Virus record (IMG/VR): IMGVR_UViG_3300018036_000025 | Coordinates: 1 to 39,445 of that record | Source of the DNA: a virus | DNA length: 39,445 nt | Reading direction: 5' to 3' (one strand) | Shown here: piece by piece, positions 1 to 39,445 of the stretch | Layout: each line of letters begins with the position of its first letter | How positions within the stretch are numbered: position 1 is the first letter of the stretch | Notes under the pieces: generated by a model | Databases searched by the model: none | Told to the model about the DNA's origin: nothing | Seen by the model: the letters and a program-made list of their open reading frames with translations, nothing else | Program-made: the position numbers and the translations under genes

Positions 1-99
1 ACCAGTCTTTGGTATAGAAGTAGAATGGGTATGATAATCAATCAAACAATAGAAGTAACATTACCTTATATCGGTCTACTTCACATACTGTTTAACTAG
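1..99 (+). CDS. possible 3' end of a gene entering from the left edge
   Basis: A reading frame is open from the first base to a TAG at 97-99 and would encode 32 residues, hydrophobic near the end (VTLPYIGLLHILF). It may be the tail of a gene that starts outside the window, or chance. An internal ATG at 25 or 31 has no convincing ribosome binding site. Nothing recognisable is encoded. Confidence 0.2.
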   Translation, partial: TSLWYRSRMGMIINQTIEVTLPYIGLLHILFN

Positions 100-364
100 T
101 TCACATAGAATAGAATAGTATGAATGTTTGTGAAATATCATGTGAATATCGGTAAGTTTCGTGTAGTTTTGTGTATGTTTATGTATACAGTGACTATCGA
201 AAAGGGCAAATAAACGATAATAAATTATAATTAAAATATTGTTGGGTGAAAAGTTGCTCTAGCATACAAGCGGACCGCCGTCAAGTACTTTCTCTGTGTG
301 TGTTGCAAAAATGCAACAGTTACCAACTATTTTAAAAAAAAGTGAAAAAAAGTGAAAATAATGC
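100..364. other. AT-rich non-coding leader region
   Basis: No supported gene lies between the left-edge frame and the gene at 516. The stretch is AT-rich with GT-rich runs around 120-190 and a small inverted repeat TGTTGC/GCAACA at 301-306 and 313-318. That hairpin has no T-run on either side and does not look like a terminator. The strong promoter at 365-393 follows immediately. Confidence 0.5.
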
Positions 365-393
365 TTGACAATTGCCATTGTCTTTGCTATACT
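365..393 (+). promoter_or_regulatory. sigma70-type early promoter
   Basis: Perfect TTGACA at 365-370, 17-bp spacer, perfect TATACT at 388-393 with an extended -10 (TGC just before it). Predicted start near 400. It reads into a strongly structured leader and the gene at 516. Confidence 0.85.
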
Positions 394-399
394 ATAAAC

Positions 400-494
400 A
401 TAGTCGAGATAGAGACTACTGGCGTATCGCTAGATTAACTGCATGTCCCTAAGGGAGAACTGGCGCGATACTAGATTGAACTGCAAGTCTCTAT
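400..494 (+). promoter_or_regulatory. structured 5' leader with nested inverted repeats
   Basis: Right after the predicted transcription start the RNA can fold on itself. ATAGAGACT (409-417) is perfectly complementary to AGTCTCTAT (486-494). Inside it GTATCGC (424-430) pairs with GCGATAC (465-471), and TCCCT/AGGGA (446-456) lie at the centre. The two flanks also carry a direct repeat (CTAGATT-AACTGCA at 430-443 and 471-485). The ribosome binding site of the next gene (AAAGG near 502-506) lies just outside the closing stem, so folding could affect translation. No known riboswitch class is recognised. Confidence 0.6.
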
Positions 495-515
495 GAACTT
501 TAAAAGGAATATATT

Positions 516-725
516 ATGAATTACGATATGACTAAACCAATCAGAACTCTCGCTATGGAGCAAGACGTATTCGATGTTATTACTGATGCGCTTGTTGCTG
601 AGTGTGAGCATGTCACTGAACTAGTTGAAAAACTTGATGAAATGTTACCTGAATACATCGATGGTAAGATTATCAATGATGTTGCTACTGAATGCTTTAA
701 TGAGTATTGGGCGGCAAAAGTGTAA
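516..725 (+). CDS. small acidic hypothetical protein
   Basis: Unrecognised 69-residue acidic protein with a predicted helical middle rich in Glu, Asp and Leu and no membrane segment. The ATG follows AAAAGGAA at good spacing. It is the first gene behind the strong promoter at 365-393 and the structured leader, which suggests early, high-level expression. Small early proteins of T4-like phages often target host processes, but nothing in this sequence shows a target. Confidence 0.7.
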   Translation: MNYDMTKPIRTLAMEQDVFDVITDALVAECEHVTELVEKLDEMLPEYIDGKIINDVATECFNEYWAAKV

Positions 726-733
726 ATTAGTGC

Positions 734-762
734 TTGACATCTGTATAAGACTGTGATATACT
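734..762 (+). promoter_or_regulatory. sigma70-type early promoter
   Basis: Perfect TTGACA (734-739) and TATACT (757-762) with a 17-bp spacer, between the gene ending at 725 and the small gene starting at 794. Predicted start near 769. Confidence 0.85.
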
Positions 763-793
763 GTGTATATAATGATAATGAAAGTGAGTGAAT

Positions 794-934
794 ATGTTTG
801 AGATTGAATTTAAATTGAATGGTGAAACGCAGATAGTTACCGCGCTGACAGAAGAGCAGTGTGATGCTATTCTCGCAGACGGCACATTTGGTGTTAACGC
901 AATCAACTTAGTAGAGGTACGTCAGTATGCGTAA
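794..934 (+). CDS. very small hypothetical protein (46 aa)
   Basis: Reads from ATG at 794 to TAA at 932-934 (MFEIEFKLNGETQIVTALTE at the start). It follows the promoter at 734-762 by about 25 bases of leader and overlaps the next gene's start by 8 bases, which suggests translational coupling. The beta-rich N-terminus followed by a helix suggests a compact soluble protein. No family is recognised. Confidence 0.6.
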   Translation: MFEIEFKLNGETQIVTALTEEQCDAILADGTFGVNAINLVEVRQYA

Positions 935-1109
935 TATAATCGCGGGTGCATTAGGCATCACCGGACTTCTATTAGTACTAGGCGCTGTAGGTAGCGACTG
1001 TGATGGCAAGTGTATGGAGAACGCACTGTCAATCACTGAAGTACTACTGTTCGCATTAGCAGGTTTCGCAATGATTGGTGTAGCATTCGTTACATATGAT
1101 AAGGAGTAG
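927..1109 (+). CDS. small two-pass membrane protein
   Basis: A 60-residue protein with two hydrophobic segments (about residues 3-23 and 35-56) separated by a short polar loop with two Cys (GSDCDGKC) and ending in a charged tail. It starts inside the previous gene and has AGAGG upstream. Size and topology would suit an inner-membrane modifier or a holin-like protein, but no lysis gene is adjacent, so the role is unknown. Confidence 0.65.
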   Translation: MRNIIAGALGITGLLLVLGAVGSDCDGKCMENALSITEVLLFALAGFAMIGVAFVTYDKE

Positions 1110-1112
1110 ATA

Positions 1113-1361
1113 ATGGCAAAAGCAATGGGTCAATATGAAAAAGTACTGAACGTACTGAAAGAAGCAGATAACTATACTGCTACTATAGATGAGTTCAAAC
1201 AACAGTGTGAGATAGCAGGCGTGAACATGTACCGCATCTCAACGTATATGTGGGAAATTAAAACAAAGACACCCTATGGTGTGATCCCACTCAAAGACGG
1301 TCGCAAGGTCACCGGTTACAAACTGTGTGGCGTAGAACGAGTAGACGCGACTGCAAGTTAG
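1113..1361 (+). CDS. hypothetical protein, possible winged-helix-like
   Basis: Encodes 82 residues, starting 3 bases after the previous stop with AAGGAG upstream. The N-terminal half is helical (VLNVLKEADNYTATIDEFKQ) and the C-terminal half beta-like with basic residues (PLKDGRKVTGYKLCGVERV). This resembles small helix-turn-helix/winged proteins, but the match is by shape only. Last gene of the short rightward early unit; a strong terminator follows directly. Confidence 0.65.
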   Translation: MAKAMGQYEKVLNVLKEADNYTATIDEFKQQCEIAGVNMYRISTYMWEIKTKTPYGVIPLKDGRKVTGYKLCGVERVDATAS

Positions 1362-1404
1362 AGACTAGTAGGGTTTTTCTCTCCCTTTCTCCCTACGTTG
1401 TCTC
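1361..1404 (+). terminator. stem-loop directly behind the stop codon
   Basis: GAGAC (1361-1365) and GTAGGG (1368-1373) pair with CCCTAC (1391-1396) and GTCTC (1400-1404), with a T/C-rich loop. It starts on the last base of the stop codon and sits just before a second, stronger hairpin. It may protect the 3' end or assist termination. Confidence 0.55.
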
Positions 1405-1405
1405 G

Positions 1406-1458
1406 GCGATGCCCTGTAACCCTTACTGACAAAGGGTTGTAGGGTGTCGCTTTTTTTT
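1406..1458 (+). terminator. strong rho-independent terminator
   Basis: A 19-bp stem with four G-T wobbles runs from 1406 to 1424 and from 1432 to 1450, with the central arms CCCTGTAACCCTT and AAGGGTTGTAGGG, followed by eight Ts (1451-1458). It ends the rightward operon 516-1361. Confidence 0.88.
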
Positions 1459-1467
1459 ATTTTTTAC

Positions 1468-1496
1468 TTGACAACAGTTGCCATATGTGCTATACT
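1468..1496 (+). promoter_or_regulatory. sigma70-type promoter
   Basis: TTGACA (1468-1473), 17-bp spacer, TATACT (1491-1496). It reads rightward into a region with no plus-strand gene. Confidence 0.8.
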
Positions 1497-1530
1497 GAAA
1501 CTTTAACTGCACGCCACTGAAAAATAACTG

Positions 1531-1559
1531 TTGACAACTGTTACTCACTGTGCTATACT
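1531..1559 (+). promoter_or_regulatory. sigma70-type promoter with extended -10
   Basis: TTGACA (1531-1536), 17-bp spacer, TATACT (1554-1559) preceded by TGC. Second perfect promoter within 70 bases, again facing a gene-free stretch and then the 3' ends of leftward genes. Confidence 0.8.
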
Positions 1560-1565
1560 ATAGAG

Positions 1566-1740
1566 TAGACCCCCCACCCTATGTAATATTTTTGTGATGT
1601 CCGACCCCTTTAGTGCGGCATTAAGCGCGGAGTTCAATTTCGTGTTTTCTGAGTACGGCAAACGTCCACTGAAGTCCACTGTCTAAAAACTGAAATCACT
1701 ATAGGGGGTTTAAGGAATCCAAAAATTTTTCCGGACAAAA
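1566..1740 (+). ncRNA. candidate small RNA behind two tandem promoters
   Basis: About 200 bases after the promoter at 1531-1559 contain no supported open frame. Long-range complementarity is visible: GTCCG (1599-1603) with CGGAC (1732-1736), and the C-run at 1570-1575 with GGGGG at 1704-1708. An 8-base tandem repeat GTCCACTG lies near 1672-1690. No clear terminator follows, so the 3' end is unknown. The call rests on promoter strength plus absence of coding, and is an inference. Confidence 0.35.
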
Positions 1741-1763
1741 AATTCACGTTTCTCAAGTCGGCA

Positions 1764-1970
1764 CTAAAACAGTCTGTCTTTACCTGTAGGTTTTGTTGTC
1801 ATTCCTAGATGCGCTCTCATAGGACGACCTGCTTCTGCTGGTGTATCTGCAGTAGAGTATACACTGTTATTCACTGCTTTACTGTACACTCTATCATTTG
1901 AATTGAACTGTGCATCATGCTTACGATTTGCTTCTGCTATCTGTTCAGCAGTAGGTTCTTTTCTTTTCAA
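1764..1970 (-). CDS. small hypothetical protein
   Basis: A 68-residue, highly polar, probably disordered protein (charged N-terminus KRKEPTAEQIAEANRKHDAQ; later Ser/Thr/Ala-rich; basic end). Unrecognised. It is the most downstream gene of the long leftward block; no clear terminator is seen beyond its stop. Confidence 0.55.
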   Translation of the reverse strand: MKRKEPTAEQIAEANRKHDAQFNSNDRVYSKAVNNSVYSTADTPAEAGRPMRAHLGMTTKPTGKDRLF

Positions 1971-1995
1971 TATAAACCTCTTCTCACTGTCGTTG

Positions 1996-2232
1996 TTAAT
2001 TCACTATATGAATATCTTTTTTGTTTACTGTGTTCTCGCAATACTTACACTGCATTACATCTTCTATATGTGCAGTATCATAAAACGATGAACATTCATT
2101 ACATACAATATGATACACTGTGAAAGCATATGTTCTGTTGTATGTAAATCTCTTTGCTATAGCACACATCTTTACTTTTGCAAGACCAGTGTATTTGAGC
2201 GATAGACTGTCTGTGATGAATTGTCTATACAT
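1996..2232 (-). CDS. small putative zinc-ribbon protein
   Basis: 78 residues. The C-terminal half has two CxxC pairs, CNEC and CKYC, about 20 residues apart, a typical four-Cys zinc-ribbon arrangement. The N-terminal half is basic (residues 1-35). Such proteins often bind nucleic acid, but no specific family is recognised. Its start overlaps the end of the upstream gene by 8 bases, consistent with co-translation. Confidence 0.6.
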   Translation of the reverse strand: MYRQFITDSLSLKYTGLAKVKMCAIAKRFTYNRTYAFTVYHIVCNECSSFYDTAHIEDVMQCKYCENTVNKKDIHIVN

Positions 2233-2398
2233 ACGGATTATCTTTCATCATGTCAGAGTACCATGCTCTTGCTTCTGTCTGCGTTTTGAACATTGGCGAT
2301 AACTGAAAGAAGTCTTGATTAGCATAGAAGAATTCTATCTGTCCGTTCTCATCTACATGTCTCATCAGAGCGATATAGTTTTCTGTGCTTTTACTCAT
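2225..2398 (-). CDS. small hypothetical protein
   Basis: 57 residues from the ATG at 2398. That start is chosen because it makes an ATGA overlap with the upstream stop (2395-2397); a longer frame upstream is only a shadow of the neighbour. Rich in aromatic residues (FFYANQDFFQLSPMF) and ending in a helix. Function unknown. Confidence 0.6.
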   Translation of the reverse strand: MSKSTENYIALMRHVDENGQIEFFYANQDFFQLSPMFKTQTEARAWYSDMMKDNPYV

Positions 2399-2751
2399 CG
2401 TCTTGCCATCATTGTAAGTTCTAGTGAACATGTGCGTAGTTTGAGTTTGCCTGTCTGTTCGTAGATTATGATTGATGCTCTTGTGCGACCTTGCTTGAAT
2501 TCAATACTCATGTTCTCTGGCAAGTATACATTCAAGTCATTAAAAGTCTGAAGCGCATCTTTCTCAAGACAAGAAAAGAATTCTTTGTCTATCCATGCTC
2601 TTGCTAGAACACGCCCGCAGATTTCTGGCAAATGTTTCTTTACTTCTTCTCTTGTGTCAAAGCGAGTTTCTTCATCTACAAGAACAAACTTTCGACTGTA
2701 CGAAACGATATTCGATTTGTCTCTTAATACAAGTGCAGTGCTACTACTCAT
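2395..2751 (-). CDS. protein with possible nitrile-hydratase-type leader (NHLP-like) domain
   Basis: 118 residues from the ATG at 2751, which overlaps the upstream stop by 8 bases. Residues about 45-85 read RAWIDKEFFSCLEKDA followed by LNVYLPENMSIEF. This is close to the remembered pattern of the NHLP/TOMM precursor leader (rAw-D-xF-xxxL-xxx ... lPe-xxxi-x-v). The remaining 30 residues are basic with one Cys. In bacteria such leaders precede modified peptides or occur in nitrile hydratase alpha subunits. No maturation enzyme is seen nearby, so the domain may serve another purpose. The family assignment is by eye only. Confidence 0.45.
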   Translation of the reverse strand: MSSSTALVLRDKSNIVSYSRKFVLVDEETRFDTREEVKKHLPEICGRVLARAWIDKEFFSCLEKDALQTFNDLNVYLPENMSIEFKQGRTRASIIIYEQTGKLKLRTCSLELTMMARR

Positions 2752-3436
2752 ATGAAACTCGTACTGCTTTATTATCTTTAAGTAGATTAGATATATTGAC
2801 ACGCAGTTCTAGTCTGCGCTTTGAAATGTTGAGACTTACTTTACCGTGACTGCTTTCGATAAGCGTCAGTTCAGGATTACGACTAGTCTGAAAAGATGTT
2901 ATGATGTTTGTGTGCTTAGTGTGATGAAACAATGCGACTGCATAAGAATTCTCTACTGTTTGTTCTCTACATACACACAATGAATAGTACTTCTTATTGT
3001 GTGGTTGATTTGCTTCATTCACCCATAGTTTATTATTCATCTTCTCAATGAATGTTTGATTAATCTTCTTTGTGATTTCGTCTGTGATTGTTGTTGCTTC
3101 TGTGATTGATGTGATAACATCATCTGCAACTGAAGATGTAATTTGTAGAAGACTTGCTTCATTAGACATTCTCTCAAATGAATGTGTGCTAAGTCCTTTT
3201 ACGTCTATGAGACTAGTTTCTGTCTCAATGTCTGCAAAGTTATTTCCGGCGCCGCACCATGTGGCATCCGGAATACTATCTGCTATGATGTATTCCCATG
3301 TTTCTTTTGCAAGTTGTGGTTCTCTATTCTTTCTTGTGAACACTTCAGTATATGATTTGAGTTCACGAACAAAGTTCTGTGAGAAGGTATCGCCTAGAAT
3401 GTTATGAATTTGTTCTGCATCTACTGCAACTAGCAT
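2744..3436 (-). CDS. putative PD-(D/E)XK endonuclease-like protein
   Basis: 230 residues. Around residues 55-85 the order acidic residue, spacer, then LIDVKG matches the D...(D/E)xK catalytic arrangement of PD-(D/E)XK nucleases (FADIETETSLIDVKGLS), as in restriction-enzyme-like phage proteins. The C-terminal half carries basic strands. No partner methylase is visible nearby. It overlaps the possible NHLP-like gene downstream. Plausible roles are host DNA degradation or recombination; an unrelated fold is possible. Confidence 0.4.
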   Translation of the reverse strand: MLVAVDAEQIHNILGDTFSQNFVRELKSYTEVFTRKNREPQLAKETWEYIIADSIPDATWCGAGNNFADIETETSLIDVKGLSTHSFERMSNEASLLQITSSVADDVITSITEATTITDEITKKINQTFIEKMNNKLWVNEANQPHNKKYYSLCVCREQTVENSYAVALFHHTKHTNIITSFQTSRNPELTLIESSHGKVSLNISKRRLELRVNISNLLKDNKAVRVSYE

Positions 3437-3474
3437 AATGTATCCACTTCAACATAATTAAAATTTGATAGAGA

Positions 3475-3498
3475 AGAGAGGAAAGTTAATTCCTCTCT
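3475..3498 (-). terminator. stem-loop between leftward genes
   Basis: AGAGAGGAA (3475-3483) pairs perfectly with TTCCTCTCT (3490-3498) around a six-base loop, just after the stop of the 3506-3913 gene. The following minus-strand sequence is only moderately T-rich, so it is either a weak terminator or an mRNA-stabilising hairpin. Confidence 0.5.
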
Positions 3499-3505
3499 CA
3501 TAGTT

Positions 3506-3913
3506 TTATTCTGCCAAAGCGGCAGTAATTCTAACTTGCCAATCGATATTCTCTGCCGCGAAGTCAGCGGCGGCATTTGAATGATCCACAGTCAGAGTAT
3601 CGTCAATAGCAACTTCATCTTTGAAGAATGCAATAACATCGTCATGTGCTAGACGACCTGCTTGCATACACTCTTCTACTTTTGCTACTGTTACATTACC
3701 CTCAGTAATCTCAGGATGTTCTGCTGATATTGCTCTTACGATAAAGTCAGTATATTCGTTTTGAAAATCGACTTCAAGTGCCGCATACGATGCTTGTGGC
3801 ATTAACCATTCTGGACATACTAGTGGTTGCTCTTCTTCACTGAATCCACTTGGGTCTTCTCCAACACCATCCCATTCTTGAATATCGCTTTCGCCTACAG
3901 GTACTTCTGGCAT
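3506..3913 (-). CDS. acidic hypothetical protein, late promoter-driven
   Basis: 135 residues, strongly acidic, opening with Pro/Gly/Glu-rich sequence and then a helical part (residues 45-135). It is the only gene in the 1.8-14 kb leftward block with a perfect late promoter directly upstream (3949-3956), and a hairpin follows its stop. It may therefore be a late, possibly virion-associated product within an otherwise early-looking region. Unrecognised. Confidence 0.65.
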   Translation of the reverse strand: MPEVPVGESDIQEWDGVGEDPSGFSEEEQPLVCPEWLMPQASYAALEVDFQNEYTDFIVRAISAEHPEITEGNVTVAKVEECMQAGRLAHDDVIAFFKDEVAIDDTLTVDHSNAAADFAAENIDWQVRITAALAE

Positions 3914-3948
3914 TTTATATTCTCCTTGTTAAAATATTTGTGTCCTAG

Positions 3949-3956
3949 TATTTATA
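3949..3956 (-). promoter_or_regulatory. T4-type late promoter
   Basis: TATAAATA on the minus strand (TATTTATA as written), 36 bases upstream of the ATG at 3913. Confidence 0.75.
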
Positions 3957-4184
3957 CTAGTGCCAACTTTTATTGTTTTGTACATACTCTTCATATGCGT
4001 CACGAACTTCATCAGGAACTTCATCTTCTTCAAGTTCATGTGCGCTAGACATGAGTTCACCGCTTTCGAACATGAGACCAATCTCGTTGATGAGTTCTTG
4101 CTGTTCTTCTTCAGTCATATTACTTTCATCTAGACTATTAAAGAATGTATCGGCAAACTTCAATTCTAATTTCTTAGTTGTCAT
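3957..4184 (-). CDS. small acidic hypothetical protein
   Basis: 75 residues from the ATG at 4184; a GTG at 4193 is possible. Strongly acidic (ELEEDEVPDEVRDAYEEY near the end) with predicted helices. It starts within the 3' end of the upstream gene by 11 bases. Unrecognised. Confidence 0.6.
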   Translation of the reverse strand: MTTKKLELKFADTFFNSLDESNMTEEEQQELINEIGLMFESGELMSSAHELEEDEVPDEVRDAYEEYVQNNKSWH

Positions 4185-4506
4185 TTGTTTCACTCTCTCT
4201 CAGTTTACGTTTCATGAATTCTTCATGACTTTCATGTGCGGTCTGATCCGCAGGGACTTCCCATGATACTTCTTGTTCTTTCTTTGTGAAGTCAAGCACG
4301 ACAGGACAAAAGTCATTCTCTTCTACTTCATCATCTTTTACATGTTCAAGATAACCATCTATATGATATCCACACGCATTGAGAAATTGTTTATACACAT
4401 CTAACATTTCATCGACTGATGCGTCTGAAGATACAGTCATCTCAATTCGGTCTACTGCAGTGTATGCTTTATGCTCATCGTCTGTTTCAGATATAAGTTT
4501 AATCAT
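4174..4506 (-). CDS. hypothetical protein
   Basis: 110 residues, acidic in the middle, beta-like start (MIKLISETDDEHKAYTAVDR) and helical basic end. Stop and start are interlocked with both neighbours, so it belongs to the same leftward transcript. Function unknown. Confidence 0.6.
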   Translation of the reverse strand: MIKLISETDDEHKAYTAVDRIEMTVSSDASVDEMLDVYKQFLNACGYHIDGYLEHVKDDEVEENDFCPVVLDFTKKEQEVSWEVPADQTAHESHEEFMKRKLRESETNDN

Positions 4507-4767
4507 TTACTTTTCCTTTGCTTGGTCCATGTTACATCTACGCAGTGCATTAAACACCATCTCTAGACTTTCTTGATTTGACTTTTGAAAGAATTCATCA
4601 TAAGATGGATCGGGATCTTCAAACCAGTCACCCATACGAATAATTAATTGAGATACTAAGTCTTGCGTATCTACATAGTTAACGGTATATTTCTCTATCT
4701 CTGCAAATGCGTTATTCATATGTTGTGTTGCTGAAGAAGGAATTCCTCGCGGTCTATTGCTTATCAT
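4507..4767 (-). CDS. small hypothetical protein
   Basis: 86 residues, mainly helical and acidic (GDWFEDPDPSYDEFF). Its stop directly abuts the start of the next gene and its start overlaps the previous gene by 14 bases. No family recognised. Confidence 0.6.
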   Translation of the reverse strand: MISNRPRGIPSSATQHMNNAFAEIEKYTVNYVDTQDLVSQLIIRMGDWFEDPDPSYDEFFQKSNQESLEMVFNALRRCNMDQAKEK

Positions 4768-5029
4768 GTACTTTCATCCAATACTGTGCTTGTTCAATTG
4801 TATTAAATCTAGGAGAAATAATCTTCTGTTTACTTTCTTCCATCCAGAGATATGATATTTGTCCTGTCAGTTCGTTTGTGTCTTGACATAGAGATACCTC
4901 ATATTTTTTATTTAAGTCATACTCAGGTGGAGTAAACTCAAACTTTTTCTCAGGAACATATACCTCGTGTTCTTGTACGATGAAGTCACGCTTATCATTA
5001 TAGTATTTTTTTATCCAAGGCGACTTCAT
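4754..5029 (-). CDS. small hypothetical protein
   Basis: 91 residues; the basic N-terminus (MKSPWIKKYYNDKRDF) is followed by beta-like segments and ends in a motif resembling many small phage proteins (FNTIEQAQYWMKVHDKQ). An ATGA overlap joins it to the upstream gene, indicating translational coupling. Unrecognised. Confidence 0.6.
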   Translation of the reverse strand: MKSPWIKKYYNDKRDFIVQEHEVYVPEKKFEFTPPEYDLNKKYEVSLCQDTNELTGQISYLWMEESKQKIISPRFNTIEQAQYWMKVHDKQ

Positions 5030-5178
5030 GTTTCAATTAACTCCGTTGTTGGCATCTCTTTCTGTGACATTTGTTCTATCATATCTAGTAGAAGACGAAA
5101 GCAATCGAACCCATCGATGTTCTGTGATGCACAAGTTTGCATCTGTTCTACTACTAGACTAAATTGACTGATATCCAT
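5026..5178 (-). CDS. very small helical protein (50 aa)
   Basis: The ATG at 5178 is preferred over a longer upstream frame because AGGAG lies 7 bases in front of it. Fully helical with Met/Gln-rich segments. Overlaps the next gene by ATGA. Function unknown. Confidence 0.6.
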   Translation of the reverse strand: MDISQFSLVVEQMQTCASQNIDGFDCFRLLLDMIEQMSQKEMPTTELIET

Positions 5179-5194
5179 TTGAGGACTCCTATTG

Positions 5195-5464
5195 CTAGTC
5201 TGATAAAAAGTTTCCGGTTGCTTGGTACTGCTCGTCAATATCATCAACTTCTTGTACAAACAATCGATAATATTTAAACTGTTCTTCTGGATAACCTTGC
5301 TCTACTACCCACTTAGTTAAATCAAAACTTGACAATATGAACAAGTCTGTTCCTGAACCGGATACAGCATGTTTCGGTAGTGCTTTAGGAAACCCATATA
5401 CCCATCCGCAATTGGTTGGGTCAATCATCAAAACATATTTAGATTGCAATTTGGACTCCTTCAT
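5195..5464 (-). CDS. hypothetical protein
   Basis: 89 residues with aromatic-rich beta segments (NCGWVYGFPKALPKHAVSG) and an acidic C-terminus. Starts 26 bases inside the upstream gene. No family recognised. Confidence 0.6.
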   Translation of the reverse strand: MKESKLQSKYVLMIDPTNCGWVYGFPKALPKHAVSGSGTDLFILSSFDLTKWVVEQGYPEEQFKYYRLFVQEVDDIDEQYQATGNFLSD

Positions 5465-5741
5465 TAGTTGATAGTGTCTCCATTTTCTTCATTATAACAG
5501 AAACATCTTCTTCTGTCAAGTATCCTTTGATGGTATCCCCGGCAAGAGTGATACCAGGAAGAGAAACCATACCTGCTAGTTTATCAAAGACACCAATCTC
5601 GTAGAGTCCTTTGTCACTACCATATGAACTAGAATGCCTAACAACAGATAGTTCATATGCACCATAGTCAATAAGTGCTTGCACACCATCTAAGAATGGT
5701 GTGAACTTTATATCATTAAATTCTTTTGTATAACTAATCAT
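5439..5741 (-). CDS. hypothetical protein
   Basis: 100 residues, beta-rich with Gly turns and a helical C-terminus (TEEDVSVIMKKMETLS). Separated by one base from the upstream gene's stop, so part of the same operon. Function unknown. Confidence 0.6.
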   Translation of the reverse strand: MISYTKEFNDIKFTPFLDGVQALIDYGAYELSVVRHSSSYGSDKGLYEIGVFDKLAGMVSLPGITLAGDTIKGYLTEEDVSVIMKKMETLSTNEGVQIAI

Positions 5742-5742
5742 T

Positions 5743-5988
5743 TTAAATCACCTCAAAGTTTGGATCATCTTTAATATGTATCCAACGCATGTCGCGTATT
5801 TTATGTCCAGGCGCCAGTTTGAAAGTCTTACTTTCACTTAGAACACTGATACAGCGAATGCCGTTGAATGTTCCTACATCACGAACTTCCCACTCTTTAC
5901 CGTGTTGGTCAATGCGTTGCTTACCATGGCGAGAAATACCTTTCAGTACTACCCACTCACCAACAACAAAATCTCTCATAGGATTCAT
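5743..5988 (-). CDS. small SH3-like beta-barrel protein
   Basis: 81 residues from the ATG at 5988, chosen because AGAGAGAG precedes it and it forms a TAATG junction with the upstream stop; an ATG at 6006 is the alternative. The pattern VGEWVVLKGISRHGKQR ... WEVRDVG resembles the SH3-like folds (KOW-type) of small phage proteins. Probably soluble and possibly nucleic-acid binding, inferred from fold pattern only. Confidence 0.55.
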   Translation of the reverse strand: MNPMRDFVVGEWVVLKGISRHGKQRIDQHGKEWEVRDVGTFNGIRCISVLSESKTFKLAPGHKIRDMRWIHIKDDPNFEVI

Positions 5989-6197
5989 TACACTCTCTCT
6001 TGCCATAATCGCTTACAACTAATCTGATGACCATTCTCTAGAACAAGTTTGATATCTGGCAGTGCGCCAAACCCTACCCACTTGTCAACAACATTAAGAC
6101 CATCAAAACTTTTCAAGTCCCACATGAACTCCATGAATTCTTTCAAGGTAGTTCCTTTCGACAACTTCACACTGCCATTTACAAAACAATCAATCAT
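5988..6197 (-). CDS. small hypothetical protein
   Basis: 69 residues with mixed alpha/beta character and many hydrophobic aromatics (FMEFMWDLKSFDGL). TAATG junctions connect it to neighbours on both sides. Unrecognised. Confidence 0.58.
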   Translation of the reverse strand: MIDCFVNGSVKLSKGTTLKEFMEFMWDLKSFDGLNVVDKWVGFGALPDIKLVLENGHQISCKRLWQERV

Positions 6198-6415
6198 TAT
6201 GCCATTACCTCTTCTTCTAATTCACAAATCGCTTCATGGATCATATCACGCATTACAGTAATGTCAATATCGAAGCGACCATTCACAGCAGGAACACAAG
6301 CATTCATACAAGCACTAATGTCACTGCTACCGATGCCTTGACCAGTCTCAATCATATCACGAAACATAGTATCAACTTCTTCAACAACAATTTCTTTCAT
6401 CTCAACAATATTCAT
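6197..6415 (-). CDS. small helical acidic protein
   Basis: 72 residues, mostly helical, acidic, with three Cys (two as ACMNAC). Translationally coupled to neighbours by one-base overlaps. Function unknown. Confidence 0.58.
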   Translation of the reverse strand: MNIVEMKEIVVEEVDTMFRDMIETGQGIGSSDISACMNACVPAVNGRFDIDITVMRDMIHEAICELEEEVMA

Positions 6416-6675
6416 TATGCTAACTCCTCAGCAACCATTTCACATTTAATCATATCGAAACACTCATCAACAATCTTCTTAGCATCATCGTAGTGGGCGA
6501 ACCCTACTTCATCAGCGAAGTCCATAGTGCTTCCGTAGTAGAAAGTCTCGTTCTCAATCTTGTGAGTTTGAAGAATGTATTTCAGCATCTTAGCGGTCTT
6601 AGCGTGACCGACACACTCACCAACGTCTTTGTAAACAGCAATCATTTTGTTTTCAACAGCATCAATAAACATCAT
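6415..6675 (-). CDS. hypothetical protein, first gene behind an early promoter
   Basis: 86 residues from the ATG at 6675, which has GAGAGAG upstream; a TTG further up gives seven more residues but is less likely. Helical C-terminal half with two Cys (DECFDMIKCEM). First gene of the transcript from the promoter at 6713-6741 and head of the overlapping chain down to 3957. Unrecognised. Confidence 0.62.
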   Translation of the reverse strand: MMFIDAVENKMIAVYKDVGECVGHAKTAKMLKYILQTHKIENETFYYGSTMDFADEVGFAHYDDAKKIVDECFDMIKCEMVAEELA

Positions 6676-6712
6676 TTTTTTTTCTCTCTCTTTCAACTCA
6701 TCTTACTTATAT

Positions 6713-6741
6713 AATATACCCTACTTTTACACTAATGTCAA
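6713..6741 (-). promoter_or_regulatory. sigma70-type early promoter (leftward)
   Basis: On the minus strand TTGACA (6741-6736), 17-bp spacer, TATATT (6718-6713). Preceded by GGATTTCTC, a flank shared with the promoters at 11166 and 12726. Confidence 0.8.
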
Positions 6742-6752
6742 GAGAAATCCAC

Positions 6753-6782
6753 AAAAAAATGCAACTTTTTATTGTTGCATTT
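6753..6782 (-). terminator. rho-independent terminator (leftward)
   Basis: Minus-strand stem AAATGCAAC/GTTGCATTT (6782-6774 with 6765-6757) followed by a T-run (6759-6753). Ends the leftward transcript of the oxygenase gene at 6818-7396, immediately before the next leftward promoter. Confidence 0.75.
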
Positions 6783-6817
6783 CAATGACTTGTAATTTTT
6801 TTTAATTATTTTTGAAT

Positions 6818-7396
6818 TCATAAAGGTACCATGTCAGCATTGAATGCTAATGAAATTCTATCTTCTGTTGCAGTACCCGCCGGCACAACATAGTGTATTA
6901 ACCAAGAAGGAAATAACAAAAGAGTTCCTGTCGTAGGTACGATGCGCTTATGAGTACTATTGAATTCATTCTCTTTGTCTATAACCTCAGGAAAAATCAC
7001 ATGCTCAACTGAACGATTGTTAGATGCAAACTCAATTGGATGACAGTTCTCATCTGCCTTTGGATAATATACTCCAGAGATAACTGCATATGCTCTTTCA
7101 CTGTGACTATGAGGAACAGAAATAAATTCATTCATATTGATGTTTGCCCATGCTTGAAATATTCTTTGCTTTAGTTTAGGATACAAAGATAACTTAGTAT
7201 GCATTGCATCTAGATATGTTTGCACAACACCATAGAACTGTGCCAGTTCAGGTTCTGTTCCATCAAACCAGATACTAGGACCTTCACTCTTTTCTTTTTG
7301 CTTGTAGATGAATTTACAGATATCATCATTGTTAATAAAAATTTCTTCATGCACGAAGAAGTCTGCAAACGCATGTTGTATGTTTACTTCTTTCAT
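6818..7396 (-). CDS. 2OG-Fe(II) oxygenase-like protein (copy 1)
   Basis: 192 residues of the double-stranded beta-helix 2-oxoglutarate/Fe(II) oxygenase type (TIGR02466-like, by memory). The metal-binding start PHSHSERAYAVISGVYYP, the distal His in FPSWLIHYV and the 2OG-binding Arg in RISLAFN are all present. Expected chemistry is hydroxylation coupled to 2OG decarboxylation; the substrate is unknown. In marine T4-like phages such enzymes are common and their targets mostly undefined. One of six in the window; distinct enough from the others to be an old paralogue or separate acquisition. Confidence 0.8.
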   Translation of the reverse strand: MKEVNIQHAFADFFVHEEIFINNDDICKFIYKQKEKSEGPSIWFDGTEPELAQFYGVVQTYLDAMHTKLSLYPKLKQRIFQAWANINMNEFISVPHSHSERAYAVISGVYYPKADENCHPIEFASNNRSVEHVIFPEVIDKENEFNSTHKRIVPTTGTLLLFPSWLIHYVVPAGTATEDRISLAFNADMVPL

Positions 7397-7397
7397 A

Positions 7398-7535
7398 TCA
7401 CTCCTTCACTTTCTTTTTATCATTGGGTTCAGGTTTCTTTTTCTTTCCGAATATACGGTCGTAGTTTTCAGAATATGATTTGTCATCTGTTTGTTTTCTA
7501 CGACCTGAACCTTTACCACCATGCCATTGTGACAT
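7398..7535 (-). CDS. small basic protein (45 aa)
   Basis: Starts MSQWHGGKGSGRRK and is Lys/Arg-rich throughout (GKKKKPEPNDKKKVKE at the end). The ATG at 7535 has AAAGGAA upstream and the stop sits one base before the next gene's ATG. Short basic proteins with this opening are, from memory, conserved in marine T4-like phages, function unknown. The charge suggests nucleic-acid binding. Confidence 0.65.
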   Translation of the reverse strand: MSQWHGGKGSGRRKQTDDKSYSENYDRIFGKKKKPEPNDKKKVKE

Positions 7536-7554
7536 AATAATTCCTTTTTAATAT

Positions 7555-7631
7555 TGGTCGGAGATGCTGGATTCGAACCAACGACCCTCTGCTCCCAAAG
7601 CAGATGCGCTACCAGACTGCGCTAATCTCCG
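7555..7631 (-). tRNA. tRNA-Pro (anticodon TGG)
   Basis: Cloverleaf on the minus strand: acceptor CGGAGAT/ATCTCCG, anticodon stem TCTGC/GCAGA with loop TTTGGGA, T-loop TTCGAAT and an encoded CCA. Reads CCA codons and, by wobble, other Pro codons. Confidence 0.93.
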
Positions 7632-7949
7632 TTAAACTTTATCCCACAGTTGGGACTCTAATGGTTGCTCTGTATCTCGCCAACGCAAAGTTCCGTCAGC
7701 ATCTTTGTAATACTGATGATTGTATTCATCTAGTTCAAAAAGCATTTTGAATATCATATCTGCTTTCTCACACTTTGCTTCTAACACTTCTGCTAGACCA
7801 CTAAGAACAGTATGGGTTCGGTCTTCATTGTAGATAAGAGTACTGTCGTACATCATATCCGCAACAGTCTGAATGTCTGTTGCCGTTGTGCGAATATCAT
7901 TCAACGCATGTTCTAAATCGAACCTTGTTTTTCCGTATGCATTACTCAT
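7632..7949 (-). CDS. helical hypothetical protein in the tRNA cluster
   Basis: 105 residues, long helices with an acidic surface and an aromatic end (YNHQYYKDADGTLRWRD). It lies between tRNA-Pro and tRNA-Trp, its stop touching the tRNA-Pro 5' end, so RNA processing of the tRNA would cut close to the mRNA 3' end. Function unknown. Confidence 0.62.
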   Translation of the reverse strand: MSNAYGKTRFDLEHALNDIRTTATDIQTVADMMYDSTLIYNEDRTHTVLSGLAEVLEAKCEKADMIFKMLFELDEYNHQYYKDADGTLRWRDTEQPLESQLWDKV

Positions 7950-7967
7950 GTTACGTCCTCATCTATT

Positions 7968-8041
7968 TGGCAGGGGAACAAGGAATCGAACCTCATTCTG
8001 TAGTTTTGGAGACTACCGTGATACCAGTACACCATTCCCCT
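7968..8041 (-). tRNA. tRNA-Trp (anticodon CCA)
   Basis: Acceptor AGGGGAA/TTCCCCT, anticodon stem GTAGT/ACTAC with loop CTCCAAA (U33 then CCA), T-loop TTCGATT, encoded CCA end. The seven-base loop places the anticodon as CCA, not TCC. Confidence 0.88.
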
Positions 8042-8045
8042 AAAT

Positions 8046-8122
8046 TGGCCTGCCCGGTAGGATTCGAACCCACGGCCTACGGATTAGAAATCCGTTGTTC
8101 TATCCAACTGAACTACGGGCAG
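8046..8122 (-). tRNA. tRNA-Arg (anticodon TCT)
   Basis: Acceptor CTGCCCG/CGGGCAG, anticodon stem ACGGA/TCCGT with loop TTTCTAA, T-loop TTCGAAT, encoded CCA. Decodes AGA, a codon frequent in this AT-rich genome. Confidence 0.93.
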
Positions 8123-8128
8123 ATACTT

Positions 8129-8344
8129 TTACTCTTGAAACTGTCCACCCTCTAAGTAAGACACCTTCTGGTATTTCGATTTGTCATTTGCAACAGTATA
8201 ACACATTGATTGAATATCATCAATGAGTGCTTGTATTTCTGCGGCGCTTTTTTTGTCTGGACCATATTTTGCTTCTCGCAACCTATCTGCTTGAAACTTT
8301 ATGGCATCAATCCTATCACATAAATCAGATATCTTGTGTAACAT
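8129..8344 (-). CDS. small helical protein in the tRNA cluster
   Basis: 71 residues, coiled-coil-like (DLCDRIDAIKFQADRLREAK), no recognisable domain. Located between tRNA-Arg and tRNA-Leu and probably on the same transcript. Function unknown. Confidence 0.6.
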   Translation of the reverse strand: MLHKISDLCDRIDAIKFQADRLREAKYGPDKKSAAEIQALIDDIQSMCYTVANDKSKYQKVSYLEGGQFQE

Positions 8345-8369
8345 TTATCATCTCCTTGTAATATATATT

Positions 8370-8456
8370 TGGTGCGCCCGGAGGGACTCGAACCCACACA
8401 CCGTAATCGATAACGGATTTTAAGTCCGTTGCGTCTACCTATTCCGCCACGGGCGC
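8370..8456 (-). tRNA. tRNA-Leu (anticodon TAA)
   Basis: Class II tRNA with a long variable arm (87 nt): acceptor GCGCCCG/CGGGCGC, anticodon stem ACGGA/TCCGT with loop CTTAAAA, encoded CCA. Decodes TTA, another AT-rich codon. Confidence 0.93.
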
Positions 8457-8460
8457 AAAC

Positions 8461-8682
8461 TTACAACCCTAGAATTTTGTGGGTCTTCTCGCTGAACGCT
8501 TTAGTCGGATGGTCAATCAACCAATCTTTCAATTGACCAAAGTAGAATGCGGCATCTTCTTCACCTTGCTTCTCTAGCAGTTCTTCTGCTTCTTTGGCAA
8601 AGTTGATAACTTGACGCAACATAGAACCACTATCATTGAATGTTGCTTTGCGTTGCAACTTTGCTAGTCGTTGATTGCTCAT
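8461..8682 (-). CDS. small hypothetical protein
   Basis: 73 residues; basic N-terminus (NQRLAKLQRKATF) then helices (VINFAKEAEELLEKQGEEDA). ATGA overlap with the upstream lipoprotein gene. Function unknown. Confidence 0.6.
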   Translation of the reverse strand: MSNQRLAKLQRKATFNDSGSMLRQVINFAKEAEELLEKQGEEDAAFYFGQLKDWLIDHPTKAFSEKTHKILGL

Positions 8683-9341
8683 TGTGTAAGTACCTTTACT
8701 ACTGCTTCATTCTCTGCAGTCACTTGTGCATTTGCTTCATTGACTTTATCATCAAGTTCTTTAAACGCATTCGTTGAAGAAATCTTTGACAACAACATAC
8801 GGTCTTTACGCAGACGGTTCATCAGAATTTTACTTGCTTGCAAATCAGAATACTCTAGTAGAACGAATGCACGATACTGTGTGCCGCTTGATACAATCTT
8901 ACTTTCTGATACTTTGTATCCAGCAACGTCTACATCTGCTACAAGATTAGAAGTTGTCTTTTCAAGTTCAGACAAGATTGCAGTATCAGTTTCATCAGAA
9001 CCAATCTTTGAGATAAAGTTCTTTGTCTGACTACGAACACGCCCATTGATACGGTCAGCAAGAGTTGTCTTTGCATTCAGTACTGCCATGTCTACAGACA
9101 ATTGCAAGTCAGGTGTTACTGATGTACCGACAGCATAGATTGCTTTATCGTTTGATGGTAACTCAGTAAACCATTTAGGAATTACTTCAACATTGTCTTT
9201 CACTGCACTTGCTTTATATTCGTATGACGCAACGTCAACTGTACCTGGAGGTGCAATGTTCTTTGTCGCTACGTTAGTTGAACTACACGCCGCCATCGAA
9301 AGACATACCGCACCCATAATCATCATATTATACTGTTTCAC
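8679..9341 (-). CDS. LPP20-like lipoprotein
   Basis: 220 residues beginning with a lipoprotein signal peptide whose lipobox LSMAAC predicts lipidation at Cys19. The body resembles the LPP20 family: PKWFTELPSNDKAIYAVGTS followed by a helix of AVLNAKTTLADRINGRV type. A GTG start at 9341 is favoured by the nearby GGAG; an ATG at 9326 is an alternative. Head of a cluster of exported proteins (8679-10286). A phage lipoprotein of this size would sit in the host outer or inner membrane; superinfection exclusion or envelope remodelling is possible but not shown. Confidence 0.7.
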   Translation of the reverse strand: MKQYNMMIMGAVCLSMAACSSTNVATKNIAPPGTVDVASYEYKASAVKDNVEVIPKWFTELPSNDKAIYAVGTSVTPDLQLSVDMAVLNAKTTLADRINGRVRSQTKNFISKIGSDETDTAILSELEKTTSNLVADVDVAGYKVSESKIVSSGTQYRAFVLLEYSDLQASKILMNRLRKDRMLLSKISSTNAFKELDDKVNEANAQVTAENEAVVKVLTQ

Positions 9342-9484
9342 TATTTCACTCCTTCTAGTACATCAACAGCGCGGTCACGAAGACCACTATCTACAAACCA
9401 ACCCATAGGGTCTATGTTTGTAATCAAGTCTGGATAGTTGTAAATTACAACAGCACCAATTAAAAATCCAATCACATATTTCAT
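9341..9484 (-). CDS. small single-pass membrane protein (47 aa)
   Basis: N-terminal hydrophobic segment (KYVIGFLIGAVVIYNY) then a soluble tail ending EGVK. ATG at 9484 with GAGG upstream; its stop overlaps the lipoprotein's GTG. It lacks a cleavage site, so probably stays anchored. Too short for most gene callers. Member of the exported cluster; role unknown. Confidence 0.62.
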   Translation of the reverse strand: MKYVIGFLIGAVVIYNYPDLITNIDPMGWFVDSGLRDRAVDVLEGVK

Positions 9485-9487
9485 TAT

Positions 9488-10108
9488 CTACCTCAATAAA
9501 AAGTTTAGAAAGAAAGAAGCACCAAACGGGATTGTAGGTTCAGACTTCTCTACCCACTGAGGACCAGTGTCTTCATATTTGTATACTGGCGCACCCTCTT
9601 TGATAACGACATACTTTCTTCCATCACCATAGTCGCCTGAGCGAAGAACTGGTTGTACATCGATAACTCTACTACTCACAACAGTCTTAGTGCCTACTGG
9701 CAAATGCTGTACTGTTGGTTGAGATGTTGTAACAGGTGTTTCACTTGTAACAACTTTACATTTTTGATTTGTCTTTGCAGTCAAAATCTCAGGCGACACT
9801 TTACCAATCAATTCTTTCTTTGCTTTGATGGTTGCTTTATCACATGCCGCGTTTTCTGTCATATCAGGACCAAATACATAATCAGCAATTGCAGGATAAG
9901 GTACTCCATCTATAACGACTTGCATCTTCATAACACACTTACGAGTATCATCAACATAAGGAAACACCTTACGGTCAACATTAGAAACGCTTTGAATGCT
10001 TTTAGTCCAGTTGCTCTCTACATCATTCTGATACACACAATTAGCATATGCAGATGTAGGTGTTGAAAGCATCAAAACGATTGCTTTAGTTTTTTTGCTG
10101 ACCGGCAT
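9488..10108 (-). CDS. secreted/periplasmic protein
   Basis: 206 residues with a Sec signal peptide (KKTKAIVLMLSTPTSAYANC, cleavage near residue 22). The mature part has several Cys, a Thr/Val/Pro-rich linker (about 120-150) and a hydrophobic C-terminal segment (FGASFFLNFLLR) that could be a beta-type outer-membrane anchor. Neighbours are a lipoprotein on each side, so the products may form an envelope complex. No family recognised. Confidence 0.65.
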   Translation of the reverse strand: MPVSKKTKAIVLMLSTPTSAYANCVYQNDVESNWTKSIQSVSNVDRKVFPYVDDTRKCVMKMQVVIDGVPYPAIADYVFGPDMTENAACDKATIKAKKELIGKVSPEILTAKTNQKCKVVTSETPVTTSQPTVQHLPVGTKTVVSSRVIDVQPVLRSGDYGDGRKYVVIKEGAPVYKYEDTGPQWVEKSEPTIPFGASFFLNFLLR

Positions 10109-10286
10109 CTAACCACTCCGCCACATGTGTTACACCAGGAATACAAAGACCATCGCGATTGTTTCTGTACGCACAGTCTTGATACATATTGATTGCAAGT
10201 TCTGCACCAGTACATGCTACAAGAGTATATGACACACAGAGAAGCAGTAAATAAGTGAATGCTTTGTCATTAAACAGTCTCATCAT
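10086..10286 (-). CDS. small lipoprotein
   Basis: 66 residues from the ATG at 10286, which has GAGG six bases upstream; a TTG at 10298 is unlikely. The N-terminal hydrophobic segment ends in the lipobox LVAC, followed by TGAELAINMYQD and a short Cys-containing mature part. The 3' end overlaps the secreted-protein gene by 23 bases. Small lipoproteins can act as outer-membrane spanins, but no matching inner-membrane partner is evident. Confidence 0.62.
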   Translation of the reverse strand: MMRLFNDKAFTYLLLLCVSYTLVACTGAELAINMYQDCAYRNNRDGLCIPGVTHVAEWLDAGQQKN

Positions 10287-10473
10287 TAAACGCCTCAATC
10301 AGTTTTAGTTCTCGTACTTTTTCTTTCAGACCATTGATTGATAGTTGAATACCACCGGTGTATTTCTTTGCTTCTGCAAGTGATACATGATTAGTTAGTG
10401 TCCATTCAATTTTCTTTTCAACATCAGTTTCAAGTTCAAGCAAAAATTCATCTAGTTCATCAAGGGTCATCAT
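10270..10473 (-). CDS. small helical protein
   Basis: 67 residues, acidic N-terminus (MMTLDELDEFLLELETDVEK) and heptad-like helices; likely coiled coil. Joined by ATGA-type overlap to the upstream gene and overlapping the lipoprotein start. Function unknown. Confidence 0.6.
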   Translation of the reverse strand: MMTLDELDEFLLELETDVEKKIEWTLTNHVSLAEAKKYTGGIQLSINGLKEKVRELKLIEAFNDETV

Positions 10474-10769
10474 GTTACCATTTCCTCAAACCCAAAAGGT
10501 GCTACGGTGTACTTCTTAGTACCAACTAATATTTGGTCACCAACTGAAGTAGAACGTAGACCATAACCATCAGACATATCGCCAACAACGGTAACAAATT
10601 CATTGCCGTCACAGGGACCTTTCTTAGACCAACTATCCATGATGTTCTGTGTCCAACGATATGCATACTCAAGTGCATCATCAACTGTTACGTTATCTTC
10701 AACCTCAACAAATGCAACTGTGCGAGGTGTCTTTTCAAATGCGGTGTGAATAACTGCAACTTTTTTCAT
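10470..10769 (-). CDS. hypothetical protein
   Basis: 99 residues from the ATG at 10769, selected because GGAGATTATATT precedes it, a leader almost the same as that of the next upstream gene; a longer frame upstream has no support. Mixed alpha/beta with a well-formed C-terminal barrel-like region (SVGDQILVGTKKYTVAPFG). Unrecognised. Confidence 0.6.
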   Translation of the reverse strand: MKKVAVIHTAFEKTPRTVAFVEVEDNVTVDDALEYAYRWTQNIMDSWSKKGPCDGNEFVTVVGDMSDGYGLRSTSVGDQILVGTKKYTVAPFGFEEMVT

Positions 10770-10791
10770 AATATAATCTCCAATAGTTAAC

Positions 10792-11130
10792 TTAACAGAT
10801 GCCAGACCAACGAATACGACCAACGAAACTTTCTTTATCAAAGACTGTCGCTCTTGCAAAGTTTGTCGCTGGTGCATTCCATGACTTTGCCATGAGTACA
10901 TCACCTTCAACGAACTTCTTAGTCGCTTTCTTTACAATGAAAGAATGAACGCTACGTTGACCACCCATTTTAGAGTGAACAATCTTAATGTAGTTGCGAC
11001 CTTCTTCTGCAAAGAATTCGGTTTCTTTCATTTGGGTAGAACCGATTTTTGCTTGACCGCACCAGTCAACATAGTCATCCATGATGAAGTCAATGTAATC
11101 GGTAATGTGTGTTTCAGTAACTTGTTTCAT
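10792..11130 (-). CDS. hypothetical protein, first gene behind an early promoter
   Basis: 112 residues from the ATG at 11130 (GAGAGATTATATT upstream). Segments TKKFVEGDVLMAKSWN and ATVFDKESFVGRIRW suggest a small beta-barrel at the C-terminus. Transcribed from the promoter at 11166-11194. Function unknown. Confidence 0.62.
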   Translation of the reverse strand: MKQVTETHITDYIDFIMDDYVDWCGQAKIGSTQMKETEFFAEEGRNYIKIVHSKMGGQRSVHSFIVKKATKKFVEGDVLMAKSWNAPATNFARATVFDKESFVGRIRWSGIC

Positions 11131-11165
11131 AATATAATCTCTCTCATTTCTCATCTTGTATATAC

Positions 11166-11194
11166 ATTATAACGAACTATTAGATAAATGTCAA
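11166..11194 (-). promoter_or_regulatory. sigma70-type early promoter (leftward)
   Basis: Minus strand TTGACA (11194-11189), 17-bp spacer, TATAAT (11171-11166), preceded by GGATTTCCC. Perfect consensus in both boxes. Confidence 0.85.
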
Positions 11195-11222
11195 GGGAAA
11201 TCCACATATTTTTTGGCAAAAG

Positions 11223-11543
11223 TTAAAATAATTTCATCTGTTGCTCATCGGCAGTGTCTTTAAGAAGATTTGTCAGACCTTCCTTTACAGTGAATGCAAA
11301 GAAATAATTCTGAATTCGTTCTTCTTCTGATAGGTCATCGAAGTTAGGAGCAAGATAGTCAGCGACTTCTAGTTTGTCCTGTTTAATTGCAGATAGCATA
11401 CCAACTCTAACAATCTCACTCATCTCCGAATCCGATCCATCAAAATGAAAAACGAGAGAACCATCTTCCGCTTCTTCTTCCGAGCAAGTTAACGTCCAAC
11501 TATCGTGAGTTGTATCGACTAAAGAATGCTTTTGTGATTGCAT
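11223..11543 (-). CDS. acidic hypothetical protein
   Basis: 106 residues. SWTLTCSEEEAEDGSLVF resembles the opening of small conserved T4-like cyanophage proteins (WTLT-x-E-E-D pattern, from memory). It overlaps the upstream gene by 44 bases; the protein looks coherent from its first residues, so the long overlap seems real. Role unknown. Confidence 0.58.
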   Translation of the reverse strand: MQSQKHSLVDTTHDSWTLTCSEEEAEDGSLVFHFDGSDSEMSEIVRVGMLSAIKQDKLEVADYLAPNFDDLSEEERIQNYFFAFTVKEGLTNLLKDTADEQQMKLF

Positions 11544-11730
11544 CGATAAATTCCTTCTTTGAAAATACTCCGTTATTGGGACCTGATAGGTCTGTCACAT
11601 ATCGGTAGTTCTTATATACCGTGTGATAAACGCGACCAGCATAAGTTGTGGGTGCATAAATGAACCCCTTGAAGTTGTACGATGGAAGATAATCCATTTT
11701 CATTTCGTTCTTCTTCAGGTACCGCATCAT
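11500..11730 (-). CDS. small basic hypothetical protein
   Basis: 76 residues from the ATG at 11730, fixed by GAAGGAG directly upstream. Basic N-terminus (MMRYLKKNEMKMDYLPSY) and Tyr-rich beta segments. First gene behind the promoter at 11769-11797. Unrecognised. Confidence 0.6.
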   Translation of the reverse strand: MMRYLKKNEMKMDYLPSYNFKGFIYAPTTYAGRVYHTVYKNYRYVTDLSGPNNGVFSKKEFIDAITKAFFSRYNSR

Positions 11731-11768
11731 TTTCTCCTTCATCTATAAAATCTGCGAATTGAATTGTT

Positions 11769-11797
11769 ACTATACTATATGTTGTTGTGTAAGTCAA
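11769..11797 (-). promoter_or_regulatory. sigma70-type promoter (leftward)
   Basis: Minus strand TTGACT (11797-11792), 17-bp spacer, TATAGT (11774-11769), 39 bases upstream of the ATG at 11730. Confidence 0.7.
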
Positions 11798-11945
11798 GTA
11801 CTTTTTATGGTAAATAACTTTTTTTTACTTTCGCCACTATTATTACCGAAGTGGCAACGGTTATGCATTATCTGAATGCTATATAGGGTGTCCCCTTTTC
11901 AGAAACAAATAAAACCTTTTAATCAGGTAACATTAAAACCTCCTC

Positions 11946-12233
11946 CTAAACTGCAGTTATCATCGACATTGGAACGCGAGTGACAGTCTTACCGAACGGA
12001 GTTGCGCCCGTAGCAATAACATCAACAGTAGTACGGTTAACTTTTTGAACTGTTCCTTTTTGAGTGAACCCACGATTGGTCCATTCAATGGTCATACCTT
12101 TAGCAACGGTACGCTTGCGAGATTTCGCAATGATGTTCATTTGATTTTTCCATGCTTGAGCAATCACGTTCAAGTCTTCCTGGTTATCGATTGATGAAAG
12201 TGCTTTAAGCACCTCGGTTAATTTTGCATTCAT
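11946..12233 (-). CDS. conserved T4-like small protein, SH3-like end
   Basis: 95 residues from the ATG at 12233 (GAGGAG upstream). The N-terminal helix LTEVLKALSSIDNQEDLNVI and the C-terminal part MTIEWTNRGFTQKGTVQKVN with KTVTRVP suggest a helix plus an SH3-like nucleic-acid-binding barrel. Similar small proteins are common in marine T4-like phages (from memory), function unknown. Confidence 0.65.
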   Translation of the reverse strand: MNAKLTEVLKALSSIDNQEDLNVIAQAWKNQMNIIAKSRKRTVAKGMTIEWTNRGFTQKGTVQKVNRTTVDVIATGATPFGKTVTRVPMSMITAV

Positions 12234-12251
12234 AATATATAGTCTCCTCAA

Positions 12252-12683
12252 TTAAGCAGTATAAACGTAAGGTGTATCCCAACGACCAACATTCAGGTCA
12301 AGGTAATAAGCAGTGTCGAAGTAGTCAGTCATTGCATCACTGTTGTCGTACCACTTGTTACCTTTCATTGCCGCAACCATTTCAGCAACAAACTTTGCTT
12401 CAGTTTCAAAACCAACATCTGTCCAATGACGCTCATCATGGTAAGGATTAATGCTGAAGTTGTCACTCACACTAAATTCTTGGTCACCATAACCACGGCG
12501 CTGTGCAACAACTTTGTTATGAGCATTAGCGGCACCGATAAAATCAAGCACACCTTCTTTGATGCGAACAACTAAAGAAGAGTGATGGTTAACACCGATA
12601 GTAACTTTGACACCGTACTTCTTAGCAACCGCTTTAATAGCAGGAGCAAGTTCTTTCTTAGTCTCTTGTGAAATATACGCCAT
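12252..12683 (-). CDS. conserved phage/plasmid protein of unknown function
   Basis: 143 residues; start MAYISQETKKELAPAIKAVA, basic strand region, HH at about 33-34, and a conserved-looking tail KGNKWYDNSDAMTDYFDTAY. I recognise this layout (a KxxLAPxIKxVxKKYG start and WYDNSDxMxDYFD end) from widespread phage and plasmid proteins of undefined function. First gene behind the promoter at 12726-12754, so probably early and well expressed. Confidence 0.7.
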   Translation of the reverse strand: MAYISQETKKELAPAIKAVAKKYGVKVTIGVNHHSSLVVRIKEGVLDFIGAANAHNKVVAQRRGYGDQEFSVSDNFSINPYHDERHWTDVGFETEAKFVAEMVAAMKGNKWYDNSDAMTDYFDTAYYLDLNVGRWDTPYVYTA

Positions 12684-12725
12684 AATGTTTTCTCCGTTTA
12701 AGTTTCAATCTCATCTTACATATAC

Positions 12726-12754
12726 AATATAACAGATGTTTGCCACAATGTCAA
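12726..12754 (-). promoter_or_regulatory. sigma70-type early promoter (leftward)
   Basis: Minus strand TTGACA (12754-12749), 17-bp spacer, TATATT (12731-12726), preceded by GGATTTCTC exactly as at 6713-6741. Confidence 0.8.
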
Positions 12755-12782
12755 GAGAAATCCTCATAAAAGTGAAAATAAA

Positions 12783-12800
12783 TGTTGTGTTAAAACAACG
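12783..12800 (-). terminator. weak stem-loop behind oxygenase gene
   Basis: GTTGT (12784-12788) pairs with ACAAC (12795-12799); on the minus strand ATTTATTTT follows. It occupies the same place as the good terminator at 6753-6782 but is shorter, so termination is only possible. Confidence 0.35.
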
Positions 12801-12820
12801 ACTTGTAATTTTTTTTTAAT

Positions 12821-13429
12821 TTAATGTGGATATTTTGTATTGAAACTTATAACTATCCGCTCATTATCTGTCTCTGAACCTTTAGGTACGAGATGTTCCA
12901 ACCATGAAGGGAAGATAACAAGCAGTCCAGTTCTAGATTGTACTGCCGCATCCTGATGCCAGTAACCTTGAAGTGTGCTATTGTTTTCAGTCATTTCATA
13001 TTGACGATAGATATTAGTTGGATTGTTAAACATAATCGGTTGTGCAGTATCATCTGCTTTTACATATAACGCACCGCTAAGTGCAGACATATTGTGTCTG
13101 TGTGGATTTGTTGGTGTTCCTTTTTCATTAATGTTAAACCAACTGAATGTGTATTCTAAGTTCGACCTAAGTCCAGTGTGTCTACAATATTTTCTAATAG
13201 TTTTCATGCAGACTTCATTAACATCATTGAAGTTTGGTAAATCAAATAACTCTGGCGAATCCACTTCACCTAGTCGGAAACCTGATCCATAACTACTACC
13301 ACCGGGACCCTCAATCAAGTCATGTTGATATACTTTAAGATTTTTTATTCGGTGATATAAGTCTTTAAAGTCCAATTCTGCGGACACATCATATACACCA
13401 ATAGGTGTTGGAAACAAATCATATATCAT
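12821..13429 (-). CDS. 2OG-Fe(II) oxygenase-like protein (copy 2)
   Basis: 202 residues from the ATG at 13429, which overlaps the thyX stop as ATGA; a longer upstream frame is rejected. Opens FPTPIGVYDV, typical of the TIGR02466-like family. Metal site PHRHNMSALSGALYV, distal His in FPSWLEHLVPKG and Arg in RIVISFN are present. Substrate unknown. Coupling to thyX may mean expression with nucleotide metabolism genes, not a shared pathway. Confidence 0.82.
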   Translation of the reverse strand: MIYDLFPTPIGVYDVSAELDFKDLYHRIKNLKVYQHDLIEGPGGSSYGSGFRLGEVDSPELFDLPNFNDVNEVCMKTIRKYCRHTGLRSNLEYTFSWFNINEKGTPTNPHRHNMSALSGALYVKADDTAQPIMFNNPTNIYRQYEMTENNSTLQGYWHQDAAVQSRTGLLVIFPSWLEHLVPKGSETDNERIVISFNTKYPH

Positions 13430-14085
13430 ACAAGGTCCTCTGCAAGTGGAAATATGCCTGCAATCACTTCCGCACATGCTTTCGCAATTTCAATATGCTC
13501 TAACTGTGTTCCGTTAGCGGCACGAAGTTCAATGTAATGCATCCAAGAACGAAGTGTACCATTCATGTACAAACGTGACATAGTATTACCTTCTGGTAAG
13601 ACTGCTCTTGCTTGCTCTTTAGCAATACCGTTTTCGATTGCCCATTGATAAGCACTATTTGCTTCATCAATAACACCTCTTTGTCTTGCCGCCCATGCTT
13701 CTTGTAGAATTTCATCCTCTGTGGCGATGCTGTTTTGTCTATTTTTTTCATCTTGCAATCTCGCTTCTCTAATTACAAACTCTAAATCTTCTGTTGGATT
13801 AGCATACCGTTGACTAAACTCTTGAAAACTGAATGAACGATGTCTTAGAATTTGTCTTGCGATATCTCTTGTAGTCTCAATTTCTAAACAAGCAGACACC
13901 ATCTCAAAAGGTGACCAATGACTATGCTTTGCTAGATATGATAGAAGTTTTTTAGATGTTGCGGAGTTCATCTGTCCGCTAGGGTTTGATACTCTCGCGC
14001 AATAAGCGATTAAGTCTTGTACATCATCTAAACCTTCAATGTCACCGAGTGGTGGTTGTGAATATGAAATCAACTTTACTTTCAT
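13426..14085 (-). CDS. thyX: flavin-dependent thymidylate synthase ThyX
   Basis: 219 residues, the usual ThyX length. The signature RHRSFSFQEFSQR matches the family motif RHRxxSxxxxSxR that binds dUMP and flavin. The enzyme makes dTMP from dUMP using methylene-tetrahydrofolate and reduced flavin in the cytoplasm, supporting phage DNA synthesis in an AT-rich genome. The ATG at 14085 is preferred because GGAG precedes it; four extra residues would come from the ATG at 14097. Its stop overlaps the start of an oxygenase. Confidence 0.95.
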   Translation of the reverse strand: MKVKLISYSQPPLGDIEGLDDVQDLIAYCARVSNPSGQMNSATSKKLLSYLAKHSHWSPFEMVSACLEIETTRDIARQILRHRSFSFQEFSQRYANPTEDLEFVIREARLQDEKNRQNSIATEDEILQEAWAARQRGVIDEANSAYQWAIENGIAKEQARAVLPEGNTMSRLYMNGTLRSWMHYIELRAANGTQLEHIEIAKACAEVIAGIFPLAEDLV

Positions 14086-14152
14086 TATATGCTCCATTAT
14101 GTTACTTGTGCGTTTTTGTCACATGTGTTATTCTAAAAAAACATCAATACTA

Positions 14153-14183
14153 TTGACCTTTTTTATAGTCTCTTGTATAAATA
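14153..14183 (+). promoter_or_regulatory. overlapping sigma70-type and late promoter
   Basis: TTGACC (14153-14158) and TATAAA (14176-14181) are spaced 17 bp, and the same -10 extends to TATAAATA (14176-14183), the T4 late box. The site could be read both early by host sigma70 and late by the phage factor. The leader behind it can form a 7-bp hairpin (TGACTTG 14237-14243 with CAAGTCA 14255-14261). Confidence 0.6.
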
Positions 14184-14291
14184 GATTTGTGCAGTGCAAT
14201 ACTGTACAACATCATCACACTATACACTAGTATATATGACTTGTGCCAAGGGGTCAAGTCAAAAGTGGTGCGGGCGTTTAAGGTTAATAGC

Positions 14292-14453
14292 ATGAAGAAC
14301 TTGTTCAAAAATTTATTCAATACATTAGTAGGATCAAATCCAAACTCGGACATTATTCGTTTTATTAGAACTGAATTTTCTAATGATACGAAACATCTAC
14401 AAGACGATGATGCGCTTGCGTACTATAACAATTATATAAAATACAGGAGATAG
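14292..14453 (+). CDS. small hypothetical protein (53 aa)
   Basis: ATG at 14292 with AAGG about 9 bases upstream; starts MKNLFKNLFNTLVGSNPNSD and continues with a helix and a Tyr/Asn-rich tail. A longer frame from 14187 is not supported because it would cover the promoter leader. Resembles small conserved proteins of marine T4-like phages in its opening. Function unknown. Confidence 0.6.
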   Translation: MKNLFKNLFNTLVGSNPNSDIIRFIRTEFSNDTKHLQDDDALAYYNNYIKYRR

Positions 14454-14459
14454 AAATAA

Positions 14460-14657
14460 ATGTCGATTGGCATAGCATTACACAACAGTTATGAATACAC
14501 ATGCAAAGCATGTGAGGTGATTAGAACTGCATTTATTGCGGGTTTAGTATTTGTAATTTCAATTAGTGAGACTGCAGGACGTGCAAGAGCGGCACATGCA
14601 TTATCACAAATGGGTTACTATGAAGAGGCAAAAAGAATAATGTTGGGTGACAACTAA
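14460..14657 (+). CDS. small protein with one hydrophobic segment
   Basis: 65 residues; a hydrophobic stretch around 24-38 (AFIAGLVFVISISE) flanked by polar helices, ending QMGYYEEAKRIMLGDN. Six bases behind the previous gene with GGAGAT upstream. Could be membrane associated. Convergent with the kinase gene, separated by a shared hairpin. Unrecognised. Confidence 0.6.
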   Translation: MSIGIALHNSYEYTCKACEVIRTAFIAGLVFVISISETAGRARAAHALSQMGYYEEAKRIMLGDN

Positions 14658-14660
14658 GTA

Positions 14661-14689
14661 GAAGGAGAATTATCTCCTTCTTTTCTTTT
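14661..14689 (+). terminator. rho-independent terminator between convergent genes
   Basis: GAAGGAGA (14661-14668) pairs with TCTCCTTC (14673-14680) around a four-base loop, followed by TTTTCTTTTC. The hairpin overlaps the stop codon of the leftward kinase gene. Confidence 0.8.
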
Positions 14690-15377
14690 CTAGTTCGTTA
14701 GCAATCCACTGCTTTGCAATGTAGTTCTTAACTGGAGTTTTGACCATGTTACGAACTCTCTTAAAGACCATTTGTAGAACATCATCATTAGGACCATTGT
14801 TGTCGAGAATGATAAAGTTCTTGCTACCAAAGAAACGCTGAAATGCACCAATGTTCTTTTGAACATCCATCCACATTGATTTGACTTCTTCTCTTGGTAG
14901 TGTTCTTTTTCTTGCTTGATTTCTTTCTTGTGCAACTTCTTCTGAAGTATTAACGAAAATCATATAAGTATCATAACCGAGTTGCTTTAGCGATGCCGCT
15001 TGTCTTTGAATTTTGTCAAAGTCTTTACCAGTACCATCAATAACAACACCAAGACGACCCATTAAAAAATTTGATTGTCTTGCCTTTGTCACTCGCTTTG
15101 CTTGTCCGCGAATTTCTTGACCTTTGTCTGAGTAGATATCTTCTGGTGTTGTATCCATACCAGCATCTTTTAACATCTTCTCATAAATGTCATCTGAGTT
15201 AACTACTTTAAGACCCATACCACCAGTCGTTTGTTTTTGAACATAAGACTTACCTGAACCAGGACCTCCTGCTAAGAAGAATGCTTTGAAGATGCTAGGA
15301 TCATAAACGCCCTCATTTAAATCTGCAATTTGTTCTACTACAATTGCATCTTTAATATCTTGAAATCTTTTACCCAT
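14670..15377 (-). CDS. P-loop kinase, zeta-toxin-like
   Basis: 235 residues. Walker A GGPGSGKS at about residues 37-44, NSDD at about 60, and a GRLGVVIDGTGKDFDKI segment around 107-123 fit the zeta-toxin/polynucleotide-kinase group of P-loop enzymes. The C-terminus is basic. Likely phosphotransfer to a nucleotide, nucleic acid or sugar nucleotide; the substrate cannot be told from sequence. Related kinase-like proteins are common in T4-like phages and are not necessarily toxic. No antitoxin-like neighbour is seen. Transcribed from the leftward late promoter at 15408-15415. Confidence 0.7.
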   Translation of the reverse strand: MGKRFQDIKDAIVVEQIADLNEGVYDPSIFKAFFLAGGPGSGKSYVQKQTTGGMGLKVVNSDDIYEKMLKDAGMDTTPEDIYSDKGQEIRGQAKRVTKARQSNFLMGRLGVVIDGTGKDFDKIQRQAASLKQLGYDTYMIFVNTSEEVAQERNQARKRTLPREEVKSMWMDVQKNIGAFQRFFGSKNFIILDNNGPNDDVLQMVFKRVRNMVKTPVKNYIAKQWIANELEKKRRR

Positions 15378-15389
15378 CTTATTACTCCG

Positions 15390-15397
15390 TATAAATA
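15390..15397 (+). promoter_or_regulatory. T4-type late promoter (rightward)
   Basis: TATAAATA, 42 bases upstream of the ATG at 15439. Faces the leftward late promoter at 15408-15415 with ten bases between them. Confidence 0.75.
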
Positions 15398-15407
15398 TAT
15401 CTAAGAG

Positions 15408-15415
15408 TATTTATA
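15408..15415 (-). promoter_or_regulatory. T4-type late promoter (leftward)
   Basis: TATAAATA on the minus strand, 31 bases upstream of the kinase ATG at 15377. Confidence 0.75.
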
Positions 15416-15438
15416 TTTTTACTATAGAGAGGATTATA

Positions 15439-16041
15439 ATGTCTGAAGAAAATGATGCTTATGAACATGAGACATATGATACAACTCAGCGCCGAGTGAC
15501 AAAAGAAGGCATTCAATATGCTAGTGGTTCATCAAGAGTAACAACTAACCGACAAATTGGTGAAGTATCCAAAATTGGTAAACTAAATCCAGTTGAAGTC
15601 TATGCTACTGAAAATAAAAAAGTGATGGTATCTCTTGATGATATACTTATCAGAGAGCGTCTTAGAGACGGTACATTTAAACTTCCTGAGGGAACTAAGT
15701 ATGTGGGTAACAAAAATGATGATGGTAGTGTGTTACAAGGAAGTTATGCCCGCAAATATACGTTAAGCGCAGATGCGCCTGTACAACCTGGTGATGTTAT
15801 AGAAATTATTGATCCGGCGGATCAACATTTTGGACAACGGGCGCTTGTATATAGAATTCGTTCGACTTCATCCTGGACTATTTCATGTCACTTTATTGAT
15901 GGTAAACACAACTCAACTAAGTGGGTGTTTAATGGTGACCAATATGCTCTAGTTAAGCGATGTGGTGCATTAGAAGCGACCGACTATATATTTCATGGTT
16001 TGGAAAGAAGTAAAAGAATTGTTAGAGAGGATGATGAGTAA
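15439..16041 (+). CDS. hypothetical late protein
   Basis: 200 residues; charged N-terminal 60 residues, then a beta-rich part (VQPGDVIEIIDPADQHFGQ ... ALVYRIRSTSSWTISCHF) like an SH3/OB-type barrel. AGAGGAT precedes the ATG. Behind a late promoter and directly in front of an oxygenase. Probably a virion or late regulatory protein; unrecognised. Confidence 0.65.
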   Translation: MSEENDAYEHETYDTTQRRVTKEGIQYASGSSRVTTNRQIGEVSKIGKLNPVEVYATENKKVMVSLDDILIRERLRDGTFKLPEGTKYVGNKNDDGSVLQGSYARKYTLSADAPVQPGDVIEIIDPADQHFGQRALVYRIRSTSSWTISCHFIDGKHNSTKWVFNGDQYALVKRCGALEATDYIFHGLERSKRIVREDDE

Positions 16042-16668
16042 GTGAACATTGATTATATTTTTCCGCATCCAATTGCGGAGGTGCAACTAGATATCGATAA
16101 TGACAAACTATTACAAACAGTAGAAACCACTATTAGAGATTACTCAAACAATCCTTGGGATTGTGAAGTATTTTCAACTTACACTCATAGAGAATTAAAT
16201 GACGATATTATGAGTGTCAATATTGAACTATTAGAGCAGGTTCAATATCACGGTAGAGAATTCATAAAAGAAGTTGGATGGCATACTGATGCGCCTTTGT
16301 ATGCAGGTGACTTTTGGTTTAATTTTTATGAGAATGTTCATTGGCAGGAATCACATCATCACGGTATACATGACATATGTGCAATATATTACGCCACACC
16401 TGATATAGTTGCAACAGAATTTTTAAATCCAAACGACTATACATTTCATGCGAAGTATCCTAGAACTGGAAACAGTCCTGTTACTCAAAAATATTACAGT
16501 TCATTTCCTAAACCAGGAAAACTAATATTATTTCCTGGATATATAATGCATCAGGTTCCTTATAAGACTAGACAACCTATTACATATAAACAGCGAAGAT
16601 TGACAGTTGCTTTCAATTTTGATAAAGAAACTGATAGAATTGCCAACATTTGCCAAAAAAAGACTTGA
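16042..16668 (+). CDS. 2OG-Fe(II) oxygenase-like protein (copy 3)
   Basis: 208 residues. Opens FPHPIAEVQLDID as in the TIGR02466-like family. Metal site ESHHHGIHDICAIYYA, distal His in FPGYIMHQVPY, and RRLTVAFN for 2OG binding. GTG start directly after the upstream TAA, so translation is probably coupled. Substrate unknown. Confidence 0.78.
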   Translation: MNIDYIFPHPIAEVQLDIDNDKLLQTVETTIRDYSNNPWDCEVFSTYTHRELNDDIMSVNIELLEQVQYHGREFIKEVGWHTDAPLYAGDFWFNFYENVHWQESHHHGIHDICAIYYATPDIVATEFLNPNDYTFHAKYPRTGNSPVTQKYYSSFPKPGKLILFPGYIMHQVPYKTRQPITYKQRRLTVAFNFDKETDRIANICQKKT

Positions 16669-16693
16669 CAAACTATACGAAGAGTGTTATATT
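16665..16693 (+). promoter_or_regulatory. sigma70-type promoter placed at the bS21 start codon
   Basis: TTGACA (16665-16670), 17-bp spacer, TATATT (16688-16693). A start seven bases downstream would fall on the A of the ATG at 16700. Confidence 0.75.
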
Positions 16694-16699
16694 AAATTT

Positions 16700-16969
16700 A
16701 TGACTTATAAAAATAACTACAACAGTAATAGACGATACGTTAAAAACGATGATAGACCACGCGATGGGGGTCTAGAAGTAACAGTACGCAACGGCGATGT
16801 TGAAAAAGCATTGCGTCTGTTTAAGAAGAAAGTACAAAAATCTGGAATACTCAAAGAACTAAAAGCAAAACAGTACTATGAGAAACCAGCAGAAGCAAAA
16901 CAACGTAAGAAAAAAGAAGCAGTTAAGCGTTGGAGAAAACTACAGAAGAAACTTGAAGAAAATTCTTGA
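16700..16969 (+). CDS. rpsU: ribosomal protein bS21
   Basis: 89 residues. Residues about 23-89 match bacterial bS21: GGLEVTVRNGDVEKALRLFK, KKVQKSGILKELKAKQYYEK, then a long basic tail. The Asn/Arg-rich N-terminus adds about 20 residues to the usual 60-70. bS21 sits on the 30S platform near the anti-Shine-Dalgarno region, so a phage copy could replace the host's and bias initiation. The ATG at 16700 is preferred; no ribosome binding site is visible and the promoter predicts a transcript starting at or next to the ATG, i.e. leaderless. Confidence 0.88.
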   Translation: MTYKNNYNSNRRYVKNDDRPRDGGLEVTVRNGDVEKALRLFKKKVQKSGILKELKAKQYYEKPAEAKQRKKKEAVKRWRKLQKKLEENS

Positions 16970-16994
16970 CATAATGACTGACTTATGATACATT
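16966..16994 (+). promoter_or_regulatory. sigma70-type promoter
   Basis: TTGACA (16966-16971), 17-bp spacer, TACATT (16989-16994), starting inside the end of the bS21 gene and serving the gene at 17024. Confidence 0.6.
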
Positions 16995-17023
16995 AATATA
17001 GTTAATGATACAACGAGGTGATG

Positions 17024-17617
17024 ATGAATATATTCTATCTACATAATGACCCTAAAACGTGCGCTGAGTGGCATGTAGACAAACATGTGAGTAAGATGCT
17101 TGTCGAGTATGCACAACTCATGTCAACCGCCCACAGGGTGCTTGACGGCGATGAGTACACTGATTATAGCAAGAACAACAGAAAAGTAAAACGATGGCGT
17201 TTACAGAACGACAATGCAGAGCAAATCGTATATAAAGCGTGTCATGTCAATCACCCGTCTGCTATTTGGGTTCGTCAGTCTGTCTCTCATTATAAGTGGT
17301 TGTACGACCTCTGGTGTGAGTTGCATAAAGAGTTCATCTATAGATACGAAAAACCTCATGCTAGTTATACGCTTCTGTCAGAACTTTTAAAAACTGCACC
17401 AACAAATATTCCTAATAAAGATTTTGTAGAACCGCCTCAAGCAATGAAGCAGTTTCCACAATGCATGGTAGAAGGTGATAGCATCAGTGCTTATCGCAAC
17501 TTTTATCGTGAGGCAAAAAAGACTTTTGCTAACTGGAAAAAGAGAGATGTACCTCAATGGTACAATAACCAATCACTAAATAGAGATATAGATAATGCCT
17601 ACATACACGTTTATTAA
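17024..17617 (+). CDS. conserved phage protein of unknown function
   Basis: 197 residues from the third of three adjacent start codons; GAGG at 17015-17018 fits the ATG at 17024 best. Opens NIFYLHNDPKTCAEWHVDKH, with AQLMSTAHRVLDG and a later NHPSAIWVRQS. This layout is familiar from widely distributed phage proteins in marine T4-like genomes, with no established function. The many His/Cys/Trp could support metal or nucleic-acid binding. Confidence 0.75.
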   Translation: MNIFYLHNDPKTCAEWHVDKHVSKMLVEYAQLMSTAHRVLDGDEYTDYSKNNRKVKRWRLQNDNAEQIVYKACHVNHPSAIWVRQSVSHYKWLYDLWCELHKEFIYRYEKPHASYTLLSELLKTAPTNIPNKDFVEPPQAMKQFPQCMVEGDSISAYRNFYREAKKTFANWKKRDVPQWYNNQSLNRDIDNAYIHVY

Positions 17618-17894
17618 TAATCAAACTGGAGAAGTATTTGACGAATTCATGTCATGGAAAGACCGAGAAGACTTCCTTAAAACACATCCCAATATTGAAC
17701 CAGTCATTACCGCCCCTTCAATTGTTGGCGGCGTATCACTATCTGATAAAACCACAGACGGATTCAAAGAAGTAATGTCACGAATTGGAGAGAATGCTCC
17801 TGGATCGGCAGTGGATCAACAATACAATCGTAAGTCTATTAAGAGAAGTCAGACTGAACAAATTTTAGCAAAGCATAGGGCGAAAAATAAATGA
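17595..17894 (+). CDS. conserved T4-like protein (MPTYTF family)
   Basis: 99 residues opening MPTYTFINNQTGEVFDEFMS. The start resembles the FmdB-type regulatory proteins, but the zinc-binding Cys are missing. TAPSIVGGVS and a basic C-terminal helix follow. Such proteins are conserved in marine T4-like phages (from memory), function unknown. Overlaps the previous gene by 23 bases and the next by 4. Confidence 0.72.
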   Translation: MPTYTFINNQTGEVFDEFMSWKDREDFLKTHPNIEPVITAPSIVGGVSLSDKTTDGFKEVMSRIGENAPGSAVDQQYNRKSIKRSQTEQILAKHRAKNK

Positions 17895-18943
17895 TAGATG
17901 TTATTAATGATTTTGCGAAATGGTTATCCAAACGAGGAAAAGTAGAGCAACCTAAGATTGAGTTTTATTCTTCAGTTGAGGGAATAGAAAAGTGGGCACC
18001 TATTGTACCAGCATCAAAATATATTCCTAACTGGTATAAACAATTACCTGCACAAAAAGTTCACACTTACGAAGAAATTAGAGGTATGTCCGATGCTACT
18101 AAAACTTTTCTTCCTACTGGCAATCCTCCAGAATGGAGAACTGCCGGTCAAACAATAAAAACATGTCCTGGCATACAAGATTACTTAACAAATGGATTTA
18201 TTGTTCCATTTTGGGGTTCTGCAATGCTTGAAATTTCTGCTAACGGTAATAGTGCTGTGGCAGTAACTTCATCGGCACTTGCACAATACTATCCTGATGG
18301 TGCAGATGGAAAGTCAACAGGAAACAATGCTGACTTTGTTAATCTTGACGTTATGACAAGAGATAGTGATATCACTGCTTGGCAAGAGATGATAGCATAT
18401 ATGCGTGGACATGGATTCACCGAAGAAGAGATTGGGGATTGGACTAAAAATCAAAAAACACATTCATCTTCATGGGACTTTGGCGCACACCCGCAATATC
18501 AATACTCAACAATGATAAACGAGTGGCCTGACGAGTGGGCAAAAGTAGTTCTAAAACTGAACTCACCTTGGAGAATTATGACACCTCCTGGTTATTCTAC
18601 TATGATTACAAATTTAGATTATCATTTTGATACACAACAATTATTCTCTGTTCTTCCTGGAATCATTAATACAGATTACTACAGAACATTTAATATGTTT
18701 ATGCACTTTAAAACAAGAGGATGTAAGTTTCTTATTCCTTTTCAGCAACCACTCTGCAGGTACATCATGATTAAGCGCACAGATTTACCTTTTGAAGTTC
18801 GGACTATGACAAAAGAAGACGAACAGGCAGAGCGAGAAAAAATGAACCTATTAAACACAAATTGGGGTTCTTCAAAACCTTATCGTTTGATGGGTAAGAT
18901 ATTTAATAAAGGAAAAGGAGGTGGGTGTCCATTTAATCATTGA
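17891..18943 (+). CDS. conserved phage protein of unknown function
   Basis: 350 residues. Conserved-looking blocks: PASKYIPNWYKQLP, TCPGIQDYLTNGFIVPFWG, SPWRIMTPPGYSTMI and TRGCKFLIPFQQPLCRYI. Soluble and Trp/Pro-rich, ending in a Gly/Cys tail (KGGGCPFNH). Similar proteins occur in marine T4-like phages (by memory); function undefined. ATGA overlap with the gene before. Confidence 0.72.
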   Translation: MIDVINDFAKWLSKRGKVEQPKIEFYSSVEGIEKWAPIVPASKYIPNWYKQLPAQKVHTYEEIRGMSDATKTFLPTGNPPEWRTAGQTIKTCPGIQDYLTNGFIVPFWGSAMLEISANGNSAVAVTSSALAQYYPDGADGKSTGNNADFVNLDVMTRDSDITAWQEMIAYMRGHGFTEEEIGDWTKNQKTHSSSWDFGAHPQYQYSTMINEWPDEWAKVVLKLNSPWRIMTPPGYSTMITNLDYHFDTQQLFSVLPGIINTDYYRTFNMFMHFKTRGCKFLIPFQQPLCRYIMIKRTDLPFEVRTMTKEDEQAEREKMNLLNTNWGSSKPYRLMGKIFNKGKGGGCPFNH

Positions 18944-18994
18944 TTATGTTATTGATGTTCAGAATATGATATCAGTCATAACAGAGGAGAACAC

Positions 18995-19732
18995 ATGACC
19001 AAATCTAAAGTAATTACCGTTAAAGCATTATCAGATACGTTAATTAAAAAAGTTAATCCGATTACAACCAATCAGGAAAAAACTTTTGACGCATTTAATA
19101 ACGACAAGAATTTAATCCTTCATGGATGTGCTGGAACAGGGAAAACTTTTATTGCATTATATCTTGCAATGAACGCAATCCTATCGCGTAAAGTTGACCA
19201 AAGAAAAGTTGTATTAGTTAGGTCTATGTTACCTATCAGAGATATAGGTTTTCTTCCTGGATCACAAGAGGAAAAATCTGCAGTATATAATGAACCGTAT
19301 GTCGCATTAATGAACGAACTATTTCCTGGTGTGGAGAACCCATATGAACTTGCTAAATATCAAGATATATTAGAGTTTCTTCCTACATCATACATACGAG
19401 GTATAACCTTGATTGATAGTATTGTGATTGTAGATGAGTGTCAGAACTTAAACTTTCATGAACTGGACACAATCATAACAAGAGTTGGTGAAAACTCTAA
19501 AATTATTTTTTCTGGTGACTTCATGCAAACTGATTTGACTAGACAGAATGAACAGAGAGGTATCATTGACTTTATGGACATTGTAAAGAATATGAAATCT
19601 TTTGATATGATTGACTTCAAAGAAGAAGACATTGTAAGAAGTGGACTTGTTAAAGAGTATATCATAGCGAAGAACAGAAAACAGTACGCTGGTCTTTACG
19701 AGAGTATAGACAAAAAACTAAAAATTGCATAA
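18995..19732 (+). CDS. phoH: PhoH-like ATPase
   Basis: 245 residues. Walker A GCAGTGKT (about 44-51), GFLPGSQEEK (86-95), Walker B SIVIVDECQNL (144-154) and sensor FSGDFMQTDL (172-181) match the PhoH/RNA-helicase-like P-loop family, a marker of marine phages. The role may be RNA turnover or phosphate stress; unproven in phages. AGAGGAG precedes the start. Stands alone between a conserved protein and the endolysin. Confidence 0.92.
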   Translation: MTKSKVITVKALSDTLIKKVNPITTNQEKTFDAFNNDKNLILHGCAGTGKTFIALYLAMNAILSRKVDQRKVVLVRSMLPIRDIGFLPGSQEEKSAVYNEPYVALMNELFPGVENPYELAKYQDILEFLPTSYIRGITLIDSIVIVDECQNLNFHELDTIITRVGENSKIIFSGDFMQTDLTRQNEQRGIIDFMDIVKNMKSFDMIDFKEEDIVRSGLVKEYIIAKNRKQYAGLYESIDKKLKIA

Positions 19733-19741
19733 GGAAAAAAT

Positions 19742-20251
19742 ATGAAAGACAATTACGCAGAGTGTTTAAAAACCATCCTTCACCATGAGGGTGGTTATGT
19801 AAATCATCCTAAAGACCCAGGAGGTGAAACTAATCTTGGTGTCACCAAACGTGTTTATGAAGAATGGGGTGGAACAAAAGATATGAAAGACCTTACGGTT
19901 GATGATGTTGCTCCAATTTATGAAAAAAATTATTGGGGTCGCGTTAAAGGAGATGAACTACCTAGTGGTTTAGACCTCTGCGTATTTGACTTTGGTGTGA
20001 ATGCTGGTACAGGACGTGCCGCCAAATATCTACAGCGAATGATTGGTACTGTAGCGGATGGTGGAATTGGTCCTAACACACTTAAAGCAGTTGCAAACTA
20101 CGTTGATGAGAATGGCATTGAAGGTGCTATCAGAGAGTATCAATCTGCGAGGCAGAGTTACTATGAATCCTTGAGTACCTTTGATACATTTGGAAAAGGT
20201 TGGACTCGCCGTGTAGAAGAAACAACAGAGAAGGCACTAAGTTTAATTTAG
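19742..20251 (+). CDS. endolysin, GH108-type muramidase
   Basis: 169 residues. The N-terminal HHEGGYVNHPKDPGGETNLG carries the catalytic Glu of the GH108 N-acetylmuramidase family (E at about 16). LDLCVFDFGVNAGTGRAAKYL and ADGGIGPNTLKAV belong to the family's C-terminal peptidoglycan-binding part. Cuts glycan strands for lysis. No signal peptide, so a holin is needed; none was identified with confidence. Confidence 0.9.
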   Translation: MKDNYAECLKTILHHEGGYVNHPKDPGGETNLGVTKRVYEEWGGTKDMKDLTVDDVAPIYEKNYWGRVKGDELPSGLDLCVFDFGVNAGTGRAAKYLQRMIGTVADGGIGPNTLKAVANYVDENGIEGAIREYQSARQSYYESLSTFDTFGKGWTRRVEETTEKALSLI

Positions 20252-20263
20252 TGAAAATTTATT

Positions 20264-20902
20264 ATGACTGATAATGCTAAACGCGAAGATTTAGAACCAG
20301 TAAGATATATGGAACTTGGAAGTAGCGAGGAAGACAAACGATTATACTCAGATTACTTCCAAAGGTCCTTCTATTGGATGTTTGGTGCTGGTGCGGATGG
20401 AGCATTTGCACATAGAAATTATTTTGTTTCTGACTATGATAATAATTTAAACTATATCAAATGCAATCCATATGTTAAAAATATTTGGATAAAGATAGCA
20501 CAGAAGTTAGACATAAATGTTAAGACCCAAGTTGGTAGATGTTACCTTCTTGGACAAACAGCGCAAATGGATGGTCCTTGGCATCAAGACAATACCGAAG
20601 ATGATGACTGTAGAACAATTGTATATTATCCTGTAAAAGAAGTTCATCGTAGACATAGAGGAACTCAGTTTAGATTTGATGATGGTGCGGAAGAAGAAGC
20701 ACCTTATCAACAAGATTGGTTCGTTGATTTCAATGCCGACATTTATCACAGAGGATTATCAACAACATCTAAAGATGATTTGCGAGTTGCGCTAGTATTT
20801 CAGTGTTATCACTTATCAAAAGTACAAGACTTTATTTTTCAGAACACTTGTGGTAATGATGAACGATTAGATGGTTTGATTGGTCCTATTGTTCCAAGAT
20901 GA
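20264..20902 (+). CDS. 2OG-Fe(II) oxygenase (copy 4, HxD type)
   Basis: 212 residues of a different subtype from the other copies: the metal site is WHQDNTEDDDCRTIVYYP (HxD) with the distal His in NADIYHRGLST and the 2OG Arg in LRVALVF, as in prolyl-4-hydroxylase-like phage enzymes. Cytoplasmic; substrate unknown. Coupled by ATGA to a second oxygenase-like gene. Confidence 0.82.
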   Translation: MTDNAKREDLEPVRYMELGSSEEDKRLYSDYFQRSFYWMFGAGADGAFAHRNYFVSDYDNNLNYIKCNPYVKNIWIKIAQKLDINVKTQVGRCYLLGQTAQMDGPWHQDNTEDDDCRTIVYYPVKEVHRRHRGTQFRFDDGAEEEAPYQQDWFVDFNADIYHRGLSTTSKDDLRVALVFQCYHLSKVQDFIFQNTCGNDERLDGLIGPIVPR

Positions 20903-21597
20903 TTTTTGATAGTAAAAACATTGAAACAAGACATTCATTTAGATTTAAGAGTATAGATGTTAAAAATAATCTATCTCTGAAGTATCCACGTTGTCTTATA
21001 GACATAACTAAGTTGAACGTGTCGTATTGTGATGAATTGTATAAGTTTCTTTTGAGTGAAGTATCAACTCTTATGAAACTAGAGGGTCACAAAGAAACTA
21101 CAGGACTTGATGCCCAAAGTCTTTCTACAAGATGGGATAGATATAATCTTCTAACAAAGTACAAAGACAACAAATTAATTCAAGAACTTGAAAAAAACAT
21201 CTTGACTTCTTATAAAAATTATTGTATAATATCTAATACTGAGATTGAACCTATAATGGTTCATTGTTGGTATAATGTTTTAGAAGCAGGACAAAGCATA
21301 AGTGAACATGTACATGACTATGGAACATATTCATATATCAGTGGTAATCTTTTTGTTGGTGGTGCTTGCGATACTTCTGTGACAAAATATATAATTATTA
21401 ATAGAGATGAAGAATTGGATATGAAAAATAATGTTGGAGATATGACCTACTTTCCTATGTATCTTCCACATCAAACAAATACTTATGATGGAGATACCCC
21501 TAGAGTAACCATAGGTATAAACATATATCCCAAAAGATTTTATGAAGACTTTCGCAAAAACAACCACAACTGGATAGAACATGTTTACACATCTTGA
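20899..21597 (+). CDS. 2OG-Fe(II) oxygenase-like protein (copy 5)
   Basis: 232 residues. SEHVHDYGTYSYISGNLFVG gives an HxHD-like metal site, FPMYLPHQTNTY the distal His, RVTIGINIYP the Arg. The N-terminal 90 residues are divergent from the other copies. Partner of the previous gene by overlap, so the two may act together. Substrate unknown. Confidence 0.7.
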   Translation: MIFDSKNIETRHSFRFKSIDVKNNLSLKYPRCLIDITKLNVSYCDELYKFLLSEVSTLMKLEGHKETTGLDAQSLSTRWDRYNLLTKYKDNKLIQELEKNILTSYKNYCIISNTEIEPIMVHCWYNVLEAGQSISEHVHDYGTYSYISGNLFVGGACDTSVTKYIIINRDEELDMKNNVGDMTYFPMYLPHQTNTYDGDTPRVTIGINIYPKRFYEDFRKNNHNWIEHVYTS

Positions 21598-22237
21598 ACC
21601 AAAAGAAATCGATGAACTACAAACAATCAATGAAGACAACATGCGTTTGTATGTGACACCTGATGGATTAAAATATCCATCAGTAACAACAGTACTAGGA
21701 TGGAAGTCTAAAGCAGGCATTCTAGAGTGGCGCAAACGAGTAGGTGAAGAAGCGGCGAACAAGATTAGTCGGCAAGCATCTACACGAGGAACTAAGTTTC
21801 ACTATCAAGTAGAAGACTACATCAACAACAAAGATGTTACTTTTGCTAATCCTGCAGAGAAGTCTATGTTTACTTCAGTTCAAGATTATCTAAACAGGAT
21901 AAATAATATACATGTTCAAGAAGCATCACTATATTCAGACTTCTTGAAGACTGCCGGTCGTGTAGACTGTATTGCAGAGTTTGATGGTCGACTTTCAATT
22001 ATTGATTTTAAGACCTCTAGCAGACCTAAACAAGCAGAGTACATTACCAACTACTTTCAACAAGGTAGTGCATATGCAGTAATGTATGAAGAGAGAACAG
22101 GTATACCAATTGATACTGTTGTTATTATAATGGCAGTAGAAGGTAACGAACCACAACTCTTCATAGAGAAGAGGGACAATTATATAGAGTCCTATAGAGA
22201 GGTTCGAAATGAATATCAGAAAGTCATGGGTATTTGA
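21581..22237 (+). CDS. PD-(D/E)XK exonuclease
   Basis: 218 residues. The pattern STRGTKFHYQVEDYI, then GRVDCIAEFDGRLSIIDFKT (D...DxK), then QQGSAYAVMYEERTG matches the RecB/MGME1-like PD-(D/E)XK exonucleases of marine T4-like phages. Likely role: recombination, DNA processing or host DNA degradation. Overlaps the upstream gene by 17 bases. Confidence 0.85.
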   Translation: MFTHLEPKEIDELQTINEDNMRLYVTPDGLKYPSVTTVLGWKSKAGILEWRKRVGEEAANKISRQASTRGTKFHYQVEDYINNKDVTFANPAEKSMFTSVQDYLNRINNIHVQEASLYSDFLKTAGRVDCIAEFDGRLSIIDFKTSSRPKQAEYITNYFQQGSAYAVMYEERTGIPIDTVVIIMAVEGNEPQLFIEKRDNYIESYREVRNEYQKVMGI

Positions 22238-22574
22238 TGTTATTGTATTGGTATGGTGTCTAACATTTTTATCCAGCATCACATTTGCTCAAGATAATTC
22301 AGAACATGAATATAGACAAGGACAAAAACCTGTTGTCTGTACTAAGAAACCATACAACGAAGTAAAAGCAGAATTCGCGAATGAGTACGGCGAAGTTGGA
22401 ATGATTAGATACAAAACTACACTACCTAGTATTGTCGAAGTTCTAGTTAACAAAGACAAAGGTACAGTCACAATATTAGAATTTCTTCCATCAGCAAATG
22501 TAACTTGCGTTATATCAGATGGAGGTGAATTAGAGTATAACAGTATTTTTGGTAATAATGGAATTACTACTTGA
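22209..22574 (+). CDS. exported hypothetical protein
   Basis: 121 residues with a Sec signal peptide (KSWVFDVIVLVWCLTFLSS, then ITFAQ, cleavage near 28). The small mature domain has two Cys (VVCTKK and NVTCVISD) that may pair in the periplasm. The gene starts inside the exonuclease frame (29-base overlap) with GAGG in front. The tmRNA promoter overlaps its 3' end. Unrecognised. Confidence 0.68.
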   Translation: MNIRKSWVFDVIVLVWCLTFLSSITFAQDNSEHEYRQGQKPVVCTKKPYNEVKAEFANEYGEVGMIRYKTTLPSIVEVLVNKDKGTVTILEFLPSANVTCVISDGGELEYNSIFGNNGITT

Positions 22575-22599
22575 CATTTACATCAAAGCATGTTATATA
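22571..22599 (+). promoter_or_regulatory. sigma70-type promoter for the tmRNA
   Basis: TTGACA (22571-22576), 17-bp spacer, TATATA (22594-22599); a TATAAT at 22598 gives a 21-bp spacer. The predicted start near 22606 coincides with the beginning of the acceptor half's pairing region. Confidence 0.75.
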
Positions 22600-22605
22600 T
22601 AATGT

Positions 22606-22669
22606 ACAGTTTGTTGATACAATCTGAATGACGGGCAGGACGTGGGTGCGATACCCACCGCCTCCACCA
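22606..22669 (+). ncRNA. ssrA: tmRNA acceptor half
   Basis: T-arm GTGGG (22642-22646) with CCCAC (22654-22658) around the loop TGCGATA, then CGCCTCC, A and encoded CCA (22667-22669). The loop has G where tRNAs and tmRNAs normally have U at position 55. The 5' part (22606-22620) pairs with the coding half. Confidence 0.85.
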
Positions 22670-22687
22670 TAATTACTTGAGGACAAT

Positions 22688-22831
22688 ATGTTTGATAGAC
22701 TAACAGAGTTTTTTATAAAACTGTTTAAGATACAAGAAAAGACACCAATAAGATATCTATCTGGTGTTGGTAAATCGAGTAATTATGATGGGGGCGAAAT
22801 AGGATCGACTGACGTAAACAGGAAAGAGTAG
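22688..22831 (+). CDS. possible small gene inside the tmRNA spacer
   Basis: ATG at 22688 with GAGGA upstream (22679-22683) opens a 47-residue frame that fills the spacer between the tmRNA halves and runs 42 bases into the coding half before TAG (22829-22831). The start MFDRLTEFFIKLFKIQEK is amphipathic; the part encoded by tmRNA sequence is polar. Spacers of permuted tmRNAs are normally removed, so translation would have to precede processing. It may be a real coincidence-free gene or chance. Confidence 0.35.
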   Translation: MFDRLTEFFIKLFKIQEKTPIRYLSGVGKSSNYDGGEIGSTDVNRKE

Positions 22832-22953
22832 AACTGTGGGATGACCGCCTAATAAGTCAAAACAAAGTAAATGCAAACGATAACATTGCATATGAAGATA
22901 TTCGCCTAGCGGCATAATCTTCTGGGTGTCGTAGGGACGCCTGGAAACAGAAG
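22790..22953 (+). ncRNA. ssrA: tmRNA coding half
   Basis: Starts with GGGGGCGAAATAGGATCGAC, the conserved tmRNA 5' end with the D-loop analogue. After the tag stop, CTTCTG/CAGAAG (22919-22924, 22948-22953) enclose GGTGTC/GACGCC (22925-22930, 22936-22941), the stem expected behind the tag. Exact 3' end unknown; a further palindrome GAAGCAATTGCTTC (22953-22966) follows. Confidence 0.85.
22873..22917 (+). other. tmRNA proteolysis tag frame
   Basis: From resume codon GCA (22873) to TAA (22915-22917): ANDNIAYEDIRLAA, 14 codons. The ANDN start and LAA end fit known tags. AAAT precedes the resume codon, keeping the A expected four bases upstream. Confidence 0.8.
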
Positions 22954-23005
22954 AAGCAATTGCTTCACCCTACATTTTACACACATACACACAAGGAGAA
23001 ATAGT

Positions 23006-23224
23006 ATGAGTAATCCATTCGATTTGCGCTTCTCTATGATTGAGAGTGCTAAACAACTGCTCACAGAGCAATATCACACTGATATCAGCAATATTAAAGA
23101 GAAATACTTTGCAGATAGAGAAGCGGGATTAGATGTTTCTTTTCCTGAACTTCCTGCATTTCCAACATTCGAAGATATCAGCAAACTAGCAAATGAGATG
23201 AATTCTTTCGTTTCACAACGCTAA
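23006..23224 (+). CDS. conserved small T4-like protein
   Basis: 72 residues: NPFDLRFSMIESAKQLLTEQ, then a charged middle and FPTFEDISKLANEMNSFVS. I recognise this layout (NPFDLR start, YPTFEDI end) from small conserved proteins of marine T4-like phages, function unknown. AAGGAG precedes the ATG. It directly follows the tmRNA and its stop is followed by a terminator. Confidence 0.75.
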   Translation: MSNPFDLRFSMIESAKQLLTEQYHTDISNIKEKYFADREAGLDVSFPELPAFPTFEDISKLANEMNSFVSQR

Positions 23225-23237
23225 GGTGGTAATAATG

Positions 23238-23277
23238 AGAAGTCAAGTGGTTTTCTGCTTGACTTCTTTCTTCTTTT
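23238..23277 (+). terminator. terminator hairpin containing the next promoter's -35 box
   Basis: AGAAGTCAAG (23238-23247) pairs perfectly with CTTGACTTCT (23258-23267) around ten bases, followed by a T/C-rich run (TTCTTCTTTT). The 3' arm holds TTGACT, the -35 box of the next promoter. Confidence 0.75.
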
Positions 23278-23287
23278 ATAGTATACT
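23259..23287 (+). promoter_or_regulatory. sigma70-type promoter of the hydrolase gene
   Basis: TTGACT (23259-23264), 17-bp spacer, TATACT (23282-23287). The predicted start near 23294 is the first base of the gene's ATG. Confidence 0.78.
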
Positions 23288-23293
23288 GTGTAC

Positions 23294-23824
23294 ATGATGA
23301 AAAAAACAATTGTGTTAACAGCATTAGTTGCTTCTGCAATCGCTTATAAGTCAAGCGGATCAAGTGCAGAGGTTGCAACCGAAACATTTACTATTGATGC
23401 AGAAACAACTTGTCTCGCAAAAAATATGTACTTTGAAGCAAAGGGACAACCCAAAGCAGGTCAGATTGCAGTATCACTAGTTGTTATGAACCGCGTTAAG
23501 GATTCAAGATTTCCTAACACTATATGTGAAGTGGTGCATCAAGGACCAACATCTAAGTGGTGGAAAGAAGAACACGACAAAGATGTTCCAATTAGAAATA
23601 AGTGTCAGTTTAGTTGGTTCTGTGATGGCAAGTCTGACGAAATTAACGATGTGTACGCATACTCAGGACTATATCTTTTAGCGACAAAAGTATTAGATGG
23701 TCGTTATGATGGTATGATTGAGGGGTCGACACATTATCATGCAACTTATGTAAATCCTTATTGGGCAAAGACGAAAACATATATTGCTCAAATAGGTGAC
23801 CACATTTTTTATAGATGGGATTAA
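23294..23824 (+). CDS. SleB-like cell wall hydrolase, exported
   Basis: 176 residues. A hydrophobic signal sequence (KKTIVLTALVASAIAYKSSG) is followed by a SleB/Hydrolase_2-type domain: TCLAKNMYFEAKGQPKAGQI with a catalytic-type Glu, NRVKDSRFPNTICEVVHQ and STHYHATYVNPYWAKT. Members cut the glycan or peptide part of peptidoglycan. With a signal peptide it would reach the periplasm without a holin. ATG at 23294 or 23297; no ribosome binding site, and the promoter predicts a leaderless mRNA. Separate from the GH108 endolysin, so perhaps for entry, egress or wall remodelling. Confidence 0.85.
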   Translation: MMKKTIVLTALVASAIAYKSSGSSAEVATETFTIDAETTCLAKNMYFEAKGQPKAGQIAVSLVVMNRVKDSRFPNTICEVVHQGPTSKWWKEEHDKDVPIRNKCQFSWFCDGKSDEINDVYAYSGLYLLATKVLDGRYDGMIEGSTHYHATYVNPYWAKTKTYIAQIGDHIFYRWD

Positions 23825-23830
23825 AATAAT

Positions 23831-24064
23831 ATGACTACAAATCCAGAACCGATGACTCCAAGAAGATTTTCTAATATAGTAGAAGGTATAGTAAGAGAAA
23901 AGCAAGTTAATTATATGGATGCAATTCTTATTTATTGTGAGAAACATGAACTTGAACCTGAAGACATTCGTAAGTTTGTAAGTAAAACACTTAAAGAAAA
24001 AGTAGCATTAAATGCACAAGACTTGCATTATCTTCCTAAGACAACTGCAGAATTGCCGGTATGA
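23831..24064 (+). CDS. 33: late transcription coactivator gp33
   Basis: 77 residues. RFSNIVEGIVREKQVNYMDA, ILIYCEKHELEPEDIRKFVS and a C-terminal LHYLPKTTAELPV correspond to marine T4-like gp33 proteins, which bridge the sliding clamp and RNA polymerase at TATAAATA promoters. Position two genes before 32 and one before 59 agrees with T4 order (33-59-32). It links directly to the late promoters found in this window. Confidence 0.82.
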   Translation: MTTNPEPMTPRRFSNIVEGIVREKQVNYMDAILIYCEKHELEPEDIRKFVSKTLKEKVALNAQDLHYLPKTTAELPV

Positions 24065-24591
24065 TGACAGAAATTGATTTATGGTCAACTCGACTGTATG
24101 AGTTTTACTTTTCGGAGGACCAGATTGACGCATCCAGACTTGAACTTGATGCATATAGAAATAAAAATTCTAAGAATAAACAAAGTCCAGCATTATATTA
24201 TACCACTTTTAATAATCCGACAATCTTAGATGCCGGCGATGCAACTAGTGAATTATTATCTCTTGTAGAGTGGCAGATAACAAAGCACACAAAACAAAAA
24301 TGGACAATCAATTCATCTTGGGTGAACTATGTTCCTAAGAATAATGTTCATAGTATGCATAGACATGGTGATGATAATATGATGTGCGGCATTTTATATT
24401 ATGACAATATAGGTGGGACAGATTTTTATGACCCTAGAGTTCAAATATATAATGATGTTGCACAAGAGATTAAATCTGAGAAGGGAAAGTGTATATTATT
24501 TCCTGGTTGGTTGATGCATGAGATGTATCCTCACAATGAAGAAGTTGAACGTGTTACACTACCATTTAACATGAATAGAGTAGAATTGTGA
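24061..24591 (+). CDS. 2OG-Fe(II) oxygenase-like protein (copy 6)
   Basis: 176 residues. Metal site HSMHRHGDDNMMCGILYYD, distal His in FPGWLMHEMYPH, Arg in RVTLPFN. Inserted between gp33 and gp59, joined by ATGA upstream and GTGA downstream, so it is translated with replication and late-transcription factors. T4 has no gene at this position. Substrate unknown. Confidence 0.78.
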   Translation: MMTEIDLWSTRLYEFYFSEDQIDASRLELDAYRNKNSKNKQSPALYYTTFNNPTILDAGDATSELLSLVEWQITKHTKQKWTINSSWVNYVPKNNVHSMHRHGDDNMMCGILYYDNIGGTDFYDPRVQIYNDVAQEIKSEKGKCILFPGWLMHEMYPHNEEVERVTLPFNMNRVEL

Positions 24592-25229
24592 GGCAAACTT
24601 TTCGTATGAATGAATTCGATGCTTTTAATGTGTATCTTGCTTTCAAGTTACATTTCACAACAGATAGATATGATATCACTAAGACTAGAGGTGCAGTCAA
24701 AACAAAGAATGAGACCTTCTATAAAAGAAGCGACCAATTCAACTTTACTAAATTGGCAAAGGAGTTTAGTGAAGATGAGTTACCTAAGTTTTTAATTGCT
24801 AATCATGTTGATGGTAATAGATGGGGTGGAGCATTCATATATGAAGAGGCACTTCAGGTTTATAATAAATGGAAAGGTCGTCTACAGAGTTTAACACAAA
24901 ATTTTAGAGATGACCTGGAACAGATTTGCTCAGAACTTGCTTATGAAGAAGTAAACAAGTTTGACAAATGCTTTGTAGTAAAGGATGAACAACATCCATT
25001 GTTGCTACAAATGTATAGTCGTGGAGATGTAAAAATCGAAACGATGCTAATACTAGACGCTATTAACAACTATTTGTCATATTGGGACAAGACGCTAAAA
25101 GATGATTTCTTTTGGAAAGAAGAGCGGCGAAAGTTAATTAAATACCGACCTTTTCTTGATTTTGATGTTGACAAATACAAGGTAATAATGTATAGTAGAA
25201 CACAGAAATATGACGAAACTAACGTGTAA
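24588..25229 (+). CDS. 59: gp59-like helicase loader
   Basis: 213 residues, T4 gp59 size (217). The order FDAFNVYLAFKLHFTTDRYD, FYKRSDQFNFTKLAKEF, FLIANHVDGNRWGGAFIYEE and a late EERRKLIKYRPFLDF follows gp59, which loads the gp41 helicase onto gp32-coated forked DNA. GTG start overlapping the previous stop. Upstream of 32 as in T4. Confidence 0.85.
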   Translation: MRQTFRMNEFDAFNVYLAFKLHFTTDRYDITKTRGAVKTKNETFYKRSDQFNFTKLAKEFSEDELPKFLIANHVDGNRWGGAFIYEEALQVYNKWKGRLQSLTQNFRDDLEQICSELAYEEVNKFDKCFVVKDEQHPLLLQMYSRGDVKIETMLILDAINNYLSYWDKTLKDDFFWKEERRKLIKYRPFLDFDVDKYKVIMYSRTQKYDETNV

Positions 25230-25233
25230 GTCA

Positions 25234-25241
25234 TATAAATA
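25234..25241 (+). promoter_or_regulatory. T4-type late promoter
   Basis: TATAAATA, 79 bases upstream of the gene 32 start. Confidence 0.72.
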
Positions 25242-25319
25242 GTCTTATACATTATGAAACATATGTGGATAAGATAAACTTATACAACGCAATATAACGT
25301 ACATACGAGGTAAATACAA

Positions 25320-26249
25320 ATGACAAATTTTGCACAACTTAAAAAGTCTAACGACAATCTTTCACGCCTACTTAACGAAGTAGAAAAAGTAAACACCCCA
25401 CAACAATCCAACAACAGCAACAACGATGACCGCTTCTGGCGTCCAGAGTTAGATAAGTCTGGTAATGGTTTTGCTGTTATTCGTTTTCTTCCAGAGAGCG
25501 AAGGTGAAGAACTTCCTTGGGTTCGTATCTTTAATCATGGGTTTCAAGGTCCTACTGGTAAGTGGTATATTGAGAACTCTTTGACAACGCTTAATGAAAA
25601 AGACCCTGTTGCAGAGTACAACTCTGTTCTATGGAACTCTGGTACAGAAGCAAACAAAGATATCGCACGAAAGCAAAAGCGTAGACTTTCTTACATTGCC
25701 AATGTTCTCATTGTTTCTGATCCGAAGCATCCTGAGAATGAAGGTCAAGTCAAACTGTTTAAGTTTGGTAAGAAAATCTTTGATAAGATTATGGATGTGA
25801 TGAAACCTCAGTTCGAAGATGAGAGTCCTATTAACCCATTTGATCCTTGGGCAGGTACTAACTTCAAACTGAAAATTCGTAAAGTAGAAGGTTTTACTAA
25901 CTACGATAAATCAGAATTCGATAGTGTATCACCACTCTTTGAGGGTGACGATGCTAAAATCGAAGCATTGTGGAAAACACAATATAAACTGCAAGACTTT
26001 CTTGCACCTTCTAACTTCAAGTCATATGAAGAACTGAAGGCAAAACTTGATTTGGTATTGAATGCTAATGCAGATGTACCAAGTTATACTCCTTCTGCAC
26101 CTGTTAGACAACAGACCGCAGAGGAGACAGTGCCTTGGGTAGCAGAAGAGAAATCTACTACACCAACGCCAGCAATGTCAGCACCAGTACAAGAAGATGA
26201 AGATGATGAAGCAATGTCATACTTCTCCAAACTTGCCGCTGATGACTAA
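25320..26249 (+). CDS. 32: single-stranded DNA-binding protein gp32
   Basis: 309 residues (T4: 301). The N-terminal cooperativity region (FAQLKKSNDNLSRLLNEVEK) leads into the OB-fold core (FWRPELDKSGNGFAVIRFLP, VRIFNHGFQGPTGKWYIENS), and the C-terminus is acidic (EDEDDEAMSYFSKL). The Cys/His zinc site of T4 gp32 is not evident, as in many marine relatives. Binds and protects ssDNA during replication and recombination. ACGAGG precedes the ATG. Confidence 0.93.
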   Translation: MTNFAQLKKSNDNLSRLLNEVEKVNTPQQSNNSNNDDRFWRPELDKSGNGFAVIRFLPESEGEELPWVRIFNHGFQGPTGKWYIENSLTTLNEKDPVAEYNSVLWNSGTEANKDIARKQKRRLSYIANVLIVSDPKHPENEGQVKLFKFGKKIFDKIMDVMKPQFEDESPINPFDPWAGTNFKLKIRKVEGFTNYDKSEFDSVSPLFEGDDAKIEALWKTQYKLQDFLAPSNFKSYEELKAKLDLVLNANADVPSYTPSAPVRQQTAEETVPWVAEEKSTTPTPAMSAPVQEDEDDEAMSYFSKLAADD

Positions 26250-26282
26250 GAAAACTATAGGAGAAGGTGGAAGTTATTCCTT

Positions 26283-26341
26283 TGTGTGATATGCGCCTTA
26301 TACTAGTTTGGTCTACATGCGCTTGCTGTAGGTATCACACA
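26283..26341 (+). promoter_or_regulatory. structured 3' UTR element behind gene 32
   Basis: TGTGTGATA (26283-26291) pairs perfectly with TATCACACA (26333-26341). Inside, CTACA (26313-26317) pairs with TGTAG (26326-26330), stacking on the outer stem. TATGCGC and CATGCGC occur as a near direct repeat. Not followed by a T-run, so not a simple terminator. Confidence 0.5.
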
Positions 26342-26355
26342 GAAAAATAACAGTA

Positions 26356-26363
26356 TATAAATA
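26356..26363 (+). promoter_or_regulatory. T4-type late promoter just before a terminator
   Basis: TATAAATA whose predicted start (about 26370) is directly in front of the terminator at 26374-26403. Confidence 0.6.
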
Positions 26364-26373
26364 ATGTAAACTT

Positions 26374-26403
26374 AAAAAGAGGACCTTGTGTCCTCTTTTT
26401 TTT
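26374..26403 (+). terminator. strong rho-independent terminator
   Basis: AAAAAGAGGAC (26374-26384) with GTCCTCTTTTT (26390-26400) around CTTGT and continuing Ts. Ends transcripts of gene 32. Confidence 0.88.
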
Positions 26404-26410
26404 ATAAATA
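26403..26410 (+). promoter_or_regulatory. T4-type late promoter overlapping the terminator T-run
   Basis: TATAAATA beginning in the last T of the terminator; serves the gene at 26487. Confidence 0.7.
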
Positions 26411-26486
26411 GTCATAACAACTTGAGTTGAAACTTTCCCTTACAACATGATATATGATACAACACCGAAAGAGGGGTATCATCATT

Positions 26487-26942
26487 ATGTTAGCAGAATT
26501 AGCATTAGCATCTGCGGCGTTCAATACTGTAAAAGAATTCATAAGCAACGGAAAAGAACTGTACGATTGTGGTGAGCAACTGGTCGGTTATTTTGATGCA
26601 AAAAATTCTTTACAGAAAAAAGTAAATAACGCAGGCGGAAACAAATCTGACTTAGAAGAGTTTATGGCACTTGAAAAACTCAAGGCACAAGAAGATGAAC
26701 TCCGAGAGATGATGATTTATACAGGTCGTGCTGGCATGTGGCAAGACTGGTTACAATTTCAAAAGCAAGCGGCAGAGAAAAGACGCGAAGCGGAAATCGC
26801 CGCAAGAAAAGCGGCAATAGAAAGACATGAAAATATAATGGAGTGGATTCAACTTACCGCGGCATTAACCGCAGGTACGGCAGTATGTTCGCTTCTAGTG
26901 TGGTTGTTCTATACCTTTGCGTATCTACCTAAGTACGGTTAA
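26487..26942 (+). CDS. membrane-anchored coiled-coil late protein
   Basis: 151 residues from the ATG at 26487 (GAGGGG upstream); a longer frame from 26454 is less likely. Ala-rich start, long charged helix (residues 45-110, EKLKAQEDELREMMIYTGRA) and a C-terminal transmembrane segment (TAALTAGTAVCSLLVWLF). Similar proteins occur downstream of 32 or among late genes of marine T4-like phages (from memory). Function unknown. Confidence 0.7.
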   Translation: MLAELALASAAFNTVKEFISNGKELYDCGEQLVGYFDAKNSLQKKVNNAGGNKSDLEEFMALEKLKAQEDELREMMIYTGRAGMWQDWLQFQKQAAEKRREAEIAARKAAIERHENIMEWIQLTAALTAGTAVCSLLVWLFYTFAYLPKYG

Positions 26943-27035
26943 TCAACCACACATTACCGATACGACATTCATGCGTAATGCGAATGGTAAGATTGCTACT
27001 GCGAGTAGGAATTGCGTAGCAACTATGATAAGCAT
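26943..27035 (-). CDS. very small hydrophobic peptide (30 aa)
   Basis: MLIIVATQFLLAVAILPFAL then a short tail ending MCG. One transmembrane segment. It starts 4 bases behind the Fis-like gene and would be the last of the tightly packed leftward cluster, but its ribosome binding site is poor. Confidence 0.38.
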   Translation of the reverse strand: MLIIVATQFLLAVAILPFALRMNVVSVMCG

Positions 27036-27039
27036 TGTT

Positions 27040-27279
27040 CTATTCAATTGAGTACTTCTTTAACTTGTGTATCAATAGAGTACGACCGATACCTAGACGT
27101 TTTGCCGCGTGTGATTTGTTATTGTTCGAAATCGCCATCGCATCGACTATTCTTCTCTTCTCTAATTCTTCTAACTCTGTAGATAGTTTAGTCTCTGATG
27201 TTGCCCACATCTCTGCTAGATTTTTGAGTTCTGTGTACCATACGTCTTGCTCTTCTGCGTAACTTGCTGTTTGTCTCAT
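27040..27279 (-). CDS. Fis-type HTH DNA-binding protein
   Basis: 79 residues. The C-terminal 40 match the Fis/NtrC helix-turn-helix: KRRIVDAMAISNNNKSHAAK followed by RLGIGRTLLIHKLKKYSI. The N-terminal half is a helix that may dimerise. Likely a DNA-bending or regulatory protein. ATGA overlap with its upstream neighbour. Confidence 0.82.
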   Translation of the reverse strand: MRQTASYAEEQDVWYTELKNLAEMWATSETKLSTELEELEKRRIVDAMAISNNNKSHAAKRLGIGRTLLIHKLKKYSIE

Positions 27280-27473
27280 GTTGATGATGATCCTATTGGT
27301 TTACATTGCCATTCTACTGTCTGGAAAGGTCCATCAGGTGGAATCTCAGTATACTCATTTAATGCAATTTCGCATTGTTTCTGTGTATCAAACCATTGTA
27401 CGTCTTGTGATACGCATTGCATCATTTGTGTGTCTAGACATGCAGTGAGCATTATGTGCCATATTGTATTCAT
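27276..27473 (-). CDS. small exported Cys-containing protein
   Basis: 65 residues; hydrophobic N-terminus (NTIWHIMLTACLDTQMMQC), Cys at about 12, 20, 34 and 57, and a Pro-rich end. Could be exported, but the signal is short. ATGA overlaps at both ends. Function unknown. Confidence 0.6.
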   Translation of the reverse strand: MNTIWHIMLTACLDTQMMQCVSQDVQWFDTQKQCEIALNEYTEIPPDGPFQTVEWQCKPIGSSST

Positions 27474-27610
27474 TGCTTTTCTTCTTTCACTATTGGTTTA
27501 ACTGCAGTCTCACATTGTCCGCAACAGTCAGAAGTTCCGCAATTTTGATGCAATTCTGTTATCTCTTTCTTGCTCTCTGTCTTCACTTGTTGATTGTTCA
27601 TTGCTGTCAT
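27470..27610 (-). CDS. Cys-cluster microprotein (46 aa)
   Basis: ATG at 27610 (or 27601) to TGA at 27470-27472, overlapping the next start as ATGA. Contains CGTSDCCGQC, a compact cluster that could bind metal. The N-terminal half is encoded by the same bases as the end of the 27528-27713 gene in another frame (83-base overlap). Missed by size cut-offs. Confidence 0.5.
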   Translation of the reverse strand: MTAMNNQQVKTESKKEITELHQNCGTSDCCGQCETAVKPIVKEEKQ

Positions 27611-27713
27611 TTTCTTTTCTTTCTCTGTCATATAACCATTTATTCTTCATTTTAAAATTATGAATTCTCATCTTAATGTCATGAACGACTTTATCTCTAT
27701 TATCTATGCTCAT
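27528..27713 (-). CDS. small charged protein
   Basis: 61 residues, highly charged (YDRERKENDSNEQSTSEDRE), likely disordered C-terminus. ATGA overlap with the upstream gene supports the start at 27713. Unrecognised. Confidence 0.52.
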   Translation of the reverse strand: MSIDNRDKVVHDIKMRIHNFKMKNKWLYDRERKENDSNEQSTSEDREQERDNRIASKLRNF

Positions 27714-27892
27714 TTGTATACCGTCACTTTGCTAGGATCAACAGTCACTATCTTACATATTGCACTATAATCACGCTGTCTATTCATGCGATTTGCAAAA
27801 TATAAACATCTGTCTATATCGTAGAAGTACATAGGTTGCGTTCTTTGTTCGCTTCCTTGAAGCATTACGACTAGCATGAATACATGTAACAT
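27710..27892 (-). CDS. small exported protein
   Basis: 60 residues; short hydrophobic start (LHVFMLVVMLQGS) and a polar domain with two Cys (DRCLYFANRMNRQRDYSAIC). Similar short Cys-pair proteins with poor signal sequences are common in marine phages. First gene of the leftward cluster. Confidence 0.58.
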   Translation of the reverse strand: MLHVFMLVVMLQGSEQRTQPMYFYDIDRCLYFANRMNRQRDYSAICKIVTVDPSKVTVYK

Positions 27893-27938
27893 TTCTTTTG
27901 CTTTCTCTCTGTCACATGTGCATAATATTTGCTTTAAG

Positions 27939-27946
27939 TATTTATG
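27939..27946 (-). promoter_or_regulatory. late promoter variant (CATAAATA)
   Basis: CATAAATA on the minus strand, 47 bases upstream of the ATG at 27892; one mismatch from the late consensus. May drive the 26943-27892 cluster. Confidence 0.45.
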
Positions 27947-27991
27947 TTAAAACTAATTTGATTTTAATGTCAAGATGTTGACACCCAAATT

Positions 27992-27999
27992 ATAAATAA
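27992..27999 (+). promoter_or_regulatory. T4-type late promoter
   Basis: TATAAATA, 36 bases upstream of the ATG at 28035. Confidence 0.75.
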
Positions 28000-28034
28000 C
28001 TGAGTAAGACCTCAACCAATAAAGGAAACAAACA

Positions 28035-28589
28035 ATGCAAAGAATAATAACATCTGTTGTTATTGCATTTGTTATGATTTCGTTTAGTTCTATGTCTTTC
28101 AGTGCTGATCCTATTGTCACTGATAGTACGTCTAGAAGTGATGTGAATAGCAATAGCAATTCAAAGACCACTGTGAAATCTCCACCACCTAGTGCTATTT
28201 CGCCTTCAATTAATAACTCTAATAGTGATGTATGTACAATTGCTTTTAGCGGAGCAGTACAAACACAAGTATTAGGTTTCTCAGGCGGTTCGGCAGTCAG
28301 AGATATGAACTGTGAACGTCTTAAACTCTCAAAAGTCCTCTATGATATGGGTATGAAAGTAGCGGCAGTCTCTAACATGTGTCAAGATGAGCGTGTCTTT
28401 GATGCTATGGAGATGGCAGGTACACCTTGTCCGTTTATGGGTAAAATCGGCGATGAAGCAAAACAACTATGGGAAACATATCCTGAGTTGAGACCTGAAA
28501 GCGTAAAAAAAGAGGAACAACGCAATGATACAATTAAAGGTGCCGCTATGGGCGCTGGTTCTGTTCTATTGCTTCTACTCTTACTCTAG
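28035..28589 (+). CDS. exported late protein with C-terminal membrane segment
   Basis: 184 residues. Sec signal peptide (VVIAFVMISFSSMSFSA, cleavage near 23), Ser/Asn/Pro-rich linker (30-65), then a domain with four Cys (MNCERLKLSKVLYDMGMKVA; AGTPCPFMGKIGDEAK) and a C-terminal AAMGAGSVLLLLLLL segment. Driven by a late promoter. Export signals on late phage products are unusual for virion parts. Function unknown; I recall similar proteins in marine phages. Confidence 0.7.
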   Translation: MQRIITSVVIAFVMISFSSMSFSADPIVTDSTSRSDVNSNSNSKTTVKSPPPSAISPSINNSNSDVCTIAFSGAVQTQVLGFSGGSAVRDMNCERLKLSKVLYDMGMKVAAVSNMCQDERVFDAMEMAGTPCPFMGKIGDEAKQLWETYPELRPESVKKEEQRNDTIKGAAMGAGSVLLLLLLL

Positions 28590-30177
28590 TATAGCAGAGG
28601 AGTTCATCGAACCTGGTTCTGAGGGTACAACTCAGTATCAGATATTTGATGATAGCAATGCTCTTGTAGATTTACCTGTTCCGTTCACTATGAATGGTCA
28701 AGTATTCACTAATAGCGCATTCATGTCTAATGGTGCTATTGTCATGTACGGTCCTAACATTAACACGAATGCACCTTTTCAGCATTTTTGTTGTAATGGA
28801 CAAGACGTTGCATCAATGGCGGCGAATGGAACTCTTCCTGGACAACCATTCTTTAACTATACTATCGCGGCATTATGGACAGACTTGATTGACTTGAATG
28901 TAGATGTGACTGGTGATGGTATACCTGATAGTGGATTCTTCACTAAAGAACTTGATACAGACAATGATGGTGATATCGATACACTACGTTATTATTGGCG
29001 TTATATCGCAGAGTTTCATGATGCAAACAATCTCAATACATTTGGTGTAGAGATGAACTTTGACAGCGGTGCTATTGAGATACATCACTTTGATATTAAC
29101 ATTGTCAATCATGCTGTTACTGTAGGTATATTTGGTGACACTACTAACAATGAGATAGAGCAGTTTAAATTTGAACCTAACGGATACAATAGCAAGGGTG
29201 AAGTAATATACACTTTCAATCTAGATGCTATGTGCGCCGCTAATCCTCTTTATAGCAGTCTGTGTACTGGTTATGCTGAAGCACTAGCAGAGATAGTATT
29301 TGCACAGAACTGCGCCGTAGACGCTTTATATGACCCATCATGTCCTGGTTACGAACAACTTTACTACGAAACTTTTGTAGAACCTCAGCAAGAAGAATTG
29401 GCACAATTTGAGGAGCAACCTGTTGTTGAAAATGTAATTGAGTTTGATGAAGTTTCTACTACTGGTGATGCTATCATTGATAACTTAATAAGCAATGAGT
29501 TGAACACTACTGAATTTGGTGGATTCTCTGTTATCGATATTTTTGAACCTGCGATACCAGAAGTAGAATTTGTCATAGAAGAACCAACTAGTCAGGAGAT
29601 AGAGATTGCAGAGGTACAGTCATTTGAAGAAAGTCTTGAAGTATCTGAAGAGGTTGTTGAAGAAGTTGCTGAAACTATTGAAGAGATGCCTGAGCAAGAA
29701 GAGCGAGAAGAGGAAGTTGCGTCAACTGATGAGCAACCAGAAGAAGAGACTACAGATGAGGTTGCAGAAGATACAGAACCTGCTGAAGAAGAGCAAGTAG
29801 CAGATACAGAACCAGAAGCAACTGAAGATGAACCTGAAGAAGAAGTTGCACAAGAAGAAAAGAAAGAAGATAAAAAAGAAAGTAAGAAAAAGAAACTACG
29901 CAAAATCATTGCAAAGAAAGCGGCAGATAATGCGTTGAAGATTGCGAATGCAGTATCACTTGAAGAACAGCAAGCGGCGCAAGGACTTGCTATAGCACTA
30001 ATGAACTTCAATCAAGGATTTGGTGCATATCAAGCATCGATGCCTGACGGTGTTAGACTTGAAAGTGCGTTGCCTAATGAGTATACTAAATCACCGAAAG
30101 AAAATCAGCGAGGATTACGCAATGGACTCGCACAACAAATTCTGCACGACAAGATGGTCGATATGCAGTATCAATAA
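28525..30177 (+). CDS. large exported acidic late protein with NIDO-like domain
   Basis: 550 residues. Signal peptide (MIQLKVPLWALVLFYCFYSY...IAEE). Residues about 30-230 look like a beta-sandwich of NIDO/lectin type (FMSNGAIVMYGP, FNYTIAALWTDLIDLN) with Ca-binding-like loops DVTGDGIPDSG and DTDNDGDIDT. Then two Cys repeats (CAANPLYSSLCTGY, CAVDALYDPSCPGY) around 235-285, a Glu-rich disordered region (330-455), and a Lys-rich helical C-terminus. Likely extracytoplasmic or surface acting. Start supported by GAGGAA; overlaps the previous gene by 65 bases. Confidence 0.68.
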   Translation: MIQLKVPLWALVLFYCFYSYSSIAEEFIEPGSEGTTQYQIFDDSNALVDLPVPFTMNGQVFTNSAFMSNGAIVMYGPNINTNAPFQHFCCNGQDVASMAANGTLPGQPFFNYTIAALWTDLIDLNVDVTGDGIPDSGFFTKELDTDNDGDIDTLRYYWRYIAEFHDANNLNTFGVEMNFDSGAIEIHHFDINIVNHAVTVGIFGDTTNNEIEQFKFEPNGYNSKGEVIYTFNLDAMCAANPLYSSLCTGYAEALAEIVFAQNCAVDALYDPSCPGYEQLYYETFVEPQQEELAQFEEQPVVENVIEFDEVSTTGDAIIDNLISNELNTTEFGGFSVIDIFEPAIPEVEFVIEEPTSQEIEIAEVQSFEESLEVSEEVVEEVAETIEEMPEQEEREEEVASTDEQPEEETTDEVAEDTEPAEEEQVADTEPEATEDEPEEEVAQEEKKEDKKESKKKKLRKIIAKKAADNALKIANAVSLEEQQAAQGLAIALMNFNQGFGAYQASMPDGVRLESALPNEYTKSPKENQRGLRNGLAQQILHDKMVDMQYQ

Positions 30178-30188
30178 AGGAGAGAGAA

Positions 30189-30710
30189 ATGGCAGAAATA
30201 GAAGTTGCAGGAGCAAAAATATCTGGTGGTAAGATGTTACTCATACTACCATTGCTTAGTGCATTGGGTGGTGGTCTATGGGCAGGATTTGAATTCTACA
30301 AAGACTACATGAATATGAAAGAGCAAATACAAGAATATGTTGCACCTGACTTATCAGGTCTACAAGAACAATTATCTGTGCTTGATGCTAATATGATTAA
30401 ACTACAAGAGAGTGTCACCGAAGCAAGAGATTACACTAGAGATATAAAGATAGATTTAAAGAGTGATATTGAACGTATCGAACAGATAGTTGACAAGACT
30501 GAACAAAGAGTGAAAGACAGCGAATACGAAGTTCGCATACAGTTGACAGACCAGACTAAAGAAGTGCGAGAACTCGTAGACCTTGCCGACCAGAGGTTTG
30601 ATAACAAACGTGATAAAGTCTCTAGTGATGTAGATAGGCAATTGAATGAACTAGAAGAAAGATTGAAAAAGATGGTACAACGTGCTTTAGATAATCCTTT
30701 GGCGAATTAA
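30189..30710 (+). CDS. membrane-anchored coiled-coil protein
   Basis: 173 residues with one N-terminal transmembrane segment (about 15-35, KMLLILPLLSALGGGLWAGF) and a long coiled coil to the end (DIERIEQIVDKTEQRVKDSE). AAAGGAGAG precedes the ATG. Its stop codon shares TTAA with the stop of the convergent tape-measure gene. Anchored-coil proteins in this position may act in the late host envelope; role unknown. Confidence 0.68.
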   Translation: MAEIEVAGAKISGGKMLLILPLLSALGGGLWAGFEFYKDYMNMKEQIQEYVAPDLSGLQEQLSVLDANMIKLQESVTEARDYTRDIKIDLKSDIERIEQIVDKTEQRVKDSEYEVRIQLTDQTKEVRELVDLADQRFDNKRDKVSSDVDRQLNELEERLKKMVQRALDNPLAN

Positions 30711-32572
30711 TATACTAAGTCTTCCTGCCATGCTTTCTGTTGTTGATTTCTAGGTGAAATATTTGTATTACTGCTTGAGTTCATTGTTGTTGGTGCCGCC
30801 ACGGTTGTAACAGTATTAATTACTGGTTGTTGCGCTGGCGGCACTACTGCACTAGATACGTCTGCAGTTGGTGCCGCTTGAACTACTGGTGCTAGTCCTA
30901 AGGATTCTCTCAGTAATGTGATGTTCTTTGCCGCTTCATCAAACTTAATATCGCTAGATGCAAGACCTTTAATTTGTGTTCCGGATGATATCCATCCTTC
31001 CCCAACAGTACCGCCGTTGATAGCAGTCTCAATTGCAGGAATAGATTTCAATAAATCTTCTGCCATTTCTGAGATACCTAATTTAGTACCTTGAAAGTTT
31101 AGACCTGAGATTTTACTTAGTGCGCCAGCAATTCTATCAAGTGCATTAGCACCTTTTTCTAACTTATCTGCTTTATTCGCAATATTCATCATCTCTTCAA
31201 TAGGACTCTCTTTACCAGACAAGAAGTTCAGAATACCACTTGCCGCACCTGCGAGAGAAGAAACAAAGGTACTACCGGAGAACTTTAGTAGTCCTGCAGA
31301 GATAGTACCCATAACAGAAGAGAATTCATCTGCTTTTTTCTGGTCGTATCCTTCAGCAGTAATAGATAATAAGTTCTTAACATTATCTTTGATGCGTTGT
31401 GTCCAATCGTCAGACGATATAAACTGTGCAACTGCCGTCGCCGCTTGCCCAGCACCAAACGCGGCAAGACCGAATCCAATGCCCCCCATCGCAAGAGCGA
31501 ATACTGCCGCTTCACCAATAAATGCTTTAGCACCACCTAGAGCATCAGATATAGAAAGAAGAACTATAACATGGTCTTTAATTTTTTGTGACCAATCACC
31601 TGCCATCCAGTCCGCTAATGTTAAAGTAGCACCCGCAACTGCCATACCAATACCGATAGCGGCAAGACCAGCACCAACACCTCCCATTGCAAGAGCAAAG
31701 GCACCTGATGCTTTTAACATATCCCAGTTACCACCAAGTTCATCTTTGATTGATAGTAATGTAACTACATGGTCTTTAATTTTTTGTGACCAGTTGTCTC
31801 CACCTGCCCAATCGGAAAAACCTAATCCTGCACCACCAACAAAGGCACCAGCACCAAACGCGGCAAGACCTAATCCAACACCTGTCATTGCGAGTGTAAA
31901 TGCAAACCCATCTTTTAGCATTTCAAGATTGCCACCAAGTTGGTCTTTAATAGAGAGTAGAGTTATAACGTGGTCTACGATTGCTTGAGACCAGTTTCCT
32001 CCTCCTGACCAATCTGCAAGTGCCATACCACCTCCAGCAACAGCGGCACCAATACCAAATGCTCCAAGAGCAAGACCTATACCACCAAGAACTAGTGCAA
32101 GTGTTCCACCTTCAGCAAGAAGTTTTAGCATACTACCATCTGCCACTTCATCTTTAAGTGAGAGAAGTGTCTTTACTTTTTGTTTTAGTGCTTCTGCATC
32201 AAAGTCAAGCAATCCTGAGAATGTTGCAAGTAATGCGCCAATACCACCAACAAGAGCGGCACCCAAGAGCATTCCTTTGCCTGACATACCACTCTTCACA
32301 GGTTTAATTGCTTGTTGGTCTGGTGTTACATTCTGTCCACTAATGTCTGCTTCTCGCTCACGTTCTTTTTGTTGCACTCTCTCAAATGCATTGGCAGGAG
32401 CAAGTGCATCTTTAATTGCAATTAACTCCGCAAGCATTAGAGAAGATGTTGACACCAAATCTTCCATATTAACAGATAAACTATCTAGGAAAACAATCTG
32501 TTGCCCGCCCGTAGACTGAACTTCTATTTTTAGATGTTCAATTGCTTCCGCTAGTGATGCTATATCTGCCAT
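30707..32572 (-). CDS. 29: candidate tail tape-measure protein with tandem repeats
   Basis: 621 residues (T4 gp29 is about 590). After a helical N-terminus, four repeats of about 66 residues occupy roughly 125-400, each with a helix like KIKDHVVTLLSIKDELGG, a hydrophobic Gly/Ala-rich hairpin (FALAMGGVGAGLAAIGIGMA) and a DW-x-GDWSQ end; a fifth start follows. The C-terminus is Pro/Thr/Ser-rich. Assigned from length, hydrophobic repeats and position behind 26/51 (tail assembly chaperone) and near 48/54. The hydrophobic hairpins could also insert in membranes. Confidence 0.6.
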   Translation of the reverse strand: MADIASLAEAIEHLKIEVQSTGGQQIVFLDSLSVNMEDLVSTSSLMLAELIAIKDALAPANAFERVQQKEREREADISGQNVTPDQQAIKPVKSGMSGKGMLLGAALVGGIGALLATFSGLLDFDAEALKQKVKTLLSLKDEVADGSMLKLLAEGGTLALVLGGIGLALGAFGIGAAVAGGGMALADWSGGGNWSQAIVDHVITLLSIKDQLGGNLEMLKDGFAFTLAMTGVGLGLAAFGAGAFVGGAGLGFSDWAGGDNWSQKIKDHVVTLLSIKDELGGNWDMLKASGAFALAMGGVGAGLAAIGIGMAVAGATLTLADWMAGDWSQKIKDHVIVLLSISDALGGAKAFIGEAAVFALAMGGIGFGLAAFGAGQAATAVAQFISSDDWTQRIKDNVKNLLSITAEGYDQKKADEFSSVMGTISAGLLKFSGSTFVSSLAGAASGILNFLSGKESPIEEMMNIANKADKLEKGANALDRIAGALSKISGLNFQGTKLGISEMAEDLLKSIPAIETAINGGTVGEGWISSGTQIKGLASSDIKFDEAAKNITLLRESLGLAPVVQAAPTADVSSAVVPPAQQPVINTVTTVAAPTTMNSSSNTNISPRNQQQKAWQEDLVY

Positions 32573-32584
32573 TTAAGTGTTTCC

Positions 32585-32914
32585 CTATTTCTTCTTGTCT
32601 GCGTAAGCATTCGCGCCAAAGTAAGCGGCAACAATTGCTGAAGTGGCAACGAAGTAAGTCGGAGCAATATCTCCGATAATATTCGCCGCTGTATCATAAC
32701 CTAACATTGCTGTAATCAAAATCGCCCCTGGATAGTTGAATATACCCAACAAAGCGAACCATGTCATATATCTCATTGCATCTCTTCTCGCATCCGCATC
32801 TTCAAGTTCTTTACGTTTGAACTCAAGATACATTTTTTGCTCATCTGTGGTTACTACCCCATCACCATTGGTGTCTGCTGGATGGAAACCTGCTTCTTTA
32901 ATATCTTCTCCCAT
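32585..32914 (-). CDS. membrane protein with EF-hand
   Basis: 109 residues. An EF-hand loop DTNGDGVVTTDE (about 14-25) is complete for Ca binding, followed by a charged helix and two or three hydrophobic segments (MTWFALLGIFNYPGAILITA; YFVATSAIVAAYFGANAY). Similar proteins with Asp-rich loop plus membrane segments occur in marine T4-like phages (from memory). Lies between the chaperone and tape-measure genes. Function unknown. Confidence 0.65.
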   Translation of the reverse strand: MGEDIKEAGFHPADTNGDGVVTTDEQKMYLEFKRKELEDADARRDAMRYMTWFALLGIFNYPGAILITAMLGYDTAANIIGDIAPTYFVATSAIVAAYFGANAYADKKK

Positions 32915-32917
32915 TTT

Positions 32918-33094
32918 TTATCCCTTTTGTCGTTCTTTTTCCTCTTCAATGTATTGCATTAGAAGAGTGACGTAAATTTCCCTCTCCCATGGCATCATAT
33001 TTTCTAACTCTGTTAAAGAGTATTTATGATGTTGCATAAGAGCAAAGTTAGTTTTTAATAAACCAAACAAATCTTCATGCGAGAGGACTATGCT
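32918..33094 (-). CDS. 51: gp51-like extension reached by -1 frameshift
   Basis: A -1 frame of 58 codons continues from the end of gene 26 without a stop to TAA at 32918-32920. It reads SIVLSHEDLFGLLKTNFALM, then QHHKYSLTELENMMPWEREI and a charged end. The MQHHxYSLTELExMMPWEREIY pattern matches the C-terminal domain of tail assembly chaperones (T4 gp51, analogous to lambda GT), as I remember it. The slippery run AAATTTTTTA (33103-33094) contains both A_AAT_TTT and T_TTT_TTA. An independent ATG at 33037 would give only 39 residues. Confidence 0.7.
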   Translation of the reverse strand, partial: SIVLSHEDLFGLLKTNFALMQHHKYSLTELENMMPWEREIYVTLLMQYIEEEKERQKG

Positions 33095-33795
33095 AAAAAA
33101 TTTTGAAGTCCACTTAATTCTCTTTCACAGTGCGTTCCACAAGCAGAACATTCATACTCTAATTTTCCAGACATTCTTGGCATATCTGCAAAGAATTCTT
33201 TAATGAGTTCAAATTGTTGTTGTGTTAAATTTTCAATAAACTCTTGTAACTCACTTCTTGATGTTGTACTCATGTCAATGAGTTCTCCGTTATATTCAAT
33301 ACTTTCAATACAACTTGCAAGAAACTTGAAGTTATCATCAAGACTGTTCAGGTCTTTTAAAACCCCTAAGTCAACTAGAGTTGGATATCTCATATTAACA
33401 TATAAACTAGATGTTAACTCAATAGTCTTAGACTTGATTTTTGTTTCATCAATTTTTAAATGTCTCAAGTCAATTTTTGTTTGGGTAGTTCCTTTACATT
33501 CATCACTAGTACATGCCACAGAAAATTCAGCAATCTCTCCTACTGACTTTTCTCTTAGACGTAAGAAAATGTTTTCAACTTCAAATACAGGAAGTTTAGA
33601 TATATCAACAGAACCAAACGTACAGTTCTGTAAGATTTGAGTGATTCCATTCATAACTGCATCTGGTGTTCCATCTTCTGCAGACATTAACAAAATCTTT
33701 TGCTCTTTGACCAAAAATGGTCTGTATTTAATAGTCTCGCCTGATGATACTAATTTCAAATCATAGGTTGGAGTATCAATTATTGGTAGTGCCAT
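33088..33795 (-). CDS. 26: baseplate hub assembly protein gp26-like
   Basis: 235 residues. The start MALPIIDTPTYDLKLVSSGE and the segment KYRPFLVKEQKILLMSAEDG are the hallmark of marine T4-like gp26. Two Cys pairs (CTSDEC, CSACGTHC) may bind zinc. With the -1 extension the protein would be about 292 residues. Acts in hub or tail-tube assembly and, by analogy with lambda G/GT, probably chaperones the tape measure. Confidence 0.82.
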   Translation of the reverse strand: MALPIIDTPTYDLKLVSSGETIKYRPFLVKEQKILLMSAEDGTPDAVMNGITQILQNCTFGSVDISKLPVFEVENIFLRLREKSVGEIAEFSVACTSDECKGTTQTKIDLRHLKIDETKIKSKTIELTSSLYVNMRYPTLVDLGVLKDLNSLDDNFKFLASCIESIEYNGELIDMSTTSRSELQEFIENLTQQQFELIKEFFADMPRMSGKLEYECSACGTHCERELSGLQNFLA

Positions 33796-33821
33796 ATTAT
33801 TTTCTCCTCATTATATGGTTA

Positions 33822-34613
33822 TTATGGTCCTGGTGGATATGATGGTGCTGGTGCTGGTGCTAGTGTTCCTGTTGCAGGATTGTACTTAACAATATCCGAT
33901 TCCGGTGTTGTTGATGTTACATTGCCAACTCCCATCAGTGTGCTTGTGTTTGTCCATTTTCTATATTGAAACTGAACTTGAAGTCTAGGTACTTCACCGC
34001 TACCAGCGGACATTTGAATTTCCGCTACACTTTTTGGGTAACATTCTTGTAGTGTACACTGATATCTAGATACGATGATACTATTTTGTAATGTTCCTAT
34101 ATCAGGAAGAACTCCAAAAGTGCCAAAACGTCCTTCGCGCATATCTAATCCTAGAATGTGTACATTCGTCACATATTCATTATAATAATTTAAATGAGAT
34201 GAGTCCTCATTAAAAATCATTCCTTGCCAAATTTCAAAGAAATCTTTAATCTGATAACCAGCATCCATATAGAAAGACATATTAACAGGAGCATAACTGC
34301 GACCGTAAGGAATTTCTCTCCCTGGACCATACTGCTTGTTTATCTTACTATCGATATTCAATCCTGGTAGTGCCGTGGATTCACAAAACAAAGATGCTAG
34401 ATACTGACCGTCTGCCTTAACAAAGTTGTTTATTAAACCACCAAACGCATCGTTTGCACCTCTACCTCCAGTTCTAAACAGAGACCCAAATGGATCAGGT
34501 CTACCATAATTGTTTGCTGATGGTCCTCTGGGCATGTCAATAATGACAAGATATTTATTTGCTCTTGCGAAATTTCTAATTTTAGCATTCGCTATGAATT
34601 CTGTTAATGACAT
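33822..34613 (-). CDS. 54: tail-tube initiator gp54-like
   Basis: 263 residues. ASLFCESTALPGLNIDSKIN, YGPGREIPYGRSYAPVNMSF and DFFEIWQGMIFNEDSSHLNY are typical of T4-family tube proteins and gp54; the C-terminus is Pro/Ala-rich (PAPAPSYPPGP). T4 gp54 is longer (320). Starts tube polymerisation on the baseplate together with gp48. Could alternatively be a gp19-type tube protein; context with 4, 26 and 48 favours 54. Confidence 0.68.
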   Translation of the reverse strand: MSLTEFIANAKIRNFARANKYLVIIDMPRGPSANNYGRPDPFGSLFRTGGRGANDAFGGLINNFVKADGQYLASLFCESTALPGLNIDSKINKQYGPGREIPYGRSYAPVNMSFYMDAGYQIKDFFEIWQGMIFNEDSSHLNYYNEYVTNVHILGLDMREGRFGTFGVLPDIGTLQNSIIVSRYQCTLQECYPKSVAEIQMSAGSGEVPRLQVQFQYRKWTNTSTLMGVGNVTSTTPESDIVKYNPATGTLAPAPAPSYPPGP

Positions 34614-35203
34614 TATCGTTGCCTCATTTTTCTATTGCTGTCTAAGTAAACCTTTTGCTTAGATGCCTTTTTAAATTGTTCGGTTGGTAATACTGCGGCA
34701 GTTACCCAATCATCTGGTTGAATGAAAAGAAGTCTCCCTTTAATTAATCCTCTTCTATATCTTTTAACTGCCGGTCTAACTTCTCTAAATCTAGCAAAAT
34801 TACTTAGAACATTCCAGTTTGCTCGGATTCTCGTTGCTATATCTGTATCGCCAATTTTAAATGGCATTAGTTTTTCTAAAAGAATTAATCTTTGTACTGG
34901 ATGTAAATAATGAAAATTCAATGCTGTCACTAAATTACTCTCAATGTTGAATGGTAATATTAGTGGAAACATATCGTAGTATGGTAAAGTATCTCTACCT
35001 GCTGGATTTGAATAGTTGATTAAATACATTCTTCCAGGTAACATGCGATTAGTCATGTTTTCTGCATATTCACGTTGAAATCTAGGTCCAGGATACTGAG
35101 TACCAACCAAGTCTCTAACTTGTTGTTGATACCATGTAAAGGATTTCGATGCATCTCCACGTGCGTTTCGAATTTGTTCTAATATTCTAGTTTCTTCTGC
35201 CAT
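34613..35203 (-). CDS. conserved T4-like structural protein, unassigned
   Basis: 196 residues. SFTWYQQQVRDLVG, PGRMYLINYSNPAGRDTLPY and YDMFPLILPFNIESN with a basic C-terminus. A conserved marine T4-like layout (WYQ...MYMFxYNPKGKDTLPYYDxFPL, from memory) seen near baseplate genes. One-base overlap with gp54. Probably virion or assembly protein; a T4 equivalent is not clear to me. Confidence 0.68.
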   Translation of the reverse strand: MAEETRILEQIRNARGDASKSFTWYQQQVRDLVGTQYPGPRFQREYAENMTNRMLPGRMYLINYSNPAGRDTLPYYDMFPLILPFNIESNLVTALNFHYLHPVQRLILLEKLMPFKIGDTDIATRIRANWNVLSNFARFREVRPAVKRYRRGLIKGRLLFIQPDDWVTAAVLPTEQFKKASKQKVYLDSNRKMRQR

Positions 35204-35216
35204 AATAGTATTTATG

Positions 35217-35651
35217 CTACTTTAAATGGTCCTCTGTAAGAATTATAAATTCCCAGTGTCTATCTTTAGCATACTCAGATGCCGCTTTCCATTTTGCAGA
35301 GTTTATACCCCATGCCTTAACTTCACCGAACCACGATTTAGATTTTCTAGTTGGGGATTTTTCTGGTGGTTTTGTATACTTTTTAGGTTTAACTTCTACA
35401 AGATATGATTTGAGTATGCCCTCTTTAGTTCGAACCTGTATATAGAAGTCAACAAAGTATCTGTGTCTTTTATTATCTAAAGGAGATATGTAAGGTATAA
35501 CAGTTTCTTCACTTCCCCATTTTATAACATCACTGTTCATATCACACCATATCATAAATTTTCTTTCCCAAAGAGAACGATAAATAATATTGGTTGGATT
35601 ACCTTGATATTTCTTAGGATTTAGTGGAGAATATCTTCCTTTGTATGCCAT
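35217..35651 (-). CDS. 4: head completion protein gp4
   Basis: 144 residues (T4: 150). YRSLWERKFMIWCDMNSDVI, KWGSEETVIPYISPLDNKRH, RYFVDFYIQV and YLVEVKPKKYTKPP closely follow T4 gp4, a PD-(D/E)XK-like protein needed for head completion before tail joining. Active-site-type residues (D of VDF, E and K of VEVKPK) are kept. Leftward late promoter at 35685-35692. Confidence 0.92.
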   Translation of the reverse strand: MAYKGRYSPLNPKKYQGNPTNIIYRSLWERKFMIWCDMNSDVIKWGSEETVIPYISPLDNKRHRYFVDFYIQVRTKEGILKSYLVEVKPKKYTKPPEKSPTRKSKSWFGEVKAWGINSAKWKAASEYAKDRHWEFIILTEDHLK

Positions 35652-35663
35652 CTGTATAACTCA

Positions 35664-35671
35664 TATAAATA
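35664..35671 (+). promoter_or_regulatory. T4-type late promoter (rightward)
   Basis: TATAAATA, 32 bases upstream of the gene 48 ATG at 35703, facing the leftward late promoter 13 bases away. Confidence 0.75.
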
Positions 35672-35684
35672 ATACTGCAATAAC

Positions 35685-35692
35685 TATTTATA
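35685..35692 (-). promoter_or_regulatory. T4-type late promoter (leftward)
   Basis: TATAAATA on the minus strand, 34 bases upstream of the gene 4 ATG at 35651. Confidence 0.75.
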
Positions 35693-35702
35693 GAGGGACG
35701 CA

Positions 35703-36812
35703 ATGGCACTAAATACACTTTCAAAACTAGTGGGGGATATAGTAGGTGGACACGGTTTAGTGTCTAGCAGACAAGAACCACGCAAAACAGGTAGAACTTA
35801 CGGAACCCGTGGACTGACTTATCCTATTGATATGGGTATTGACGCACCTGCGGAGTTGGACAATCACGTTATCTTTGATATATACATTGATGATACCACA
35901 TCATTCGCAATGAAAAAACAAACAACCGAAGGTGAACCTAGAGCATTTCAAGGTCATACTGCAATTGCTTCTCAGAAAATTAGAAATGGTTTGACAAATA
36001 CAGGGAATGATATTAAGGGTGCTTTGAATAAGGGTGTTGGACTATTAGGTGGCGGTACCGCTGGAAAAGTTGCTGGTGCTGTTGTTGAATCCACAAGTAA
36101 TTTTACAGGCGCAGTGTTTGCTGGCGCAAGAAACATGAAGAAGTTAAATAGTTCTATTGCTCTTGCTGTTCCTAACACTTTTGTTTCTACATCTAGCGCA
36201 CAATGGGCAGATGCTAAGATTGGCGCAATGGGTGGTGGTATAGCAAGATTGATGGAAGGTGGTATCAGTGGAATTAAAGAGAAAGCACAAGCATCATCTG
36301 CTGGAGATTTAACACAAGTTGGTGGTGAAGTCGCAAGACTTGCATTAGAAACTGCCGCTAAGTTACCTGATGCATTTGGTATGAACTTACAAAACATATT
36401 AGAAGTATCTACAAGAAGAGTTTCAAATCCTCACGTTGAACAAAGATTTGATAGCATGAACTTTAGAACATTTCAGTTTGTGTATGAATTTGCGGCAAGG
36501 TCTCAAGCAGAAGCGCAGGCAATTGATAATATTATTAAAACATTTAGATTTCACATGCATCCAGAATTAATTGAGAGTGGATTATATTTTCAATATCCGT
36601 CTTTATTCGATATTAGTGTTATGTTCAAAGAAAATGACAACCCATACATGCATAAGATATCTACTTGTGTTCTGACAGACTTTACAACTAACTATACATC
36701 TTCTGGTGTCTTTTCGACAAACCGCGATGGACAACCTACTGAGATACAAATTACAATGGCGTTCAAAGAAATTGAACCTTTACATAAACAAAGAATTGCA
36801 GAGGGTTATTAA
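35703..36812 (+). CDS. 48: baseplate tail-tube cap gp48
   Basis: 369 residues (T4: 364). Gly-rich N-terminus, Ala/Gly-rich middle, and a strongly conserved C-terminal part: FRTFQFVYEFAARSQAEAQA, IDNIIKTFRFHMHPELIESG, YFQYPSLFDI and FSTNRDGQPTEIQITMAFKE. This protein caps the baseplate and starts tube assembly with gp54. Overlaps gene 53 by one base. Confidence 0.9.
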   Translation: MALNTLSKLVGDIVGGHGLVSSRQEPRKTGRTYGTRGLTYPIDMGIDAPAELDNHVIFDIYIDDTTSFAMKKQTTEGEPRAFQGHTAIASQKIRNGLTNTGNDIKGALNKGVGLLGGGTAGKVAGAVVESTSNFTGAVFAGARNMKKLNSSIALAVPNTFVSTSSAQWADAKIGAMGGGIARLMEGGISGIKEKAQASSAGDLTQVGGEVARLALETAAKLPDAFGMNLQNILEVSTRRVSNPHVEQRFDSMNFRTFQFVYEFAARSQAEAQAIDNIIKTFRFHMHPELIESGLYFQYPSLFDISVMFKENDNPYMHKISTCVLTDFTTNYTSSGVFSTNRDGQPTEIQITMAFKEIEPLHKQRIAEGY

Positions 36813-37630
36813 TGTCATATTTTTCAAAATATCCAGAAATAATTTATGATTTAACAAAACCAAATTCAACGGTTGATAATTTATTCATAGCAAAAGATAT
36901 TATTCGAAGAGTAAAACTTAAAGAAAACTTATCGACAAATGTTTTCTCATATGATGAGTATGACATTCAAGAGGGTGAGCGACCAGATATATTAGCACAT
37001 CAATTCTTTAATGATTCCGAACTTGCATGGATAATTTTATTGACTAATGAGATACATGATGTGTTAGAAGATTGGCCGCGCACAGAAAATGAATTGCGAA
37101 AAATGATTGCTAAGAAGTATGGTGGTAGTGGTCCTTATGCGTTATATGGAACAGGCACTTCTGGTATGCATCTTGGTGAAGGTTATTGGTATCCTATATT
37201 TTTAAACGAAGCGGATGCGAAAAGTTATAACAGATATAAACAAAATGGAGAAGGCATTGCACACACTCATACGTTTGCTGAGTTTCCTAATCAGACATTT
37301 TATATGCCAGGTAACTATGGACAAGGTCATGCACAATCTTCATATGATGGTAATACATATAAACTCTGGACTATTAATTCAGGTCCTAATGGAATTCATC
37401 ATTATGAAAGACCACAGTCTTCAGGTGACCCAACAAAGATGGTAAGAACCACTAGTCAATTCTACACACAAACCACAGGAATTGGAGTTGTACAACAATT
37501 CAGTTCAGTTGCCATTACTAACACAGTTTATGAACAACAAGAGAACGAAAAGAAAAGAAGAATACGAATTCTGCGACCTACTCTTGTACAAGAATTCATT
37601 GAAGAATTTACTAATTTGATAGGAGACTAG
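36812..37630 (+). CDS. 53: baseplate wedge subunit gp53
   Basis: 272 residues (T4: 196, so extended). YDEYDIQEGERPDILAHQFF, FNDSELAWIILLTNEIHDVL and EDWPRTENELRKMIAKKYG are the gp53 core. The middle (about 110-215) is Gly/Tyr/His-rich and may be an inserted domain. Joins baseplate wedges. Confidence 0.88.
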   Translation: MSYFSKYPEIIYDLTKPNSTVDNLFIAKDIIRRVKLKENLSTNVFSYDEYDIQEGERPDILAHQFFNDSELAWIILLTNEIHDVLEDWPRTENELRKMIAKKYGGSGPYALYGTGTSGMHLGEGYWYPIFLNEADAKSYNRYKQNGEGIAHTHTFAEFPNQTFYMPGNYGQGHAQSSYDGNTYKLWTINSGPNGIHHYERPQSSGDPTKMVRTTSQFYTQTTGIGVVQQFSSVAITNTVYEQQENEKKRRIRILRPTLVQEFIEEFTNLIGD

Positions 37631-37631
37631 C

Positions 37632-39047
37632 ATGGCGGCGCCTGTAAAAGGTGGTGGAGAAGTACTATTTTCCTCCATGAAACTATATCACAATAGAGTT
37701 AAGAACATCAAAACTGCGAAGAGTTCTGACCAGTTTATGGATTTACTCTCAGTATATACTGCTCTCAATATCTATGAAAGTATCAAGTCTCCATTTCAGA
37801 CTGCAGAACTAAGTATCACAGACAGCAATGATATGATTGCTGACTATCCAATTCTAGGTGGTGAAATTGTCAATATCGTTTACAATGTATCAGGTGGAGT
37901 TGAAGATACAAAGATATCAAAGTGGTTTAGAGTTGCTAATATTCAAGGACCCATAATTCAAGAAAGAAAACAATATTTTACTTTAAGTCTTATTACCGAA
38001 GAAGGTTATAACAACATTCATACAAGTATAAGTCAAGCATTTACTGGCGCGCCGCATGATATTGTTCGCGATATATTTAAAAATTACATCTTTTCTAGTG
38101 ATACAAAAGAGGGTATATTTTTTGATATGTCTATAGGGTCTTTAAAATTTGTTTCTCCAAGATGGAGACCAGCAAAAGCAATTCAATGGGTAACTGGAAA
38201 AGCAATTGATCCTGATACAGACATGCCCGGATTCTTTTTCTTTCAATCTATGCATGGATTTAAATTTTTATCAACATCAACATTATTCAGCGATACAAAA
38301 AATGTGGTTATAACAGATTTGATGGAAGAAATTCCGGTAGATAGAAAGAATGGCGCAATAAAGAATGGATATTTATATAAAGTTCCTGGTGTTCCTACAT
38401 ATGGTGCAGATGGTAAACCTCTAAGTGGAATGGTTGCATCTGAAAGCGCACAGAATGTTGATGACTTTAGAATTGATGAGAAGTCTAATTATCTTTCCGA
38501 TATTCAAAACGGAAATTTATCATCCAAACACATCATACATGATACTTTTCATAAATCTTATCAAGTTCAGACATATAACTATTTTAATTCATATGATAAA
38601 TCATCAAAGAAGTTTGCATCAAAAATGAAAAGATTATCCCCTAATTCAAAATATGTAGATTGGGGATCAGAGATTAATCCTGATGTTAAAGTTTATATGA
38701 GTCCTAAATCGAGTAGAATACATGCTGAAAAGAAAGATGAAGTTGGATACAGAGATTTATTTGCAAATGATTATCTTTTAGGAAGAACTGTTATTGCAAA
38801 ACAATTGCAAGATGAGGTCCTTAGTTCTTTTCAAGTTCCTGGACATCCAGTTATAACAGTGGGTAGATTAGCATACTTTAATTTTCCATCAGTAAAAAAA
38901 GTTGATACACCAAGTAAAGTTTATCAACCGAAGTATAGTGGTATGTATTTAGTTAGAGATGCTATTCATATTTTTAAACCTGTTGGTAACTCAACAGCAT
39001 CATATAAGTGCGATACTGTAATTATAAAGGATGGATTTAATGCGTAA
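37632..39047 (+). CDS. 27: baseplate hub protein, gp27-like
   Basis: 471 residues. SDQFMDLLSVYTALNIYESI, SPFQTAELSITDSNDMIADY and PILGGEIVNIVYNV fit the first tube-like domain of hub proteins (T4 gp27); a second such domain lies around 120-215. gp27 joins the baseplate to the spike. No lysozyme domain is present, so it is not gp5. Directly behind 53. Confidence 0.58.
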   Translation: MAAPVKGGGEVLFSSMKLYHNRVKNIKTAKSSDQFMDLLSVYTALNIYESIKSPFQTAELSITDSNDMIADYPILGGEIVNIVYNVSGGVEDTKISKWFRVANIQGPIIQERKQYFTLSLITEEGYNNIHTSISQAFTGAPHDIVRDIFKNYIFSSDTKEGIFFDMSIGSLKFVSPRWRPAKAIQWVTGKAIDPDTDMPGFFFFQSMHGFKFLSTSTLFSDTKNVVITDLMEEIPVDRKNGAIKNGYLYKVPGVPTYGADGKPLSGMVASESAQNVDDFRIDEKSNYLSDIQNGNLSSKHIIHDTFHKSYQVQTYNYFNSYDKSSKKFASKMKRLSPNSKYVDWGSEINPDVKVYMSPKSSRIHAEKKDEVGYRDLFANDYLLGRTVIAKQLQDEVLSSFQVPGHPVITVGRLAYFNFPSVKKVDTPSKVYQPKYSGMYLVRDAIHIFKPVGNSTASYKCDTVIIKDGFNA

Positions 39048-39426
39048 ATTTTCAGAATTACGAGAAGAGATATCACAAAGAGATTTAGATGGTATCGAAA
39101 AGTTTGCAGATAGATTATTTGCAAAAGTTAAAATTGACGTTGAGTTCACTCGACATTTTTTAGATAGGGTTAATGATGAACGTAACAAGAAACAGATTAC
39201 TACTGCAGAACTTACGAGACTTTTTAAGCAGACTTATAACAAGCATGGTAAAAAAATTCCACAGTTGGGTCCTGATGCTGAAGCGGTAATCAAAGATATG
39301 CAGACAGATATTAATATGCCATTTGTTCTCAAGTGGGATAAAAACTCACAAGAGTTCGAATTAGTTGCAAAAACTGTTATGCGGAAAAAAGGTTTTGCGA
39401 CAAGTAACCAAACGCTTTCTGTATAA
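39040..39426 (+). CDS. conserved T4-like protein of unknown function
   Basis: 128 residues from the ATG at 39040 (AGGATGG upstream; the ATG at 39031 has no room for a binding site). DVEFTRHFLDRVNDERNKKQ, ITTAELTRLFKQTYNKHGKK and TDINMPFVLKWDKNSQEFEL are familiar from conserved small proteins of marine T4-like phages; function undefined. Overlaps the hub gene by 8 bases. Confidence 0.72.
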   Translation: MRKFSELREEISQRDLDGIEKFADRLFAKVKIDVEFTRHFLDRVNDERNKKQITTAELTRLFKQTYNKHGKKIPQLGPDAEAVIKDMQTDINMPFVLKWDKNSQEFELVAKTVMRKKGFATSNQTLSV

Positions 39427-39429
39427 ATA
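39422..39429 (+). promoter_or_regulatory. T4-type late promoter at the window edge
   Basis: TATAAATA over the stop of the last gene, followed by AAAGGGAGAAA, a likely ribosome binding site of a gene just outside the window. Confidence 0.7.
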
Positions 39430-39445
39430 AGACTAAAGGGAGAAA

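Follow-up and report, generated by a model that had tools for sequence, protein, structure and literature searches.

Permuted, two-piece tmRNAs occur in alphaproteobacteria (Rfam families RF01849 and RF04321) and in phages. A two-piece tmRNA was described in 2022 for the Methylophilales phage Melnitz (PMC9004378), and two-piece forms make up 53 of the 133 unique phage tmRNA structures given in that paper, 50 of them from marine or aquatic phages. The role proposed there is a tagging of host proteins or the upkeep of translation, which comes close to the steering of ribosome rescue and tag-directed proteolysis suggested in an earlier note on the DNA discussed here. The same note knew of no permuted tmRNA in a T4-like phage, a statement of novelty which falls because PMC9004378 describes the two-piece tmRNA of Melnitz. 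Protein genes within tmRNA genes have been reported as well, namely homing-endonuclease genes in group I introns of tmRNA genes (23 of 844 introns; PMC11915505).

Here we analyze a virus record of 39,445 bases (hereafter referred to as the window) that carries a permuted tmRNA gene, as do the T4-like marine phages Melnitz (MZ577097) and Pelagibacter phage Mosig (MT647606). While the two-piece phage tmRNA itself is already known, the new element consists of probable genes nested in the spacer between its two pieces; the reading frame in this spacer is the most unusual feature of the locus and was not mentioned in the earlier note. The situation resembles that of the intron-borne homing endonucleases (PMC11915505) in that a protein gene lies inside a tmRNA gene, in the part that is removed. 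It differs in that there is no intron, the slot being the spacer of a permuted gene, and in that small proteins of several families are involved. The order of the halves, the acceptor stem, the G3:U70 pair and the tag type are shared with the alphaproteobacterial permuted tmRNA, whereas the spacers differ (see below). Dual-function small RNAs such as SgrS and RNAIII also encode a peptide, and there the reading frame is part of the working RNA. The likeness consists in one transcript combining an RNA function with a small ORF, but in the present case most of the ORF is located in a stretch that the mature RNA should lack. A literature search on ORFs in the spacer of a permuted tmRNA yielded no report among the matches listed, which represent titles and starts of abstracts, with subscription papers and preprints mostly outside.

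The permuted tmRNA and its genomic neighborhood

ARAGORN and two Rfam models agree on a permuted two-piece tmRNA at approximately 22567–22961 of the window. ARAGORN calls a tmRNA at 22575–23008 with the tag ANDNIAYEDIRLAA. The model RF04321 (tmRNA_permuted) matches positions 22608–22917 with 108.3 bits (E 2.2e-20; gathering cut-off 47), and RF01849 (alpha_tmRNA) matches 22567–22961 with 104 bits (E 1.6e-27; gathering cut-off 50). The earlier note had read an RNA of the alphaproteobacterial type from the letters and had named a covariance-model search as a check; with both scores far above threshold, this reading is confirmed.

The acceptor half, which is the 3′ tRNA-like piece and is made first, extends on the plus strand from 22606 (5′ end approximate) to 22669 and terminates in an encoded CCA (22667–22669). 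It precedes the coding half, composed of the 5′ tRNA-like piece and the mRNA-like region, which extends on the same strand from 22790 to 22961 (3′ end approximate, taken from the RF01849 match). The sequence GGGGGCG at 22790–22796 forms the acceptor stem with CGCCTCC, in which seven of seven positions pair and the third pair is G:U (G3:U70). Direct reading further locates GGATCGAC at 22802–22809, and the tag frame ANDNIAYEDIRLAA* at 22873–22917 (plus strand; also given by ARAGORN), which ends in AA and a stop. The stem with its G:U pair, the encoded CCA, the tag, and the ends of the halves at 22669 and 22790 had all been pointed out before, and each is correct in the sequence. Judged by these sequence features, the tmRNA encoded by this T4-like marine phage is permuted, complete and of the alphaproteobacterial type.

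The assignment to a T4-like phage, also made in the earlier note, is supported by a gene for a T4 gp33-type late-transcription coactivator (23831–24064, plus strand; PF16805, E 7.4e-20), which is located 0.9 kb downstream of the tmRNA with two further ORFs intervening. On the upstream side, a gene for an exonuclease-like protein (21581–22237, plus strand; phrog_298, E 4.8e-74) is in synteny with the genes for PD-(D/E)XK nucleases in Melnitz and Mosig, and the interval between nuclease and tmRNA is taken by a hypothetical ORF of the ORF list (22209–22574, plus strand) without a PHROGs match. The ssrA gene of the window sits between a nuclease gene and a late-transcription coactivator, as does the ssrA gene of phages of the Melnitz and Mosig kind. 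The gene order in Melnitz is PD-(D/E)XK nuclease, two small ORFs, ssrA and late-transcription coactivator, and in Mosig it is PD-(D/E)XK nuclease, one small ORF, ssrA and a putative late-promoter accessory gene. A search for smpB found the gene in none of eight phage records, Melnitz and Mosig included (the window is not among them), and in 10 of 14 named genomes that served as a control. Because smpB is missing from all eight phage records searched, the SmpB of the host is presumably used.

Several other features of the surroundings may be mentioned. A terminator-like hairpin of 14 pairs with a T-rich tail (23237–23268, plus strand) follows the ORF after the tmRNA. Two cell-wall hydrolases flank the tmRNA, a glycosyl hydrolase 108 (19742–20251, plus strand; PF05838) and a Hydrolase_2 (23288–23824, plus strand; PF07486). 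The domain PF13759 occurs five times in the 39 kb, each time above cut-off and in a different putative 2OG-Fe(II) oxygenase (6818–7396 and 12821–13477 on the minus strand; 16042–16668, 20899–21597 and 24061–24591 on the plus strand), and a sixth candidate for such an oxygenase (20264–20902) has no Pfam match.

The tmRNA had also been credited with its own sigma70-type promoter. TTGACA (22571–22576) and TATATA (22594–22599) are indeed present with a spacing of 17 nt on the plus strand (22571–22599), and 65 of 141 viral tmRNAs have the form TTGACN-N16-18-TATAWW in the 100 nt preceding them, compared to 25 among 2446 control windows. Enrichment is lower with a looser pattern (23 of 141 versus 62 of 2446). 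The claim stands with respect to the motif and its enrichment; it finds no backing in the consensus scan, whose list does not contain 22571–22599. Transcription would start from this promoter.

Reading frames nested in the spacer

The two halves are separated by a spacer of 120 nt (22670–22789, plus strand, ARAGORN domain limits), which is expected to be cut out. It begins with UAAUUACUUGAGGACAAUAUG, such that the CCA is followed by a Shine-Dalgarno (SD) motif, GAGG (22679–22682, plus strand), and then by an ATG at 22688. This ATG opens a small ORF of 47 codons and a TAG (22688–22831, plus strand; MFDRLTEFFIKLFKIQEKTPIRYLSGVGKSSNYDGGEIGSTDVNRKE), the last codons of which lie inside the coding half of the tmRNA, with the stop (22829–22831) 42 nt into it. 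The spacer of the window appears to hold a small protein gene, which we infer to be translated. The Melnitz spacer is similar, with an SD+ATG frame of 54 codons in the same place and a stop 42 nt into the coding half. The feature table of the Melnitz record lists only SsrA at this position, and PMC9004378, in the parts available to us, gives no gene there either. Mosig differs, as its spacer of 54 nt (ARAGORN limits) contains no comparable ORF.

The ends of the spacer pair with each other. In the fold of the window, the 5′ arm UAAUUACUUGA (22670–22680, plus strand) continues the acceptor stem and pairs with the 3′ arm UCGAGUAAUUA (22775–22785, plus strand), amounting to 11 pairs as listed for the related loci L124 and L125, with the SD motif at the tip of the helix. 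In several families the SD lies inside the helix, as seen by eye for AAAGGAGAUU and AAUCUCUUUU in L071. The mean pairing of spacer ends is 11.2 bp in 30 spacers with a nested gene and 11.5 bp in 80 other viral spacers of at least 50 nt, compared to 4.7 bp and 4.5 bp, respectively, after shuffling; bacterial spacer ends (n = 8) display 7.5 bp. Since the helix is equally long without a gene, it is not specific to nested-gene expression, and its first role is probably in processing, as gene-free spacers carry the same helix. The 3′ arm lies in or beside the end of the ORF, for which reason folding and translation should compete. Because the helix covers or abuts the SD, translation is probably limited to the nascent or unfolded precursor.

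Viral permuted tmRNAs were gathered from virus contigs by tmRNA patterns and the upstream nuclease, and permuted tmRNAs of alphaproteobacterial genomes served as bacterial comparison (the matches listed in both cases). Spacers were defined by ARAGORN domain limits, and hits running off a contig (L014, L328) were skipped. Among the matches listed, the median spacer length is 78 nt in viruses (138 loci) and 30 nt in alphaproteobacteria (109 loci). Some loci represent one contig twice (L413/L674, L379/L671), so that the numbers of loci in this analysis do not equal numbers of independent viruses. An SD+ATG ORF of at least 20, 30 or 40 amino acids is present in 28, 22 and 18, respectively, of the 100 distinct viral spacers of at least 60 nt among the matches listed, a set that includes the window and Melnitz (which drew attention first), counts related spacers more than once and may contain prophages. 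Shuffled versions of these spacers yield on average 4.56, 1.35 and 0.30 such ORFs, with maxima of 10, 5 and 2 in 200 shuffles, and the antisense strand of the same 100 spacers has none. Likewise, none of the seven distinct alphaproteobacterial spacers of at least 60 nt among the matches listed contains an SD+ATG ORF of 20 amino acids. With a slightly wider list of SD motifs, an ORF of at least 20 amino acids is found inside 31 of 144 distinct viral spacers. Most viral spacers, the shorter ones above all, are devoid of a nested ORF, and 72 of the 100 have no SD+ATG ORF of 20 amino acids.

Protein families and exchange of spacers

BLASTP groups the nested proteins into 15 clusters, of which 7 have more than one distinct member and 8 are single; some of the short single-cluster proteins may be chance frames. 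The family letters used in the following (A–G) are labels of this analysis. In a first comparison, dN is smaller than dS in every non-identical pair within families. Examples are L373/L406 with 33 synonymous versus 9 nonsynonymous changes, L026/L049 with 5 versus 1, L096/L037 (dS 1.23, dN 0.18) and L397/L390 (dS 0.62, dN 0.03), the pair L357/L008 being weaker (3 synonymous versus 8 nonsynonymous changes). Among the Melnitz-type proteins of family A, L659/L674 display a dS of 1.59 and a dN of 0.32, and the near-identical L662/L667 a single change, which is nonsynonymous.

Homologs of nested genes also occur as free-standing genes. In Melnitz, L052, L116 and L127, a free gene of family F immediately precedes the tmRNA, some 100 nt ahead of the spacer, and the window itself holds a free copy at 27276–27473 (minus strand), with 53% identity to the nested protein of L096 (E 5e-20). 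Free genes upstream of the tmRNA are also found for family B (L117, L388, L360), for family G (12 of 17 other loci) and for family D (upstream of a tmRNA in L068). We further searched by protein alone for families B, F and D, considering the best 80 of 320, 281 and 398 relatives, respectively. For family B, 57 of 80 loci have the gene inside a tmRNA spacer (recognized by ARAGORN in 50 and by pattern in 7); of the remaining loci, 1 is doubtful, 5 have the gene elsewhere near a tmRNA, and 17 are without a recognized tmRNA. The 79 loci of family F comprise 14 in a spacer, 24 upstream and 41 without a recognized tmRNA, and the 80 loci of family D comprise 5 in a spacer, 12 elsewhere near a tmRNA and 63 with none recognized. 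The counts without a tmRNA refer to approximately 2.5 kb on each side and are upper bounds because ARAGORN misses some; two such handles, L553 and L461, share contigs with L390 and L037, where the gene sits inside a spacer. All 18 loci found for the Melnitz-type family A lie between CCACCA and the start of the coding half (11 by ARAGORN, 7 by motif).

Database matches of the nested proteins are sparse. A comparison of ten of them with PHROGs displays no more than two matches, both weak (E 0.047 and 0.067) and of unknown function, and Pfam yields only sub-threshold DUF matches for two of the nested proteins and none for that of Melnitz. In the isolated-phage collection, families D and B have no match and family F matches only four Melnitz records. 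Within the subset of nested proteins scanned against these libraries, none is recognized as a nuclease. From the pattern of substitutions and the free homologs, we conclude at the level of sequence that the recurrent nested frames are genes. By eye, several nested proteins look membrane-like. The family-B spacers L087, L390 and L063 (the latter two judged by eye) contain an additional short frame, which has GDSDE close to its beginning and extends into the first part of the nested gene, itself read in a different frame; translational coupling of the two is possible.

For a comparison of spacers and halves, 310 tmRNAs were reduced to 236 distinct viral genes, leaving out duplicates and any that lacked 70 nt of preceding or 130 nt of following sequence. 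Pairs were skipped if both spacers were shorter than 70 nt, spacers were regarded as the same only if their lengths agreed within 20%, and pairs with the same halves were pre-filtered on the acceptor half. In this set, in which families A, B, D and F are overrepresented and pairs are not independent, 206 pairs have spacers of at least 88% identity, and in 109 of these the halves are less than 90% identical, down to 64%. The loci L182 and L498, for instance, are 98% identical in the spacer and 68% identical in the halves. Conversely, 29 pairs have halves of at least 93% identity and different spacers. The halves of L119 and L125 are identical over 199 nt while their spacers hold families E and A, and L478 and L662 (halves at least 93% identical) combine a 54-nt spacer with a 142-nt spacer containing a gene. 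Chimeric assembly could conceivably account for single pairs of this kind. As read from these comparisons, the spacer slot and the tmRNA halves are exchanged separately.

Proposed mechanism and alternative explanations

We consider it likely that the window encodes a complete permuted tmRNA, the excised spacer of which holds a gene for a small protein, equipped with a separate ribosome-binding site, and serves as a site for exchangeable gene cassettes. By analogy with the family, the precursor would be cut at 22669/22670 (after CCA) and at 22789/22790 (before GGGGGCG), and the two pieces would pair into a chargeable tmRNA that is charged with alanine and works with SmpB of the host. The nested frame, driven by the tmRNA promoter, would be translated on the nascent precursor before processing. 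Related phages carry other, unrelated small genes in this position. Since the slot holds varying genes that are exchanged apart from the halves, the spacer would act as an exchangeable cassette site. A possible advantage of nesting is that the spacer is free of tmRNA function, such that an insertion would cost the mature tmRNA nothing, and the conserved halves may serve as arms for recombination.

A more far-reaching version of this model is put forward tentatively, as something we doubt more than we believe. It regards the spacer as a natural cassette slot whose protein genes are swapped by recombination in the conserved halves. A helix masking the ribosome-binding site would allow each transcript either to have its cargo translated or to mature into tmRNA, but not both, such that one RNA would become either message or rescue RNA. 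With a stop beyond the cut, maturation itself would generate a nonstop message on which the tmRNA could act. The window has its stop in such a position, hence a ribosome on the processed spacer would be without a stop codon and would need tmRNA. This is not a general design, because only 19 of 82 nested ORFs (enriched set) have their stop beyond the cut, the other 63 having it within the spacer.

An ordinary phage permuted tmRNA, in which the ORF of the window is a chance frame in a long processing spacer even if genes are nested elsewhere, appears unlikely to us, though it has points in its favor. The nested protein of the window has no match in PHROGs or Pfam, and in the isolated-phage collection it matches only the four Melnitz records, weakly (E about 1). 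The likeness between window-type and Melnitz-type proteins is weak as well (p 0.01–0.04, with the unrelated-looking protein of L182 scoring equally), their dN is near dS, and the spacer DNA of window and Melnitz is 63% alike, which is about the level of unrelated flanks. Window-type sequences differ too little for a test of selection, with 2 synonymous changes and 1 nonsynonymous change between window and L411 and 2 and 5, respectively, between window and L125 (few changes available); for L660/L411, dN exceeds dS. The stop, moreover, lies in the coding half, where any frame closes eventually. These points are outweighed in our view by the placement of SD and ATG as in other nested genes, since the distance of 18 nt between CCA and ATG is the same or nearly so in many of them, and by the length of the frame, which is beyond chance as judged from two relatives: 47 codons are reached in none of 300 shuffles of the spacer of either L124 (near-identical to the window) or L125 (p = 0.000). 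In addition, window and L411 are 98% identical in the spacer, compared to 81–82% in the tmRNA halves and 63–64% in the flanks.

The spacers might instead be conserved as structured or regulatory RNA, with the frames as an untranslated by-product. The pairing of viral spacer ends over 11–12 bp with or without an ORF would fit such a role, as would the likeness of the window and L411 spacers at synonymous sites too. Third-position bias together with a dN smaller than dS in families B to F and in Melnitz-type A, the homologous free-standing genes outside tmRNA, and the antisense strand without ORFs of the nested type render this highly improbable. Still harder to believe is a tmRNA pseudogene split by an inserted gene, a reading that we reject. 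Viral spacers are longer than alphaproteobacterial ones, which speaks for such a split, but the scores of both Rfam models far exceed the respective thresholds, and the conservation of acceptor stem, G3:U70, CCA and tag is about the same as in gene-free tmRNAs. Among 33 nested-gene tmRNAs named by hand, seven of seven acceptor pairs are present in 32, G3:U70 in 31 and a tag ending in AA in all 33, the corresponding numbers for 114 other viral tmRNAs being 112, 113 and 112. The two without G3:U70, L368 (a second ARAGORN call at one locus) and L373 (boundary probably misplaced), are kept in this count.

Returning to the interpretation as spacer-nested genes, such genes escape annotation, as illustrated by the one missing from the feature table of Melnitz, and they would explain many long spacers. 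A tmRNA with a nested gene would be a natural bifunctional RNA whose roles in message and rescue may compete. The slot points to a catalog of small phage proteins driven by the tmRNA promoter, and reading long spacers of permuted tmRNAs may be a simple way to find more of these genes. At the short end of the range, the Pelagibacter tmRNAs L309, L311 and L315 have spacers of 11–12 nt and short tags (ANESYAIAA/ANESYALAA), compared to the ANDN-type tag of the window.
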